In this document: positions 1 to 64,000 of the stretch, piece after piece
Position numbering within the stretch: position 1 is the first letter of the stretch
How the letters are laid out: each line of letters opens with the position of its first letter
NCBI RefSeq assembly: GCF_024385465.1
Contig: NZ_JANFLS010000004.1
Location: forward strand, 248,001-312,000
Direction: 5' to 3'
Origin: Arthrobacter sp. zg-Y844
GTDB taxonomy: Bacteria; Actinomycetota; Actinomycetes; Actinomycetales; Micrococcaceae
DNA: 64,000 bases
Made by a program: the position numbers and the translations under genes
The notes under the pieces: model-generated
Database searches by the model: none
What the model saw: the letters and a program-made list of their open reading frames with translations, nothing else
Told to the model about the DNA's origin: nothing

Positions 1-1126
1 TGGTGTGTGCAAGGGTCCGCGGACCGATGCCTTCACCCTGCCCGTCATTGGTCAGGGGGTTCCACTGCATCATGGGGGAGGGGTTGTCCACGTCCTGGGC
101 ACTGAGGTGGATCCGGCTTCCATCGGTGAATGAACCCATGCTGCCGCAGTCGTGGGAGTGATGCGCGGCGTAGAGGCTGTGCTGGTAGATGGACACGGCC
201 TGCGTGGCACCGAGGCAGGTGTCCCTCCAGACCTGGTCATACGTGCCCAGATCGAGGCGGGCCCGTCCGTCGAAGACACCACCACCGGTTCCTTCGTTGC
301 CGATGTAGAAGCTGGTGGCATCGGAGGTGATGGATTTCACTACTGACGTTCTCGGAATGAAGAAGTTCGGATATGTCCTGATGTTGCTGCCCGAGACCGG
401 GTCCAGGACTGCCAGGGACTTGGAGTCGGTGCCGTTCATGGTCGTGAAGTCTCCGCCGGCGATGACCACGTTCTTGGCGGGCGGGACGTGCAGGGCCCGG
501 ATGGGCAGGTCCGCCGACGGGGCCCAGGGCAGCAGTGCTCCGGTCGGAGTGACGGCGGCGAGGCGCTCACGGGGGGTGTTGCGGACGGTGCGGAAGTCCC
601 CGCCGAAATACACGGTGTCGCTGGTGGCGTCGATGGCGCGGACGGTGGCGGAAACGCCGCCGGGATTGAAGCTGGTTTTGACGGTGCAGCCGGGCAGGTT
701 GATCGCGGCGATGCTTGAGGCATTGACGCCGTTGACGGAGCTGAAGCTGCCGCCGATGTAGAGGGTTCGCCCGTCAGGGGAAACATCCATGGCGCGGACG
801 GTGCCGCTGCCGCCGGTGACCGAGAGGTTGCAGTTGGTCGGGTTCCCTGTGTAGGCGTCGAAAGCGGCGAAGTTCACGGCGCTGCGTGTTCCGGTGCCGC
901 CGGCGGTGGTGCCGGGCGGGCGGATGGCGGTGAAGGTGCCGCCGGCGTAGACGATGCCGTTGGACTGTGCCAATGCCCAGACGATGCCGTTGGTCTGCCA
1001 GGTGGGCAGGTCGGTGGCAGAAAAAGCGACGCCGGGGCTAATGGCAGACGCCGGCGTTGCTGTCCCTGCCAACGTGGTTGCTGCCAGGGCCGCAACCGCC
1101 AATAGAGCTGCTAATGATTTACGCAC
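1..1126 (-). CDS. Secreted beta-propeller-like repeat protein (3' end outside window)
   Basis: The frame is open from a GTG at 1126 to the window edge, about 375 residues, so the C-terminus is missing. A GAGG ribosome site lies 6 bases upstream of the GTG. The N-terminus is a clear Sec signal peptide (MRKSLAALLAVAALAATTLA, then an APASA-like cleavage region). The mature part repeats short units of the type 'G.V.A.GGTF', 'TLYIGGSFSSVNG', 'VYFGGDFRTV' and 'NVVIAGGDFTTMNG', which are typical of secreted actinobacterial proteins predicted to fold as beta-propellers. No catalytic residue is recognisable and no substrate can be named. It is divergent from the cytidylyltransferase gene at 1371. Fold class is a confident family inference; function is unknown. 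Confidence 0.75.
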   Translation of the reverse strand, partial: MRKSLAALLAVAALAATTLAGTATPASAISPGVAFSATDLPTWQTNGIVWALAQSNGIVYAGGTFTAIRPPGTTAGGTGTRSAVNFAAFDAYTGNPTNCNLSVTGGSGTVRAMDVSPDGRTLYIGGSFSSVNGVNASSIAAINLPGCTVKTSFNPGGVSATVRAIDATSDTVYFGGDFRTVRNTPRERLAAVTPTGALLPWAPSADLPIRALHVPPAKNVVIAGGDFTTMNGTDSKSLAVLDPVSGSNIRTYPNFFIPRTSVVKSITSDATSFYIGNEGTGGGVFDGRARLDLGTYDQVWRDTCLGATQAVSIYQHSLYAAHHSHDCGSMGSFTDGSRIHLSAQDVDNPSPMMQWNPLTNDGQGEGIGPRTLAHT

Positions 1127-1370
1127 GCCACGCCTCGTTTACATGGGGTCGGGACGATTTGCCCGAGACTGTGAGCATCGTAGCCATGCGGAAGAGGCCG
1201 TTTGCACGGTGTCCATTACCCGACTTGTGCCCGACGTTACGCGGCATCCGCGCACCGGTACCCGTGTTTGCAGTGAGGTTACTCGAAGCCGAAAAATGCC
1301 CTTTACCGCCGGTTCCCGGGACTGGAAGATAAGCCGGAAAGTCACTGTCGCAGCTGGGGGTCCATAGGTC

Positions 1371-1820
1371 ATGCCTGTAAAAGTCGGTTACGCCTCGGGC
1401 GTCTACGATCTCTTCCATATCGGCCATTTGAACCTGCTGCGTGAGGCCCGGGACCGGTGTGATTTCCTTATCGCCGGCGTCGCTTCGGCGGAAATGTCCC
1501 AGCGGCTTAAAGGCACCACCCCGGTGGTTCCGCTGGCCGAGCGGCTGGAGATCGTGCGCAGTATCCGGTTCGTGGACGCCGTGGTGGTGGATGAACACGT
1601 GAATAAGGCCGAGACGTGGCGCGAAGTCGGATTCAACGTTTTCTTCAAAGGCGACGACTGGCGGGGCACACCGAAGGGCGTACGTCTGGAACGGGATATG
1701 AAGCTGATCGGTGTCGAAGTCGTCTACCTGCCGTATACGGCAACCACCTCTTCTACGATGCTGCGCCGCGCGCTGAGCGCAATCACCGGTTTACCCGGCG
1801 ACTCTGCCCTGAACGCATGA
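1371..1820 (+). CDS. Glycerol-3-phosphate cytidylyltransferase-like protein (TagD type)
   Basis: A 149-residue single-domain nucleotidyltransferase. The N-terminus reads GVYDLFHIGHLNLL, with the HxGH signature (H16, H19) of the cytidylyltransferase superfamily, and the C-terminal part has TATTSSTMLR, the counterpart of the ISTT nucleotide-binding motif. Length fits TagD/GCT enzymes (about 130 residues), which make CDP-glycerol from CTP and glycerol 3-phosphate for teichoic acid or glycerol-containing glycans. The substrate could also be another small phosphoalcohol. A GGGGG stretch at 1356-1360 is the likely ribosome site. The stop codon overlaps the start of the following lipoprotein glycerophosphodiesterase (ATGA), so the two are probably co-translated, which supports a glycerophosphate role. 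Confidence 0.8.
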   Translation: MPVKVGYASGVYDLFHIGHLNLLREARDRCDFLIAGVASAEMSQRLKGTTPVVPLAERLEIVRSIRFVDAVVVDEHVNKAETWREVGFNVFFKGDDWRGTPKGVRLERDMKLIGVEVVYLPYTATTSSTMLRRALSAITGLPGDSALNA

Positions 1821-3304
1821 AACACCGCGGCACTCCCGGCCTGGGCGCCCCGGCGCCCTCCGGGCCGAGCCGCCGCAGCGTATTGGCCTTGGGAACCATC
1901 GGCCTGGCCTTGGCCGGATGCATGCCCAAGGACGTGGATCCGGACGCCGGTGCCTCCGAAGAGACCCCCGCGGCAGCCCAGGTGCACACGGTGCGCTCAC
2001 TCTTCGATTCGCATCCCTTCCAAGTGGCCCACCGCGGATCCTGGGACAACTGGCCCGAACACACAATGACTGCCTACCGGGAAGCGGCCCGTGCCGGGGC
2101 TCCGGCCCTGGAAGTTTCGGTGTGCTCGACGGCGGACGGCACCCTGGTCTGTCATCACGACATCGATACCGGAAGAACCACCGGGCAGAACCTGGTCATT
2201 GGCGATACGACCTGGAAAGACCTGTCGCGGCTGCGCGTCGACGCCCGGCCGTGGCTGGGCCCGCACATGCCGGTGGAACCGATTCCCCGGCTGCAGGAGG
2301 TCCTGGACGCGTTCGCCGGCACGCATGTGATCTTCCTCGAGGACAAGCAGGGCACCAACACCAAAGCCCTCCTGGACTTGATGGACACCTATCCGGATTC
2401 GCGCCGGCACATCATCTGGAAGCAGTCCGCAGTTGCAAAGCAGATTCGTGCGGTGACCGAGCGGGGATACGACAGCTGGGGCTACTTCACCGAGGAACAG
2501 ATGTCCTTGCTGCCGGATAACTCTGAGCGGTTCACGTTCCTGGGAATCAACACCCTCGCCACGGACGCGGAGATCACCGCCGCGGTGGCAACGGGGAAGC
2601 CGGTGATCTGCTGGGAGGTCCACTCCCGGGCGGAGCGGGACCGGCTGATCGGGCTTGGAGTCGCGGGGCTCATGAGTGCCAACGTTCCCTATCTGTCGGT
2701 CCGGACCTCGCCGGAGACCGCCGATCGCTTCGGGGATGGTCTCCGGGCAGCCGGGGACCTCCCCTGGACAGTGAAACAAGGGTGGGACGTGCAGCCGCAA
2801 TTGGACGCGGACGAAGGGGTGCTTCGGCTCCACGCCCCGGTGAACAGCAGCTACCGGATGGGGTCCATGGGGCCGGTGGAGCAGGACGTGTACAGCATTG
2901 AGTTCGAGATGCGCTGGCCGGGACAGCTTCCCGGCGTCGAAGGGCACGCCGGCCTGGCGTTCGGGCAGGATAACGACCTGCCCTACCGGGTGCTGATACC
3001 GAGCGAGGTGGGCGGCTACCACCTCGTGTTCCGGCCGAACGGGGAAATGGCACTGCTGCTGCGCCATTCAGGCGAACCAAACGGCCTGCGGCTCGCCGTC
3101 CTGGAGACCGAGCCGGCCAAATCCGGCGAATGGCTCTCGTTTAGAGTCGAGATAGCCCCCGACAGCCTGCGCTTCTCCCGCCGGGACAGCTCCGGATGGG
3201 CAGGCATGGCTGTCGAACGCAGCTACCGCGGCGGTTACTTCAGCCTCACCCGCAACTATGCCGGGGATTTCCCGGTGGAGTTCCGCAATGTGGCAATCAC
3301 CTGA
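1817..3304 (+). CDS. Lipoprotein glycerophosphodiester phosphodiesterase with C-terminal lectin-like domain
   Basis: The start is the ATG overlapping the upstream stop (ATGA), giving 495 residues. A twin-Arg-containing n-region and a hydrophobic segment end in the lipobox LALAGC (Cys35), so the protein should be lipid-anchored outside the membrane. Residues ~75-310 form a GDPD domain: AHRG near the start, PEHT with catalytic Glu/His, then HHDID. GDPD enzymes hydrolyse glycerophosphodiesters to glycerol 3-phosphate and an alcohol. Residues ~330-495 look like a beta-sandwich (DUF1080/concanavalin-like) domain that may bind a wall or membrane polymer. Coupling to a TagD-like gene suggests turnover of glycerophosphate polymers; this is inference. 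Confidence 0.82.
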   Translation: MKHRGTPGLGAPAPSGPSRRSVLALGTIGLALAGCMPKDVDPDAGASEETPAAAQVHTVRSLFDSHPFQVAHRGSWDNWPEHTMTAYREAARAGAPALEVSVCSTADGTLVCHHDIDTGRTTGQNLVIGDTTWKDLSRLRVDARPWLGPHMPVEPIPRLQEVLDAFAGTHVIFLEDKQGTNTKALLDLMDTYPDSRRHIIWKQSAVAKQIRAVTERGYDSWGYFTEEQMSLLPDNSERFTFLGINTLATDAEITAAVATGKPVICWEVHSRAERDRLIGLGVAGLMSANVPYLSVRTSPETADRFGDGLRAAGDLPWTVKQGWDVQPQLDADEGVLRLHAPVNSSYRMGSMGPVEQDVYSIEFEMRWPGQLPGVEGHAGLAFGQDNDLPYRVLIPSEVGGYHLVFRPNGEMALLLRHSGEPNGLRLAVLETEPAKSGEWLSFRVEIAPDSLRFSRRDSSGWAGMAVERSYRGGYFSLTRNYAGDFPVEFRNVAIT

Positions 3305-3770
3305 TCGGCAGTTCCGGCCGCACACCCCGCCGCGCACCCCGCCGCAGCAACGCGGCCATCCCGATCCCGGCCAGCGCGCCGGCGCAGTTGAACAGGACGT
3401 CCCTCGCGTTGCCCACCCGCTCGGGCAGGAACAGCTCCTGGGCCAGTTCGCCGGTTCCGGACAGCACGGTGCAGATCAACAAAGCGATCCACCACCGCTG
3501 CGGTGCCATAAGGCGGGCCGCCATGAAACCAAGCGGCACGAAGAGCGCCACGTTTGCGGAGGCCTCGAGGACGGCGTAGCTCAACCCGGGCAGGCCCAGC
3601 TCCTCGAGCCGCTGCAGGGCCCTCAGCAGCCTCCCGTACAACGGGCGGTCGACCGGTGTAGGCCACAGGACCACCGCAAGAATGCCGGCTGCAAGCACCA
3701 CGGCGGCAGCAGCTTTGGCTGCCCGGCGGATCCGGTAGCTCGGAGGGCGCTCGGTGGATTTCCTGCGCAT
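3297..3770 (-). CDS. VanZ family membrane protein
   Basis: A 157-residue protein with four hydrophobic segments and the VanZ pattern: WPTPVDRPLYGRLLRAL, then ASANVALFVPLGF, then ELAQELFLPERVGNARDVLFNCAGALAG. VanZ itself gives low-level teicoplanin resistance; most chromosomal VanZ-like proteins have no known function. A GGAAGGA ribosome site precedes the ATG. It is convergent with the glycerophosphodiesterase gene and the two 3' ends overlap by 8 bases. A second VanZ gene lies at 16029. Confidence 0.85.
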   Translation of the reverse strand: MRRKSTERPPSYRIRRAAKAAAAVVLAAGILAVVLWPTPVDRPLYGRLLRALQRLEELGLPGLSYAVLEASANVALFVPLGFMAARLMAPQRWWIALLICTVLSGTGELAQELFLPERVGNARDVLFNCAGALAGIGMAALLRRGARRGVRPELPIR

Positions 3771-3941
3771 GTTCCTTCCCGGCTGTCCAAACGTCTTTGG
3801 CTGGAAAGCTACCGGTTGGGAGGCGGAACCTTAACGCGGGCCCATACCCGGTTTTGTGCTGGCCTTACCTACTCCTGCGGCGGCACCGTCCGGCGCATCG
3901 CCGTCGTACGGCCCGGTGCCCAAGGGCTGCCGCTGGGTTTG

Positions 3942-3947
3942 TAGTAT
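3942..3947 (+). promoter_or_regulatory. Possible -10 element upstream of sufS
   Basis: TAGTAT preceded by TTG fits the actinobacterial TANNNT -10 consensus about 120 bases before the sufS start. No convincing -35 is seen, so this is a weak call. Confidence 0.25.
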
Positions 3948-4068
3948 TTCGCCCAGGGACGAACGGAACTTAGGCCAGACTCAGATGCATTGCCCCCTGC
4001 TGCGTGGGACGATTAGGGAAGATTTGTCTTGCGTAATGCAGGACGCCGCCAGCAGAGGAGTAACGAAC

Positions 4069-5385
4069 GTGCCTGTGGTGACTACCCCCGCAACGTTGCG
4101 CCCGGCAACCGGGCCCATGGACAACGCCGAAGTGCTGCGCATCCGCAACGACTTCCCGATCCTCGACCAGGAGGTCAACGGGCACCGGCTGGTCTACCTT
4201 GACTCGGGTGCCACCTCCCAGAACCCGCTGAGTGTCATCGAAGCCGAGCAGGAGTTCTACGAGCAGCGCAATTCCGCGGTCCACCGCGGCGCCCACACCC
4301 TTGCCGTCGCCGCCACCGACGTCTACGAGCAGGCCCGCGAAACGGTGGCGGCCTTCATTAACGCCCGTCCCAATGAGCTGGTGTGGACCTCCAACGCCAC
4401 CGAAGGCCTGAACCTGCTGGCCTACTCCTTCTCCAACGCTTCCCTGGGCCGAGGGGGAGAAGCTGCAGCCCGGTTCGCGTTGAAACCCGGGGACGAAATA
4501 GTCGTCACCGAAATGGAGCACCACGCCAACCTGATCCCGTGGCAGGAGCTTGCGGCCCGCACCGGCGCAACTCTGCGCTACATTCCGGTGGACGACGACG
4601 GCGCGCTGCGGCTCGAGGAGGCCGAGCTCATCATCGGGCCGCGCACCAGGATCCTGGCGTTCAGCCATGCCTCCAACGTGCTCGGCACCATCAACCCGGT
4701 GGAGACCCTGGTGGCCATGGCACACCGCCATGGCGCCCTGGTGGTGCTGGATGCATGCCAGTCCGTGCCGCACCTGCCGGTGGACGTGAAGGCGCTCGAC
4801 GTCGACTTCCTGGTCTTCTCCGGGCACAAGATGCTCGGGCCCACGGGCATCGGCGCCCTCTACGGCAAGGCCGAGCTGCTGGATGCCATGCCGGTGTTCC
4901 TCACCGGCGGGTCCATGATCACCACGGTGACGATGGAAAAGGCCGCGTACCTGCCCGCACCCCAGCGTTTCGAGGCCGGAACGCAGCGGATCTCGCAGGC
5001 TATGGCCCTGGGTACGGCAGCGAACTACCTCACCGAGACCGGGATGGACCGCATCCACGCCTGGGAAGCCACGCTTGGCCAGCGCCTGGTAGAGGGCCTG
5101 GAGCAGATTGACGGGATCCGAGTGCTGGGTCCGAAAGCCGGTGTGGAACGGATCGGCCTGGCGGCGTTCGACGTCGCCGGCGTCCACTCCCACGACGTAG
5201 GCCAGTTCCTGGATGACCAGGGGATTGCCGTGCGCGTGGGACACCACTGCGCCCAGCCGCTGCACCGCAGGCTGGGGCTGGTCTCCACCACTCGTGCCAG
5301 TACGTACCTCTACAACACCACGGACGACGTTGACGCGTTCCTAGCCGCAGTGGCCGGCGTCCGTCCGTTCTTTGGAGTGAAGTAA
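4069..5385 (+). CDS. sufS: Cysteine desulfurase SufS
   Basis: The GTG at 4069 is chosen because AGAGGAG lies 8 bases upstream; upstream in-frame codons do not look like SufS. The product has 438 residues. It is a PLP-dependent class V aminotransferase-fold enzyme that takes sulfur from L-cysteine for Fe-S cluster assembly. Visible signatures are EMEHHANLIPW, the PLP lysine in SGHKMLGPTG (Lys254), the persulfide-forming cysteine in RVGHHCAQPLH (Cys394) and the C-terminal STTRASTYLYNT. It is directly followed by sufU with stop and start adjacent (TAAATG), the normal desulfurase/sulfurtransferase pair of Gram-positive SUF systems. The remaining suf genes (sufB, C, D) are not in this window. Confidence 0.93.
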   Translation: MPVVTTPATLRPATGPMDNAEVLRIRNDFPILDQEVNGHRLVYLDSGATSQNPLSVIEAEQEFYEQRNSAVHRGAHTLAVAATDVYEQARETVAAFINARPNELVWTSNATEGLNLLAYSFSNASLGRGGEAAARFALKPGDEIVVTEMEHHANLIPWQELAARTGATLRYIPVDDDGALRLEEAELIIGPRTRILAFSHASNVLGTINPVETLVAMAHRHGALVVLDACQSVPHLPVDVKALDVDFLVFSGHKMLGPTGIGALYGKAELLDAMPVFLTGGSMITTVTMEKAAYLPAPQRFEAGTQRISQAMALGTAANYLTETGMDRIHAWEATLGQRLVEGLEQIDGIRVLGPKAGVERIGLAAFDVAGVHSHDVGQFLDDQGIAVRVGHHCAQPLHRRLGLVSTTRASTYLYNTTDDVDAFLAAVAGVRPFFGVK

Positions 5386-5835
5386 ATGAGTTCGGACCTG
5401 CAGCAGCTCTACCAGCAGATCATCCTGGAACACGCCAAGCGGCGCCGCGGCGACGGCTTGGCAGCGGCCCCGGACGGGCTGGCTTCGGGGGAGTCCCACC
5501 AGTTGAACCCCACCTGCGGCGATGAGATCACCCTGCGGGCCGCCGTCGACGGTTCCACCGTGCACGGCATCAGCTGGGAAGGACAGGGTTGCTCCATCTC
5601 GATGGCGTCCGCTTCTGTGCTGACGGAACTCGCGGCCGGCCTGGAGCGGGACGAAGTCCTCTCGCTGGTGGACGAGTTCCGGACGCTGATGCGTTCGCGG
5701 GGCAGTGTTGAACCGGATGAGGAAGTGCTCGGCGACGCCGCGGCCTTTGCAGGCGTGGCCCGCTACCCGGCGCGGGTCAAGTGCGCCATGCTCGCCTGGG
5801 TTGCCTTGGAAGAAGCGCTGCTGGCGGCAAACTGA
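5386..5835 (+). CDS. sufU: SufU zinc-dependent sulfurtransferase
   Basis: A 149-residue IscU-like protein. The expected zinc and sulfur-transfer residues are present: Cys44 and Asp46 in NPTCGD, Cys69 in GQGCSIS and Cys133 in VKCAMLAW. A 20-residue region between the second and third cysteine motifs is the insertion that marks SufU rather than scaffold IscU. SufU accepts the persulfide from SufS and passes sulfur to the SufBCD scaffold. It begins on the base after the sufS stop codon with GGAGTGAAG as ribosome site, so the two are co-transcribed. Confidence 0.92.
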   Translation: MSSDLQQLYQQIILEHAKRRRGDGLAAAPDGLASGESHQLNPTCGDEITLRAAVDGSTVHGISWEGQGCSISMASASVLTELAAGLERDEVLSLVDEFRTLMRSRGSVEPDEEVLGDAAAFAGVARYPARVKCAMLAWVALEEALLAAN

Positions 5836-5838
5836 GGC

Positions 5839-5879
5839 GTCCGGCCTCGTGCGACCTCGTGCGGCTGCCGGACCGGACG
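5839..5879. terminator. Weak inverted repeat between convergent sufU and ugd
   Basis: CGTCCGG near 5839 pairs with CCGGACG ending at 5879. There is no T-run, so a shared terminator is possible but weak. Confidence 0.3.
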
Positions 5880-5899
5880 ACTAACGGGCTCCCGGGCGG

Positions 5900-7213
5900 T
5901 TAGGGCCGGCCCATGCCGCGGTAGTTCCAACCGGCGCCCCGCCAGGCGGCCGGGTCGAGGACGTTGCGGCCGTCAATGATGTTCCGATCCGCAACGAGGG
6001 TCCCGGTGGCTTCCGGGTCGAGGGACCGGTATTCCTTCCACTCGGTCAGCAGCACCACGGCATGGGCCCCCAGCAGCGCATTCCCGGTGACGGGCTCGTA
6101 GTTCAGTTCGGGGAAGCGGCCCTTCGCGTTCTGCAGGGCCTGGGGGTCGGCCACGGTCACGGTGGCACCCTGAAGCTGCATCTGGGCCGCGGCGCTCAGG
6201 GCAGGGGAGTCGCGTACGTCGTCGCTCTCCGGCTTGAAGGCGGCGCCCAGGATGGTCACCCGCTTGCCCAGGAGGGAGCCGCCGCAGATTTCGCGTGTCA
6301 TTTCGACAACCTTGGAACGGCGGCGCATATTGATGGCGTCCACCTCGCGCAGGAAGGTCAGTGCCTGGTCGGCACCCAGTTCCCCGGCCCGTGCCATGAA
6401 CGCACGGATATCCTTGGGCAGGCAGCCGCCGCCGAACCCGACGCCGGCATTCAGGAAGCTCCGTCCGATGCGTTCGTCCATGCCGATGGCGTCGGCCAGG
6501 GCCGTGACATCCGCACCCGACGCCTCGCAGACCTCCGCCATGGCGTTGATGAAGCTGATCTTGGTGGCCAGGAAGGAATTGGCCGCGGTCTTGACCAGTT
6601 CCGCCGTGGCATAGTCCACCACCATGCGAGGGGTGCCGGCGGATAAAGGTGTGGAATAAACCTCGTCCAGCGCCGCGACGGCGGCGGCTCCCGCCGCGTC
6701 GTCGGGAACACCGTAGACAAAGCGGTCAGGGGTTAACGTGTCCTGGACGGCGTGACCCTCGCGCAGGAATTCCGGATTCCAGGCCAGGATCGCTTCCGGC
6801 GCGGCTTCGGCCAGCTGATCGGCCAGCCGTGCGGCGGTGCCCACCGGGACGGTGGACTTGCCGGCCACTATGTTGCCGGGCGCCAGATACGGCGCCAGGC
6901 CGGCGACTGCCGCGTCCACGTACCGCATGTCCGCGGCGTACTCGCCTTTGCGCTGGGGCGTGCCCACGCAGACGAAATGGACGTCAGCGCCGGCGGCGTC
7001 CGCCAGGTCGCTGCTGAACCTCAGGCGGCCACTCTCCAGCCCTTCCGCAAGGAGCTCAGGCAGGCGGGGCTCGAAGAACGGCGCCCGGCCCGCGGCGAGG
7101 TCCGCGATCCTTGCGGTGTCGACGTCGATCCCCACAACGTTATGTCCAAGCCGGGCCATGGAAACCGCGTGGACGGCGCCCAGGTAGCCGCAGCCAATAA
7201 CCGAGAGACGCAC
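5900..7213 (-). CDS. ugd: UDP-glucose 6-dehydrogenase
   Basis: A 437-residue member of the UDP-glucose/GDP-mannose dehydrogenase family. An N-terminal Rossmann motif (IGCGYLGAVHA) is followed by the central helix region (FLATKISFINAMAEVCE) and the catalytic cysteine motif GVGFGGGCLPKD. The C-terminal UDP-binding domain contains AFKPESDDVRDSPAL. The reaction oxidises UDP-glucose to UDP-glucuronate with two NAD+. The GTG start has GGGG 6 bases upstream. It is near, but oriented away from, the glycosyltransferase/GDP-fucose genes, and probably supplies uronic acid for surface polysaccharide. GDP-mannose or UDP-ManNAc dehydrogenase activity is the alternative. Confidence 0.88.
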   Translation of the reverse strand: MRLSVIGCGYLGAVHAVSMARLGHNVVGIDVDTARIADLAAGRAPFFEPRLPELLAEGLESGRLRFSSDLADAAGADVHFVCVGTPQRKGEYAADMRYVDAAVAGLAPYLAPGNIVAGKSTVPVGTAARLADQLAEAAPEAILAWNPEFLREGHAVQDTLTPDRFVYGVPDDAAGAAAVAALDEVYSTPLSAGTPRMVVDYATAELVKTAANSFLATKISFINAMAEVCEASGADVTALADAIGMDERIGRSFLNAGVGFGGGCLPKDIRAFMARAGELGADQALTFLREVDAINMRRRSKVVEMTREICGGSLLGKRVTILGAAFKPESDDVRDSPALSAAAQMQLQGATVTVADPQALQNAKGRFPELNYEPVTGNALLGAHAVVLLTEWKEYRSLDPEATGTLVADRNIIDGRNVLDPAAWRGAGWNYRGMGRP

Positions 7214-7535
7214 TGTTACCCCAAAGGTTCGATAGCGGAAGACGGCTACCAGCCTATCCCTTGAGCCGTGTGCGCACGGAACCCGGGACTGTTGGCTGCA
7301 CGAGGCCGGTAGCCCTTGCTTTCTGCGGGTGGGCCGCCGAGAGCGGCAGCTGAACGGTTGGTTGGGGGGTGCGGCGAGCGATGGTTACGGAAGAAATCAC
7401 CTACTGCATGCATTTCCGGTACTCACATAAACACTTGTTTTTCATAAAAGGGCACCCAACCACGCATTGCGGCTTCGAGTACTAAATGAAATTCAATCCA
7501 TCGTTTAGGTCTCATCCGACTGCTAGTCTCCCCAT
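7214..7535. other. Non-coding gap with AT-rich half upstream of glycosyltransferase
   Basis: This 322-base gap between divergent ugd and the glycosyltransferase contains no convincing open frame or RNA gene. Bases ~7390-7520 are clearly richer in A and T than the rest of the window. This is the likely promoter region for both directions and may mark an acquisition boundary of the polysaccharide genes. Confidence 0.5.
7524..7529 (+). promoter_or_regulatory. -10 element TAGTCT, probable leaderless start of glycosyltransferase
   Basis: TGCTAGTCT is an extended -10 (TGN-TANNNT), followed by six bases and the GTG at 7536. Transcription would begin at or next to the start codon, and no ribosome site is present. 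Confidence 0.55.
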
Positions 7536-8792
7536 GTGATTCCAACTAACCCAAAAATACTCATTGCGGGCTTGAATTACAGCCCCGAGCCATCCGGCAA
7601 CGCGCCATATATCTCTGGGTTGGCTACCGGACTTTCCGATAAGGGTTACCGAGTAAGCGTACTTACGGGCTATCCGCATTACCCGGAGTGGCGGCGGCGG
7701 CCGGGATACAAGGGATGGAGTATCTCTGAAGCAATCGGGGGCGTACCCGTTCGACGGTTAAACCATCTCGTCCCTGCCAGGCCTCGGAGCTTCGCAAGGC
7801 TCTGTATGGAGCTTTCTTTTGGCCTTCGACTGGCCTTTGCACGCTGGGGCCCGCAGAGCGCGGTCATCCTCGTTAGCCCAGCCCTTTTCGCCACGGGGAT
7901 CGCCCTGCTCCGAGCACGCATGGCCCCGGCCAAGCCCCCCGTCCTCATCTGGGTGCACGATCTCTACAGCCTGGGCATTACGGAGACCGGAACCTCCGGT
8001 TCCGCAGTCAGCAAGGTCATGGAATGGGTTGAATCGAAAATACTGCGATCAGCCGACCGTGTTGTGGTCGTTCATGAGCGCTTTCGCCATTACGTGACCG
8101 GGCAACTCGGAGTGGACCCCGACCGAGTGGAAGTCGTCCGTAACTGGACACACCTCAAGCCGTTTAACCTTGAGGACCGCGCTGCTTCCCGTGCCTCGTT
8201 CGGATGGTCGCCGGACGACGTGGTTGTCCTTCATGCAGGGAATATGGGCGCCAAACAGGGGCTGGAGAACGTGGTGGAGGCAGCCCGCGTTGCCTCTCGC
8301 GAGGGTAGTGCCGTCCGTTTCGTATTGGTCGGCGACGGCAACCAGCGGAGCCGGCTTGAACAACTCGCGCAGGGCGTTGGTCAGATCGAATTTGTGGATT
8401 CACTTCCCGGTAATCGATTCCAGGAAGCCCTCGCCGCCGCGGACGTCCTCCTGGTCAATGAACTGCCGGGCGTCCGGGAGATGTCCGTGCCCAGCAAATT
8501 GACGTCATATTTCAGCTCCGGTGTTCCCATACTGGCCGCTACCGACAAGGACAGCGTCACGGCCGAGGAAATCGCTACCGCGCAGGCGGGTATGCGAGTG
8601 GCTGCAGGGAGCCCGGTTGATCTTGTCCGCGGCGCAGAGGCAATGGCGGCAAACAAGGAACAAGGGCTCCGTTTTGCTGAAAACGGCCGCCGTTTTATGG
8701 AGACGACATTGTCTGAGGAGCACGCCGTCGCTAAGTATGGTTCGTATCTCATGCATCTCACTGCCCACCATCAAAAGGAACGCATTAAGTAA
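7536..8792 (+). CDS. Glycosyltransferase family 4-like protein (WcaI-like)
   Basis: A 418-residue GT-B glycosyltransferase. The N-terminal acceptor domain starts [19 protein letters not shown] and contains TGYPHYPEW, both typical of WcaI-type colanic-acid glycosyltransferases. The C-terminal donor domain has [19 protein letters not shown] and a [20 protein letters not shown] region. It probably adds a sugar (mannose, fucose or uronic acid) to a lipid-linked exopolysaccharide unit at the cytoplasmic membrane; the substrate cannot be read from sequence. It is first in a run with gmd and fcl. Codons are less GC-biased than in neighbours, suggesting possible transfer. GTG start, probably leaderless. 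Confidence 0.85.
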
Positions 8793-8805
8793 TCGGGGGA
8801 TTGTT

Positions 8806-9834
8806 TTGGTTAAGCGCGCACTCATTACAGGAATCACCGGGCAGGACGGCTCCTACCTTGCGGAGCTTCTGCTGAGGAAGGGATATGAGGTGCACGGGCT
8901 TATCCGCCGCGCCTCGACATTCAATACCTCCCGGGTGGACCACCTTTACGTGGATCCGCACGACCCGGAGGCAAAACTCTTCCTGCACTACGGGGACCTC
9001 AGCGACGGGTCGCGCCTGGCGACGCTGCTCGCCGGCCTGCGGCCGGATGAGGTCTACAACCTCGCCGCCCAGTCCCATGTCCGTGTGTCCTTTGACGAAC
9101 CCGAACATACGGCGGACACCACGGGCATGGGTTCGGTTCGGCTCCTCGAGGCAGTGCGCCTCACTGGAATAGACACCAGGTATTACCAGGCATCCTCGTC
9201 GGAAATGTTCGGCGCTACTCCGCCGCCGCAGAACGAGGATACTCCGTTTTATCCACGGTCGCCGTACGGCGCCGCGAAGGTATACAGCTACTGGATCACG
9301 AAGAACTACCGCGAGGCCTATGGCATGTACGCGGTGAACGGAGTTCTTTTCAACCACGAATCCCCCCGCCGCGGCGAAACATTCGTCACCCGTAAGATTT
9401 CCCGCGCCGTAGCCGCCATCAAGGCCGGGCAGCAGCGGTACCTGTACATGGGTAACCTGGACGCCATCCGTGACTGGGGCTACGCCGCGGAATACGTGGA
9501 GGGCATGTGGCGCATGCTGCAGGCGGACGAGCCCGAGGATTTTGTGCTGGCCACCGGTGGAAACTACACCGTGAGGGACTTCCTCACCATCGCCTTCGAA
9601 CACGCAGGGCTCGAATGGGAAGAACACGTGAAGTTCGATGAACGGTATCTTCGGCCCACGGAGGTTGACGCACTCGTTGGTGATGCCTCCAAGGCACAGG
9701 AGAAGCTTGGGTGGAAAGCCACGGTACATACTCCCGATCTCGCCCGCATCATGGTGGATGCTGACACCGAAATGCTCAAGCACTCGGGCCGTAATTGGGT
9801 CGATACCGTGAACCTCGAGTCTTGGAATGACTGA
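8806..9834 (+). CDS. gmd: GDP-mannose 4,6-dehydratase
   Basis: The TTG at 8806 is chosen because GGGGGA sits about 5 bases upstream and the conserved N-terminus ([20 protein letters not shown]) begins there, giving 342 residues. It is an extended short-chain dehydrogenase: the Rossmann motif is above, catalytic residues are in SSSEMFG and in [10 protein letters not shown] (YxxxK), and the Gmd hallmark [17 protein letters not shown] is intact. It converts GDP-D-mannose to GDP-4-keto-6-deoxy-D-mannose. It lies 13 bases after the glycosyltransferase and overlaps fcl by 8 bases, so GDP-L-fucose is the likely pathway product. No mannose-1-phosphate guanylyltransferase is present here. Confidence 0.93.
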
Positions 9835-10825
9835 CGTGGCGCAGCACTCAATGGCAGACAACACGGGCTTCGAGCCCGGCAAACTCGACCGCAACGCTCC
9901 CTTCTACGTCGCTGGACACCGTGGACTCGTAGGCTCGGCCATTTGGCGCAACCTCGAATCCGCAGGTTTCTCGAATCTCCTGGGCCGGACCTCCAGTGAA
10001 CTGGATCTGAAGGATCGCCCGGCCGTCTTCGAATACTTTGCGGAGACCACGCCCCGCTATGTGGTCCTGGCGGCAGCGAAGGTGGGAGGCATCCTCGCCA
10101 ACAATACGTACCCGGTGGACTTCCTGACCGAGAACCTGCAGATCCAGATCAATGTGCTGGACGCCGCACGCGAACAGGGCGTGGAACGTCTTCTTTTCCT
10201 GGGATCTTCCTGCATATACCCCAAGTTTGCCGAGCAGCCCATTTCGGAGGATTCGCTTCTGACGGGGCATCTCGAACCCACCAACGACGCATATGCGATC
10301 GCGAAGATCGCCGGAATCATGCACATCCAGGCCGTCCGCCGCCAGGACGGGCTGCCCTGGATTTCAGCGATGCCCACCAGCCTTTACGGTCCGGGGGATA
10401 ACTTTTCGCCGGAAGGATCCCATGTCCTTCCGGGTCTCATCCGCCGCTATGACGAGGCGGCGCAACAGGGATTGAGCACCGTGACCAACTGGGGTACAGG
10501 TTCGCCCCGGCGTGAATTCCTGCATGTCGACGACATGGCTGCTGCCTGCCTCCACCTCTTGGAGCATTATGACGGACCGCAGCAGGTGAACGTGGGAACG
10601 GGGTCAGACCTCACGATCAAGGAACTCGCCGAACTTGTCGCCGACGCCGTGGGCTACAACGGGTCCGTGGAGTGGGATGCCTCGAAACCCGACGGCACCC
10701 CGCAAAAGCTACTCGACGTCTCCAAGCTGGCTGCCACCGGCTGGACCGCACAGATCCCCTTCGAGGACGGCATTCGGGACACAGTGTCCTGGTATCGGAG
10801 CCATCTCACCTCACTGCGCGGCTAG
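9827..10825 (+). CDS. fcl: GDP-L-fucose synthase
   Basis: A 332-residue bifunctional epimerase/reductase converting GDP-4-keto-6-deoxymannose to GDP-L-fucose with NADPH. Signatures are [32 protein letters not shown] and the YxxxK motif YAIAKIAG, plus SLYGPGDNF and [10 protein letters not shown]. The ATG at 9827 overlaps the gmd stop; a second ATG at 9851 would remove a non-conserved stretch of eight residues and may be the true start. Translationally coupled to gmd. Fucose would be built into the polysaccharide assembled by the upstream glycosyltransferase. Confidence 0.92.
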
Positions 10826-10898
10826 GCTCGGCACGAACCTGCCAAAACCGGCGCGGTCCCAGGGACGGCCAGGACGGGTGACTTATGTCCGGCGAAGG

Positions 10899-12572
10899 TT
10901 AGTTTCCGGATCCGGGCAGCTCCACCCGGAACGTGCTCCCCGCACCGAGCACCGAGCTGAACGAGATCCGCCCGCCGTGGGCTTCCACGATCGACTTGGT
11001 GATGACGAGTCCCAGGCCCACGCCCGGGATGGCCGCTTTCTTCACCTGGCCGGTGCGGAAGAACTTGGTGAACACGTCCCGCTGATCGGCCTCGCTCATG
11101 CCGATACCGGTGTCCTCCACCTCCAAGACCAGGTTTCCTTCCTCCATCCGGGAGCGAACGGTGACCTTGCCGCCGTCGGGGGAGTATTTGATGGCGTTGG
11201 AGAGCAGGTTGTCCAGCACCTGGGAGATCCGGGCCGGGTCCACCGACGCACGCAGTTCCGCTTCGCAGTCACAGCCGAGGTCCACGCCGATGGCGGTGGC
11301 TCTGGGCCGCGCGGAGTCCAAGGCCACACTCACCAATTCGGCGACATCGGTTTCGGAGCGTTGCAGGTGCATGGTTCCGGAGGCGGTGGTCAGCAGGTCG
11401 GCCACCAGCAGCAGCAGCCGCTCGGCGTTGCGCTGGGCCACCTGCAGGGCGTTCACGAGGTGCCCCGGAAGGCCGGCGGTCTCTTCGTCATCAACGACGA
11501 GGTCGAGGTAGCCGATGATCGAGGTCAGCGGGGTCCGCAGCTCGTGGGAGACACTGGAAACAAAATCCTCCCGGGCATTGAGTGCATTGACCATTTCCGT
11601 GACATCGCTGTAGGCCAGCACGGAGCCGGCGAATTCTCCCTGTTCGTGCATGGCACGGGCACAGACGGCGAGGGCACGCTGCCGCTCCCCGGTTCCAACC
11701 CAGACAATGACGTCCGAAAAAGATTCTTCGCGCATGGCCCGCTGCGAAGGCCTTTGCGCCAGGGGCACCGGCGTGAGCTGGTCCAGGCCGTAAATCCGGG
11801 CATCGCTGCCCGTGTCTGCTCCGTCGTGGAGACCGGCCAACGCATGGTTGATCCGCTGGCGGCTGTTCATCAGGATGGTCCGGCCCGCAGCATCCACCGC
11901 CATCACGCCCACATCGACCGTTTCCAGCACGGCGTCCAGCAACTGCGAGCGTCGGCGGGTCTCCCGCAGGCTGGCCTGCAGCTCGGTTTCAATCGCCACA
12001 AGCCGCTTCTGCTGGGACGTGGTATCCGATTCCATCGTCGAGATCACCACGCCCATGGCAAACATGACGAACGGGATGAGGAGGGGGGCCACCAGATCCT
12101 CCCGGGCGGGGAAACCGCCCGCCTGCGTGAACAGTGGTGCCCACAGCAGCATCGTGGTGCAGACATAGCTGAGTAGCCATGCCCTGCGCGGAGCAGCACC
12201 GGACCAGGCCATCCAGAAAACGGGGAAGACTGCCAGGAAACTAAGTCCGATCACTGAGTTGCGGCCCTCGTAATAGAGGCCGCCCACAACAGCGAAGTCC
12301 AGGACGGGGATGCACCAATAGGCCAACGGGGGATACCGTTCCCACGGGACAACCACGCATGCCAAAGTCAGAGCGGCAAGGAGCACCAGTGCGAATTGAA
12401 AACTGTGGCTGCGTAATACATCCGGGGCCACCACGGCGGTAATCACGATCGCTATGCCAACCGATATCAGCAACGGCTGCTGGCTTACCAGCAGCCGGCG
12501 CCGAAGACTCAATTCATTAAACTGCGATTTGATACCAGGAAGCGTGGCCACTCGGTCTTTGAGACTGGACAT
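10899..12572 (-). CDS. Membrane sensor histidine kinase with PAS domain (paralogue 1)
   Basis: 557 residues. The first ~200 residues contain about six hydrophobic segments with short loops and no large outer domain, so the signal is probably sensed in or near the membrane. A PAS-like domain (~residues 205-330; VDVGVMAVDAAGRTILMNSR) leads into HisKA with the phosphoacceptor in VSHELRTPLTSIIGYLDL. The HATPase domain has N (QVLDNLLSNAIKYSP), G1 (VEDTGIGM), F (FTKFFRT) and G2 (GVGLGLVITKSIVEAHGG) boxes. It is divergent from the response regulator at 12694 across 121 bases. The kinase at 13589 is a clear paralogue with the same topology, so both may act on the one regulator between them. Confidence 0.9.
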   Translation of the reverse strand: MSSLKDRVATLPGIKSQFNELSLRRRLLVSQQPLLISVGIAIVITAVVAPDVLRSHSFQFALVLLAALTLACVVVPWERYPPLAYWCIPVLDFAVVGGLYYEGRNSVIGLSFLAVFPVFWMAWSGAAPRRAWLLSYVCTTMLLWAPLFTQAGGFPAREDLVAPLLIPFVMFAMGVVISTMESDTTSQQKRLVAIETELQASLRETRRRSQLLDAVLETVDVGVMAVDAAGRTILMNSRQRINHALAGLHDGADTGSDARIYGLDQLTPVPLAQRPSQRAMREESFSDVIVWVGTGERQRALAVCARAMHEQGEFAGSVLAYSDVTEMVNALNAREDFVSSVSHELRTPLTSIIGYLDLVVDDEETAGLPGHLVNALQVAQRNAERLLLLVADLLTTASGTMHLQRSETDVAELVSVALDSARPRATAIGVDLGCDCEAELRASVDPARISQVLDNLLSNAIKYSPDGGKVTVRSRMEEGNLVLEVEDTGIGMSEADQRDVFTKFFRTGQVKKAAIPGVGLGLVITKSIVEAHGGRISFSSVLGAGSTFRVELPGSGN

Positions 12573-12593
12573 GAAAAAAGGGAACCCCCGGAT

Positions 12594-12633
12594 TCCTGTA
12601 GTGGTAGCTCAGAGTATAGGGGTGCTCCTGTAG
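12594..12633. promoter_or_regulatory. Paired TCCTGTAG repeats between kinase and regulator genes
   Basis: TCCTGTAG occurs at 12594-12601 and 12626-12633, 32 bases (about three helical turns) apart, in the region shared by the divergent kinase and regulator. Spacing on one DNA face fits a response-regulator operator. Protein binding is inference. Confidence 0.35.
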
Positions 12634-12693
12634 GATACCGAGCAAGGGGAGCGGGGATTCAGAAGGTCTCGCAGGACAGGAAAAAACAAAAAC

Positions 12694-13509
<816 letters not shown>

Positions 13510-13520
13510 CCGGCAGGGTC

Positions 13521-13568
13521 CCGGCCCTCGAGCCCACGGGCCCTCCGAGCCCACGGGCCCTGGGCCGG
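13521..13568. terminator. GC-rich repeat/hairpin between convergent regulator and kinase 2
   Basis: CGAGCCCACGGGCCCT occurs twice in tandem (13529-13544 and 13546-13561), and CCGGCCC at 13521 can pair with GGGCCGG ending at 13568. The position between convergent genes suggests a bidirectional terminator without a T-run. Confidence 0.45.
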
Positions 13569-13588
13569 CGTGAGTACCGGCGGCGTTG

Positions 13589-15277
13589 CTAAGCGAGCGC
13601 CGGCACGCCGGCAGGGAGCTCGACGGTAAAGCTGGTGCCGCGGCCCAGCGTGCTCTCGACCCGGATGCTGCCGCCGTGGGCCTCGGCGATGTCCTTGCTG
13701 ATGGCCATGCCGAGCCCGACTCCGGGGATGCCCGCCTGCCGAACCGTGCCGGTCCGGAAGAACTTCTCGAAGACATCATCCACATCGTCCGCGGTCATAC
13801 CCATGCCCGTATCCGACACACGGAAGACCGCACGGTCCCCTTCGCGCCACGCACTGACCGTGACCGTGCCGCCGTCGGGGGAGTATTTGACTGCGTTGGA
13901 AAGCAGGTTGTCCAGTACCTGCGCGATACGGTGCGGGTCCGCGAACATCGGGAGCTTCGCCGGGGCATCGTTGACCAGATCGACGCCGGCCTCCCGTGCA
14001 CGGGTTTCCGCCGTGCGGAGGCTGTTGCGGATGATCTCCGCCAGGCACATGGGCCGGGATTCCAGCTGAACGGTGCCCGAGGCCGCTGTGAGCAGATCCG
14101 ACACCAGCCGGAGCAGCCGCTCGCTGTTGCGCAGGGCCACCCGCATTGATCCGGGAATGGTGCCCTGCAGCCCGGTCTCTTCTGCCTCGTCCAGGGCCAG
14201 GTCCAGGTAGCCCATGATCGACGTCAGCGGAGTTCGCAGTTCGTGCGAGACACTGGCCACGAAGTCGTCCTTGGCAGCCAGCGCACCAACCATGGCCGTG
14301 ACATCGGAGAAAACGATCACCGCACCGTTGAAACCGCCGTCGTCATTGCGCAGTACGGCCCCCGAGACGTTCATTGCCATCTGGCTGCCGGGCGGACCCA
14401 GCCACAGCTGCAGGTCGCTGAAGTCCGAGCCGCGCAGGGCGCGGGCAACGGGACGCTGATCGAAGGGCACGGGAGTAGTGCGGTCAACTGTGTAGAGGAA
14501 CAGATCGCGTTCATGCGGGTGGACCGTGCCCGGGGGCAGTGCACGTTCCTGCAGCATCCGCTGGCGGCGGTTCATATGCCGCGGCACGCCGTCCTCGTCC
14601 ACCAGGAGGACACCGACGTTGATGGCGTTCAGCACCCCGTCGAGCTGTTGGGATTGCCGTTTGCTCTCCGCCAGCGCGGCCTCGAGCAGCCGGTCCTTGT
14701 TCTCCAGCGTTTCGCGCTGGGAACGGATGTCTTCGCGCAGCACGGACACGGTGATCGCGACGCCAAGGCTGACCAGGGGAACGAGTAGGGGGGCGGAGAG
14801 GTCCGCACCGCTGACCGGGCCGGACGTGCCCAGGATGAAGGGGTGCCATACGGACAGCAGGGGGCAGAAAAAGCTCAGGTACCGGGCGGCCGGCGGGGAG
14901 ACGCGGGACCAGGACATCCAGAACACGGGAAACACGTGGAGGAGGCTCAGCCCGTTAAGGATGCCGGTGCTGCCGTGCTGGAGTTGGGCGATGGCCACGA
15001 AGTCAAGCAGCGGGATGATCCAGTAGGACGGATACCAGAGCCGGTTCCAGGGAAGGGTGATGCATACGGCGGTGGCAACGGCCAGTGTGACCAGTCCGGC
15101 CACGAATTCCCGGCGGTGGAAGACCTCCGGCAACTGCCAGGCGGCAACCGCGCAGATCAGCGCCACCACGACGACCAGCGGGGCCTGGCTCACTGCGGTC
15201 CGGTACCGCAGCGGAAGCTCGTGGAATTGGGACGAAATGCCGAAAAACTTCAGCGTCGACTGCGACAACCGCGACAC
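13589..15277 (-). CDS. Membrane sensor histidine kinase with PAS domain (paralogue 2)
   Basis: The GTG at 15277 is preferred: GAGGGGG lies 7 bases upstream. A TTG at 15301 would add eight residues. 562 residues with the same plan as the kinase at 10899: ~six N-terminal membrane segments, PAS-like domain (INVGVLLVDEDGVPRHMNRR), HisKA (VSHELRTPLTSIMGYLDL) and HATPase (QVLDNLLSNAVKYSPDGG, SDTGMGM, GVGLGMAISKDIAEAHGG). The two proteins can be aligned end to end by eye, so one arose by duplication. An HPt-like gene lies immediately upstream on the same strand, suggesting a branched phosphorelay; this is inference. Confidence 0.9.
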   Translation of the reverse strand: MSRLSQSTLKFFGISSQFHELPLRYRTAVSQAPLVVVVALICAVAAWQLPEVFHRREFVAGLVTLAVATAVCITLPWNRLWYPSYWIIPLLDFVAIAQLQHGSTGILNGLSLLHVFPVFWMSWSRVSPPAARYLSFFCPLLSVWHPFILGTSGPVSGADLSAPLLVPLVSLGVAITVSVLREDIRSQRETLENKDRLLEAALAESKRQSQQLDGVLNAINVGVLLVDEDGVPRHMNRRQRMLQERALPPGTVHPHERDLFLYTVDRTTPVPFDQRPVARALRGSDFSDLQLWLGPPGSQMAMNVSGAVLRNDDGGFNGAVIVFSDVTAMVGALAAKDDFVASVSHELRTPLTSIMGYLDLALDEAEETGLQGTIPGSMRVALRNSERLLRLVSDLLTAASGTVQLESRPMCLAEIIRNSLRTAETRAREAGVDLVNDAPAKLPMFADPHRIAQVLDNLLSNAVKYSPDGGTVTVSAWREGDRAVFRVSDTGMGMTADDVDDVFEKFFRTGTVRQAGIPGVGLGMAISKDIAEAHGGSIRVESTLGRGTSFTVELPAGVPALA

Positions 15278-15386
15278 GCGTGACCCCCTCGTAAAACACA
15301 ACAGGGTCTAACGATACCGGTGGTATGTGGCGGGCGTGACCGCGCTCACTCCCATGGCACGGCGGGCGGGATGGTGGGAGCGGGAC

Positions 15387-15761
15387 TTAGGCGGCGGAAA
15401 ACAGGTCTGACTCGTTCAGATAGGCCATGGTTTCGGCGCCGCAGGTGCGGACAGCGGTCACCATCTCCTCGAGGCCCCGCAAATCGCGGCGTGCTACGAG
15501 GTCCTGCGCAGCAGCGCCAAGGGCCGAGAGCCGTTCAGCTCCGGCCATATGGCTGGAAATCTTGATGCTGAGGACCACATCCATGGCGGCGTCGAAGTCC
15601 CGGCCCTGCACCGCCTGGTGGAGGCGCGTGAACCGGCCCTCCCACATCGATGTGAAGTTGGCGACGAACCGGCGGCAGGATTCCACGCCAACCTGGTCGC
15701 TAAGTTCCCGCAGCCGGTCCAAGGAGATCAGCCGCGCCTCGAGTTCTTCCTGGGGCGTCAT
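15387..15761 (-). CDS. Histidine phosphotransfer (HPt)-like protein
   Basis: The ATG at 15761 follows an AGGAG site 9 bases upstream and gives 124 residues, normal for HPt proteins. An upstream TTG at 15878 would add 39 low-complexity Ala/Pro/Thr residues and is less likely. The protein is all-helical. The segment SIKISSHMAGAERLSALG matches the HPt phosphoacceptor helix, with His71 in the usual context of a small residue four positions on and a Gly ending the helix. HPt proteins carry phosphate between kinase and regulator receiver domains. No hybrid kinase is in this window, so partners are uncertain; it sits just upstream of kinase paralogue 2. Confidence 0.65.
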   Translation of the reverse strand: MTPQEELEARLISLDRLRELSDQVGVESCRRFVANFTSMWEGRFTRLHQAVQGRDFDAAMDVVLSIKISSHMAGAERLSALGAAAQDLVARRDLRGLEEMVTAVRTCGAETMAYLNESDLFSAA

Positions 15762-16028
15762 CAGCCGGCGCTCCTGAGTGGCAGGGCGGCATTCCGATTC
15801 CGCGGTAATACTCGTGCAGCGGCGGACCGGCGCGGTGGCCGGACCGGTGGGGGCTGCGGGGGCGTGAGAGACAAACAAAATATCCTTCGGTGTGGGGTCG
15901 CCGTCGGGCGGTTCGGTGCCTGATGGAAGCCAGCCGAATACTCCCGGCTGATGTCCTACGGTCTCACCCCAACCTCAGGAAAAGTTGCCTGCAACGCTCA
16001 AGATCGAGGCAATATTGCAGGCCGCCGG

Positions 16029-16463
16029 CTAATCACCCTTCCGGCTGCGGGAGGCATAGACCGCCAGCGTGCCGAGCGCCGCACCCAGCGAGTTGGCGAT
16101 GACGTCGTGGACAGTGGCGTAGCGGGCCGGCAGGAACACGTGCTGCCCGGCTTCAATGGCGCAGGAGGCGGCCATGCCGACGACGGCGGCCAGCCAGGCG
16201 AAACGGTCGGTGAGGTAAGCGGCGGCCAAGACACCGAAGGGAATGAACAAGGCCACGTTCGCGGCGGACTCCACGAGGGTGTAGTCGACCCATTCGGGCA
16301 CGCCTCGGCTGTGCAGGGCAGTAAGGACGGCGCGGAGGGTGCCGGCCGATCCGGCGTCGACCGGGGAGGGCCAGAACGCGATGAGCGCCACGACCCCTAT
16401 GTAGAGGAGGAAGAGCCCGGCCAGCAGCCGCCGTCGTCGTCTATCCCGGATGACCAGGTTCAC
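16029..16463 (-). CDS. VanZ family membrane protein (second copy)
   Basis: 144 residues with four hydrophobic segments and the VanZ pattern: FWPSPVDAG, ESAANVALFIPFGVLAAA, IEAGQHVFLPARYATVHDVIANSLGA. The GTG start overlaps the stop of the upstream tyrosine phosphatase gene by 4 bases (GTGA), so the two are translationally coupled. Role unknown; pairing with a LMW tyrosine phosphatase hints at cell-envelope polysaccharide control. It is only loosely similar to the VanZ at 3297. Confidence 0.82.
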   Translation of the reverse strand: MNLVIRDRRRRRLLAGLFLLYIGVVALIAFWPSPVDAGSAGTLRAVLTALHSRGVPEWVDYTLVESAANVALFIPFGVLAAAYLTDRFAWLAAVVGMAASCAIEAGQHVFLPARYATVHDVIANSLGAALGTLAVYASRSRKGD

Positions 16464-17038
16464 CGGTAGCGGCGTTCCCAGGCGAGCAGCTCACCCACCG
16501 CCGGAGTCAGCTCGCGGACCATCTGCTGGTAGACGTCGTCGCTGCGGCGGTAGGGGTCCACTACGTCGTCTTCCTCCGGTCCCGCCGGATGGGCGCTGCG
16601 GAGCCGCAGCGCCCGGGCCATTGCCGTCTGCCACCGTTCGGCGGCCGGGGCATCGGGGTCCGCGTCGACCAGGGGGAGCAGGCGGGCCAGTTCGCGCAGC
16701 GTAAAGGTGCGCCGCAGCAACGCCGGGGCGAGGTCCACGATCCTGCTCCGGTGGGCCCGGGTCATGGCCAGGACGAGGTCCTGGCCCTCGAGAATCTCCG
16801 CAGAGAGCTGCCGTGCGGCGAAGCCGGCGGAGTCCCCGCCGAAAATGTTCACGAAACCGGCCACGTGCGGTTCGATGCCGGATCCGACCAGGGCGCCGGT
16901 GCCTGCGCTGGTGACTTCGAATTCACCGGGGGCAACGCTGTCCAGTCCGGCCTGGAGCAGGCGCTCGGCCATCGGGGAGCGGCAGATGTTGCCGGTGCAG
17001 ACAGTCAGGATTCGGAACGGAGCAGCGGTGGGTCTCAT
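16460..17038 (-). CDS. Low-molecular-weight protein tyrosine phosphatase
   Basis: 192 residues beginning at the ATG at 17038, where similarity starts. The P-loop is VCTGNICRSPMAERLL (CX5R type), and the general acid is in DVVDPYRRSDDVYQQM. The enzyme dephosphorylates tyrosine residues, often on tyrosine kinases controlling exopolysaccharide export in bacteria. The frame runs open far upstream to 17716 by chance across the intergenic region and the antisense of the next gene; that extension has no family similarity. It forms an operon with VanZ and is divergent from the SipW-type operon. Confidence 0.88.
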   Translation of the reverse strand: MRPTAAPFRILTVCTGNICRSPMAERLLQAGLDSVAPGEFEVTSAGTGALVGSGIEPHVAGFVNIFGGDSAGFAARQLSAEILEGQDLVLAMTRAHRSRIVDLAPALLRRTFTLRELARLLPLVDADPDAPAAERWQTAMARALRLRSAHPAGPEEDDVVDPYRRSDDVYQQMVRELTPAVGELLAWERRYR

Positions 17039-17249
17039 GTCCTCAGGCTTCGGATAGGGCTGGTTCCCGGGCCGGATGCGGCCGGTTGTGCTGGTGTTGA
17101 GGTTACCTTGTGTGGCGCTTGAGCTTTGCCGGAATGTTGCATGAACCCTGTGTTTGGGCGGCGTTGTTTCTTGAGGGGAGGGCGGCAAAGTAATACCCAG
17201 CGGCGAGGAAAGCCTTCCGAGCCAAAGACTTTCGAACAAGGGGAACAGC

Positions 17250-17771
17250 GTGAACAAGATGGCTAAGGGTGCACTGGCAATCGGTATCGGCTCGGCAATG
17301 CTGCTCGGCGGCGGCGGAACGCTCGCCGTCTGGAACGATTCCCAGACTGCGAACGCCGGCACCATCGTCTCCGGTGACCTTGACGTGACCGCCGCGCCGG
17401 GTAAGTGGACCAACAAGGCCGGTACCGAAATCGACATCACCAAGTACATGGTTGTACCGGGCGATGAACTGACCTTCACCCAGGATGTCAGCCTGCAGCT
17501 CGACGGTGACCAGATGAAGGCGACGCTGGTTATCAACGAGGACGTCACCAACGGCTTCACGGGCAGCGCCAAGCCGGTTCCCACCCTGACCCAGGGCGGC
17601 AAGCCCCTGAACGCGGCGAACCTGACCGCCGCGAACGACGTCGACAGGGGGGGAGTGGTCACCGCCAAGGCCGTCTTCGTCTTCAACAAGGACACCGGCG
17701 CCCGCACGGACACCAACGTCAGCCTGGACCTCTCCCGCGTGAACTACGTCCTGACCCAGGTCGCCAAGTAG
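17250..17771 (+). CDS. Exported protein with SipW-dependent-type signal peptide (TasA-like, 1)
   Basis: GTG start with AAGGGG about 6 bases upstream; 173 residues. After a short basic start the hydrophobic core GSAMLLGGGGTLAVWNDSQTANAGTI matches the 'alternate/SipW-type' signal region: Gly-rich core, then A.W.DS....GTI. The mature part has the TasA/camelysin-like pattern SGDLDVTAAPGKW, DITKYMVVPGDELTF and later ATLVINEDV, with alternating polar and hydrophobic residues typical of a beta-sandwich. Such proteins can polymerise into matrix fibres in Bacillus; here this is inference. First gene of an operon that includes the dedicated peptidase at 18426, and separated from gene two by a strong hairpin. 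Confidence 0.75.
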   Translation: MNKMAKGALAIGIGSAMLLGGGGTLAVWNDSQTANAGTIVSGDLDVTAAPGKWTNKAGTEIDITKYMVVPGDELTFTQDVSLQLDGDQMKATLVINEDVTNGFTGSAKPVPTLTQGGKPLNAANLTAANDVDRGGVVTAKAVFVFNKDTGARTDTNVSLDLSRVNYVLTQVAK

Positions 17772-17798
17772 CATTCCCTAAGCCCCTTGTTCTCACCC

Positions 17799-17834
17799 CG
17801 GTTGTGCGCGGAACACCTGTCCCGCGCACAACCG
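17799..17834 (+). terminator. Strong intergenic hairpin inside SipW-type operon
   Basis: CGGTTGTGCGCGG (17799-17811) and CCGCGCACAACCG (17822-17834) form a perfect 13-bp stem with a 10-base loop. There is no T-run, so it may act as a partial terminator or 3' stabiliser that raises the first gene's mRNA over the rest. Its end is 7 bases before the GGAGG site of the next gene, so it could also affect translation there. Confidence 0.6.
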
Positions 17835-17855
17835 TTCCCCTGGAGGAAAAAATCC

Positions 17856-18407
17856 GTGAAGAGCTCCCGAGTACTGAAGGCAGCCGGCCTGATTCTGGCC
17901 GCTGTGGTACTCGGACTGATGACGGTCCAGGGAAGCTATGCCCTGTGGAACGCCGCCGCACAGCAGAACGCCGGCACCGTCCAGGCCGCCGATTTCAGCA
18001 TCCTGGTGAATGAAGCCAACATGGCCCAGACACCGACCCTGTCGTTGGACGTTGCTGGATTGCACCGCGGAGTACCGAAATTCACCGCAGTGAAGGTGAC
18101 CAACAACACCAACGTCACCGCGCAGTCCCCGCTGGTCCTGCAGCCCGCCGTTTCGCTCCCGGTACCCGGCAGCCTGCTCAACGGCAACCTGACTGTGCAC
18201 ACCGCGGTTGTCCGGGGATCGGCGATCTGCACCGCCAACCTGGCGTACCAGGCCGGAACCCCGGTTCTTCCGGTCCTGGCCACCGGAACCACCCAGACCA
18301 TTTGCTTCAAGGTTGAAGTCAAGCAAAACACCCCGGCAAACCAGCTCGGAAAGCCGATCAGCATCCCGGTAAACCTCAGTGTGGCGCAGCTTGCGCCGGC
18401 AGCTTAG
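17856..18407 (+). CDS. Exported protein with SipW-dependent-type signal peptide (2)
   Basis: The GTG at 17856 is chosen from the TGGAGG site 9 bases upstream, giving 183 residues. The N-terminus (MKSSRVLKAAGLILAAVVLG) leads to GSYALWNAAAQQNAGTVQAAD, again the SipW-type A.W....NAGT pattern seen in the first gene. The mature protein has Ser/Thr/Asn-rich beta-like stretches (KFTAVKVTNNTNVTAQSPLVL) and two cysteines, one in GSAICTANL and one in TTQTICFKVEVK, which may form a disulfide outside the cell. It has no recognised catalytic residues. It is probably a minor subunit or partner of the upstream fibre-like protein. Confidence 0.7.
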   Translation: MKSSRVLKAAGLILAAVVLGLMTVQGSYALWNAAAQQNAGTVQAADFSILVNEANMAQTPTLSLDVAGLHRGVPKFTAVKVTNNTNVTAQSPLVLQPAVSLPVPGSLLNGNLTVHTAVVRGSAICTANLAYQAGTPVLPVLATGTTQTICFKVEVKQNTPANQLGKPISIPVNLSVAQLAPAA

Positions 18408-18425
18408 TTGATGGATAGGAAAACC

Positions 18426-19169
18426 ATGTCGAGTGGCCGCAGGTCAGCAGAGAAGCCCGCCAGCCCGCTGCGTTTCATCGGAACCGGTCTGAGCTACATC
18501 GCCCTGTGCGCCACGGCCCTCGTTGCCCTGGTCCTTGTAGTCATTCCCCTCGTGACCGGCTCGCAGACCTTCAGCGTCCTGACCAGCTCCATGGCTCCGC
18601 ACTACGCCCCCGGCACCTTCCTGGTCGTCAAGCCCACCCCGTTCGAGGAACTGCGCGTGGGCGACGTGATCACCTACCAGATCGAGTCCGGCAGCTCTGC
18701 CGTCATCACCCACCGGATCACGTCCGTGGGCACCGCGCAGGACGGCGAACGCACCCTGATCACCAAGGGCGACAACAATGACGTTGCCGACGCAGAGCCT
18801 GTGCGCGAAGTCCAGGTCCGCGGCAAGCTTTTCTACGCCGTACCGTTTGTAGGTTTTGCCGCCAATGCCCTGGGTAACTCGGACCGCGGAGCGGCACTCC
18901 AATGGGGTGCTGTCGCACTCATGGGCTACGGGATCATCTCCATGGTCCGCGGCGCGCTGGCCAAGAAACGCGGTGACGGGGAAACCCCGCAGGCAGACAA
19001 CGACGATCCGGATAATGGTTCCACCGACGACGGCGCGGACCCGTTCTTCGCCTTCCGCACCCAGGACCCGCTGGATCATGACGATCCCGTCCTGGAAGAG
19101 TGCGAGCACTGCAACCACGACAGCGCCCACCCGCATGTCCGCAGCCACCGGAAGCCCGTAGCCGTCTAA
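18426..19169 (+). CDS. SipW-like signal peptidase I (S26B) with His/Cys-rich tail
   Basis: The ATG at 18426 has GGATAGGA 5 bases upstream; a TTG (18408) and an ATG (18411) are possible earlier starts. 247 residues. An N-terminal membrane helix is followed by the nucleophile Ser55 in LTSSMAPHYAPGTFLVVK and His96 in VITHRITSV in place of the bacterial Lys, plus ITKGDNNDVAD; this Ser-His type is the S26B/SipW/ER class. A second helix (~155-175) precedes an acidic cytosolic or exposed tail. The last ~25 residues (EECEHCNHDSAHPHVRSH) are rich in Cys and His and could bind a metal. It should process the SipW-type proteins encoded on either side. Confidence 0.88.
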   Translation: MSSGRRSAEKPASPLRFIGTGLSYIALCATALVALVLVVIPLVTGSQTFSVLTSSMAPHYAPGTFLVVKPTPFEELRVGDVITYQIESGSSAVITHRITSVGTAQDGERTLITKGDNNDVADAEPVREVQVRGKLFYAVPFVGFAANALGNSDRGAALQWGAVALMGYGIISMVRGALAKKRGDGETPQADNDDPDNGSTDDGADPFFAFRTQDPLDHDDPVLEECEHCNHDSAHPHVRSHRKPVAV

Positions 19170-20128
19170 TGCGGATTCCCAAACCGGTGAGGCACTGGCT
19201 GACGGTTGGTGCCGTGTGCGGAGCCGCGGCGACCATCACCCTCGCCGGTATCCCTGCCGCTTCCGCATCCGGAAGCTACCTCAGCTTCAGCCCCGACGGC
19301 GTCGGCTTCAGCCCAACACTGACCCGGCCCGTCTTCAACCAGGCGGTTCAACTGGTCCCGGGAGCATCCACGGGGGGCAGCGTGTGGGTGCGGAACGACG
19401 GCACCGAGGCAGCCTATCTCTCCGCCGGCGCCGTCAGCGCCGCCATGGACCCGGAGCTGTCGGGCCTGGTCAGCGTGAGCGGATCGGCCGGTGCCGCAGG
19501 CGGCGTGCCGGCATACCTCGGCGCTCCCGGAGCGTGCAGTGACCTTTACCGGGGCTGGGAACTGGGCGCGGGTGACGCCGTCCTCGTGCAGCTCACGGCA
19601 GGCCTTGCCGCGGAAGCTCCCAACGCGGCCATGAAACGCAGTGCCCGGTTCGACGTCGTGTTTTACCTGCAGCCCACGGACGGTGCAGGCACCGGACCCA
19701 GCGCCTGCGAGGCGCTGGGGAACAACGGCCACACCGGCGACACGCCGCCGGCGGATCCGGGGACACCCAATGCCGAAGTCCCCGGAAACGGAAACTCCTC
19801 GGATGACACCCGGAACACCGGGACCGCGGGCCAGCAGGCTGGCCAGGAGCGGCCGGCGGCAGCCACGGTCCAGGGCACTGCGCCAACCGACGGCACAGCG
19901 GTGCTGGCCGCTTTCCCGGCTGCCCCCGCGCAGGCACAGGACCCGGACGCGCGCTTCAACACCCAGGTCCCGCCGGCGGAAACCGGACGATTGGAAGCGG
20001 CTTCGCCCGCGTCGTTCGAAAGCACCGTCGAACCCATCATCCGTTCGCTCTCCGGTACGCTCCTGATAGTGCTGTCGGTGGCGTTCTTCGCCGCCGCCGG
20101 AATCCGACTACGAAGCAGGAGCCGATGA
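19169..20128 (+). CDS. Secreted, C-terminally membrane-anchored surface protein
   Basis: The ATG overlaps the upstream stop by one base (TAATG). 319 residues: Sec signal peptide (GAVCGAAATITLAGIPAASA), a globular part to ~185 with VRNDGTEAAYLSAGAV and two cysteines, a ~90-residue Pro/Gly/Asn/Thr-rich linker (GNNGHTGDTPPADPGTPNAE region), and a C-terminal hydrophobic helix (TLLIVLSVAFFAAAGIRL) ending in basic RSRSR. No LPXTG motif is seen, so it is a membrane anchor rather than a classical sortase substrate. Its signal peptide is of ordinary type, unlike the three SipW-type neighbours. Likely an anchor or adaptor for the fibre-like proteins; no family name recognised. Confidence 0.65.
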   Translation: MRIPKPVRHWLTVGAVCGAAATITLAGIPAASASGSYLSFSPDGVGFSPTLTRPVFNQAVQLVPGASTGGSVWVRNDGTEAAYLSAGAVSAAMDPELSGLVSVSGSAGAAGGVPAYLGAPGACSDLYRGWELGAGDAVLVQLTAGLAAEAPNAAMKRSARFDVVFYLQPTDGAGTGPSACEALGNNGHTGDTPPADPGTPNAEVPGNGNSSDDTRNTGTAGQQAGQERPAAATVQGTAPTDGTAVLAAFPAAPAQAQDPDARFNTQVPPAETGRLEAASPASFESTVEPIIRSLSGTLLIVLSVAFFAAAGIRLRSRSR

Positions 20129-20721
20129 GCAGGAAAACGCAGCAGGGGGCTGCGGCGGGCACCGACGCCGTGACGGAGACCCGTCCGGGCCCGTTGAGGC
20201 GGCTTCGTGCCCAGCCGGGTTTCCGGACCGCTGCGGTGGTCTTTGTGCTCACGGTGGTTCTGGGCCTGGGCGGTCCCGCCGCGTATGCGTACTGGAGCCA
20301 GTCGACTGCAGTGACCATCTCAGGGCTCCCGACCGCAAAGGTTCAAACGCCCGCCGCTCCCGTTTGCACCACTCGGGTTTTGGCCAACGAGATCAACTGG
20401 ACCGCCGTAACGGACGTGGACTCCGACGTGGTCTATGTGCTGTCCTTCGCCGTCAATGGGCGCACCAAGACCTACGCGGTTCCGCGCAGCACTACTATGG
20501 TCAAGCCCGTATACCTCAGCGGTCTGAGCGACGCGCTGGGCAGGACCCCCTATGACAAGGTGTCCCTGACAGTCACGCTGCGGACAGCCACGGTCAAAAA
20601 GGATGTCCCGTCAGTGACGCCCATCAGCGAGGGCGATGTCCTGTCCGCTTCCCAGGCGTCCACGCTCCCGATGTTCTATTACTCGCCGCCGGGACTGCTG
20701 GCCTACCCCTGCTCGCGCTAG
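20125..20721 (+). CDS. Exported protein with SipW-dependent-type signal peptide (3)
   Basis: Starts at an ATG overlapping the upstream stop (ATGA); 198 residues. After a ~35-residue basic cytosolic stretch the hydrophobic core ([18 protein letters not shown]) ends in [14 protein letters not shown], again the A.W.....T SipW-type site. The mature part is beta-rich and resembles a single Fn3- or Ig-like domain ([26 protein letters not shown]), with cysteines near each end (PVCTTR and PCSR-COOH) that could form a disulfide. Last gene of the operon; the 3' end overlaps that of nhaA by 4 bases on the opposite strand. Confidence 0.68.
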
Positions 20722-22082
20722 TTCTCCCGGTCCTCGTACACGTCCGGGATGCCGTCCTGGTCATCGTCGCGCCGGTCTTCAGCTTCGATGAGCCGGTAGC
20801 GCCGGTTCCGGGCGGTCAGCAGGGCTGAAGCCAGCAGGGCTGCCAGCACGGAGGCCACGAGGATGCCGACCTTGGCGTCGTCGTTGTGCAGCGAGCCGAC
20901 CTCGAAGCTCAGGTCATTGACCAGCAGGGAGACGGTGAAGCCGATCCCGCCCAGAATGCCGATGCCTGCCAGATCAATCCAGCGCACATCCGGGTCGAGC
21001 TTTGCCCGTGTGCCTGCGGTCACCGCCCAGGTGGTGAGCAGGATGCCGACGGGCTTGCCTGCAACGAGGCCCAGGATAATTCCGATGGCAACGGGATCAG
21101 TGACCACCGAGGCCACGCCGCTCCAGCCGCCCAGAGCCACGCCGGCGGAAAAGAAGGCAAAGACCGGAACGGCAAAGCCGGTGGAGACGGGCCGGAAGCG
21201 GTGCTCGAAGATTTCCGAGAGGCCGGGGGCCTCAGGGTCAGCGGGCAGTTTCTGCCGGTCCGGTCCGCGGCGCAGCACCGGAACAGCAAAGCCCAGCAGC
21301 ACCCCGGCCACGGTGGCGTGCACGCCGGAAGCGTGCATCAGCGCCCAGGTGGCGACACCCAGGGGCAGCAGGATCACCCAGGCGGGCCAGCGCCGGGTGC
21401 CGAAGAAGCGCGGGACGCGCTGGACCAGCAGCGTGAACGCGGCCAGCGGCAGCAGCATCCACAGCAGGTAGCTAAGGTGCACGTCTTCGGAGTAGAAGAA
21501 GGCAATGATGGCGATGGCGATGAGGTCATCCACCACGGCGAGGGTCAGCAGGAAGATGCGCAGTGCGCTGGGCAGGTGCGAACTGATGACCGCCAGGACT
21601 GCCAGGGCGAAGGCAATATCGGTGGCGGTGGGGATGGCCCAGCCCCGCAGGCCGTCCGAACCGGAAATCAGGTTGACGGCTACGTACACCAGTGCGGGCA
21701 CGATAACGCCGCCCACCGCTGCCGCTATCGGGACGATCGCCTGTCTGAGGTCCCTCAGGTCCCCGGCAATGAATTCTTTCTTCAGCTCGAGGCCGACCAG
21801 GAAGAAGAAGATGGCCAGCAGCCCGTCGGCCGCCCAGGTGCCGATGCTCAGCTTGAGGTGCCACGGCTCGTAGCCGATTTCGAAGTCACGCACGGCGAAG
21901 TAGGTATCCGCGGCCGGAGAGTTGGCCCAGATCAGGGCCGCGATGGTGGCGATCAGCAGCAGGACGCCGCCCACTGTTTCCTGACGGAGGATCTCGCCGA
22001 TGCGAAGTGTCTCTCCGTAGCTGCGCCTGCCGAGGACGGTGTGCGAACCGGTGGGCTTGGGGGAGGAGGGCTCAGAGGCCAT
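20718..22082 (-). CDS. nhaA: Na+/H+ antiporter NhaA
   Basis: 454 residues from the ATG at 22082 (a TTG 12 bases upstream is less likely). About twelve membrane helices. The ion-binding motif [19 protein letters not shown] holds the paired Asp residues that correspond to Asp163/164 of E. coli NhaA, and [19 protein letters not shown] is conserved. It exports Na+ in exchange for protons at alkaline pH. The C-terminal tail is charged ([19 protein letters not shown]). Convergent with the SipW-type operon. Confidence 0.93.
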
Positions 22083-22206
22083 GAAAGGTTCCAATCAGAT
22101 TCGGGTACGGCAAAGTTATTGCCGACCAGACTTCCCGGCGCACCGTGTACCAGTCTAACTGCATCAGCCAGGCAACGTGTGATCAGGGGTGAACCAGGCA
22201 GCAAAA

Positions 22207-22233
22207 CGCCCCGGCAGGAAAGCTGCCGGGGCG
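22207..22233 (-). terminator. Rho-independent terminator after SCO4848-type gene
   Basis: CGCCCCGGCAG (22207-22217) pairs perfectly with CTGCCGGGGCG (22223-22233). Read on the minus strand the stem is followed by TTTTGC, so it terminates the small gene at 22251. Confidence 0.75.
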
Positions 22234-22250
22234 GGCGTCATCAGGGAAAG

Positions 22251-22472
22251 TCAGCCGATCAGGCCACGGACGCCGATCACGAGGGTTGCCAGTCCGAAGA
22301 CCATGGCCGTGCTGATCTTCATGAGGTTCGTGGTCATGTACCGGGTCGGCGAACCTTTGGCGTCCCGCGCCTGCGGGGACTTCAGGACGTCCCGCAGATA
22401 GGACGGCCAGACGATGAGGGACCAGAGACCGGCGATCACCAGGACCAGCGCGAGGGGAGTGGAGAGGACCAT
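22251..22472 (-). CDS. Small SCO4848-family-like membrane protein
   Basis: 73 residues with two hydrophobic helices separated by a basic loop with SPQARDAKGSPTRYM. The GSPTxY loop and the ending IGVRGL match the SCO4848 family of small actinobacterial membrane proteins. No function is known for the family. It lies 3 bases after the DUF2505-like gene on the same strand, so they are one transcript ending at the hairpin at 22207-22233. Confidence 0.72.
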   Translation of the reverse strand: MVLSTPLALVLVIAGLWSLIVWPSYLRDVLKSPQARDAKGSPTRYMTTNLMKISTAMVFGLATLVIGVRGLIG

Positions 22473-22475
22473 GGG

Positions 22476-22979
22476 TTAGCTCTTCCGGCTTTCAATCCAC
22501 TTGCCGGCCTGGCCTGCCTGGATCGTAAGGGCCTTGCCGATCATCGGTTCGGCGGCCTTGGCGATCTTGTCGCCAAGGAACGGAATGCTGGAGGCCACCT
22601 TGCCGTCAACATCCACGCGGGTGCCCTCGGGGGTGCTGACCAGTCGCTGCACGGCGTTGACCTTCAGCGGGACCCCGCCCACGGAGAGCTCCACTGCCGC
22701 TTCACGGGATCCGTCGGCAGCAGGTGCGGCCCACTGCTCTTTCTGGGTCACGGTCAGGGTGGCACCAACAAACTTCTTCGCAATGTCCGGCAACCGGTCC
22801 GTGGGCATCGTCCGCACAGCAGTGAGGACAAATGCCCCGACGGTGTCACCGTCCACGGAAGCGGAAACCAGGGAACCGCCTACGTGTTCGCTCATGCTGC
22901 GCAGGAAACCCTCGTCAGCGAACGTGTCCGTCACGGTCCGTACGTCGTAGGGCAGGATAGTTGATGCGTTCAGGGCCAT
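22476..22979 (-). CDS. DUF2505 family protein
   Basis: 167 residues from the ATG at 22979, which has GGAGG 5 bases upstream. The sequence matches DUF2505: an N-terminal TILPYDVRTVTDTFADEGFL, central RTMPTDRLPDIAKKFVGATLTVTQKEQW, and the C-terminal IPFLGDKIAKAAEPMIGKAL segment. The alternation of strands and a long C-terminal helix resembles START/SRPBCC-type lipid- or ligand-binding folds, but this is an inference. Function unknown. Co-transcribed with the SCO4848-type gene. Confidence 0.8.
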   Translation of the reverse strand: MALNASTILPYDVRTVTDTFADEGFLRSMSEHVGGSLVSASVDGDTVGAFVLTAVRTMPTDRLPDIAKKFVGATLTVTQKEQWAAPAADGSREAAVELSVGGVPLKVNAVQRLVSTPEGTRVDVDGKVASSIPFLGDKIAKAAEPMIGKALTIQAGQAGKWIESRKS

Positions 22980-23107
22980 AGGTCCTCCGTAAGGTGAGCG
23001 GTAATGCCGGATTCCGCGGGCTTGTACAGCCCGCCGGCCGGCCAACCCTCATCCTAAACCGCACGCACAGCTGCCCCGAAACCGGGGCCGGGGAGTCCCG
23101 GACCGGG

Positions 23108-23770
23108 TCAGGGCACCAGATTGATGCAGCCCACGGGGCTTCCCGCCGCACCGCCCTGCCCCGCATCGAGGATGAGGAGCGACTCGGCGTCGTCGTCTGG
23201 CAGCGTCCACGGAACCGTGGTGCTCGCGGTGGCATTGCCGGCGGTGTCGGTAGTGAAGTCCAGGACGAGGCCGCCCTGGCTGCCCTGGTACTCCGCGCCG
23301 GCGTCCGATGGATCTGCTCCGCAGTCATCCTCGTGCAGCCGGGCACTGTAGGTCGTGTCGGCGGCGAAGCTCTGTGCCTGGAGCTGAACGGTGGTGTTCT
23401 CCGCGCTTTCCTCGACGGTGACAATCGCAACGGACTCATCCGGGATCAAGGCGGTGCTGTAGGTGGTTGCTACGGCGTCGTCGCAGTACGGGCCGAAGGT
23501 TCCCTCGATGATCCCGCCCGGTGTCGGGGACGCAGTGAACTTTCCGCAGCGATCGGGGTTGGCAGTGCGGCCGGGAACGCCGGCCGCCTGGCAGTTTTCT
23601 CCGCTGGCGTCCGGGGAATCGGTGCCGCAGGGCGAAGGGCTGGATGAGGAAGAGGAAGGGGAACCTTCGGGATCGTTGTCGCCGTCGCCGTCGGAGTTGC
23701 CCGCGCAGCCGGTGAAGGCCAGCGCGAATACCGCACATCCCGTGGCCAGGAGGGTCGCTTTGCGTGCCAT
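23108..23770 (-). CDS. Lipoprotein with degenerate Cu/Zn superoxide dismutase-like domain
   Basis: 220 residues. AAGGA lies 6 bases before the ATG. Signal peptide and lipobox LAFTGC (Cys at ~20) are followed by a Gly/Asp/Ser-rich spacer. The C-terminal ~140 residues show the Cu/Zn-SOD layout: YSARLHEDDCGAD, then AGAEYQGSQ, then LDFTTDTAGNATAST and a final GCINL strand. Only one His of the normal HxH copper pair remains, so copper-dependent dismutase activity is unlikely. It may be a structural or binding relative. Extra cysteines (FGPYCDD, ENCQ, PCGTD) suggest disulfides. The SOD-like assignment is from pattern only. Confidence 0.55.
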   Translation of the reverse strand: MARKATLLATGCAVFALAFTGCAGNSDGDGDNDPEGSPSSSSSSPSPCGTDSPDASGENCQAAGVPGRTANPDRCGKFTASPTPGGIIEGTFGPYCDDAVATTYSTALIPDESVAIVTVEESAENTTVQLQAQSFAADTTYSARLHEDDCGADPSDAGAEYQGSQGGLVLDFTTDTAGNATASTTVPWTLPDDDAESLLILDAGQGGAAGSPVGCINLVP

Positions 23771-24055
23771 GGGCAATCCTTACGTTGTCGAAAGGCGAGG
23801 CCGGCGAATGGATAACTGCCGTCTTCGGGTGACCCGTGCTTTTCCAGCGTGGCAGGCGGCCCGGCGAAAATCCAGATCCAGCGGCGCTGCAGGCCGGGTC
23901 TGGATCTCCGCGCACCTCGCGCTTTCGTCCGTTTTCCGCTCTCAGCGCGAGCGCCGGACCGCTGCCCCGGCAGCAGGTAATGTGGAAGAAAACCCCGGGG
24001 TTCCGTTTGTGGACTTCGGGTATTTGCGTTGCCGTCATGAAGGAGAAAACACCCC

Positions 24056-27000
24056 ATGAGCCTGAACGGACTGCGTGCCGCCCTCGCTGAGGACCCCTCG
24101 TACGCAAGGGTGCGGACTCTTTCCTCCCGGCCGCCCGCAGGCCGCAGCGAAGACCTGCAGATCGGGGCTCCGCAGGGCATGCGCGCCGCCCTGCTGGCCG
24201 AAGTCGTGGACGGCCTGGCTTCGGCCGGAACCGGTGACGGCGTTCCGCCGGTGGTGCTGGCCGTGACGGCGACGGGACGCGAGGCCGAGGACCTGGCAGC
24301 CGCGCTGCGCAGTTATCTTCCCTTGGCCGGTATCGAAGAGTTCCCCAGCTGGGAGACGCTGCCGCACGAGCGGCTGTCCCCGCGCTCGGATACCGTCGGA
24401 CGGCGCCTGTCGGTGCTCCGCCGGCTGGCGCACCCGGAAACCGCCCCGGTGCAGATTGTGGTTGCCCCGGTGCGCGCCGTGCTCCAGCCGCTGGTGGCCG
24501 GACTGGGCGAACTCAAGCCGGTGGCGCTGAAGGTCGGCCAGGAGCAGCCCTTTGACTCCGTGGTGCAGGCACTGGCGGAGGCCGCCTATGCGCGGGTGGA
24601 TATGGTCTCCCACCGCGGCGAGTTTGCCGTGCGAGGCGGCATCCTGGATGTTTTCCCGCCCACCGAGGACCACCCCATCCGCATCGACTTCTTCGGCGAC
24701 GAAGTGGATTCCATGCGCTGGTTCGCGGTCGCTGACCAGCGGACCCTGACCGGGGAGCACGTCACCCACCCCTCGGAGCTCTACGCCCCGCCGTGCCGGG
24801 AAATCCTGATCACGCCGTCGGTCATGAGCCGCGCCGCCAAGCTCAAGGACCAGATGCCGGCCGCCTCGGACATGCTGGAAAAGATCGCCGGCGGAATTGC
24901 CGTGGAAGGCATGGAATCCCTCGCTCCGGTGCTGGTGGACTCCATGGTCCCGCTGATGGGGGAGCTGCCCCGCGGATCCATTGCCGTGGTCATCGAGCCG
25001 GAAAAGGTCCGGGCCCGCGCCCACGACCTGGCCGCCACCAACGAGGAGTTCCTGGCCGCAGCCTGGGCAACGGCGTCCGACGGCGGTGCGGCGCCCCTGG
25101 ATCTTTCCGCCGGGTTGGCCTCGGACCTGGACGCTGCAAGCTTCCGTTCCCTGGCCGATACGCGCACTGCCGCGCACGCCAATGACGTGGCCTGGTGGTC
25201 CATTACATCCTTCAACCCCGACGACGAAACCGTCCTGGACATCGACACCCTGACCATCAACGCCCGGGAACCGCGCGGCTACCGGGGCGACGTAGCGGAA
25301 ATGATGGAGTTCATCGGCGGCCGCGTCCGGGACGCCTGGCGTGTGGTGGTGGTGACGGAGGGGCCGGGCCCGGCCTCCCGCCTGGCCGAACTGTTCCGGG
25401 AGAACGACATTCCCGCAGCGCTGGTGGAATCCGTGGACGAGGAACCGCGCCCCGGCGTCATCGCCATCACCACGGCCAGCGCCGGCCGCGGGTATGTCTT
25501 TGACACCCTCAAGACCGGTCTGCTGACCGAGGCGGACCTGCTCGGCCGCGCCAGCACCTACTCCACCCGCGACATGCGCAAGATGCCTTCCAAACGGCGC
25601 AACGCCGTCGATCCGCTGCAGCTGCAGGAGGGCGACTTCGTGGTGCATGAGCAGCATGGCGTGGGCAAGTTCATTGAGCTCATCCAGCGTGCCACCGGCG
25701 CCGGCACCAACAAGACAGTGCGCGAGTACATGGTGCTTGAATACGCGTCCTCCAAGCGCGGGGCGCCGGGGGACCGGCTGTTCGTCCCCACCGACCAGCT
25801 GGACCAGATCACCCGGTACGTGGGCGGTGAAACCCCTGTCCTGTCCAAGATGGGCGGTTCCGACTGGGCTAAGACCAAGAGCCGGGCGCGCAAGGCGGTC
25901 AAGGAGATTGCGGGGGAGCTGATCCGGCTCTACTCCGCCCGGATGGCGTCCAAGGGCCACGCCTTCGGCCCGGACACCCCGTGGCAGCGTGAACTCGAGG
26001 AAGCGTTCCCTTATGTCGAGACCCCGGATCAGCTGACCACTATCAACGAGGTCAAGGCGGACATGGAGCGTGAAATCCCCATGGACCGGCTGGTCTCCGG
26101 CGACGTGGGCTACGGCAAAACCGAGATCGCGGTGCGTGCAGCGTTCAAGGCCGTGCAGGACGGCAAGCAGGTGGCCGTGCTGGTGCCCACCACGCTGCTG
26201 GCCCAGCAGCATATGGAAACCTTCGCCGAACGCTTCTCCGGCTTCCCGGTCCGGGTGGATTCGCTCTCGCGCTTCCAGACCGCCAAGCAGGCCAAGGCAA
26301 CTATCGAGGACGTCAAGACCGGCGCCGTGGACGTGGTCATCGGCACCCACCGTCTGCTGTCCCAGGAGGTCCGGTTCAAGGACCTGGGCCTGGTGATCGT
26401 GGACGAGGAGCAGCGCTTCGGCGTCGAACACAAGGAAGCGCTGAAGAAGATGCGCACCAACGTGGACGTGCTGGCCATGAGCGCCACCCCGATTCCCCGC
26501 ACCCTGGAGATGTCCCTGACCGGTATCCGCGAGACATCCACCTTGGCCACCCCGCCGGAGGAACGGCACCCGGTGCTCACCTATGTGGGCCCCTACACGG
26601 ACAAACAGGCCTCTGCCGCCATCCGCCGGGAGCTCATGCGCGAGGGCCAGGTCTTCTTTGTCCACAACCGGGTCTCCTCGATTGACCGGACGGCCGCCCA
26701 TCTGCGGGAACTGGTGCCGGAGGCGCGGATCGCCGTCGCGCACGGCCAGATGAGCGAGTCCAAGCTCGAGCAGATCATTGTGGATTTCTGGGAGAAGCGC
26801 TTCGACGTGCTGGTGTGCACCACCATCATCGAAACGGGCCTGGACATCTCCAATGCCAACACCCTGATCGTGGACCGTGCGGACCACTTCGGGCTTTCGC
26901 AGCTGCACCAGCTGCGCGGCCGGGTGGGGCGCGGCCGGGAGCGGGCCTATGCGTACTTCCTGTACCCGTCGGAAAAGCCGCTGGGCGAGGTGGCACTTGA

Positions 27001-27655
27001 ACGACTGAAGGCCGTGGCCACGCACAACGAGCTGGGTGCGGGCATGCAGCTGGCCATGAAGGACCTGGAGATCCGCGGTGCCGGCAACCTGCTGGGCGGG
27101 GAACAGTCCGGCCATATTGCCGGGGTCGGCTTTGACCTGTACATCCGGCTGGTGGGCGAAGCCGTGGCCGACTACCGGGGCGAGGCCGAGGAGAAGGCAG
27201 CCGAAATGAAGATCGAGCTGCCGGTCAACGCCCATCTCCCGCACGACTACGTTCCGGGGGAGAGGCTGCGGCTGGAGGCCTACCGCAAGCTGGCGTCAGC
27301 GCTCACCAATGAGGCGATCGACGAAGTGCTGGCCGAGCTGGTGGACCGTTACGGTGAGCCCCCGCAGGAAGTGAAGAACCTGATCGATGTTGCCCGCTTC
27401 CGGGTGGATGCACGCGCCGCCGGGCTCACCGACGTCGCGCTGCAGGGCAACTTCATCAAGTTCGCACCGGCGGACCTGCCCGAGTCGAGGACCATGCGGC
27501 TGCAGCGTATGTATCCCGGGGCGCTCGTGAAGCCGGCGCTGAACGCGGTGCTGGTACCCAAGCCGAAGACCGCCAGGATAGGCGGGAGGGATCTGGTGGA
27601 CGCCGAAATCCTGGCCTGGGCCAAGCAGGTGCTCGACGCCGTGTTCAAGGAGTAA
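24056..27655 (+). CDS. mfd: Transcription-repair coupling factor Mfd
   Basis: 1199 residues, normal length. AAGGAG lies 10 bases upstream of the ATG. Order: UvrB-like N-terminal domains (~20-470, with EEFPSWETLPHERLSPR), RNA-polymerase-interacting CarD-like domain (~520-620, GDFVVHEQHGVGKF), RecG-like helicase core with Walker A in GDVGYGKTEIAVRAAF, DEEQ box in IVDEEQRFGVEHKEAL, SATPIPRTL and QLRGRVGRG, then a C-terminal TRCF domain. It removes stalled RNA polymerase at lesions and recruits UvrA. Single gene, not in an operon. Confidence 0.95.
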   Translation: MSLNGLRAALAEDPSYARVRTLSSRPPAGRSEDLQIGAPQGMRAALLAEVVDGLASAGTGDGVPPVVLAVTATGREAEDLAAALRSYLPLAGIEEFPSWETLPHERLSPRSDTVGRRLSVLRRLAHPETAPVQIVVAPVRAVLQPLVAGLGELKPVALKVGQEQPFDSVVQALAEAAYARVDMVSHRGEFAVRGGILDVFPPTEDHPIRIDFFGDEVDSMRWFAVADQRTLTGEHVTHPSELYAPPCREILITPSVMSRAAKLKDQMPAASDMLEKIAGGIAVEGMESLAPVLVDSMVPLMGELPRGSIAVVIEPEKVRARAHDLAATNEEFLAAAWATASDGGAAPLDLSAGLASDLDAASFRSLADTRTAAHANDVAWWSITSFNPDDETVLDIDTLTINAREPRGYRGDVAEMMEFIGGRVRDAWRVVVVTEGPGPASRLAELFRENDIPAALVESVDEEPRPGVIAITTASAGRGYVFDTLKTGLLTEADLLGRASTYSTRDMRKMPSKRRNAVDPLQLQEGDFVVHEQHGVGKFIELIQRATGAGTNKTVREYMVLEYASSKRGAPGDRLFVPTDQLDQITRYVGGETPVLSKMGGSDWAKTKSRARKAVKEIAGELIRLYSARMASKGHAFGPDTPWQRELEEAFPYVETPDQLTTINEVKADMEREIPMDRLVSGDVGYGKTEIAVRAAFKAVQDGKQVAVLVPTTLLAQQHMETFAERFSGFPVRVDSLSRFQTAKQAKATIEDVKTGAVDVVIGTHRLLSQEVRFKDLGLVIVDEEQRFGVEHKEALKKMRTNVDVLAMSATPIPRTLEMSLTGIRETSTLATPPEERHPVLTYVGPYTDKQASAAIRRELMREGQVFFVHNRVSSIDRTAAHLRELVPEARIAVAHGQMSESKLEQIIVDFWEKRFDVLVCTTIIETGLDISNANTLIVDRADHFGLSQLHQLRGRVGRGRERAYAYFLYPSEKPLGEVALERLKAVATHNELGAGMQLAMKDLEIRGAGNLLGGEQSGHIAGVGFDLYIRLVGEAVADYRGEAEEKAAEMKIELPVNAHLPHDYVPGERLRLEAYRKLASALTNEAIDEVLAELVDRYGEPPQEVKNLIDVARFRVDARAAGLTDVALQGNFIKFAPADLPESRTMRLQRMYPGALVKPALNAVLVPKPKTARIGGRDLVDAEILAWAKQVLDAVFKE

Positions 27656-27663
27656 GCCGGAGG

Positions 27664-27801
27664 CTAGCCAGTCACCGCAATGACGAAAACACCGGCGGCG
27701 GCCACTACGCAGGAGGCCAGTACCGAGTAACCGACGAGGACGATGCGCTGCTGCAGGGCCCGGTTCCGGCGCCACTCCCTGCGGGTCATGGTGGTAGTCA
27801 T
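27664..27801 (-). CDS. Small single-helix membrane protein, 45 residues
   Basis: ATG at 27801, TAG at 27664-27666. The product starts with a basic stretch (MTTTMTRREWRRNRAL) followed by one hydrophobic helix (IVLVGYSVLASCVVAAAGVF) and a short tail. Codons are GC-rich at the third position. A -10 element TAGATT sits 6 bases before the ATG, so a leaderless transcript is likely. No family is recognised. It is convergent with mfd and separated from it by 8 bases. The size is below the usual gene-calling limit, so it may be unannotated elsewhere. Confidence 0.55.
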   Translation of the reverse strand: MTTTMTRREWRRNRALQQRIVLVGYSVLASCVVAAAGVFVIAVTG

Positions 27802-27807
27802 AAACCG

Positions 27808-27813
27808 AATCTA
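27808..27813 (-). promoter_or_regulatory. -10 element TAGATT before the 45-residue gene
   Basis: On the minus strand TAGATT is followed by CGGTTT and the ATG at 27801, six bases apart, as in other leaderless genes here. Confidence 0.5.
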
Positions 27814-27881
27814 GGGACGGCTGGGTGCGGCCGCTAAGAGTAGGACACACCTGCTTAACCCCGGCGACTACTCAGTTAAAC

Positions 27882-27917
27882 GCGATGCACCCCAGCCCGA
27901 GGGCTGGGGTGCATCGC
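27882..27917 (-). terminator. 17-bp perfect-stem terminator
   Basis: GCGATGCACCCCAGCCC (27882-27898) and GGGCTGGGGTGCATCGC (27901-27917) are exact inverse copies with a 2-base centre, so a closed stem-loop of ~15-17 bp forms. It follows the small membrane protein gene (27934, minus) by 16 bases. T-rich bases follow on both strands (TGTTTA and GTTTAA), so it can stop both directions. Confidence 0.85.
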
Positions 27918-27933
27918 TGTTTACGCAGGAAAA

Positions 27934-28185
27934 CTACTCGTTGTGCGAGTATCCCTTGGCCAACTCCGTGGTGGTGTCGGAACGGCCGATGCTGAATGCA
28001 ACGAGGTACATGCCGGTCGCGGCGACCAGCAGAACGGCCATCGGCCACACGTTGTCCAGGGTCAGCCAGTTCACCGCGTAGATGGCGCCCAGGAAGATGG
28101 CGAACATCACGGCAAAGATGAGGATGTTGCTGACCAGATGGCCCTCGCCCGAGTGTGAAGGCTGCTTTGACCGTGTTCCAACCAT
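27934..28185 (-). CDS. Small two-helix membrane protein
   Basis: 83 residues with a basic N-terminus (VGTRSKQPSHSGEGH), two hydrophobic helices (ILIFAVMFAIFLGAIYAVNW and VWPMAVLLVAATGMYLVAF) and a polar tail. GGAG lies 8 bases before the ATG. No family is recognised with certainty. It lies 39 bases downstream of deoC on the same strand, probably in the same transcript, and ends at the strong hairpin at 27882. Confidence 0.65.
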   Translation of the reverse strand: MVGTRSKQPSHSGEGHLVSNILIFAVMFAIFLGAIYAVNWLTLDNVWPMAVLLVAATGMYLVAFSIGRSDTTTELAKGYSHNE

Positions 28186-28224
28186 GAAGTTCTCCGTTTC
28201 AAAAAGTGTCAGTAGCTATGCCGG

Positions 28225-28899
28225 TCAGTAGTCCGACGTGGCTTTGCTTCCATTAACAATAGCGATTCCCGAGCTCGCTCCGATACGCGTGGCCCCGGCG
28301 TCGATCATTGCCTGTGCATCTTCGAGCGAACGGACACCGCCGGAGGCCTTGACTCCGAGGTCCGGACCGACCGTCCGGCGCATCAGGGCAACGTCTTCGG
28401 CAGTGGCTCCGCCGCCGTTGAAACCGGTGGAGGTCTTCACGAAGTCGGCTCCGGCTTCGACTGAAGCTTCGCAGGCCAGGACCTTCTGCTCATCAGTGAG
28501 CAGGGAGGTTTCGATGATGACCTTGAGGATGCCGCCGGCAGCATGCACGGCGTCGGCGACGGCTGCAATGTCGCGGACCAGGGCGGCGCGGTCTCCGCGC
28601 CGGGCTGCGGCGATGTCGATGACCATGTCGATCTCATCTGCGCCGTCCTGAAGCGCGCCCTGGGCTTCAAAGACCTTCACCTCGGTGGTGGTGGCTCCCA
28701 GCGGGAAGCCGATGACCGAGCAGGTGAGCACTCCGCTGCCCTTCAGCGCGTTGCGGACGGTGCCGACCCAGATCGGGTTAACGCAGACGGACTTGAACTG
28801 GTACTCAGCGGCTTCGGAGCAGACCCGGAGGATGTCGTCGCGGCTGGCCTCGGGTTTGAGGAGCGTGTGATCAATATACGAGGCAATGGGTGTAGACAT
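28225..28899 (-). CDS. deoC: Deoxyribose-phosphate aldolase
   Basis: 224 residues, TIM-barrel class I aldolase. The N-terminus is [10 protein letters not shown], the Schiff-base lysine is in [14 protein letters not shown], and [13 protein letters not shown] and [13 protein letters not shown] are conserved. It splits 2-deoxyribose 5-phosphate to glyceraldehyde 3-phosphate and acetaldehyde in deoxynucleoside catabolism. Purine nucleoside phosphorylase and a phosphosugar mutase in this window (33207-35828) belong to the same pathway, though not in the same operon. Confidence 0.93.
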
Positions 28900-28983
28900 G
28901 GGATCTATCTTGCCATAGGGCAGTGGTGCCGCGTGGTCGAGATCACGGTGGCGGCGGGCTGCCGGGGCGTGCGCAAGGATGAA

Positions 28984-29022
28984 AAAATCGGCCGGGTCCG
29001 CAATGCGGAGCCCGGCCGATTC
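28984..29022 (-). terminator. Terminator after the small secreted peptide gene
   Basis: AATCGGCCGGG-TCCGC and GCGGA-GCCCGGCCGATT form a 16-bp stem with one bulged base and a short AAT loop. On the minus strand the stem is followed by TTTTTTCATCC. It ends the 47-residue peptide gene starting at 29182. Confidence 0.8.
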
Positions 29023-29038
29023 ACTTATTTCCGAACAA

Positions 29039-29182
29039 TTATCCTACGGCCGGCCAGTTGCCAAACAGCTGGACTGCATTCTTGCCGGCTCCAGCTACAG
29101 GAGCTGCGTCGGAATTCTGGGCCACGGCGCCCGCTCCGAAGATAAGGGCGGCCAGGAGTGCAGCTGCACCGAATTTTTTCAT
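29039..29182 (-). CDS. Small secreted peptide precursor, 47 residues
   Basis: ATG at 29182 with a strong AAGGAG site 6 bases upstream; TAA at 29039-29041. The translation starts [20 protein letters not shown], a Lys start plus hydrophobic core, then A-x-A-like cleavage options near residue 20-27 ([10 protein letters not shown]). The remaining ~20 residues ([17 protein letters not shown] region) would be a short exported peptide. No toxin, bacteriocin or lantibiotic motif is seen. It is divergent from a TPR protein gene 111 bases away and has its own terminator. This layout resembles signal-peptide/receptor pairs; the signalling role is inference. Confidence 0.72.
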
Positions 29183-29230
29183 GTCGTGCTCCTTGAGAGA
29201 AACGATGTGGTGGGGTGAAACACCTGAAGT

Positions 29231-29238
29231 ATAGCTAT
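29231..29238. promoter_or_regulatory. ATAGCTAT palindrome between peptide and TPR genes
   Basis: An 8-bp palindrome sits centrally in the 111-base AT-rich region between the divergent small secreted peptide (29182) and TPR gene (29294). It could be part of a promoter or operator, but it is too short to be decisive. Confidence 0.3.
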
Positions 29239-29293
29239 GCTGAAGCTCTTATTGATATGCGATTGGCCATCTTTGGTGAATTCTGAGTAATTA

Positions 29294-30403
29294 TTGCAGA
29301 ATGGCACCGGGCCTCTGTCGCTGGAAGGACCAGAATCCTTGGAAGATGAACAGGTGTATTTAGCCAACGAGTACAAGGCGCAACAAGCGAGCCAGCGTCG
29401 TGACTACGGCAAGGCGGTCGAATATTCGGTGCTCGCGCGTGAAGCTGCACTTCAGGCCGGTGATACCTGGGGATACTGCCGGTTGACGCTCAGCATTGCC
29501 CGGTACCAATACGACCTGGGGCTGATGGATGAGTGCATCCATACAATAAACGCGTTGACAGCTCATCCCGTCATTGTCGACTTCCCGGAAACCGCTGCCC
29601 GCGCCCGGGTGATCCTCTCCGAGGCCTTGAGGAACAAGGGGGCAAGCGACCGTGCGCTGGTTGCGACAGAAGAGGCGATAAGTATCGTTCCGGATCGTTC
29701 CAAGGAATTGCGTACCGCTCTTCAACATTCCATGGTGGCAACCCTGGCTGAGGAGGGGGAGGTGGAAGCGGCGTGGCAGGAAGCGATGGTGCTGGACTCC
29801 CTCGTTGGTCCTGAAGCAGGCGCAAGGGCTAGCGGCATGGCCTACTGGACGATCGGAAATTCGGCATTTATGTCCGGACGGATCGAGGAAGGACTCCGGT
29901 TCCACGAGCAGGCAGCAACGGCCCTGACCCCGTTGGGGGACGTCAACCTATGGGCACTGTTTAATAAGGCCTCGGCAAACCTGCGCATGGATGCAGGGGT
30001 AGTGCAGCCGGAGACCCTCGAATGCATTGAACGGGCGGAAGTAGCCATTTCGGTTTCCGAGGGAAACCTGGCCGACCGGCTGGAGATCCTCTTATCACGC
30101 GCCCACTGGGAACACTTGGCCGGGAATAATGGGGTAGCCGAACAAAAGCTCCGGGACGTGGCCACCAAGGCCGAAGAATTATTCCCGTATACCCGTGCAC
30201 AGGCACTGATGGTTTTGGCGAGATGCCTGTTCGACCTTGGGCGAGCTGGCGAGGCATTGGACGCGGCGCGGGAAGGTGAACGACTATTCGACGGTCTAGG
30301 GGCACCGGTCCAAGCCGAAAGAGCACGGGAGATTATCAGGACCATCCTCCGAAATGACTCCATCACCCAAACAGTTGAACACGAAACGAAAAGTCAGGCC
30401 TAG
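29294..30403 (+). CDS. TPR-repeat protein, possible peptide receptor
   Basis: 369 residues, almost entirely helical, with a series of ~36-40-residue helix pairs such as AQQASQRRDYGKAVEYSVLA, AGDTWGYCRLTLSIARYQYDLG and ALMVLARCLFDLGRAGEALDAA, the TPR pattern. There is no N-terminal helix-turn-helix and no TM segment. This fits cytosolic Rap/RRNPP-like architecture without DNA-binding domain, but TPR proteins have many other roles. The TTG at 29294 is the only start before an in-frame stop, and a GTG at 29355 is an alternative. It is divergent from a small secreted peptide and followed by DUF7793-like and c-di-GMP genes on the same strand. Confidence 0.7.
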   Translation: MQNGTGPLSLEGPESLEDEQVYLANEYKAQQASQRRDYGKAVEYSVLAREAALQAGDTWGYCRLTLSIARYQYDLGLMDECIHTINALTAHPVIVDFPETAARARVILSEALRNKGASDRALVATEEAISIVPDRSKELRTALQHSMVATLAEEGEVEAAWQEAMVLDSLVGPEAGARASGMAYWTIGNSAFMSGRIEEGLRFHEQAATALTPLGDVNLWALFNKASANLRMDAGVVQPETLECIERAEVAISVSEGNLADRLEILLSRAHWEHLAGNNGVAEQKLRDVATKAEELFPYTRAQALMVLARCLFDLGRAGEALDAAREGERLFDGLGAPVQAERAREIIRTILRNDSITQTVEHETKSQA

Positions 30404-30540
30404 AAACTCGATATTTATGTATCGAAGGCGCACAATACAAACACCGTCTTTCGAATTATCGGCGGCAATCACGGACGAGCCGTTCCAAATCGGCGAGGGA
30501 ATCCGCTGCATTTGATCCTGCGCAGCGACTTGGGGGAAGC

Positions 30541-31002
30541 ATGGCTAGACGCGATAGATTGCAGTACGCAGGGACACGCCCTTATGCCGACCCGCAGAAC
30601 CCGCCGGACGGCAAGGGCGTGCTAACCGGGGATGAAAGGATTTCCCCCGGGCACATCTCGGTCGAATTCGCCGAGGAGGGACATTTGGTACTGGCGTTGC
30701 CGCCAGGTGAAGTGATCACCGGGACGATGGCCCTGCAGGCGGCAGAGAAGATCCAGGCCCTCGCCGGAGCCAGCACCCTGCCTCTGCTCCTGGTCCTGAC
30801 TGGAGTGGATTCAGTATCCCGAAGCGCCCGCGACGTTTTCAGTGCGGCGCGGTCGCTCTCGGCGGTGGCCGTCATGGGTGTCTCGCCGGTGGACCGCGTT
30901 ATTGCCAATTTTCTGCTGGGCGGCGAAGTGCAGCCGTGTCCCACCCGCTACTTCTCAAGCGAACCTGACGCGCTTGGCTGGCTGAAACGATTTGCGGTAT
31001 GA
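30541..31002 (+). CDS. DUF7793-like (STAS/MglB-like fold) protein
   Basis: 153 residues. The C-terminal ~110 residues match small actinobacterial proteins described as DUF7793 or STAS/SEC14-like: GHISVEFAEEGHLVLALPPG, LPLLLVLTGVDSVSRSARDVF, AVMGVSPVDRVIANFLLGG and PCPTRYFSSEPDALGWL. The fold is probably an alpha/beta STAS-like domain. Function unknown. Its stop codon overlaps the start of the GGDEF/EAL gene (ATGA), so co-translation is certain and a regulatory role toward that enzyme is plausible. In this lineage such genes are often found next to diguanylate cyclases. The first 35 residues are low complexity. Confidence 0.68.
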   Translation: MARRDRLQYAGTRPYADPQNPPDGKGVLTGDERISPGHISVEFAEEGHLVLALPPGEVITGTMALQAAEKIQALAGASTLPLLLVLTGVDSVSRSARDVFSAARSLSAVAVMGVSPVDRVIANFLLGGEVQPCPTRYFSSEPDALGWLKRFAV

Positions 31003-32582
31003 CACCTGACTCTGAAGCCGCCAATCTGTCCGGCGAAGCCGTCCGGCTGAACAGGATAGTCGAGGGCATTGTCAGCATCGCGGCGGGAAACCTCACATCG
31101 CGAATTCCCGTTTCGCCCGCACGCGACCAGATTGATGCCGTCAGCACGGGCATTAATCTGCTGGCCGAAGAACTGGACGACATTTACCGGGACCTTGAGC
31201 AGCGTGTGCAGGACCGTACCCAGGAGCTCCGGGAAGCTCACGCCCAGATGCAGCACATGGCCCTTAGCGACCCCCTCACCGGGGCTGGAAACAGAACTGC
31301 CTTGATGCAGGCAGCTGAGGACGCATTGACGGTTTGGAACGTCGAGCAAGTTCGGGATACCGCGCCGGCGGTATTGATGGTTGACCTGGACGGGTTCAAA
31401 GACATCAATGACAGCTTCGGACACCAAGCGGGTGACCGGGTACTCCAAGAAGTGGCGACAAGATTGCTCGCCTGCGTGCCGGGGGATAGCACCGTTTCAC
31501 GGCTCGGCGGCGACGAATTCGCGGTTCTGCTCCCTGACGTCAGCCGCATGTCCGCCCGGGCGACGGCCGAGCGTGTGCAGGAAGCACTGGGGTTCAAAAT
31601 GAAGGTGGAGGAACTGGATGTCTGGCCCCGTGCCAGCATTGGCGTGCACCTGGCCGAGGTTGGGCAGTCCGCCGAAGACCTGCTTCTCCGCGCCGACACG
31701 GCAATGTACGAAGCGAAGGAAGACGGTCCGGGCCTGGTCCGGCTATTTGAACCGGTGATGCTCTACGCCCGCCAACTGCGGCGCAAAATGTCCTCTGATC
31801 TGCGCAATGCCGTTGAACGCAACGAGTTTCGGCTGGCGTACCAGCCCGTTGTAGATCTGGTCACCGGAAAGATGCAGGGTGTGGAGGTGCTGCTGCGCTG
31901 GGAGCATCCGACGCAGGGACTGGTCATGCCGGACATCTTCATTCCGCTGGCCGAGGAAAGCGGAGCCATCCTGGGGATCGGACGCTGGGTGCTGCGGTCT
32001 GCCCTGGAGCAACTAGCGCAGTGGCGTGAGGCCGATCAGGACCAGGACGGCTTCCATATCCGCGTCAACGTCTCCCCGTCTGAACTGCAGAGCATGGACC
32101 TGGTCGACTTTGTCCGGGCGCAGCTGCGGGAAGCCGGCGCAGCTCCGCAGGATCTGGTTCTCGAGATCACCGAGAGCGCTTTCGTGGGCAGCGGAGACGT
32201 TGAGACTTACTCCATGAGGTCGCTCAAAGCCCTGGGCGTCCGCTTGGAAATCGACGATTTCGGCACGGGGTATTCATCCATCAGCTACCTGCGGCGCCTG
32301 CCGGTGGATACCGTCAAGGTGGACCGCGCCCTGATCGCCGAGATCAGCCGCGACGAAGGGCAGCTGCAGTTCGTGGACGCCGTTCACCGGCTCATCCAGG
32401 CCGCCGGAATGGAAGCAGTCTTCGAAGGAATAGAGACCCTGGAGCAGGCTGAACTACTGCAGGACATGGGCTGCTGCAGCGGCCAGGGCTACTACTTCAG
32501 CCGGCCGCTCACCGCCGGGCAGGTGGGAACGCTCCTGACCAGCGGCAGCCGCCTGCCGCTGGCCACGGAACTGCTGGCGTAA
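30999..32582 (+). CDS. Soluble GGDEF/EAL c-di-GMP protein with N-terminal HAMP-like domain
   Basis: 527 residues. Residues ~15-75 look like a HAMP/coiled-coil (SIAAGNLTSRIPVSPARDQID, then a long helix), but no TM segment precedes it. GGDEF (~95-255) has an intact active-site loop RLGGDEFAVLLP and metal-binding VDLDGFKDIND; no RxxD inhibitory site precedes it. The EAL domain (~275-520) has EVLLRW in place of EAL-LRW, and NVSPSEL, EITES, IDDFGTGYSS, VKVDR and the terminal FEGIET are present. Both activities look possible, so it may make and break cyclic di-GMP in response to a partner. Coupled to the DUF7793-like gene. Confidence 0.88.
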   Translation: MTPDSEAANLSGEAVRLNRIVEGIVSIAAGNLTSRIPVSPARDQIDAVSTGINLLAEELDDIYRDLEQRVQDRTQELREAHAQMQHMALSDPLTGAGNRTALMQAAEDALTVWNVEQVRDTAPAVLMVDLDGFKDINDSFGHQAGDRVLQEVATRLLACVPGDSTVSRLGGDEFAVLLPDVSRMSARATAERVQEALGFKMKVEELDVWPRASIGVHLAEVGQSAEDLLLRADTAMYEAKEDGPGLVRLFEPVMLYARQLRRKMSSDLRNAVERNEFRLAYQPVVDLVTGKMQGVEVLLRWEHPTQGLVMPDIFIPLAEESGAILGIGRWVLRSALEQLAQWREADQDQDGFHIRVNVSPSELQSMDLVDFVRAQLREAGAAPQDLVLEITESAFVGSGDVETYSMRSLKALGVRLEIDDFGTGYSSISYLRRLPVDTVKVDRALIAEISRDEGQLQFVDAVHRLIQAAGMEAVFEGIETLEQAELLQDMGCCSGQGYYFSRPLTAGQVGTLLTSGSRLPLATELLA

Positions 32583-32630
32583 CCGGACACTGCTGGCCTA
32601 ATCGGGCGCCCGGACGCAGGTGAAGGAAGC

Positions 32631-33188
32631 TCAGTTCCGGACCCGGTACCGCAGGAACACGACGCCGTTGGCGAATCGTTTCTCCTCCAGCAGCTCCAGA
32701 TCCAGCCGCAGACCGTCCGGCAGGAACCGCTTCCCGCCACCGACAATCACGGGGGAGAGCAGCTGCTGCAACTCGTCAACCAGCCCCGCCTGCAGCGCCT
32801 GGCCGGCGAGGTCCGCTCCGCCCACGGAAACGTCGCCGTCGGACGCCTCCACGAGTGCCCGCACGGCAGCGGGATCGAACTCCCGTTCCAGCCGCGTGCG
32901 CGGGGCGGAGAGGCCGGCGAGGGTTCGAGAGAAAACCACCTTGTCCGCCCCCTGCCAGATCCGCGCGTACTCGTGGATGGCGGGCGGCTCGTCCTCTGCG
33001 GGGACGGCGTCCCAGGCAGCCATCACCTCATAAAGCCGCCGTCCCAACAGATGCGTGTGGACGTCCCGCTCAAGCCCGTTGACGAAGGAATGGACCTCTT
33101 CATCGGGCATGCTCCAGTCAAAGGACCCGGACTCGTCCGCTATGTACCCGTCGAGCGACGTGATGCTGGTGTAGATCAGCCGTCCCAT
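32631..33188 (-). CDS. Dihydrofolate reductase-family protein (RibD C-terminal-like)
   Basis: 185 residues of the DHFR-like fold. The start SITSLDGYIADESGSFDW, LLGRRLYEVM, DKVVFSRTL and DVSVGGADLAGQALQAGLVDEL are typical of the RibD_C family found singly in actinobacteria. It is probably an NADPH-dependent reductase; it is unlikely to be the housekeeping dihydrofolate reductase. GGGAGG lies 5 bases upstream of the ATG. It follows the phosphosugar mutase by 18 bases on the same strand. Confidence 0.85.
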   Translation of the reverse strand: MGRLIYTSITSLDGYIADESGSFDWSMPDEEVHSFVNGLERDVHTHLLGRRLYEVMAAWDAVPAEDEPPAIHEYARIWQGADKVVFSRTLAGLSAPRTRLEREFDPAAVRALVEASDGDVSVGGADLAGQALQAGLVDELQQLLSPVIVGGGKRFLPDGLRLDLELLEEKRFANGVVFLRYRVRN

Positions 33189-33206
33189 GCCGGCCTCCCG
33201 CTTAGG

Positions 33207-34979
33207 TTAGAGTCCCAGGGCTGTCCGTACATCGGCCAGCACTGCATCCAGGGTTGCGCGTGCGTTCGAACGCGCAGCCGGCAGATCAGCCGCTGAACCG
33301 ACGGGCTCAATCACCTCGAGGTAGCACTTGAGCTTCGGCTCGGTTCCGCTGGGACGGATGATGACCCGGGTGTTGTCACGGGTAACGTACCGCAGCCCGT
33401 CCGTGGGCGGCAGTCCGTTGGCGCCTTCGGCAAGGTCGACGGCGGTTTCCACCGGGGAGCCGGCGAAGGAGGCCGGCGGGTGCTCGCGCAGCCGCTGCAT
33501 CATTTCGGTCAGCAGGCCCAGATTCTCCACCCGGACGGAGAGCTGGTCGCTCTGGTGCAGGCCGTGCTCCAGGGCCAGCTCGTCGAGTTCGTCAAAGAGG
33601 GTCCGGCCCTTCGCCTTCAGGGCAGCGGCCAGCTCGGCCAGCAGCAGTCCGGCGGAGATGCCGTCCTTATCCCGGACCAGTCCCGGTGCCACGCAGTAGC
33701 CCAGTGCTTCTTCGTATCCGTAGGTCAGCTTCGGCACCCGGGAGATCCACTTGAACCCGGTCAGGGTTTCCTGGTGCTCAAAACCTGCAGCATCCGCAAT
33801 GCGGGCCAGGAGGCGGGAGGAAACAATCGAGTTGGCGAAGACAACGCCGGAGCGGGCTTTCTCGCCCCGTACCTTCCAGCGGCCGGCAGCGATCCGCCGG
33901 GCAATGTGGCGGCCCAGCAGGGCGCCGACTTCGTCACCGCGCAGCATGCGCCATTCGCCCGTGGCAGGGTCCTTGGCCGCGACGGCGGCGCGGTCGGCGT
34001 CCGGATCATTGGCCAGGACGAGGTCCGCGTCCCGCTCGGCGGCAAGCTTCAGGGCCAGGTCCAGCGCTCCGGGTTCCTCCGGGTTCGGGAAGGCAACGGT
34101 GGGGAAGTCCGGGTCCGGCAGTGCCTGCTCCGGAACCAGGGTCACCGAGGTGAACCCGGCACCGCGAAGCACGGCGGACATGGTTTCGCCGCCGACGCCG
34201 TGCATAGGCGTGAGGACGATGTCCAGGTCCCGTGCCGGGTAGCCTTCCCGGTGCGCCAGATCGTCGACGGCGCCGATGTAGTCAGCGATCAGCGACTCGG
34301 AAACTTCGGTGTAGCCGTCCGGTGCCAGCTCAATGGAGTCCAGCGGAACGGTGTAGTCGATCCGCGCGGCGATCTCGGCGTCGTACGGCGTGACAATCTG
34401 CGCACCGCGGCCGGGACCCTTGACCGTGCGGCCGCCCAGGTAGACCTTGTAGCCGTTATCCGCGGCAGGGTTGTGGCTGGCAGTGACCATCACGCCCGCG
34501 TCCGCGTCCAGGGCGCGGACCGCGTAGGCGAGCAGCGGCGTCGGAAGCGTGCAGGGCAGCAGGAACGTTTCGATGCCGGCGGCGCCGAAAACGGCAGCCG
34601 TTTCCAGCGCGAAGTCCTTCGACTTGTACCGGGCGTCGTAGCCGATCACGGCGCTGGGAGTCCAGTTGTCGCCGGCTGTGTCCTGCAGGAAGGACGCGAT
34701 GCCTGCAGCGGTGCGCCGCACCACCACGCGGTTCATCCGGTTTGAACCGGCGCCCAGCTCCGCACGCAGCCCAGCGGTTCCGAACTCGAGCGTGCCGGCA
34801 AACCGGTCCGCCAGTTCCGCCGCAGCGGCGTCCGCACCGTCGGTGTCCGCCCCGTCCGTGTCCGCGAGGGTGCGGAGGAGGGTGCGGAGCTCACGGGCGG
34901 TGTCCGGGTCGGGGTCACTGTCCGCCCACGCGTGCGCGGCGGCGGTGAGTTCTTCGAGGTCGGCGGGGATCAGAGTCAT
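33207..34979 (-). CDS. Phosphosugar mutase (phosphoglucomutase/phosphopentomutase type)
   Basis: 590 residues of the alpha-D-phosphohexomutase superfamily. The phosphoserine loop is TASHNPAADNGYKVYL, the Mg site is ANDPDADRAA, sugar binding is in TYGYEEALGYC, and the phosphate-binding loop is IRPSGTEPKLKCYLEV. The long form with an N-terminal extension and PGM2-like length could interconvert ribose 1-phosphate and 5-phosphate as well as glucose phosphates. Located 48 bases downstream of purine nucleoside phosphorylase on the same strand, which favours a nucleoside salvage role: PNP gives ribose 1-phosphate, and the mutase moves it into central metabolism. Confidence 0.88.
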   Translation of the reverse strand: MTLIPADLEELTAAAHAWADSDPDPDTARELRTLLRTLADTDGADTDGADAAAAELADRFAGTLEFGTAGLRAELGAGSNRMNRVVVRRTAAGIASFLQDTAGDNWTPSAVIGYDARYKSKDFALETAAVFGAAGIETFLLPCTLPTPLLAYAVRALDADAGVMVTASHNPAADNGYKVYLGGRTVKGPGRGAQIVTPYDAEIAARIDYTVPLDSIELAPDGYTEVSESLIADYIGAVDDLAHREGYPARDLDIVLTPMHGVGGETMSAVLRGAGFTSVTLVPEQALPDPDFPTVAFPNPEEPGALDLALKLAAERDADLVLANDPDADRAAVAAKDPATGEWRMLRGDEVGALLGRHIARRIAAGRWKVRGEKARSGVVFANSIVSSRLLARIADAAGFEHQETLTGFKWISRVPKLTYGYEEALGYCVAPGLVRDKDGISAGLLLAELAAALKAKGRTLFDELDELALEHGLHQSDQLSVRVENLGLLTEMMQRLREHPPASFAGSPVETAVDLAEGANGLPPTDGLRYVTRDNTRVIIRPSGTEPKLKCYLEVIEPVGSAADLPAARSNARATLDAVLADVRTALGL

Positions 34980-35027
34980 GTGGATACCTACTGTTGCTGG
35001 TGCGGGTAGCTGTGCGGCGGAAAGCTG

Positions 35028-35828
35028 CTAGATCTTGTTGATGATCTCGGCGAGCAGCTTGGAGATGCGCGGTCCGGCGGCCTGTCCCGCTTCCAGGACC
35101 TCGCCGTGGCTCAGTGCCACCGGGCTGATGCCGGCGGCCAGGTTGGTGACCAGGGAGATCCCGAAGACCTCCATGCCGGCGTGGCGTGCGGCAATGGCTT
35201 CGAGTGCCGTGGACATGCCGACCAGGTCGGCGCCGATGGTCTTGGCGTAGCGGACCTCGGCCGGCGTTTCGTAGTGCGGGCCGGTGAACTGGGCGTAAAC
35301 GCCTTCATCCAGGGTCGGGTCCACGCTGCGTGCGACGTCGCGCAGCCGCGACGAGTACAGGTCTGTCAGGTCAACGAACGTCGCGCCTTCGAGCGGGGAC
35401 GTGGCGGTGAGGTTGAGGTGGTCGCTGATCAGCACCGGGGTGCCCGGCTGCCACTCGGGATTCAACCCGCCGCAGCCGTTGGTGAGGACCATGACCTTGG
35501 CGCCGGCGGCGGCTGCGGTGCGGACACCGTGCACGACGGCGCGTACGCCCTTGCCCTCGTAGTAGTGGGTGCGTGCACCCAGGACCAGGGCGCGCTTGCC
35601 GTCGGTGGTGAGAACGGAGCGGATGGTGCCCACGTGCCCCTGCACGGAGGGGGCCGAGAAGCCCGGGATATCGGAGGCGGAGAGCGTAGCGGTGGTCTCG
35701 CCGATCAGCTCGGCGGCTTCACCCCAGCCGCTTCCGAGGACCAGTGCAATGTCGTGGGAGGGCACGCCGGTGTGCTCTGCGATGTAGTCGGCGGCCTGCT
35801 GGGCAAGTTCAAATGGGTCGTTAGTCAC
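35028..35828 (-). CDS. Purine nucleoside phosphorylase (trimeric type)
   Basis: 266 residues. Motifs: LVLGSGWGEAAELI near the N-terminus, phosphate-binding and base-contacting TNGCGGLNPEWQPG, SDHLNLT, FTGPHYETPAEVRYAKTIGADLVGMST and the C-terminal GISPVALSHGEVLEAG. It splits purine nucleosides with phosphate to the base and ribose 1-phosphate. GTG start with a -10 element TAAGTT 6 bases before it, so leaderless. First gene of the PNP-mutase-(DHFR) run. Confidence 0.93.
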   Translation of the reverse strand: MTNDPFELAQQAADYIAEHTGVPSHDIALVLGSGWGEAAELIGETTATLSASDIPGFSAPSVQGHVGTIRSVLTTDGKRALVLGARTHYYEGKGVRAVVHGVRTAAAAGAKVMVLTNGCGGLNPEWQPGTPVLISDHLNLTATSPLEGATFVDLTDLYSSRLRDVARSVDPTLDEGVYAQFTGPHYETPAEVRYAKTIGADLVGMSTALEAIAARHAGMEVFGISLVTNLAAGISPVALSHGEVLEAGQAAGPRISKLLAEIINKI

Positions 35829-35834
35829 TTAACA

Positions 35835-35840
35835 AACTTA
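35835..35840 (-). promoter_or_regulatory. -10 element TAAGTT, leaderless start of purine nucleoside phosphorylase
   Basis: On the minus strand TAAGTT is followed by TGTTAA and the GTG at 35828. No ribosome site is present. Confidence 0.55.
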
Positions 35841-35918
35841 CAGCCTTGCCGGCCTGCCGAAGTCCGCGCCTGCACCGCCGTTTGAGCGCCGTCACTCGAT
35901 GGGACAGAATAGACCCTT

Positions 35919-37325
35919 GTGACCACCCAACTAGATTTTACTGCCCGAAAACTTGCGATTCTCGGAGGCGGCCCCGGCGGCTACGAGGCTGCCCTCGTGG
36001 CGGCATCCCTCGGAGCGGACGTAACCGTCGTCGAGCGGCAGGGCCTGGGCGGCTCCGCCGTGCTCACTGACGTCGTTCCGTCCAAGACACTTATTGCCAC
36101 TGCCGATGTGATGACCCGGCTGAATGCGGCCCGGAATCTCGGCGTGGAATTCGGGGACGTGGCCTCGCCGGTCTACGCAGACCTGAAGGTGGTCAATCAT
36201 CGTCTGCTGGCCCTGGCCAAGGAACAGTCCAATGACATCCGCAGCACCCTGGAACGGGTGGGCGTGAAGGTGAAGATCGGCGAAGGCCGCCTGCTGGACA
36301 ACACCACCATTGAAGTCACCGCCGACGACGGCACCGTGGAAACGGTCAAGGCCGAAGCCTTGCTGATTGCCACCGGCGCGAACCCCCGCGAGCTGGAGAC
36401 CTCCGTTCCCGACGGTGAGCGGATCTTCACCTGGAAGCAGATCTACAACCTCACCGAGGTTCCCGAGCACCTGATCGTCATCGGTTCCGGCGTCACCGGC
36501 GCGGAATTTGCCTCCGCCTACAACGGGCTCGGCACCAAGGTCACGCTGATCTCCAGCCGCGACCGCGTGCTGCCCGGCGAGGACGCAGATGCCGCCGTCG
36601 TGCTGGAAGACGTTTTCCAGGCCCGCGGCATGACCGTGCTCAGCCGGTCCCGCGCCGACTCCGTGAAGAATACGGGCGACGGCGTGCTGGTCACGCTTTC
36701 GGACGGACGGACTGTTGAAGGCAGCCACTGCCTCGTAGCCGTGGGCGCCATCCCGAACACCGCGGGCATCGGTTTGGAAGAAGCAGGGGTGCAGCTGGAC
36801 GAGCGCGGCCAGATCCGGGTTGACGGCGTCTCCCGCACCACGGCCAACAACGTCTACGCCGCGGGCGACTGCACCGGCGTTTTCAACCTGGCCTCCGTGG
36901 CGGCCATGCAGGGCCGCATCGCCGTGGCACACCTCATGGGCGACGGCGTGAAGCCGCTGAAGCTCAAGACCGTGGCCTCGAACATCTTCACCTCCCCGGA
37001 AATCGCGTCCGTGGGCGTTTCCGAGGCCGACATTGCCGAGGGCCGGTACCAGGGCGACGTCATCAAGCTGTCCCTGCACACCAATGCCCGGGCCAAGATG
37101 ATGGACGTCAAGGAAGGCTTCGTGAAGATCATTTCCCGCAAGGGCTCCGGCACCGTGATCGGCGGCGTCGTGGTGGGTCCGCGCGCCTCGGAGCTGATCT
37201 TCCCGATCGCCATCGCCGTCACCCATAAGCTCCACGTGGATGACCTGGCCAATACTTTCGCCGTCTACCCGTCGCTCACGGGCTCCATTTCCGAAGCCGC
37301 CCGCCGCCTGCACGTCCACATGTAA
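35919..37325 (+). CDS. NAD(P)H-quinone dehydrogenase-like flavoprotein (Rv3303c/LpdA type)
   Basis: 468 residues of the pyridine nucleotide-disulfide reductase fold: FAD Rossmann ILGGGPGGYEAALVAASLG, second Rossmann IVIGSGVTGAEFASAYNGLG, and YAAGDCTGVFNLASVAAMQGR. The disulfide CxxxxC of lipoamide dehydrogenase is missing: the segment reads LGGSAVLTDVVPSK. This is characteristic of the Mycobacterium Rv3303c group, which are NAD(P)H quinone reductases. Starts with GTG without a clear ribosome site. It is divergent from the PNP gene and ends at a strong terminator. Confidence 0.85.
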   Translation: MTTQLDFTARKLAILGGGPGGYEAALVAASLGADVTVVERQGLGGSAVLTDVVPSKTLIATADVMTRLNAARNLGVEFGDVASPVYADLKVVNHRLLALAKEQSNDIRSTLERVGVKVKIGEGRLLDNTTIEVTADDGTVETVKAEALLIATGANPRELETSVPDGERIFTWKQIYNLTEVPEHLIVIGSGVTGAEFASAYNGLGTKVTLISSRDRVLPGEDADAAVVLEDVFQARGMTVLSRSRADSVKNTGDGVLVTLSDGRTVEGSHCLVAVGAIPNTAGIGLEEAGVQLDERGQIRVDGVSRTTANNVYAAGDCTGVFNLASVAAMQGRIAVAHLMGDGVKPLKLKTVASNIFTSPEIASVGVSEADIAEGRYQGDVIKLSLHTNARAKMMDVKEGFVKIISRKGSGTVIGGVVVGPRASELIFPIAIAVTHKLHVDDLANTFAVYPSLTGSISEAARRLHVHM

Positions 37326-37343
37326 CGAACTACTCTTCTTCTT

Positions 37344-37381
37344 CCCGCGCCCGCATCGGATTATCCGTTTGCGGGCGCGGG
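37344..37381 (+). terminator. Rho-independent terminator after quinone reductase gene
   Basis: CCCGCGCCCGCA (37344-37355) pairs with TGCGGGCGCGGG (37370-37381), followed by ATTTTTTG. Classic terminator. Confidence 0.9.
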
Positions 37382-37503
37382 ATTTTTTGTGCCCGTGAAC
37401 CGGCAGCATGAAATATTTGTCCGGTATATGGACACAAATCTCAAATAACGGACGCATGCTCCTACGATATGGATACTTCATTTCCTCTTGCGAAAGAGCT
37501 CCA

Positions 37504-38931
37504 ATGTCTACTAAGAATCCCTCCGCGGCATCTACGCCGGCGCCGGCGCCGGCCAAAACCAATTCCAAGGGCCGCGTGATTGTTGCCAGCCTCGTCGGAA
37601 CCTCCATCGAGTTCTATGACTTCTACGTATACGCAACGGCAGCAGTCCTCGTCTTCCCCCGGTTGTTCTTTCCGAATGCCGAGGGCATCACGGCCCTGCT
37701 GAGCTCGTTCGCCGTGTTCGGGGTGGCTTTCATTGCCCGGCCGCTGGGCTCCATCGTCTTCGGGCACTTCGGTGACAAGGTGGGCCGCAAGGGAACCCTG
37801 GTGGCATCGCTGTTGACCATGGGGATTGCGACGTTCCTGATCGGTTGCCTGCCGACCGCGGAAAACGGCTGGACGGTCCTCGCTCCCGCAATGCTGGTGG
37901 TCCTGCGGTTTGCCCAGGGCCTGGCCCTGGGTGGGGAATGGTCCGGAGCGGCGCTGCTCGCGACGGAGAACGCGCCGGCCAACAAGCGTGCCGTCTGGGG
38001 AACCTTCCCGCAGCTGGGCGCGCCGATCGGGTTCATCCTGGCCAACGGCCTGTTCCTGTTGCTGAGCTTCCAGCTGGATGCCGAGCAGTTCGACTCCTGG
38101 GGCTGGCGCGTGCCGTTCCTGGCCAGCGCCGTCATGGTCATCATCGGCCTGTACGTCCGGCTGAAGCTGGTTGAGACGCCGGCCTTCCAGAAGGTTGTGG
38201 ATTCGGGAGAGGTCAGCAAACTGCCCCTGAGCCGCGCCTTCAAGTACAGCTGGCGCCCGATGATTGCCGGCACCTTCATCATGCTGGCGACGTATGTGCT
38301 GTTCTACCTGATGACCACGTTCACGCTGTCCTACGGGACCGCGGCCAAGAGCGCGGAAGCGGCCAAGGCCGCCGCGGAAAAGGCCGGCAAGCCGTTCGAC
38401 CCGGAGACCTTCGCCGCCGGTCTGGGCTACGCCCGCAACGACTTCCTGATCATGCTGATCATCGGCGTGGTGTTCTTCGGGATCTTCACGCTCGTCGCCG
38501 GTCCGCTGGCGGAGAAGTTCGGACGCCGCAAGACACTGTTGGTTGTCACCGCCGGCATCTTCCTCTTCGGCTTCACGTTCTCGCCGCTGCTGGGCGGCGG
38601 AACCGTGGGGGTGATGGCGCTGCTGATCATCGGCTTCACCCTGATGGGCCTGACGTTCGGACCCATGGGAGCCCTGCTGCCGGAGCTCTTCCCGACCAAC
38701 GTGCGGTACACCGGGTCGGCCATCGCCTACAACGTCTCCTCGATCCTGGGCGCAGCGGTGGCACCGTTCATCGCCGTCGCCCTGTGGCAGGCCGCGGACG
38801 GAAGCCCGTGGCTGGTGGGCATCTACCTGTCCTCCATGGCGGTGCTGACGCTGATCGCACTGTTCGTGACCAAGGAAACCCGCGACGTCGACTACGAAAA
38901 CAATTCCAGTGACGGCGTGAAGGTCTCCTAG
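37504..38931 (+). CDS. MHS-family MFS transporter
   Basis: 475 residues from the ATG at 37504; the upstream in-frame stretch is non-conserved. Twelve membrane helices, with SLVGTSIEFYDFYVYATAAVLVF in the first, FGHFGDKVGRKGTLVASLLTMG between helices two and three, and QGLALGGEWSGAALLATENAP. This is the metabolite:H+ symporter (MHS/ShiA/ProP-like) class, which imports shikimate, citrate, alpha-ketoglutarate, proline or other osmolytes. The substrate cannot be inferred. A large Ala/Lys loop occurs near the middle (TAAKSAEAAKAAAEKAGKP). Confidence 0.88.
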   Translation: MSTKNPSAASTPAPAPAKTNSKGRVIVASLVGTSIEFYDFYVYATAAVLVFPRLFFPNAEGITALLSSFAVFGVAFIARPLGSIVFGHFGDKVGRKGTLVASLLTMGIATFLIGCLPTAENGWTVLAPAMLVVLRFAQGLALGGEWSGAALLATENAPANKRAVWGTFPQLGAPIGFILANGLFLLLSFQLDAEQFDSWGWRVPFLASAVMVIIGLYVRLKLVETPAFQKVVDSGEVSKLPLSRAFKYSWRPMIAGTFIMLATYVLFYLMTTFTLSYGTAAKSAEAAKAAAEKAGKPFDPETFAAGLGYARNDFLIMLIIGVVFFGIFTLVAGPLAEKFGRRKTLLVVTAGIFLFGFTFSPLLGGGTVGVMALLIIGFTLMGLTFGPMGALLPELFPTNVRYTGSAIAYNVSSILGAAVAPFIAVALWQAADGSPWLVGIYLSSMAVLTLIALFVTKETRDVDYENNSSDGVKVS

Positions 38932-38949
38932 ACCTTTCAAGCACACAGC

Positions 38950-38986
38950 AGCAGGCCCGGTTCCCGTTGAGGGAACCGGGCCTGCT
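38950..38986 (+). terminator. Strong terminator after MHS transporter
   Basis: GCAGGCCCGGTTCCC (38951-38965) and GGGAACCGGGCCTGC (38971-38985) form a 15-bp stem, extended to 16 by an A/T pair, with loop GTTGA and trailing TTTGTTT. Confidence 0.9.
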
Positions 38987-39038
38987 TTGTTTGCGGGGCC
39001 GCTGCTGTTGCGCGGTGCTGCTCCCGGTTGCTCCGGGA

Positions 39039-40844
<1,806 letters not shown>

Positions 40845-41079
40845 TGGTGCACTGGCTCCTTTTGATCTGTTCGGAGCCTAGCGCGGTTTTGTGGTCTCGG
40901 GCCATAATGCGTGCTGTTTCTGCGTGGGAACCGCCCGTTCGTTGTGGGGATTCTACAAAAGGCCGGAGGTTCCCGGCGGTTGGTGGAAGTCGGGTAAGTA
41001 TCCCTCCACCGCCGGATTCTCGAAGGTGCCAGTTCGATCTGGAGCCCGAACGAGATGGCGGGGAGGTTCGCGACAGGTG

Positions 41080-42039
41080 ATGGATGGAGACATGAGATCC
41101 CCTAACCCATTGCCGGCTGCACTCCACGGCAGGCCTTTCAATGTGGCAGAAGCCGAAGCGCAGGGCGTTAGCGCGGAGCGGCTCCGTGCTTCTGACCTAA
41201 GGACTCCCAGCCGGTCCGTGCGGGTGCCCGTGGGAGGCCGGTTCTCCCTGGCAGACAGCTGCCGGCCGTATATGGAGTTATTGCCGGACGCCGTCCTGAG
41301 CCATGCGACGGCGGCGCGGCTGCACGGACTGGTGCTTCCTTGGCGGCTGGCTGAGGAACCGGTGATCCATCTGAGCCGACCCCCGGGGCTAGGGACGCCG
41401 AGGAGAAGGAATGTGGTGGGGCACCGTTTGGAGCTAATGGCGGATGAGACGGAGACGGTCCAGGGACTGCCGGTCACCAGCATTGCCCGCACATGGCTGG
41501 ACCTTGCCGGAATGCTGTCTCCGGAAGAGCTCGTGGTTATGGGGGACCAGATCGTCAGTGAGCATCATCGGAATTTTGGAACGCCCCGTGTAGCACTCGT
41601 GCCATTGGCGGATCTGCGCGAATTCATCGAGGGTAAGGCGCGCAACGCTCATGTCCGCAAATGCCGGAGTGCACTGGAACGCCTCCGGGTGGGAGTGGAT
41701 TCACCGCCGGAAACGCGGCTGCGGTTGATGCTGCTTGCTGACCCGGAGCTGCCCGAATTCCTCCCAAACGTTGCCATCTGTGATGCCGCGGGAGAGCCGC
41801 AGGTATGGGCTGATCTCGGCTGCCAGGAATTCCGGACCTGTCTTGAGTACGACGGCGCGCATCACCTAACACCCGAACAGCAGGCCCGTGACCACTACAG
41901 GGATCTCAAGACGGCGGAGTTGGGTTGGATTCAGGTCAAGATAAGCAAAGCTGACTTTGCGCAGGGCCAGCACCGTATCAGAGCAAAGGTACTCAGAGGC
42001 CTGGCCCTGGCCGGGTGGCGCACGGGTAACGGCACGTAA
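41080..42039 (+). CDS. DUF559/AbiEi-like endonuclease-fold protein
   Basis: 319 residues from the ATG at 41080; a GTG three bases earlier and an ATG at 41092 are alternatives (GGGGAGG lies at 41060-41066). Two parts are visible. The N-terminal ~170 residues resemble the AbiEi-type antitoxin/helix region (AERLRASDLRTPSRSVRV, LSHATAARLHGLVLP, GLPVTSIARTWLDLA). The C-terminal ~110 residues resemble the Vsr-like DUF559 nuclease fold (PQVWADLGCQEFRTCLEYDGAHHL, YRDLKTAELGWIQVKIS). In actinobacteria this fusion is widespread and untested. A toxin-antitoxin or mobile-element role is possible, not shown. The repeat region at 42055-42258 follows directly. Confidence 0.72.
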   Translation: MDGDMRSPNPLPAALHGRPFNVAEAEAQGVSAERLRASDLRTPSRSVRVPVGGRFSLADSCRPYMELLPDAVLSHATAARLHGLVLPWRLAEEPVIHLSRPPGLGTPRRRNVVGHRLELMADETETVQGLPVTSIARTWLDLAGMLSPEELVVMGDQIVSEHHRNFGTPRVALVPLADLREFIEGKARNAHVRKCRSALERLRVGVDSPPETRLRLMLLADPELPEFLPNVAICDAAGEPQVWADLGCQEFRTCLEYDGAHHLTPEQQARDHYRDLKTAELGWIQVKISKADFAQGQHRIRAKVLRGLALAGWRTGNGT

Positions 42040-42054
42040 GGCTGAGGTTCTGTG

Positions 42055-42258
42055 GTGCTAGCAGATAACGGAGTGCTGGCGCCCGGATACGCCCGTTATC
42101 TGTACATCCGCCGCGGACCAGACCGGATAGGCCCGTTAGCCGTACAACGGCCGCGGTGGCGCGGTGCTAGTACAGATAACGGGGTATTGGCGCCGGGATA
42201 AGCCCGTTATCTGTACATCCGCCGCGGACCAGACCCGGATGCGCCCGTTATCTGTACA
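42055..42258. repeat. Duplicated ~93-base unit with six copies of a GTACAGATAACGGG-type motif
   Basis: Two direct copies (42055-42146 and 42164-42258, period ~109) share 31 identical bases or more starting CCCGTTATCTGTACATCCGC. Within them the 14-mer GTACAGATAACGGG, or its inverse CCCGTTATCTGTAC, occurs about six times (near 42061, 42092, 42132, 42170, 42203 and 42244; the third is degraded). Alternating orientations can fold into hairpins. No coding frame fits. It may be a REP/BIME-like element or an operator array. Confidence 0.75.
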
Positions 42259-42292
42259 GCAGCCCGCCCCGGCGCCGGGAACGCCGCAGAAG

Positions 42293-42928
42293 TTACTTCC
42301 AGAGGTCGATGATCCGCACGTCGGCGCTGGCCAGGAGCTCGCGCAGCGTCGAAACGGAAAGTCCGACGACGGCGTGCGGGTCGCCGTCGACCCGCTCGAT
42401 GAACGCCCCGCCCAGGGAGTCGATAGTGAAGGAACCGGCCACCTGCAGCGGCTCGCCCGTGGCGATGTAGGCCTCGATCTCGTCCTCGGAAAGCTTCACG
42501 AAGTGCACCTCGGCAGAGGACACCGCCCCGAGGGTGGCTCCGGAGCCGTCCTCGTCGGTGTCGCGGCAGTCCACCAGCCAGTGCCCGGTATGCAGTACCC
42601 CGGAGGAACCGCTCATGCGGCGGATCCGTTCGCGGGCGACGTCGGCTTCCCACGGCTTGCCGTGTGCCTCGCCGGCAAATTCGAAGACTGAATCGCAGCC
42701 GATCACCAGCGCGCCGTCAGCCTCGGGCAGGGACGCTACGGCTTCGGCCTTGGCGCGGGCCAGCAGCAGGGCCGTATCGTGCGGGTCGGTCAGGCCGTAG
42801 CGGGCGGTGACGGCGTCTTCGTCGACGTCGGAGACGAGGACGGTATGGCTGATGCCGGCGTCGGTCAGCAGCTTGGTGCGGGCGGGGGACGCGGAGGCCA
42901 GGATGAGGCTCAGGTTCGGGTTGGTCAC
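42293..42928 (-). CDS. Maf family nucleoside triphosphate pyrophosphatase
   Basis: 211 residues from the GTG at 42928; a longer form with 14 extra residues is unlikely. Motifs: LILASASPARTKLLTDAG at the N-terminus, LVIGCDSVFEF, KPWEADVARERIRRMSG and the C-terminal DSLGGAFIERVDGDPHAVVGLS. Maf proteins hydrolyse non-canonical nucleoside triphosphates (dTTP, UTP, m5UTP, or 7-methyl-GTP) to NMP and pyrophosphate. The probable -10 (TAGGCT) lies 7 bases before the GTG, so leaderless. Confidence 0.88.
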   Translation of the reverse strand: MTNPNLSLILASASPARTKLLTDAGISHTVLVSDVDEDAVTARYGLTDPHDTALLLARAKAEAVASLPEADGALVIGCDSVFEFAGEAHGKPWEADVARERIRRMSGSSGVLHTGHWLVDCRDTDEDGSGATLGAVSSAEVHFVKLSEDEIEAYIATGEPLQVAGSFTIDSLGGAFIERVDGDPHAVVGLSVSTLRELLASADVRIIDLWK

Positions 42929-42935
42929 GGGTTCA

Positions 42936-42941
42936 AGCCTA
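42936..42941 (-). promoter_or_regulatory. -10 element TAGGCT before maf
   Basis: TAGGCT is followed by seven bases (TGAACCC) and the GTG at 42928. Leaderless context. Confidence 0.5.
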
Positions 42942-42973
42942 GTGCCGCGGCGGACCGGCCCGGAAACCAAAAA

Positions 42974-43005
42974 CGCCGGGCCGCCCCCGAAGGGACGGCC
43001 CGGCG
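42974..43005 (-). terminator. Terminator after dicarboxylate symporter
   Basis: CGCCGGGCCG (42974-42983) pairs with CGGCCCGGCG (42996-43005). On the minus strand the stem is followed by TTTTTGG, and the symporter gene ends 17 bases upstream of it. Confidence 0.8.
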
Positions 43006-43021
43006 CTGCTGCCCGAAGGGA

Positions 43022-44416
43022 TCAGCTCTTGGACTCAACGAGCAGGGGAACCTCGATCTGCTCGGAATCGTCCGCAAAGGGATCGCCCTGGCGGCGGGCG
43101 TTGTACAGTCCGTTGTCCAGCAGTCCGTTGCGCCGGGCCACGAGGGTGGGGACCACGGTCTGGCCGGCCACGTTCACGGCGGTGCGGCCCATGTCCAGGA
43201 TCGGATCGATGGCCAGCAGCAGGCCGACGCCGGCCAGCGGCAGGCCGAGGGTGGACAGGGTCAGCGTGAGCATCACGACGGCGCCGGTGGTGCCGGCGGT
43301 TGCGGCGGAACCCAGGACCGAAACCAGTGCGATGAGCAGGTAGTCGGTGAAGACCAGGTCCACGTTGAAGAACTGTGCCACGAAGATCGCGGAGACGGCC
43401 GGGTAGATGGAGGCGCAGCCGTCCATCTTGGTGGTTGCACCCAGGGGTACGGCGAAGGAGGCGTAGGCCCGGGGGACGCCGAGGTTACGCTCGGTCACGC
43501 GCTGGGTCAGCGGCAGCGTACCCACCGAGGAGCGGGAGACGAAGGCCAGCTGGATGGCGGGCCAGGCGCCGGAGAACCACTGGCGGACGGAGAGGCCGTG
43601 GGCCTTGATCAGTGCCGGGTAGACACCGAACAGCACCAGGAACAGGCCAAGGTAAACGGTGAGGGCGAACATGCCCAGGGAGCCGATGGTGTCCCAGCCG
43701 TAGGTCGCGACGGCGGTGCCGATGAGGCCGACCGTGCCGACCGGTGCGAGGCGGATGATCCACCACAGGACCTTCTGGATAACGGCGAGGGCCGAGGCGT
43801 TCAGGGCCAGGAACGCTTCGGCGGGCTTGCCGACCTTGAGGGCGGCGATGCCGACGGCGATGGCGATCACGAGGATCTGCAGCACGTTGAAGCTGACGCT
43901 GGTGGTGACGTCCCCGGACTCCGCCACCTTGGAGCTGGCGCCGAGTCCCAGGAAGTTGGCCGGCACCAGGCCGGTCAGGAAGCCCACCCAGCTGCCCTGG
44001 CTGCCGCTGAATTCCTCGCCCTGGCTGACGTCGGCGTTGTTGCCGGGCTGCAGGAAGAAGCCCAGCAGGATGCCGATGACCACGCTGATGAGTGCCGTGA
44101 TGGCGAACCAAAGCAGCGTCTGCCAGGCCAGCCGGGCGGCGTTGGAAACGGCCCGGAGGTTGGCGATGGAGCTGACCACGGCGGTGAAGATCAGGGGGAC
44201 AACGGCGGCCTTCAGCAGCGATACGTAGCTGGTGCCGATGGTGTCCAGTGTGGTGGTGAGCCAGTTGGGCTCATCGTCAACGGTGCCCATTGACTTGGCC
44301 AGCAGGCCCAGCGCCAGGCCCGCAATAAGGGCGGCGATGATCTGCGGTCCGAAGGACGTTGCCCACTTGGGCAGCCGCCGGGCGGTGGATTCAGGGGAGG
44401 AGGTCTGTGAGGTCAC
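43022..44416 (-). CDS. Dicarboxylate/amino acid:cation symporter (DAACS)
   Basis: 464 residues, ~8 membrane helices plus re-entrant loops of the GltPh fold. Motifs are the Ser-rich hairpin VSRSSVGTLPLTQR, VPLGATTKMDGCAS in place of VPLGATINMDGT, and IDPILDMGRTAVNVAGQ. It imports glutamate, aspartate or C4-dicarboxylates with Na+ or H+. Helices 3-4 contain an inserted polar stretch (NNADVSQGEEFSGSQGSW). GTG start preceded at 6 bases by TAGAGT, so leaderless. Ends at a Rho-independent terminator. Confidence 0.88.
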   Translation of the reverse strand: MTSQTSSPESTARRLPKWATSFGPQIIAALIAGLALGLLAKSMGTVDDEPNWLTTTLDTIGTSYVSLLKAAVVPLIFTAVVSSIANLRAVSNAARLAWQTLLWFAITALISVVIGILLGFFLQPGNNADVSQGEEFSGSQGSWVGFLTGLVPANFLGLGASSKVAESGDVTTSVSFNVLQILVIAIAVGIAALKVGKPAEAFLALNASALAVIQKVLWWIIRLAPVGTVGLIGTAVATYGWDTIGSLGMFALTVYLGLFLVLFGVYPALIKAHGLSVRQWFSGAWPAIQLAFVSRSSVGTLPLTQRVTERNLGVPRAYASFAVPLGATTKMDGCASIYPAVSAIFVAQFFNVDLVFTDYLLIALVSVLGSAATAGTTGAVVMLTLTLSTLGLPLAGVGLLLAIDPILDMGRTAVNVAGQTVVPTLVARRNGLLDNGLYNARRQGDPFADDSEQIEVPLLVESKS

Positions 44417-44422
44417 GGAAAG

Positions 44423-44428
44423 ACTCTA
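44423..44428 (-). promoter_or_regulatory. -10 element TAGAGT before symporter gene
   Basis: On the minus strand TAGAGT is followed by CTTTCC and the GTG at 44416, six bases apart, with no ribosome site. Confidence 0.55.
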
Positions 44429-44538
44429 GCGGTGCGTCATTACCAGAACCGCCTCCAAGTTGCGAAATATGACGGCAGGAAAAAGGTGGAGTGCTCACCT
44501 GGCGGTCGCCAAATCCGTGCTGTCATGGGGCTTCGCCT

Positions 44539-44568
44539 CAGCGGCCCGGGATATTCCCCGGGCCGCTG
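44539..44568 (-). terminator. Hairpin after DUF885 gene
   Basis: CAGCGGCCCGGG and CCCGGGCCGCTG form a perfect 12-bp stem with loop ATATTC, 20 bases after the DUF885 stop. It lacks a T-run. Confidence 0.65.
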
Positions 44569-44587
44569 TGACTAAGATCGCGTCCGT

Positions 44588-46318
44588 TTACTCGCCCAGC
44601 AGGGCCCGCCGCAGGGTGTCCAGCCCCACGGAGCCGAGCTGCAGCGCCCGGGTGTGGAAAGCCTTCTCGTCGAACGCACCGGCCTCACGGCTGCGGACCT
44701 CGTCGCGGATCTGTTCCCAGAGCCGCTGGCCCAGCTTGTAGGACGGGGCCTGTCCCGGCCAACCCAGGTAGCGGGTGAACTCGAAGTTGAGCTGCCCTTC
44801 GCTGATCGACATGTTTTCTTTCAGGAACGCGTAGCCCTTGTTGGCCGTCCAGGTGCCTTCGCCCCACCGTTCCGGGATTTCCAGTTCCAGGTGGACGCCG
44901 ATGTCGAAGACCACGCGGGCGGCACGCATCCGCTGCGCATCCAGCATTCCCATCCGGTCGCCCGGGTCGCTGAGGTAGCCCAGCTGCTCCATCAGCCTTT
45001 CGGCATAGAGGGCCCAGCCCTCGCCGTGGCCGGAAACCCAGCAGATGTTGCGTCGCCAGTCGTTGAGCAGTCCGCGGGATGCCGTCGCCGTCGCAATCTG
45101 CAGGTGGTGGCCCGGAACGCCCTCGTGGTAGACCGTGGTGGTTTCCTGCCAGGTGGTGAAGGTGTCCTCGCCGGCCGGCACGGACCACCACATGCGGCCA
45201 GGGCGGGAGAAATCGTCGCTGGGACCGGTGTAGTAGATCCCGCCCTCCTGGGTGGGTGCAATCATGCACTCGATCCGGCGCATCGGTTCGGTGATCTCGA
45301 AGTGGGATCCGGAGAGGTCTTCGACGGCGCGGTCGGCGAGGTCCTGCATCCAGGCCTGCAGTTCATCCGTTCCGTGCAGTTGGCGAGCCGGATCCTCATC
45401 GAGGATCCGCATGGCTTCCGCCACGGTGGCGCCGGGCCGGATTTGCTCGGCCACGGCTTCCTGCTCGGCGATGATGCGGTCCAGTTCCTCCACGCCCCAC
45501 TGGTAGGTTTCCTCCAGATCGACGGCGGATCCGAGGAATTGGCGGGACATCAGCGCGTAACGCTCCCGGCCTACGGCATCTGCGGCGGGTGCAGCCGGAA
45601 GAAGTTCCTCCTCCAGGAAGGATGCAAGGTTGGCATAGGCCCGGCGGGCGGATTCGGCTCCAGCTTTCAGGTCCGCGCGGAGCGCGACGGGCAGCTCTCC
45701 GCCTCCGGGGAGGGCGGCATTGGCGGCGAGGGCGTCAAAGAACCCGCCGTCCTCTGCATACGCGGAAGCCTGCTCCACCACGATCTTTACCTGCCGGCGG
45801 GCGGACACCCGGCCGTGTCCGATGCCGCTGCGCAGGCTGGTGATGTAGCCGGCGACGGCGTCGTCCACGTTGTTCAGGCGCCCGGCGATGTGGTGCCACT
45901 GCTCTTCGGTATCCGTAGGCATGAGGTCGAAGATGCTGCGGATTCTTTGCGCGGGGGAAGCAATGTTGTTCAGCTCGGCCAGGTCCCAGCCGGACTCGTG
46001 GATTTCCAGGTCCAAGCCGAGGCGTTCGTGCATGGCGTCAAGGGTCACGCGGTCGACGTCGTCTGCGGGCTCAAGCCCGTCCAGCCGGCTGAGCGTCTCC
46101 CGGACTGCTTCGGCATAGGACTCCAGGCCGGCCGGCGAGTAATCGCCGTATTCGGTTTCCCGGCCCGGGATGCCCAGGGACGTGGCGAGGGACGGATCCA
46201 GCTGCAGGAACGTGGAGGTGAAGGCATCGGCAACGGCGTCGATGGCGGTAAGCCGGCGCACCGGGGTACTGCCGGCAGTGGCGGACACGGGCGCGGAGGA
46301 AGGTGTCTGATGAGTCAC
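44588..46318 (-). CDS. DUF885 family metallopeptidase-like protein
   Basis: 576 residues. DUF885 signatures: the zinc-site-like TVYHEGVPGHHLQIA (HExxxGHH), ICWVSGHGEGWALYAERLMEQLG, RVVFDIGVHLELE and PGQAPSYKLGQRLW. Family members are treated as metallo-peptidases of unknown substrate. GTG start with TAGGCT 6 bases upstream, so leaderless. No signal peptide: cytosolic. It follows the acyl-CoA carboxylase epsilon gene but has its own promoter. Confidence 0.85.
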   Translation of the reverse strand: MTHQTPSSAPVSATAGSTPVRRLTAIDAVADAFTSTFLQLDPSLATSLGIPGRETEYGDYSPAGLESYAEAVRETLSRLDGLEPADDVDRVTLDAMHERLGLDLEIHESGWDLAELNNIASPAQRIRSIFDLMPTDTEEQWHHIAGRLNNVDDAVAGYITSLRSGIGHGRVSARRQVKIVVEQASAYAEDGGFFDALAANAALPGGGELPVALRADLKAGAESARRAYANLASFLEEELLPAAPAADAVGRERYALMSRQFLGSAVDLEETYQWGVEELDRIIAEQEAVAEQIRPGATVAEAMRILDEDPARQLHGTDELQAWMQDLADRAVEDLSGSHFEITEPMRRIECMIAPTQEGGIYYTGPSDDFSRPGRMWWSVPAGEDTFTTWQETTTVYHEGVPGHHLQIATATASRGLLNDWRRNICWVSGHGEGWALYAERLMEQLGYLSDPGDRMGMLDAQRMRAARVVFDIGVHLELEIPERWGEGTWTANKGYAFLKENMSISEGQLNFEFTRYLGWPGQAPSYKLGQRLWEQIRDEVRSREAGAFDEKAFHTRALQLGSVGLDTLRRALLGE

Positions 46319-46324
46319 AAAGGT

Positions 46325-46330
46325 AGCCTA
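46325..46330 (-). promoter_or_regulatory. -10 element TAGGCT before DUF885 gene
   Basis: TAGGCT is followed by ACCTTT and the GTG at 46318 on the minus strand. Leaderless context. Confidence 0.55.
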
Positions 46331-46362
46331 ACCGCACACCGGCCCCGAGGCACTTATCGGGG

Positions 46363-46596
46363 CTAGCGGTAACTCCGCCGCCAGGACCCCGGCCCGGGCT
46401 TCGGGTCCAGGCGCAGGTTCCGCCGCCGTGCCCACGCGCGGTGGGCCGGGCGGGCGGGAGGCAGGAGTGCAGCCTGCGCTCCCAGCCCGGCGACGACGGC
46501 GGTCAGGGCTGCAAGTTCCTCGTCCGTCGGGGAGCCGGAAACCACGGAAAACAGCGGCTCCGAAGCCGGTTCCGGGGTGCTGCCGTCAATACTCAC
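46363..46596 (-). CDS. Acyl-CoA carboxylase epsilon subunit
   Basis: 77 residues. The N-terminal half is acidic and Ser/Pro-rich, followed by [20 protein letters not shown], the conserved epsilon helix, and the C-terminal [20 protein letters not shown]. Epsilon subunits bind and stimulate actinobacterial acetyl/propionyl-CoA carboxylases. The start overlaps the stop of the beta subunit gene by 4 bases, so the two are coupled. Confidence 0.85.
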
Positions 46597-48188
46597 AGCG
46601 GCATGTTCCCGTGCTTCTTGGCGGGCAGGGACGCACGCTTGTCCCGCAGTGCCCGCAGGCCCCGGATCAGCTGCAGGCGGGTGTCCGAAGGGGCAATGAC
46701 TGCGTCCACGTACCCGAGCTCGGCCGCCTGGTAGGGGTTGAGCAGCTCATCTTCATATTGCTCAATGTATTGGCGCCGGACGTCCTCGACGTCGCCGCCG
46801 GCGTCGGCCGCTGCCTTGAGCGGCGCGCGGTAGAGGATGTTCACCGCGCCCTGGGCACCCATCACGCCGATCTGCGCAGTGGGCCAGGCGAGGTTGATGT
46901 CGGCGCCGAGCTTCTTGGAACCCATCACGATGTACGCGCCGCCGTAGGCCTTGCGGGTGATGACCGTCAGCTTGGGAACCGTGGCCTCGGCGTAGGCGTA
47001 AAGCAGTTTGGCGCCGCGGCGGATGATGCCCTGGAACTCCTGGTCCTTGCCCGGCAGGAAGCCCGGCACGTCCACGAAGGTCAGGATCGGGATATTGAAG
47101 GCGTCGCAGTTGCGGACAAACCGGGCCGCTTTTTCGGAGGCGGCGATGTCCAGGGTGCCGGCAAACTGCATTGGCTGGTTGGCCACGATGCCTACCGTGT
47201 GGCCCTCCATGCGGCCGTAGCCGATGATCACGTTCGGGGCGTACAGGGCCTGCATTTCCAGGAAGTGCCCGTCATCCAGGACGGTCTCGATGACGGTGCG
47301 GATGTCATAGGGCTGGTTTGCGGAGTCCGGGATCAACTCATCCAGGGCCAGGTCCGCGTCGGTGGTTTCCGGGTCCTGGTCAAACGCGGTCAGCGGTGCT
47401 TCGGCCAGGTTGTTCGACGGCAGGAAATCGAGCAGCTCGCGGACGAACTCGACGGCGTCCTCTTCGTCGGAGGCCAGATAGGCGGAGGTGCCGGTGTTGG
47501 CATTGTGCTGCCGGGCGCCGCCGAGGGTTTCCATATCCACGTCTTCACCGGTGACCGTCTTAATGACGTCGGGACCGGTGATGAACATGTGCGAGGTCTT
47601 GTCCACCATCACCACGTAGTCGGTGAGGGCGGGGGAGTAGGCCGCTCCGCCGGCGGAGGGGCCCATGATCAGTGAGATTTGGGGAACGACGCCGGAGGCG
47701 TGGACATTGTTGCGGAAAATATCGGCGAACATGGCCAGCGAGGCGACGCCTTCCTGGATGCGGGCTCCGCCGCCGTCCAGGATGCCGATCACCGGGCAGC
47801 CGTTGCGCAGGGCGAATTCCTGCACCTTGACGATCTTCTCGCCGTTGACCTGGCTCAGGGAGCCGCCGTAGACGCTGAAGTCCTGGCTGTAGACGGCCAC
47901 GGGGCGTCCGTCCACGGTGGCGTAGCCGGAAACCAGCCCGTCGCCGAGGGGTTTCTTCTTTTCCATGCCGAAAGCGGTGGAGCGGTGCACGGCGAGGGCG
48001 TCGAACTCCACGAAGGACCCGGCGTCCACCAGCAGGTCGATCCGCTCGCGGGCGGTGTGCTTGCCGCGGGCGTGCTGCTTTTCCACTGCCGCCTGCCCCG
48101 AGGGCACCGCTGCCGAGGCCTGCCGGCGCCGGAACTCGGCAATCTTGCCGGCCGTCGTATGCAGGGACAGGTCCTGGTCGATACTCAA
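46593..48188 (-). CDS. Acyl-CoA carboxylase beta (carboxyltransferase) subunit
   Basis: 531 residues from TTG at 48188; GGAGG lies 5 bases upstream. Two crotonase-fold halves: [21 protein letters not shown] with [18 protein letters not shown], and [20 protein letters not shown] with [19 protein letters not shown]. It transfers carboxyl from biotin to acetyl-CoA or propionyl-CoA. The chain-length specificity cannot be read safely. It should pair with the alpha subunit at 39039 and the epsilon subunit directly downstream. Confidence 0.92.
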
Positions 48189-48400
48189 AGGGGCCTCCGG
48201 GTGCTTCAGTTCAGACGCTGCCGCGCCTTCGGGGAATCCCGAGGATGGGGCAGTGCAGGGCGTTAAGTAGGTTCCGCACAAAATGCGTGACGGTTTACCC
48301 AGTCTAATGAGCCGCGCCGGGGGGACAGAGTGTAGAAAACCTACAATGTCGTCTCCTGCCGGTTGGTCCGGTCCCCGGAAGGGAATCTCCGGAGACATGA

Positions 48401-48418
48401 TGTTACTGGCTAGTAACA
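48401..48418. promoter_or_regulatory. Palindromic operator TGTTACT-N4-AGTAACA
   Basis: Perfect 7-bp arms with a 4-base centre (GGCT) between divergent carboxylase beta and SDR genes, 29 bases before the SDR start. The layout is typical of TetR-family operators in actinobacterial lipid genes. The regulator itself is not in this window. Confidence 0.5.
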
Positions 48419-48434
48419 TAGCTGCAGGGTGCAT

Positions 48435-48440
48435 TACCCT
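48435..48440 (+). promoter_or_regulatory. -10 element TACCCT before SDR gene
   Basis: TACCCT is followed by six bases (GTGGCT) and the ATG at 48447. Leaderless context; the palindrome at 48401-48418 overlaps the expected -35 region. Confidence 0.55.
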
Positions 48441-48446
48441 GTGGCT

Positions 48447-49304
48447 ATGAGCATCCCCAACAGCACCCCGGAAACGGCGTCCCGGTCCCTCGCCGGACGC
48501 ACCATCCTGATGTCCGGCGGAAGCCGCGGCATCGGCCTCGCCATTGCCCTGCGCGCAGCAGCGGACGGCGCCAACATCGCCATGCTCGCCAAAACGGCGG
48601 AGCCGCACCCGAAGCTCGAAGGTACCGTCTACACGGCCGCCGAACAGCTGGAAGCAGCCGGCGGCAAGGCCCTGCCGATCATCGGCGACGTGCGCCGCGA
48701 CGAAGACGTTGCCCGCGCCGTCGAATCCACCATCGAGCAGTTCGGCGGGATCGACATTGTCCTGAACAATGCCTCTGCCATCGACCTTTCCGGCACCGAC
48801 GCCGTGTCGATGAAGAGCTATGACCTGATGGCCGACATCAACACCCGCGGCACGTTTATGCTTTCCAAGTTCTCCCTGGACGCCCTGCGCCGGTCCGGCA
48901 ACGGCCACATCCTCACCCTGTCCCCGCCCCTGAACCTGGATCCCAAGTGGGCCGGCGGCTACCTGGCGTACACCATGGCCAAGTACGGTATGTCCCTCAC
49001 CACGCTCGGCCTGGCCGAGGAACTGAAGAACGACGGCGTGTCCGTGAACTCGCTCTGGCCGGTGACCGGCATTAACACCGCGGCCATCCGCAACATGCCC
49101 GGAGGGGACAAGCTCGCCGCGGCCTCCCGCAGCGCTGACATCATGGCGGACGCCGCACACGCGATCCTCACCCGTCCGAGCGGACAGTCCACCGGCAACT
49201 TCTACACCGACGAAGAGGTGCTGCGCGAGGAAGGAATCACGGATTTCAGCCGCTATGCTCCCGGAGTGCCCGCGGACAAGCTGATGCCGGACTTCTTCCT
49301 CTAA
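48447..49304 (+). CDS. Short-chain dehydrogenase (HSDL2-like)
   Basis: 285 residues from the ATG at 48447, which fits the leaderless promoter. Classical SDR: cofactor motif [26 protein letters not shown], and the active-site YxxxK in [12 protein letters not shown]. The Ser position reads [11 protein letters not shown] as in hydroxysteroid dehydrogenase-like protein 2. Additional [23 protein letters not shown] is a family hallmark. The proposed role is in lipid metabolism; the substrate is unknown. Divergent from the carboxylase beta gene across a shared operator-like palindrome. Confidence 0.85.
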
Positions 49305-49350
49305 CCCGCGCTGCAGGACCGGGCGCGAAGGGAATGTCAGGGCGCCCGCG

Positions 49351-49356
49351 TAAGAT
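49351..49356 (+). promoter_or_regulatory. -10 element TAAGAT before birA
   Basis: TAAGAT is followed by seven bases (CGGAAGA) and the ATG at 49364. GGAAGA may double as a weak ribosome site. Confidence 0.45.
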
Positions 49357-49363
49357 CGGAAGA

Positions 49364-50251
49364 ATGCAACTGCACTACTCCAGCATGGAAAGACCGGCCC
49401 TGGACCCCGGCCGCCTGAGGGCGGCACTGGTGGTACCCAACGGTCCCTTCGCTGCGCTGGAAGTGGTGGCGGAGACCGGATCCACCAATACGGATCTGGC
49501 GGACGCCGCACGGCTGCGCCCCTGGGAGGTCGCGGACCTGACCGTCCTGACCGCTGAGCTGCAGACGGCAGGCCGCGGCCGGATGGACCGCAGCTGGGTG
49601 GCCCCCGAGCGTTCCTCGCTGTTCGTCAGCGTGCTGCTGCGTCCGGCGGGCCCGTCCGGACGCCCCCTGCCCACAACCTCCTATGGCTGGTTGTCGTTGC
49701 TGGCTGCCCTGGCCATGGCCGAAAGCGTGGCGGCGCGCACCGGCGTCGAAGCCCGGTTGAAATGGCCGAACGACGTCATGGTGGACGGGCGGAAACTCGC
49801 CGGAGTGCTGGCCCAGTTGGTTCCGGCATCCGACGGCGGCCCGCCGGCCGTGGTGGTCGGCGCCGGCCTGAACGTGAGCCTCACGGACGAAGACCTGCCC
49901 GTCACCACCGCCACCAGCCTGTTGATGGAGTATGCGTCCACTACGGACCGGAACGTCCTGCTGCAGGATTACCTGTTGGCGTTGGCAGCCCGGTACCGGT
50001 CCTTCTGCTCGGTGGACGGCGATCCGGAGGCAGTGCCTGCCGGATCCCGGGAGGCACTGCGGGACGAGGTGTCGGCACGCCTGGGCACCCTGGGCCGCGG
50101 CGTAAGCGCACAGCTGCCCGGCGGCGGCGTCCTTACCGGCCGTGCCGTTGCCCTGGCGCCCACGGGTGCCCTCGTCATTGTCGACGACGCCGGCGCCACG
50201 CATACCGTCAGCGCGGCCGACGTCGTACACCTGCGCCCCGAGCAGCCGTGA
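49364..50251 (+). CDS. birA: Biotin--[acetyl-CoA-carboxylase] ligase
   Basis: 295 residues from the ATG at 49364; upstream residues are not conserved. Signature: [15 protein letters not shown], then the biotin/ATP loop [37 protein letters not shown] and [17 protein letters not shown]. The C-terminal ~55 residues form the small SH3-like domain. There is no N-terminal HTH, so it is a monofunctional (class I) ligase that does not repress biotin genes itself. It biotinylates the carboxylase alpha subunit encoded at 39039. Confidence 0.92.
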
Positions 50252-50285
50252 GGGCTGAACCTACCCGCCTGCCGGGAGGCGACCC

Positions 50286-50855
50286 GTGCGCCTGAAACTC
50301 TCTCCCGGCGAGCACATCATCGCCGCGGGCCGCCCGCACGCCCGTTCCCTGTGGAAACCGCTGGTGCTCGCCGGAATCACCGGAGCCCTGGCCGGTTACG
50401 CCTTGGGCTGGCTAAGCCGGGACTCGCTGCCCGGACAGCTGGCCGAATTCAGCCCCTACCTGCAGCCGGCGGTTGTGGCGCTGGCCGTGCTGCTGCTGGC
50501 CCGCTACGCCGTTCCGCCCGTGCTGCGCTGGCTTGCCGGACGCATCATCCTCACCGACCGGAGGCTGATCCAGCGGCAGGGAGTGCTGATGCGCCGCGAG
50601 CACGAGATTGCCCTTGCCGCCATTTACCAGCTGGAAATCCGGCAGTCCGTGACGGACCGGATGCAGCGCAGCGGCACCCTCATCCTCGACCTGGGGCATG
50701 GGCGGATTATGCAGTATCCGGCGGTGCCGGAGGTGCACCGTTTCCGCTCCATGGTGGTCGCCGCCATCGGCCAGCTGCCGCTGACTGCCATGTTTGATGG
50801 TGTAGATATGGAAACAGACGGGGAATACGACTACGAAGGGAGGGACGATGACTGA
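50286..50855 (+). CDS. PH domain-containing membrane protein
   Basis: 189 residues with GTG start and GGGAGG 6 bases upstream. Two TM helices (~25-45 and 57-80) are followed by a bacterial PH (bPH2) domain with GRIILTDRRLIQRQGVLMRREHEI and DRMQRSGTLILDLGHG. The C-terminus is acidic. Function unknown. It overlaps the cyclase gene by 8 bases; the same order (PH protein, cyclase) suggests a functional link. Confidence 0.8.
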   Translation: MRLKLSPGEHIIAAGRPHARSLWKPLVLAGITGALAGYALGWLSRDSLPGQLAEFSPYLQPAVVALAVLLLARYAVPPVLRWLAGRIILTDRRLIQRQGVLMRREHEIALAAIYQLEIRQSVTDRMQRSGTLILDLGHGRIMQYPAVPEVHRFRSMVVAAIGQLPLTAMFDGVDMETDGEYDYEGRDDD

Positions 50856-51996
50856 TACCGGCCACGGCGAGCTCGGTTCCGCGAACCACCCCGAACCGAC
50901 GACCCCGCCCGTGCAGCCCGTTCCGGTGCCCCGTCCCGACTACACCCATGCCAGTACCGGCACCGAGATCGACCGGGAGGACGTGCGCAAGCTTGAGGCG
51001 CAGCTGCTCGGCGGCCCGCGTACGCTTCGCCGCCGTGAAGCCGCCGCCGAAGCGGGCGTGTCCCTGCTTTCCGCGCGCAAGCTCTGGCGGGCCATGGGTT
51101 TCCCCAACCTTGACGACGACGCCGTCTTCTTCACCGAACAGGACCGCGAGGCCCTGAGCACCGTGATCGAACTGGTGCGCGACGAGCAGCTCACCGAGGA
51201 TGCAGCCATCTCCATCATGCGGTCCATCGGCCAGATGACGGACCGGATGGTGGTCTGGCAGGTCGAAGCGCTGGTGGAGGAAATGGTGGTCCGCCGCGGT
51301 ATCACCGACGCCGAAGCCCGCAAGCGGCTGGTCGAGGCTCTTCCCGGCCTGATCGAGCCGCTCGAAAAGACCCTCGTTTACGCCTGGAAACGCCAGCTCA
51401 ACGCGGCCGTCCAGCGCCTGGCCCTGCGTGCCGAGGCAGGCCTGGCCAGCCACGACGACGCCGCCTCCGATGACGCGCCGCTGCCGTTGGCGCGCGCCGT
51501 CGGTTTTGCCGACCTCGTCTCCTACACCAGCCTTTCCCGGCAAATGAATGAGAAGACCCTGGCCCAGATGGTGCAGCGCTTCGAGCACAAGTGCGCAGAG
51601 ATCATCTCGGTGGGCGGCGGACGGCTGGTGAAGACCATCGGTGACGAAGTCCTCTTCAACGCCGAGAGCCCGGAGGCCGGAGCGGAGATTTCGCTGGCGC
51701 TGGCGAAGGCCTTTACCGAGGACGATCTGCTGCCCTCTGCCCGGGTGTCCCTGGTCTGGGGCCGGGTGCTTTCCCGGCTTGGCGATATCTACGGACCCAC
51801 CGTCAACCTTGCTTCCCGGCTCACCTCCCTGGCCGAACCCGGTACGGTCCTTACCGATGCCTCCACTGCCGCGGCGCTGAAGGACAACCCCAAGTTCGTG
51901 CTCATCCCGCACCAGCCGCGCAACGTGCGCGGGTTCGGTGAAATCCATCCGGTGACCCTGGCCCGGGGGACCGGATCCGGCCTCGTGCTGGACTAG
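50848..51996 (+). CDS. Class III adenylate/guanylate cyclase with regulatory domain
   Basis: 382 residues, cytosolic. Residues ~35-200 match the N-terminal regulatory domain of Rv1264-type cyclases (AAEAGVSLLSARKLWRAMGFP, FTEQDREALSTVIELVRDEQLTEDAAI). The class III catalytic domain (~210-375) has FADLVSYTSLSRQM (metal Asp), KTIGDEVLFNAESPEAG (Lys and second Asp) and GDIYGPTVNLASRLTSL. In Rv1264 the N-domain makes the enzyme pH-sensitive; that property here is inference. GGGAGG is 4 bases upstream of the ATG. Confidence 0.87.
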   Translation: MTDTGHGELGSANHPEPTTPPVQPVPVPRPDYTHASTGTEIDREDVRKLEAQLLGGPRTLRRREAAAEAGVSLLSARKLWRAMGFPNLDDDAVFFTEQDREALSTVIELVRDEQLTEDAAISIMRSIGQMTDRMVVWQVEALVEEMVVRRGITDAEARKRLVEALPGLIEPLEKTLVYAWKRQLNAAVQRLALRAEAGLASHDDAASDDAPLPLARAVGFADLVSYTSLSRQMNEKTLAQMVQRFEHKCAEIISVGGGRLVKTIGDEVLFNAESPEAGAEISLALAKAFTEDDLLPSARVSLVWGRVLSRLGDIYGPTVNLASRLTSLAEPGTVLTDASTAAALKDNPKFVLIPHQPRNVRGFGEIHPVTLARGTGSGLVLD

Positions 51997-52030
51997 CGGA
52001 CCCTCCGGCCCCTCGGCTTTGCGGGCCTGC

Positions 52031-52048
52031 GGGTGAGGTAGCTCACCC
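52031..52048. promoter_or_regulatory. Inverted repeat GGGTGAG-N4-CTCACCC upstream of FN3 operon
   Basis: Perfect 7-bp arms with a 4-base centre, 107 bases before the FN3 gene start. It could be an operator or a terminator of the cyclase gene. Confidence 0.4.
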
Positions 52049-52154
52049 ACCCCTGGGATTTGTGCAACACTATGCGGTGGAACTGCTGTGTCCGCCGCGT
52101 TGTCCCCGGTGGAGCCACGGTTCCGGTGCAGGTTCATAACCAGGGGGAAACATC

Positions 52155-55100
52155 GTGGCAGTGCTCGGGGGAAAAGCACGTCTGCTTAGCCGTAGGCGGC
52201 GGAAAGCAGTCTCGGTAGGGTCGGCTGTCGCCGTGACCACGGCGTTGGTCACCGGCGCATTGCTTTATCCCGGCTTTGCCAGTGCCGACGTGGACCTGAA
52301 CGACGGCGGTGTCTGGGTCACCAACCGGACCCAGGGCATGGTCGGCCACCTGAACTACCCCTCCAAGCTCCTGGACGGCGGCTACACCGCCAACAGCGAC
52401 AATTTTGATGTCCTGCAGAACGCCGGCACCGTCTTCAACCTGAACACCGACCAGTCCAAGATCAGCCCCGTGGACGTGGCCAACGTGGTCCGCGGTGCGG
52501 AAGTCCAGCTTCCCGGTACGGCCGCTTTCTCTTTCGGCACCGAGACCGTGGCGGTCACCGACCCGGCACAGGGCAGGGTCTGGATTACCCCTGTCAGCGA
52601 GATGGGCTTCTTCAGCGACGGGGAAACCGAGCCCGTACTGGAAGGGAACCCCGGGGTGCTTGCCGCGGTTTCCGCCGGTGACCACGTGGTGGTGGCAGCA
52701 CCGGAAGACGGCATGCTCTACACCTTCGAGAAGGATGAAGACGGCGGCTACGGAGAACCCGAGGAGCAGGAAGCCCCGGCGCTGAAGGACTTCAAGGACG
52801 CGCAGATCGCCGCCGTCGGAAACCAGGCCGTGGTCCTGAACACGGAGACCGAAACGCTGCTGCTGCCCAACGGTGACACGGTCGGCATTCCTGGCTCCAA
52901 GAACGCCAAACTCCAGCAGAGCGGGCCGGCGAGCGACTTCGTGGCCATAGCCACGGAGGAAGCACTTATCCTCCAGCCGCTCGACGGCGGAGATCCGGAA
53001 GTCACGGACATCGACGCCGGCGGCGGGGCCGCCGCGCCGGTGAAGCTGGGGGACTGCGTATACGCAGCCTGGGCGGGAGCCGGAACCCACGTGCGGAACT
53101 GCGGCAACGATGCCGAAGACGCCCGCGAAGACATCCCCGACCTCACCGCCTCCTCCGAACTGGTGTTCCGGGTCAACCGGGACGTGGTGGTGCTCAACGA
53201 TGTCAACGGCGGTGACGTCTGGCTGGTGCTCGAAAACATGCAGCTGGTGGATAACTGGGGAGACATCATTCCGCCCCAGCAGGATTCGAGTGACGACGAG
53301 GAAGAGTCCGCCAGCGAAAACCCGGTGAACACCCTGCCCGACCGCACCACGGAAAACCGTCCGCCTTCGGCCGCTGATGACCAGCTTGGCGCCCGGGCCG
53401 GACGCACCACCATCCTCCAGGTGCTGGACAATGACAGCGACCCCGACGGGGACCTCCTGACCGCTTCGGTGGTCGGCGGCCAGCCCCTGGTCGGTTCGGT
53501 GCAGCCCATCTACAACGGTGCCGCCCTGCAGATTGTCATTCCCTCCGGCACACCGGCCGGAACCGGCAGCTTCACCTACGAGATCACTGACGGCCGGGGC
53601 GGCACGGACACGGCCACCGTGACGGTCACGGTGCCCGGCGCGGGAACCAACACCCCGCCTGAGCCGCGCCGCAGCACAAAGATCCTGCTGGAACAGGGGA
53701 AATCCGTCAGCCAGAACATCCTCAACGACTGGAAAGACGCTGACGGGGACGACCTGGTCCTGACCGATGCCCAAATGACGGAAGACGGCGACCAGGTCCA
53801 CCCGAACTCGGACGGCTTGCTGGATTTCCGGGACGTCGGCAAGACCCAGGGGATCAAGGAAGTGCCGATCACGGTGTCGGACGGCACTGACGAGGTGGAA
53901 GGCATCGTGACGTTCGACGTCCGCCCCACCGGCGTCCTGCCTCCGGTGGTGAACTTCGACCACTTCACCGCCACGGTGGACCAGCACATCCAGATGTTCC
54001 CGTTGAAGAATGACTTGGACCCGGCCGGCGGCCAGCTTTCGCTGGCCAAGGCGGAGGGGGAGAACGGCCTGGCGCTGACGCCGGACTACCAAACGGGTTC
54101 CATTGGCTTCCTGCCCACGGAGCCGGGGACCTACTACATCGAGTACCTGGTCACGAACGGTCCGCAAAGCGCCAGCGGCCTGATCCGCGTTGATGCACAG
54201 CCTGCGGGCCGGCAGGGAGCTCCGGTGGCCGTGCGCGACGTCGCCCTGCTTCCCAGCGGCGGCAGCGTGCTTGTGGACGTGCTTGGCAACGATACGGACC
54301 CGGCCGGCGGCCTGCTGGTTGTCCAGTCCGTCACCTCTGCACTCGAAACGCCCGTGAACGTGGCTGTCCTGGACCGCAACCTCCTGCAGATCCATGACGT
54401 GCGGGGGCTGGACCGGCAGATGACGATCGAATATGCCGTCTCGAACGGAACGTCCACGGCAACGGGTGAAGTCAATGTCATCCCGGTTGACCGTCCTGAA
54501 ACGGTGCTGCCCCCGGTCACCGGTCCCGACGAAGCGGTGGTCCGGGTGGGGGACGTGGTGACCATCCCGGTGCTGGACAATGATTCCTCGCCGGTGGGAG
54601 AGAAGCTGACGCTGAATCCGGTACTTCCGCAGTCGGTGGATCCGGCCGACGGACAAATGTTCGTTTCGGAGGACAAACTGCGCTTCGTGGCGGGCCAGAC
54701 TGCGAAGACCGTGTACGCCATCTATGAGGTCTCAGACGAGTCCGGGCAGAAAAACTCGGCCCAGGTCCGCATCAACATCCGACCCCGCGACGACGAGAAA
54801 AACACACCCCCCATCCCGCAGAACGTGGAAGGGCGTGTGGTCGCAGGCGCCACGGTGCGCATCCCGATTCCGCTGGACGGGTTGGACTCGGACGGCGATT
54901 CCGTGGTCCTGAACGGTATTGGTTCCGCGCCGACCCTGGGAGCGGCGCTCGCGGGTCCCAACTACATTGACTACACGGCCCTTGCCCAGTCGGCAGGAAC
55001 GGACACCTTCACCTATACGGTGCGTGACCGTCTGGGCCTGGAGAACACCGGCACGGTGCAGGTTGGTATCGCCCCGGCGGCCGAGGCCAACCAGAGACCG

Positions 55101-58100
55101 GTGGCCGTTGATGACGTCGTGGCGCTGCGGCCGGGCCGCGCCCATGCCATGTCCGTGCTTCGAAACGATTCGGATCCGGACGGGGACCCGGTTTCCCTTA
55201 ACGTAGCGGCCATAACAAGCAGTGATCCGGCACTGGAAACCCGCGGAGATCCGCCGAGGCTGCTGTTCTCCGCCCCGGAGACACCGGGGGTTTACAGCAT
55301 CAGCTATGGACTCAAGGACAACCGCGGGGCGTCGACAACCGGCAATGTGACCGTGACCTCGGACGAGAATGCCCCGCTGCTGCCGCCGCTCTCGCGTGAT
55401 GATCTGGTGGACGTTAGCGAGATCCGTGACCAGAGCTTCGTGGAAGTTCCCGTACTGGAAAACGACGAGGATCCTGACGGGCTTGCCACGGAGATGGAAG
55501 TGCGGATCCTCGGTGACCATCCGGGCGCGTCCGTCTCCGGCGACGGCGTCGTCCGGGTCGACTTGGCAACCGAGGCACAGATCGTCCCGTACACGGCGGT
55601 GGACCAGGACGGCGGAACATCGAGCGCCATCATCTGGGTACCCGGCCTGGGCACCCAATATCCCATGCTGCGGCAGGGCGAGCCGCTGGAAGTGCGCGCC
55701 GGAAGCACCCTGGACCTTAACCTCAAGAGTCTGGTAACCGTGCGGGACGGGCATACTCCGCGCGTCACCACGGCCGAACGCATCAAGGCCATCGGTACCA
55801 AGGACGGCGGGGTCCGGATCATCAGTCCAACGGTCCTTCGTTATGCTCCCCATCCGGATTATTCGGGGCTCGGTTCGGTCACCTTCGAGGTAACCGACGG
55901 CGTGAGCGCGGAGGATCCGGAGGGTTTGAAGGCCACCTTGACCGTGTTGGTGAACGTTATTCCGCTGCCGGCCCAGAACTTCCCGCCCACCATCAGCTCG
56001 GGCTCCCTGGAAACCGCAAAGGGGGAAGCCCCGTCCGTGCTGGACCTGGCTTCCCTGGCCTCCGACCCGAACCCGGAGGACGCTGGCCGGCTCCGGTTCC
56101 GCCTGGAAGGGTCGGTGCCGCTGGGCTTCGACGCCAAGCTGGACGGAAGCCTCCTTGAGGTAAGCGCACGCGATGACGCCGCCGTCGGCACACTGGGTGA
56201 GCTCTCGGTGTCGGTGACGGACGGCCGCGGGGACCTGGTCATCGGGCGGGTGGACCTCATCGTCCTGGCCTCGAACCGCCCACTTCCCGTCGCCAACGAC
56301 GACATTGTTCCGGATGCGGTCCAGGGCCGTGCCGTCACGGTTCCGGTCCTGGCCAACGACGTCAATCCTTTCGAAGACAAGCCGCTCGAACTGGTCGACG
56401 TGGCAGCGGACGGAAACGGAACCGCTGTGCGCCAGGGGGACTCCGTTGTGGTCACGCCGGGGGCCGACTTCGTGGGCAACATGACCGTCCGCTACACAAT
56501 CAGGGACCGCACCGGCGAACCCGGGCGTAACGCCGTCGGACAGATTCGCCTGACGGTGCAGGGGAAACCCGCGGCGCCCTCCACTCCGGTGATTGAGTCC
56601 ACCCGCAGCCGCACCGTGGTGCTGGCCTGGAATCCGCCGGCGGCCAACGGGTCACCCATTACCGGGTACACCGTGACTGCGGCCAACGGTTTCAGCCAGG
56701 CCTGCCCGGCCACCACCTGCACGTTGACCGGACTGACCAACAACGTGGAGTACGTCTTCCGGGTCACGGCGACCAACGCGAACGGCACCTCCGCGCCGTC
56801 GCCCACGTCTGCAGTGGCCAGGCCCGATACGCAGCCGGGCCGCCCGGCGCCGCCCGGCCTGGTCTACGGCGACAAGGAGCTTACGGTGAACTGGGTGGCG
56901 CCGCCCAACGAGGGTTCACCCATCACCGGTTACGACCTCCAGATTTCCCCGGCGCCGCCCAACGGGGTCTCGCAGAAGTCCGCTCCGGCGGCAGGGGGCT
57001 CGATCACGTGGGGTTCCCTCGAGAACGGGACCAGCTACCGCGTCCGGATCCAGGCGCGCAATCTGGCCCCCGACCCGTCGGAGTGGAGCGAGTATTCCGT
57101 CCCGGAAACCCCCAACGGGCTGCCGGGTGCCCCGGGCATACCGAACACTATTACCGCTCAGCCGGTGGGCACCGAATCGCAGCTCAAAATCGGCTGGGAG
57201 GCAGCACCGAACAACGGCGCTCCGATCGACAAGTATGAGGTGCTGGTTTTCCAGAACGGCGCCCAGGTGGGAACCTTCCCCGGCACGGCCGAGACGGGCA
57301 CCACCATCACGGTGTCCAACTCGGAAGAGGATTACTCCTATGCAGTGCGTGCCCACAACCGTTCCGGATGGGGCGAAACCGGACCCATGTCGGCGCCGCG
57401 CCGGGCACGGGGTAATCCGGAGCCCCCGCAGCCTCCCACGCTGGTTGCCGACAACACGTCCAAGGCCGGCGGAGCGGTAAAGATAACCTTCACCGAGCTC
57501 AGCAAGGAGCAGCGGAACGGTGCCAAGGCGGGCGAGATTGTCTACTACGCGTACTTCAGCAACGGCACTACCGTCCCGGTGACGAACGGCCAGGTCCTGT
57601 ACGGCTTCACCAACGGTAATGCCATTACGGCCTCGCTCACGGCCTCCGTCAGCTTTGACGGAGCCAGGTATGAGAGTCCGCAAAGCGCCGCGGCGGCAGA
57701 GGTGAAACCCTACGGTGCGGCGGGGAAACCCGTTCTCGGCGGGTTCGACGGTAACCCCCAGAGCATCCGCGCGACGGTGACCTGGCAGCCGCCGGACCCC
57801 AGCGTCCACGACACCCGTGAGGTCTGGGTGCAGATCAATGACGAGCCGTTCACACCCCAGTACGGCCTTTCCGGCCAGCTTGAGCTGGGCAACCAGCTGA
57901 AACAGGACGTTACGGTGCGGGCCTACTCGGTGAACTCCCTGGGGACCAAGAGCGACGTGGTGGAGCGGATATACAAGACGGGTATCCCGTTCTCCGGCAC
58001 GGTGAACAAGCTGACGTGCTGGAGCCACCCGGAGAGGCCGGTAAAACCCGTGGCCGAGTATTGCCTCACCGGCGCCCCGGCAATCGACGCGACAGTAGAG

Positions 58101-58253
58101 GCCACCTGTAAATGGGTCGGGAACAAGGACATCTGGCTCTACATTCCCAAAGGTGGCTTCACCGGGATGAGGTACCTGAATTCCAACGACGTTACCTACG
58201 TGTCCGGGCCCAATGTCGCCGCACTGCCCATGTGCACCGGCAACGAAGACTGA
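52155..58253 (+). CDS. Giant surface protein with Ig-like (tandem-95 type) and FN3 repeats
   Basis: 2032 residues, GTG start with AGGGGG 7 bases upstream. A basic start and one hydrophobic segment (VAVTTALVTGALLYPGFASA) act as signal or signal-anchor. Residues ~45-370 look like a propeller-like domain with WVTNRTQGMVGHL. Then follow ~11 tandem Ig/cadherin-like domains, each with a VLDNDSDPDGD-type strand-loop (VLGNDTDPAGG, VLRNDSDPDGD, VLENDEDPDG). From ~1465, 4-5 FN3 domains (PPAANGSPITGYTV, PPNEGSPITGYDL). No LPXTG or TM at the C-terminus. First gene of the FN3-moxR-DUF58-tgm-PP2C operon, comparable to the bifidobacterial FN3 cluster. Probably binds wall or other cells; untested. Confidence 0.85.
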   Translation: MAVLGGKARLLSRRRRKAVSVGSAVAVTTALVTGALLYPGFASADVDLNDGGVWVTNRTQGMVGHLNYPSKLLDGGYTANSDNFDVLQNAGTVFNLNTDQSKISPVDVANVVRGAEVQLPGTAAFSFGTETVAVTDPAQGRVWITPVSEMGFFSDGETEPVLEGNPGVLAAVSAGDHVVVAAPEDGMLYTFEKDEDGGYGEPEEQEAPALKDFKDAQIAAVGNQAVVLNTETETLLLPNGDTVGIPGSKNAKLQQSGPASDFVAIATEEALILQPLDGGDPEVTDIDAGGGAAAPVKLGDCVYAAWAGAGTHVRNCGNDAEDAREDIPDLTASSELVFRVNRDVVVLNDVNGGDVWLVLENMQLVDNWGDIIPPQQDSSDDEEESASENPVNTLPDRTTENRPPSAADDQLGARAGRTTILQVLDNDSDPDGDLLTASVVGGQPLVGSVQPIYNGAALQIVIPSGTPAGTGSFTYEITDGRGGTDTATVTVTVPGAGTNTPPEPRRSTKILLEQGKSVSQNILNDWKDADGDDLVLTDAQMTEDGDQVHPNSDGLLDFRDVGKTQGIKEVPITVSDGTDEVEGIVTFDVRPTGVLPPVVNFDHFTATVDQHIQMFPLKNDLDPAGGQLSLAKAEGENGLALTPDYQTGSIGFLPTEPGTYYIEYLVTNGPQSASGLIRVDAQPAGRQGAPVAVRDVALLPSGGSVLVDVLGNDTDPAGGLLVVQSVTSALETPVNVAVLDRNLLQIHDVRGLDRQMTIEYAVSNGTSTATGEVNVIPVDRPETVLPPVTGPDEAVVRVGDVVTIPVLDNDSSPVGEKLTLNPVLPQSVDPADGQMFVSEDKLRFVAGQTAKTVYAIYEVSDESGQKNSAQVRINIRPRDDEKNTPPIPQNVEGRVVAGATVRIPIPLDGLDSDGDSVVLNGIGSAPTLGAALAGPNYIDYTALAQSAGTDTFTYTVRDRLGLENTGTVQVGIAPAAEANQRPVAVDDVVALRPGRAHAMSVLRNDSDPDGDPVSLNVAAITSSDPALETRGDPPRLLFSAPETPGVYSISYGLKDNRGASTTGNVTVTSDENAPLLPPLSRDDLVDVSEIRDQSFVEVPVLENDEDPDGLATEMEVRILGDHPGASVSGDGVVRVDLATEAQIVPYTAVDQDGGTSSAIIWVPGLGTQYPMLRQGEPLEVRAGSTLDLNLKSLVTVRDGHTPRVTTAERIKAIGTKDGGVRIISPTVLRYAPHPDYSGLGSVTFEVTDGVSAEDPEGLKATLTVLVNVIPLPAQNFPPTISSGSLETAKGEAPSVLDLASLASDPNPEDAGRLRFRLEGSVPLGFDAKLDGSLLEVSARDDAAVGTLGELSVSVTDGRGDLVIGRVDLIVLASNRPLPVANDDIVPDAVQGRAVTVPVLANDVNPFEDKPLELVDVAADGNGTAVRQGDSVVVTPGADFVGNMTVRYTIRDRTGEPGRNAVGQIRLTVQGKPAAPSTPVIESTRSRTVVLAWNPPAANGSPITGYTVTAANGFSQACPATTCTLTGLTNNVEYVFRVTATNANGTSAPSPTSAVARPDTQPGRPAPPGLVYGDKELTVNWVAPPNEGSPITGYDLQISPAPPNGVSQKSAPAAGGSITWGSLENGTSYRVRIQARNLAPDPSEWSEYSVPETPNGLPGAPGIPNTITAQPVGTESQLKIGWEAAPNNGAPIDKYEVLVFQNGAQVGTFPGTAETGTTITVSNSEEDYSYAVRAHNRSGWGETGPMSAPRRARGNPEPPQPPTLVADNTSKAGGAVKITFTELSKEQRNGAKAGEIVYYAYFSNGTTVPVTNGQVLYGFTNGNAITASLTASVSFDGARYESPQSAAAAEVKPYGAAGKPVLGGFDGNPQSIRATVTWQPPDPSVHDTREVWVQINDEPFTPQYGLSGQLELGNQLKQDVTVRAYSVNSLGTKSDVVERIYKTGIPFSGTVNKLTCWSHPERPVKPVAEYCLTGAPAIDATVEATCKWVGNKDIWLYIPKGGFTGMRYLNSNDVTYVSGPNVAALPMCTGNED

Positions 58254-58263
58254 CCTTGCCGCA

Positions 58264-58308
58264 CCCGCCGAACACCAACCCGCCGAACACCAACCCGCCG
58301 AACACCGA
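58264..58308 (+). repeat. Three tandem 15-bp repeats upstream of moxR
   Basis: CCCGCCGAACACCAA occurs three times in succession, the last with two changes. It lies in the gap between the giant gene and moxR. In the moxR frame it reads as PNTNP repeats with no stop, so it may be translated from an upstream start. Confidence 0.8.
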
Positions 58309-58330
58309 CTCAAGAACACCAACTGGAGAA

Positions 58331-59317
58331 ATGACTACGATGGCAATGACCGAAGAACAGGCAGCCTGGTTCGCGGAGACCTTTGAACGCCTCACGGCGA
58401 ACGTCGGTGAAGCGGTGCTGGGCAAGAAGGACGTTGTCCGGCTCGTATTGACCGCCATGCTGGCTGAAGGCCACGTGCTGCTTGAAGATGCCCCCGGCAC
58501 CGGCAAGACCATGCTGGCCCGTTCGCTGGCCGCCACGGTGCAGGGATCCAACTCCCGCATCCAGTTCACCCCGGACCTGCTGCCTTCTGACGTCACCGGC
58601 ATCACCATCTATGACCAGAAGCAGCAGCTGTTCGAATTCCACCGCGGGCCCATCTTCGCGAACATCGTGCTTGCGGATGAAATCAACCGCGCTTCGCCCA
58701 AGACGCAGTCAGCGTTGCTGGAGGTGATGGAGGAATCCCGGGTCACCGTGGACGGGGAGACGTACACCCAGGACCGGCCGTTCATGGTGATCGCCACCCA
58801 GAACCCGATCGAGCAGGCGGGCACCTACCGGCTTCCCGAAGCCCAGCTGGACCGCTTCCTCATCAAGACCTCCATCGGCTATCCGGACCACGAGGCAACC
58901 CTGGAACTGCTCTCCGGCTCCTCCACCCGAGACCGTTCGGCGGCCCTCACCCCGGTGATCACGACGACGGCGGTCCGGGACATGGCCGAGCTGGGCACCA
59001 CGGTGCACGTGGAACCCGCAGTGCTGGAGTACATCTCGCACCTCGTGTCAGCCACCCGAACGGCAACCGAAACACGGCTTGGCGTCAGCGTCCGCGGGGC
59101 CCTGGCGATGGTTCGCGTCGCGAAGATCCGGGCAGCTTCGGAGGGCCGGAACTATGTCCTGCCCGACGACGTCAAGGCGCTGGCACCGGCCGTCTGGACC
59201 CACCGGCTCGTGATGGACCCGGAAGCCGAGTTTGCCGGAGCCAGCCCCGAAGCCGTCCTGCTGTCAGTGCTTGCCGACGTGGCTGCACCCCAGCAGCGGG
59301 CCCAGGCGCAGGCCTAG
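58331..59317 (+). CDS. MoxR-family AAA+ ATPase
   Basis: 328 residues from the ATG at 58331; ATGs at 58340 and 58346 are alternatives. Walker A LLEDAPGTGKTMLARSLAA, Walker B NIVLADEINRASPKTQSALLEVM, sensor I FMVIATQNPIEQAGTYRLPEAQLDRFL (Asn and Arg finger) and sensor II near VRGALAMVRVAKIRA. MoxR ATPases are chaperones, often paired with DUF58 proteins, as here. They are thought to remodel or insert cofactors in partner proteins; the target is unknown, the giant FN3 protein is a candidate. Confidence 0.9.
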   Translation: MTTMAMTEEQAAWFAETFERLTANVGEAVLGKKDVVRLVLTAMLAEGHVLLEDAPGTGKTMLARSLAATVQGSNSRIQFTPDLLPSDVTGITIYDQKQQLFEFHRGPIFANIVLADEINRASPKTQSALLEVMEESRVTVDGETYTQDRPFMVIATQNPIEQAGTYRLPEAQLDRFLIKTSIGYPDHEATLELLSGSSTRDRSAALTPVITTTAVRDMAELGTTVHVEPAVLEYISHLVSATRTATETRLGVSVRGALAMVRVAKIRAASEGRNYVLPDDVKALAPAVWTHRLVMDPEAEFAGASPEAVLLSVLADVAAPQQRAQAQA

Positions 59318-59325
59318 GGACGACC

Positions 59326-60684
59326 ATGCCAAAGTTTTCCGGGCGCGCCGGCCGGTGGAGCCAGCGCGCCGCAGTCAGCCTGCGCCGACGTGCCCTGCGA
59401 ATGCGCCGTGCAGTCCTCCGCTCCGCTTACTGGCGGGCCGCCGCACCCAAACTGGCGCCGGCCGCCCGGCGCCTGGCTCCGGTCCTGGCGCGGACCGGAG
59501 CCGGACTCGGCTCGGCAGGACGCCGCCTGCGTGCGGCCATGGCCGCCGTCAGCCCGCTGGGCTGGCTGGCCGTGGGACTCACCTTTGTTCTTGTTCTCCT
59601 CGGCACCGTGTTCAACTGGCAGGAGGCGCTGGTTGCTGCCGTAGGTTCCGGTGTCCTGCTGGTGCTGGGAACGGCGTTCGTCGTCGGCCGGCTCTCCTAT
59701 GACGTGGCACTGGACCTGGCCCGCACCCGGGTTGCCGTCGGCGACGCCGCGGTAGGCAGCCTCAGCATCACGAGCACGGCCGCGCGGTCGATGCTGCCGG
59801 TGACCTTTGAGCTTCCGGTGGGCGGAGCCGTCGCCGCGTTCGACCTGCCCCGCATGCGTCCGGGACACACACATGAGGAACTCTTCAGCATCCCTACGCG
59901 CCGCCGAGCCGTCATCAAAGTGGGACCCGTGGAATCCGTACGCCAGGATCCGCTGCGGCTGATGGGCAGGCGGCTCACCTGGGCCGATCCCGTGGACCTG
60001 TACGTGCACCCCCGCACCGTGTCCCTCAGCGGTTCCACCACAGGGTTCATCCGGGACCTGGAAGGCGAGCCCACTACGGACCTGTCCAGCTCGGACGTGG
60101 CCTTCCATGCCCTCAGGGCCTATGTTCCCGGTGATGACCGCCGGCACATCCACTGGAAGACCACCGCGCGGACGGGCACCCTGATGGTCCGTCAGTTTGA
60201 GGAAACCCGGCGTTCCCACGTGGCGGTCGCACTGTCTTTGAGCAGCGCCGAGTACACCTCCGAGGAGGACCTGGAACTGGCAGTGTCGGTTGCGGGTTCG
60301 CTGGGAGTCCAGGCGTTCCGTGAACAGCTGGCACTGTCGGTGCTGACCCAGGACGGGCCGCTGCGCTGCACCGCTGCGGGTGCCATGCTGGACGGCCTGA
60401 CCGAGGCAGAGGGTAAGTCACGCACTTCCGGGATCGTCGACCTGGCCCGGATCACGGCGGATGCCGTGCCCAACGCCTCTGTCGTGTTCCTTGTAACGGG
60501 CACCGAACCCAACGGCGCCGCGCTGCGGTCCGCCTCGATGAAGGTGCCGCCGGGCATCCGCTGTATTGCGCTGCGTTGCGGAACGGGCCTGGAACCCGCT
60601 TTGGCCGCCATAGGCGATCTTGCGGTCCTGGACATCGGGGACCTGGAGTCCCTCCCCGGCGTGCTGCGGAAGGCTGTCGCGTGA
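59326..60684 (+). CDS. DUF58 family membrane protein
   Basis: 452 residues. An N-terminal Arg-rich stretch leads to two TM helices (~80-125). The DUF58 signature LRAYVPGDDRRHIHWKTTA RTGTLMVRQFEE spans ~260-290, followed by a vWA-like C-terminal domain without full MIDAS motif. Always paired with MoxR ATPases. Starts 8 bases after moxR and overlaps the next gene by 4 bases. Confidence 0.87.
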   Translation: MPKFSGRAGRWSQRAAVSLRRRALRMRRAVLRSAYWRAAAPKLAPAARRLAPVLARTGAGLGSAGRRLRAAMAAVSPLGWLAVGLTFVLVLLGTVFNWQEALVAAVGSGVLLVLGTAFVVGRLSYDVALDLARTRVAVGDAAVGSLSITSTAARSMLPVTFELPVGGAVAAFDLPRMRPGHTHEELFSIPTRRRAVIKVGPVESVRQDPLRLMGRRLTWADPVDLYVHPRTVSLSGSTTGFIRDLEGEPTTDLSSSDVAFHALRAYVPGDDRRHIHWKTTARTGTLMVRQFEETRRSHVAVALSLSSAEYTSEEDLELAVSVAGSLGVQAFREQLALSVLTQDGPLRCTAAGAMLDGLTEAEGKSRTSGIVDLARITADAVPNASVVFLVTGTEPNGAALRSASMKVPPGIRCIALRCGTGLEPALAAIGDLAVLDIGDLESLPGVLRKAVA

Positions 60685-63158
60685 GCACGAACGTAACCGG
60701 CCCGAAGGCGGCAGCCCTGCTGCCCCGGCTGGCTGACTGGGCGCTGCTCACGGCAGTGCTGACCCTCGGGATCCTGGGATTCGGACCCACCTTCGGCTGG
60801 GACATGCGGTTCCTGGTAGCCGGAATCGGCGGCATCCTGCTGGGCCTGGGCCTGGCCGAAGCATCCGCCAGGCTGCGCTGGGGATTCTGGGCCACCGCAG
60901 GCGCTGCGGCCGGCACCTACGTACTGCTGGGCAGCGCCTTCGCGGCACCGCTCGAAGCCATCGCCGGCATCATTCCCTCGTTCGCTTCCGTCCGGGTGCT
61001 GGTCCTGGGCATCGTTTTCGCGTGGAAGGACCTGCTGACCATCGCGCCGCCGGTCGGTCTCGCGGCAGGCATGCTGGTGGTGCCGTTCCTGCTTGGCCTG
61101 ATTGGCGGACTGGTGGCCGGGCTCCTCGCCTGGCGTGCCCGCCGGCCCTATTGGGCGTTGGCTCCTGTCCTGGCCGTGTTCGTTGCAGGCATAGCCCTCG
61201 GCACGGACGAGGCGCCCCTGCCCGGCATCCGCGGGGCCGTGCTGATTGCCCTGACGATGCCTTGGCTCGCTTACCGGCGGGAGCTGGGCCGGTCCACGGT
61301 TGAAACCATTACCCTGGAGGGCACCGGCCCGGCTGCCGCGGCGTCCGCGGGGGAGGCTACCAGGCGAAACCTCCGCAGTGCGTCCGGGCAACCGTCCGCT
61401 GCGGCCCGTGCCGCCCGCGCGCGGCGGCTCGGTTTCGGAGCGGCCGTGCTTGCCGCAGCGCTGGCTGCGTCCCTTGGAACGGCTCCGCTGCTGGACCAGG
61501 GCACCGACCGCCGGGTGCTGCGCGACGTCGTCGAGCCACCCGTGGACCTCTTCGACTATCCCAGCCCGCTCACGGATTTCCGGCGGTATGTGAAGGACGA
61601 ATCGGACACCACCCTCTTTACGGTGGAAGGACTGCCCGAGGGCCAGCGCATCCGCCTGGCCGCCCTGGACGCCTACGACGGCGTGGTCTACACCGTGGAC
61701 CCGGGCAGCAACGGGAACTTCACCCGCGTGGGCGACGCACGCTCGGACCTGGCCCAGACGGCCGACGAGGACGGCACCAAGGCGAACCTGAAGTTCACCG
61801 TTGGCGAGTACAGCGGCGCCTGGGTTCCGGCAGGCGGGCAGGCCACGGGCTTCAAGGTAGCGGGTGATCGGGCCGCGGACCTTGCCGCCGGCCTCTACTA
61901 CAGCGAAGCCTCCGGTACGGCGTTGACGGTGGCGCAGCTGCAGCCCGGGGACACTTATGAGGCCAGTGTCCTTTTCCCCGAAGAGCCCGACGACGCCCAG
62001 TTGGCCAAATACCGCTTCTCCTCCACCCAGCTTCCCCGGGTCTACAACGATCCGCCGATCCTGGGCTCGAAGGCGGCGGATTACGTGGGGGATGAGTCCC
62101 GCCCGGTCCAGCGCGTGCGCCGCCTGCAGCAGATCCTCGCCTCGGAGGGTTTCTTCAGCAACGGCAAGGAGGGGGAGACCCCCTCGCTGCCCGGCCACGG
62201 AGCCGCGCGGATGCTGCGGCTGATGGACGCGGACCAAATGGTCGGCGACGACGAGCAGTATGCCGTCGCCATGGCGTTGATGGCACGCAAGCTGGGCATC
62301 CCGGCTCGCGTGGTCATGGGCTTCTATCCGGATTGGGACGAAGTGAAGGATCCGTCGGCGCCGCTGGAAATCACCGGTGACGACGTCCACGCCTGGGTGG
62401 AGGTGGAGTTTGAACACGTGGGCTGGGTGCCCTTCTTCCCCACCCCGGATGAGGACAACGAACCGGTGCCGCCGCAGCAGCAGCCGAAGTCCACGCCGAA
62501 ACCCCAGGTCCTGCAGCCGCCGCCTCCGCCGCAGGAACCTGCCGAGCTGCCTCCGGACACCGAGGCCGAGGCCCAGGACCCGGAGGAGCAGGAAGACGAC
62601 TTCTGGGCTACGTTCCGGTACTGGCTGCGCCTTGTGGCCCTGGCCTCGCTGCCGCTTGTCATCCTGCTGGGCCCGTTGTTGCTGATCCTGCTGGTCAAGG
62701 TCCGACGGCGCCGGTCCCGGCGGAAGTCCGGCACACCCTCCCTGCGGGTCGGCGGCGGCTGGAAGGAAGTGGTGAGCCTGGCCACCGATCTCGGCAGCCG
62801 CCCGCCCAGCACCGCGACCCGGCGCGAACATGCCGCCCTCCTGCAGCATGCGTTCCCTGTCACGGCGGATTCGACTGCTCTCCTGGCCCGGCGCGCCGAC
62901 GCAGGTATCTTCGGCCCGGGTGAACCTTCCGAGGCCGAGGTGGAAGAGTACTGGAAGCAGGTTGAGGAGCACCTGGGCAGGCTCGCAGGATCCGTGGGTT
63001 TCTGGCGGCGCCAGCGGGCCCGCTATTCGCCGCGCTCCCTGCTGCTCGACGCGCGGATGTGGACCCGCCGCCTCAGCCCGGGCCGCTGGGCGCTGCCGTC
63101 GGCTAGGGTAAGCAAGAGAACTCGTAAGCCAGATCACTTTAGTGAACCTTCCGGATAG
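60681..63158 (+). CDS. TgpA-like transglutaminase-fold membrane protein without catalytic Cys
   Basis: GTG start overlapping the DUF58 stop (GTGA); 825 residues. About six TM helices in the first ~200 residues (DUF3488/TgpA_N), a TM near 265, an outer transglutaminase-like domain (~300-600), then a Pro-rich linker, one TM (~650) and a cytosolic tail. In the core the usual G-x-C-x-x-F/Y-A motif reads GDDEQYA, with Asp524 where Cys is expected. His570 in DDVHAWVEVEF remains, but the third residue (usually D of W-V-x-x-D-P-T) is Phe. It is therefore probably a non-catalytic binding domain. Part of the FN3 operon. Confidence 0.85.
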   Translation: MSTNVTGPKAAALLPRLADWALLTAVLTLGILGFGPTFGWDMRFLVAGIGGILLGLGLAEASARLRWGFWATAGAAAGTYVLLGSAFAAPLEAIAGIIPSFASVRVLVLGIVFAWKDLLTIAPPVGLAAGMLVVPFLLGLIGGLVAGLLAWRARRPYWALAPVLAVFVAGIALGTDEAPLPGIRGAVLIALTMPWLAYRRELGRSTVETITLEGTGPAAAASAGEATRRNLRSASGQPSAAARAARARRLGFGAAVLAAALAASLGTAPLLDQGTDRRVLRDVVEPPVDLFDYPSPLTDFRRYVKDESDTTLFTVEGLPEGQRIRLAALDAYDGVVYTVDPGSNGNFTRVGDARSDLAQTADEDGTKANLKFTVGEYSGAWVPAGGQATGFKVAGDRAADLAAGLYYSEASGTALTVAQLQPGDTYEASVLFPEEPDDAQLAKYRFSSTQLPRVYNDPPILGSKAADYVGDESRPVQRVRRLQQILASEGFFSNGKEGETPSLPGHGAARMLRLMDADQMVGDDEQYAVAMALMARKLGIPARVVMGFYPDWDEVKDPSAPLEITGDDVHAWVEVEFEHVGWVPFFPTPDEDNEPVPPQQQPKSTPKPQVLQPPPPPQEPAELPPDTEAEAQDPEEQEDDFWATFRYWLRLVALASLPLVILLGPLLLILLVKVRRRRSRRKSGTPSLRVGGGWKEVVSLATDLGSRPPSTATRREHAALLQHAFPVTADSTALLARRADAGIFGPGEPSEAEVEEYWKQVEEHLGRLAGSVGFWRRQRARYSPRSLLLDARMWTRRLSPGRWALPSARVSKRTRKPDHFSEPSG

Positions 63159-63165
63159 GGCGTGA

Positions 63166-64000
63166 ATGAACTCCGACGAAACTGCATCCCCGGATACCGA
63201 TATGCACGCCGTGTTTGGCTACGCCTCGGACCGCGGACTACGCCGCGAACTGAATGAGGACTCGCTCATCGCCGCAGACCCGATTTTTGCCATCGCCGAC
63301 GGCATGGGCGGGCATGAGGCGGGGGAGGTGGCCAGCAGCATCTGTGTCCGGACCCTTGGTGATTCCCCGATAGTGGGCAAGCACCTGCCGGAGTTCTCCG
63401 CCGAACAGCTGGAGGCCCTGGTCAAGGAGGCGGACCACCGCATCCGTGAAGCCACAGGCGGGCGGGCCGGCACCACGCTGACCGGTGCCGTCCTCGTCCG
63501 GGAAGGGGGAAACCCCTACTGGCTGGTGTTCAACGTGGGCGATTCACGCACCTACCGGCTGAGCCACGGCGTGCTGGAACAGATCACCGTGGACCACTCC
63601 GAGGTCCAGGAACTGGTGGATCTGGGACAGATCACCCCGGACGAGGCCCTGGTGCATCCGCGCCGCCACGTAGTCACCCGCGCCCTGGGCACCGGAAACG
63701 ATGCCGAAGCGGACTTCTGGCTGATCCCGGTGGAACCCGGGGACCGGCTCCTGGTCTGCTCCGACGGCCTCACCGGCGAGGTTGCCGACGGGCACATCCT
63801 GCAGATCCTGACGTCCGTCACCAACCCCCAGGACGCCTGTGCCGCCTTGGTGCAGGCTGCGTTGCGCTCGGGCGGGCGGGACAACGTCACGGTATTGGTC
63901 ATCGATGCCGAGGGCGGACCGGACGGACATGAGTCCGCCGCCATTACGTTGCCCGGAGGGGCCCAGGAACAGCAGCCCACCGGCCCGCGTCCGGTCGAAG
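63166..64000 (+). CDS. PP2C-type serine/threonine phosphatase (3' end outside window)
   Basis: ATG at 63166, 8 bases after the transglutaminase-like gene. The frame stays open to the window edge; 278 codons are visible. PP2C motifs: ELNEDSLIAADPIFAIADGMGGHEAGE, TTLTGAVLV, VFNVGDSRTYRL, VTRALG, LLVCSDGLTGEV and SGGRDNVTVLVI, so the metal-binding Asp residues are present. It most likely counteracts a Ser/Thr kinase encoded just beyond this window. Last visible member of the FN3 cluster. Confidence 0.9.
   Translation, partial: MNSDETASPDTDMHAVFGYASDRGLRRELNEDSLIAADPIFAIADGMGGHEAGEVASSICVRTLGDSPIVGKHLPEFSAEQLEALVKEADHRIREATGGRAGTTLTGAVLVREGGNPYWLVFNVGDSRTYRLSHGVLEQITVDHSEVQELVDLGQITPDEALVHPRRHVVTRALGTGNDAEADFWLIPVEPGDRLLVCSDGLTGEVADGHILQILTSVTNPQDACAALVQAALRSGGRDNVTVLVIDAEGGPDGHESAAITLPGGAQEQQPTGPRPVE

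Follow-up and report, generated by a model that had tools for sequence, protein, structure and literature searches.

Within the 64,000-nucleotide stretch of DNA from Arthrobacter sp. zg-Y844 that was analysed here (the window), a small propeptide gene and a divergently oriented TPR protein gene likely form a peptide-pheromone/intracellular TPR-receptor pair, as judged from sequence comparisons. The locus probably represents an actinobacterial peptide-pheromone/TPR-receptor system with RRNPP-like anatomy, which here would act through c-di-GMP. On balance, we lean towards a broader reading, in which the pair belongs to a largely unrecognised actinobacterial peptide-pheromone superfamily that reaches from Arthrobacter to Streptomyces and combines precursors carrying one to five x-x-W-P copies with XRE-HTH/TPR receptors, located in Streptomyces amid biosynthetic genes. 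The Micrococcaceae branch of this superfamily would have lost the DNA-binding domain and been rewired to GGDEF-EAL/DUF7793, with a re-imported peptide controlling c-di-GMP, and the cassette would there be a pherotype locus that diverges fast, with sharp differences between species that are otherwise near-identical.

The propeptide gene (29039–29182, minus strand) has 47 codons and an ATG start, and its assignment is based on the sequence and on the conservation of the pair across the genus described below. It is preceded by a ribosome-binding site, AAGGAG, six nucleotides 5' of the ATG (29189–29194, minus strand), and followed by a strong intrinsic terminator recognised from RNA folding and sequence (28982–29022, minus strand), whose stem of 17 pairs with one unpaired base runs into six T; the fold energy, calculated for the whole folded region, is −34.6 kcal/mol. 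This terminator was not among the matches of a simple terminator scan. The ORF, the AAGGAG site and the 17-pair stem bear out the preliminary description of the locus, which had reported a 47-codon gene with a strong ribosome site, a signal peptide and its own terminator. The signal peptide comprises about residues 1–26, with a presumed cleavage site, and is followed by a variable linker and a C-terminal segment; the export signal of propeptides was judged by composition. The putative pheromone core is FGNWP (residues 40–44, codons at 29051–29065, minus strand), as suggested by the peptide alignment and by motif copies in relatives. The divergent intergenic region (29183–29338) presumably contains both promoters; a consensus promoter scan of the locus found no site. 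It had been described as an AT-rich spacer of 111 bp: the AT-richness stands (43% G+C for those 111 bp), but the length is likely 156 bp, over which the G+C content is 48%, compared with 65.5% for the window.

The mechanical ORF of the TPR protein comprises 369 residues from TTG 29294. The TPR proteins of relatives begin near its residue 16, so TTG 29339, which is preceded by GGAAGGA, is the likelier start, giving the 156-bp spacer and an HTH-less receptor candidate of 354 residues (29339–30403, plus strand) that is defined by the ORF, the homologue starts and an AlphaFold2 model. Pfam matched the protein with TPR-type models only, all below their cut-offs, and detected no HTH; the earlier claim of a 369-residue TPR protein without a DNA-binding domain thus holds as to the missing HTH but not as to the length. 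The AlphaFold2 model, built from 33 sequences (mean pLDDT 95.5, pTM 0.86), is predicted to be all-helical, consisting of eight helical hairpins followed by one helix at the C-terminus. In seven of the eight repeats the A helix, taken as groove-lining by analogy with TPR proteins, is more conserved than its own B helix, and the alignment of the 33 sequences shows no variation at W170, W205, F208, N209, R216, R254 and W257. Foldseek matched the model best with general TPR superhelices, namely LGN/Pins (LGN in complexes) and designed TPRs; the best 50 of 146 matches at E ≤ 0.001 include no RRNPP receptor. With its predicted TPR superhelix and putative peptide binding, the protein falls within the 250–500 residue range of RRNPP receptors.

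Divergent peptide/TPR pairs were found, through the TPR protein, in all 28 genomes of the genus and in 32 out of 35 named loci; two of the other three are cut by a contig edge, and in the third the reading frame of the TPR gene is interrupted. By these counts, TPR homologues in related genomes do have a small secreted peptide beside them, their lack of one having been named at the outset as a possible refutation. The impression that in some loci the peptide follows the TPR gene was wrong, those loci lying on the minus strand.

In a chance control, we counted signal-peptide-like divergent ORFs with WP within 700 bp of receptors that have at least 300 bp of upstream sequence, after near-identical receptors had been removed (166 kept of 238). 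Receptors were sorted by a regular expression, whose HTH calls look wrong for L145, L058 and L160. Such an ORF accompanies 81 of 88 distinct HTH-less receptors of the Micrococcaceae type versus 36 of 1058 control ORFs of the same loci (Fisher p about 1e-86), a count inflated by the 27 of these 88 that were fetched through the peptide itself. The corresponding numbers are 16/35 for HTH-bearing receptors, with a genus paralogue making up 15 of the 19 misses, and 13/41 for Streptomyces-type receptors. Since a figure of 37/40 comes from peptide-fetched loci and cannot tell how often a receptor has a peptide, the count was redone without them, yielding 54/61 for HTH-less, 10/29 for HTH-bearing and 13/41 for Streptomyces-type receptors. 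Three of the seven HTH-less misses carry a peptide with FP in place of WP (L023, L026 and L195), and the others are L058, L160, L171 (the receptor at 1002) and L188. ORFs with at least two similar xxxWP copies, required to be signal-peptide-like and within 1200 bp on either strand, occur at 18/90 HTH-less, 15/35 HTH-bearing and 12/41 Streptomyces-type receptors versus 4/869 controls, three of these four controls being true peptides located farther from their receptor. Weak matches at E about 0.001–0.01, among the matches listed, look like signal-peptide similarity alone and were left out of the counts. In L091, L100 and L102, peptide homologues ending in WWP have no TPR receptor in the fetched 9–10 kb and are possible orphan signals. 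A locus labelled as Vibrio cholerae strain 35D (L169, WNZI01000017.1) holds an Arthrobacter-type TPR/peptide/GGDEF-EAL arrangement, so this assembly is probably mislabelled or contaminated.

The propeptides of relatives carry a short motif built around WP, which is present once to five times. Two copies were found for IGWWPN (L095–L098) and IGNWPDPM (L126–L128, with three copies in L042); three for KVGNWPDG (L119 and L182, the latter from Arthrobacter sp. Soil782), IGDWPN (L172) and PTVGGSWPT (L146, from another family of the order); four for VGNWPDPM (L140); and five for VTPAVGNWPDR (L145), while L123 carries VGSWPNGVGSWPN. By their sequences, these multi-copy precursors look like pheromone precursors. 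The preliminary description had proposed random synonymous and non-synonymous change in the peptide frame as evidence against the pair. Among 28 genus sequences, the signal region is constrained (pooled pN/pS 0.28, median dN/dS 0.13), and the mature region is nearer neutral (pooled pN/pS 0.79, median dN/dS 0.74), but the proline is kept in 29/29 and WP in 26/29 aligned peptides, FP replacing WP in the peptides of three species (L023, L025/L195 and L026). The motif type clusters on the receptor tree, in which some joins are long branches, with 36 changes compared with a shuffled mean of 61.1 and none of 200 shuffles as low, a pattern that could also follow from common descent. In L119–L122 (group g53, with L170 and L182 as named copies), two tandem receptor/peptide pairs lie about 1.5 kb apart and differ in pheromone, one being of the multi-copy GNWP type and the other of the single LIDDWPH type.

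Beyond the HTH-less branch, XRE-HTH/TPR receptors with divergent multi-copy GNWP precursors were found in genus g10 and others, and Pfam detected an HTH in relatives L042 (HTH_31/HTH_3), L146, L196, L197 and L204. A second family member is present in each of the 28 genus genomes. In the genome of the window, this paralogue (L044:8757-9968; G000:C4, about 205.8–207.0 kb) is separated from the window pair by about 70 kb and encodes a TPR protein with a degenerate HTH-like N-terminus, the HTH being below Pfam detection; its gene is convergent with an Rpf-type transglycosylase gene (Transglycosylas/G5/DUF348). No peptide was found beside the genus paralogue in the 17 loci fetched. Among a class-wide draw of 394 genomes, 18 were matched, with 12 of them outside the order and eight in group g132, which we infer to be Streptomyces; an alignment of the Streptomyces type matched 22 of 101 g132 genomes. 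Several receptors of this type lie near exported precursors that contain copies of DIEWP, DIGWP, DISWP or IDWP, either divergent from the receptor gene or upstream of it in the same direction, and most of the 41 receptors have no such precursor by automatic tests.

The Streptomyces-type receptor was also identified on 37 plasmid records, 35 of them from Streptomyces. Five of eight plasmid regions have an annotated WP-type peptide (WP_331742133.1, WP_328973789.1, WP_158072180.1, WP_158709179.1 and WP_158514079.1), at a distance from the receptor of about 2.3 kb in L237 and about 1 kb in L240–L242; no convincing peptide was found in regions L236, L238 and L239. The plasmid regions hold biosynthetic genes (NRPS, acyl carrier protein, ATP-grasp). 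On the plasmids of Streptomyces sp. NBC_01178, S. parvus and S. globisporus C-1027 (L240, L241 and L242, respectively), an acyl-carrier-protein gene lies between the XRE-TPR receptor and a small exported peptide with two VEWP copies, and peptide signalling may control the biosynthetic cluster at these loci. The window TPR protein had no tblastn match in phage and plasmid records, and no viral contig was confirmed from 32 pattern matches; a phage-borne, AimR-like origin of this protein is therefore unsupported.

The cassette is an island of divergence in an otherwise conserved neighbourhood. We compared the window with seven genus loci (L004 and L006–L011) whose DeoC is 97–100% identical to that of the window, leaving out L002, which looks like the same species. 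The receptor is only 41–46% identical in all seven of these loci, where the 83-residue neighbour is 95–99% and DUF7793, in its aligned part, 59–82% identical. The 83-residue protein (window 27934–28185, minus strand) occupies the same place across genus loci, with 52–100% identity. In the comparison with A. yangruifuii (L162), identity amounts to 97% for Mfd, DeoC and PNP, 92% for PGM, 77% for the GGDEF-EAL protein and 41% for the TPR protein; at the DNA level, blastn gave 88–93% for the flanks, 68% for the peptide signal region and 76% for the GGDEF-EAL stretch, with no match across the TPR gene. Across window positions 28930–33200, set against L162, L004 and L006–L011, the flanking proteins are 91–100% and the receptor 41–46% identical. 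The receptor and peptide appear to change much more quickly than the genes around them, which is what would be expected of signals specific to a strain or species. From these sequence comparisons, the cassette would either be exchanged between lineages or be diverging very fast; both would fit a specificity locus, and neither would fit plain housekeeping genes. The pherotype loci of known peptide systems are specificity loci of this kind.

Two genes co-directional with the TPR gene lie immediately downstream of it, and Pfam confirmed both of the products named in the preliminary description, a DUF7793-like protein and a GGDEF/EAL enzyme. The DUF7793 protein (30541–31002, plus strand; Pfam DUF7793, E = 2.3e-14), a candidate partner or output by linkage, is probably SpoIIAA/STAS-like, as suggested by one relative that matches a SpoIIAA-like model at E = 2e-4, below the cut-off of that model. 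Its gene overlaps by 4 nt the gene of a HAMP-GGDEF-EAL protein (30999–32582, plus strand; Pfam GGDEF 1.9e-37, EAL 5.5e-74), the candidate c-di-GMP output, which has the catalytic motifs GGDEF, EVLLR and DDFGTG. Linkage was counted as a homologue within 7 kb of receptors with at least 3 kb of sequence on both sides. Outside the genus, 38 of 50 HTH-less receptors have a GGDEF-EAL homologue nearby and 19 of 50 a DUF7793 homologue, and inside it the count is 12 of 12 for each; some of the 50 receptors are tandem copies or close kin and hence dependent. No GGDEF-EAL homologue was found within 7 kb of HTH-bearing receptors outside the genus (0/8), of the genus paralogue (0/16) or of the remaining 12 of the 50 HTH-less receptors, and DeoC, used as a synteny control, occurs near none of the 50. 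With relatedness ignored, the comparison of 38/50 with 0/24 gives a Fisher p of 7e-11. This linkage supports the GGDEF/EAL enzyme as a putative output through Rap-like protein contact. GGDEF-EAL genes are common, and linkage is no proof of interaction. In group g10, a DUF7793 gene stands beside a GAF histidine kinase gene near the pair (L095:2178-2615 and L095:2765-4432), hinting at a wider signalling island.

The locus had been proposed to encode an RRNPP-like signalling pair, which holds for its anatomy, in that the pair may work like one; membership by sequence was not found. The RNPP_C profile (PF18768) matched none of 29 genomes, with none over the cut-off in 14 control genomes either; the only sequence likeness to RRNPP receptors is to RapF chains (E = 0.12); and the fold search added no match among its best 50 of 146. 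RRNPP receptors carry an N-terminal HTH or, in Rap, a three-helix bundle; Pfam recognised an HTH in the relatives named above and none in the window protein. The closest parallel is the Rap-Phr system of Bacillus, where an HTH-less TPR protein likewise stands beside a small secreted propeptide; the present pair differs in phylum, in lacking an RNPP_C match, in its divergent orientation, in its WP core and in its linkage to GGDEF-EAL/DUF7793. The targets of Rap are response regulators of the Spo0F/ComA type; the neighbour conserved here is GGDEF-EAL, often together with DUF7793. Rap-Phr propeptides with repeated pheromone copies are described in the available part of one report (PMC11343458). 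PlcR-PapR, Rgg-SHP, ComR-ComS and AimR-AimP combine an HTH + TPR-type receptor with an exported propeptide, as do the HTH-bearing loci L042, L126–L130, L146, L196 and L204. The present family differs from them in that no sequence-family match was found, in its multi-copy WP precursors and in its occurrence in Micrococcaceae and Streptomyces. Signalling by gamma-butyrolactones (A-factor type) resembles the proposed system as cell-density signalling in actinobacteria; it uses a small-molecule signal and a TetR-type receptor, and no peptide. Stand-alone GGDEF-EAL regulators contain the same type of enzyme as that found downstream here, where, unlike in those regulators, its gene is linked to that of a peptide receptor and, within the genus, to a DUF7793 gene.

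For the mechanism, we infer export, processing, import, binding and the output with its sign. The propeptide would carry a Sec-type signal peptide and be cleaved on export, and a short C-terminal peptide around FGNWP would accumulate outside the cell, re-enter through an oligopeptide permease and bind to the cytosolic TPR protein in its concave groove. Four OppA-type binding proteins exceed the Pfam cut-off in the window genome, and such proteins are likewise present in 11 of 14 control genomes; being common in bacteria, they only permit the import model. Since the window TPR protein has no XRE DNA-binding domain such as its relatives possess, it would most likely act in the Rap style, through protein binding, and its best candidate partners would be the co-directional DUF7793 and HAMP-GGDEF-EAL proteins. 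The level of the peptide, and with it cell density, would then set c-di-GMP.

The pheromone and receptor may also be real with an output other than c-di-GMP, the HTH-less TPR protein sequestering the peptide or acting on another regulator, such as the paralogue with a degenerate HTH about 70 kb away. We regard this as a possible, if clearly less probable, account. It would suit the finding that, outside the genus, 12 of the 50 HTH-less receptors have no GGDEF-EAL homologue within 7 kb, as well as the presence in all 28 genus genomes of a second family member, for which no peptide of its own was found in the 17 loci fetched; the paralogue in L044, the sole one scanned, also has no HTH by Pfam. 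The c-di-GMP reading is favoured over it by gene order: among the window neighbours tested, the GGDEF-EAL gene, and less often the DUF7793 gene, is kept when synteny changes, as reflected in 38/50 versus 0/50 for DeoC.

It is unlikely that the peptide is instead a secreted antimicrobial or a multi-core modified peptide with the TPR protein as its regulator or immunity factor. Some Streptomyces relatives do lie amid biosynthetic genes, one being flanked by ATP-grasp on both sides, multi-copy precursors also occur in modified-peptide families, and fast divergence would suit an antimicrobial too. Against this, the neighbours tested for the Micrococcaceae pairs include no conserved modifying enzyme, the precursors have a plain Sec-like signal, their shared core is a few residues only with a varying copy number, and the association is kept by distant XRE-TPR proteins. 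That the two genes are mere neighbours through synteny, with no functional tie, is already disfavoured and appears very improbable: the whole neighbourhood (Mfd, DeoC, PGM and PNP) is conserved within the genus, but outside it the flanks differ and the divergent pair stays, DeoC being absent near all 50 receptors, and L119–L122 have two receptor copies in tandem, which are accompanied by different peptides. The peptide-pheromone/TPR-receptor pair, with c-di-GMP as its probable output, is the reading that we retain.

In its available text, a large RRNPP survey describes quorum sensing by re-imported peptides with cytosolic TPR receptors as a speciality of Firmicutes, and actinobacterial signals as typically enzyme-made small molecules (PMC10075063); an older review, in the part available, does mention actinobacterial peptides that are cyclic or modified (PMC4748050). 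Among the matches listed in a literature search that covered titles and abstract starts, with preprints and subscription papers outside its scope, none reports this pair or its motifs, and searches with the motifs brought up unrelated papers. The genes of such pairs are easy to miss because of generic annotation: in the eight Streptomyces plasmid regions, the receptors are annotated as 'helix-turn-helix domain-containing protein' and the annotated peptides as 'hypothetical protein'. If the proposed reading is true, a family of WP peptides and TPR receptors shared by Arthrobacter and Streptomyces would extend this type of signalling to another phylum. Its short peptides could be synthesised for testing, and it might offer a way into biosynthetic clusters as well as a connection from peptide signalling to c-di-GMP.
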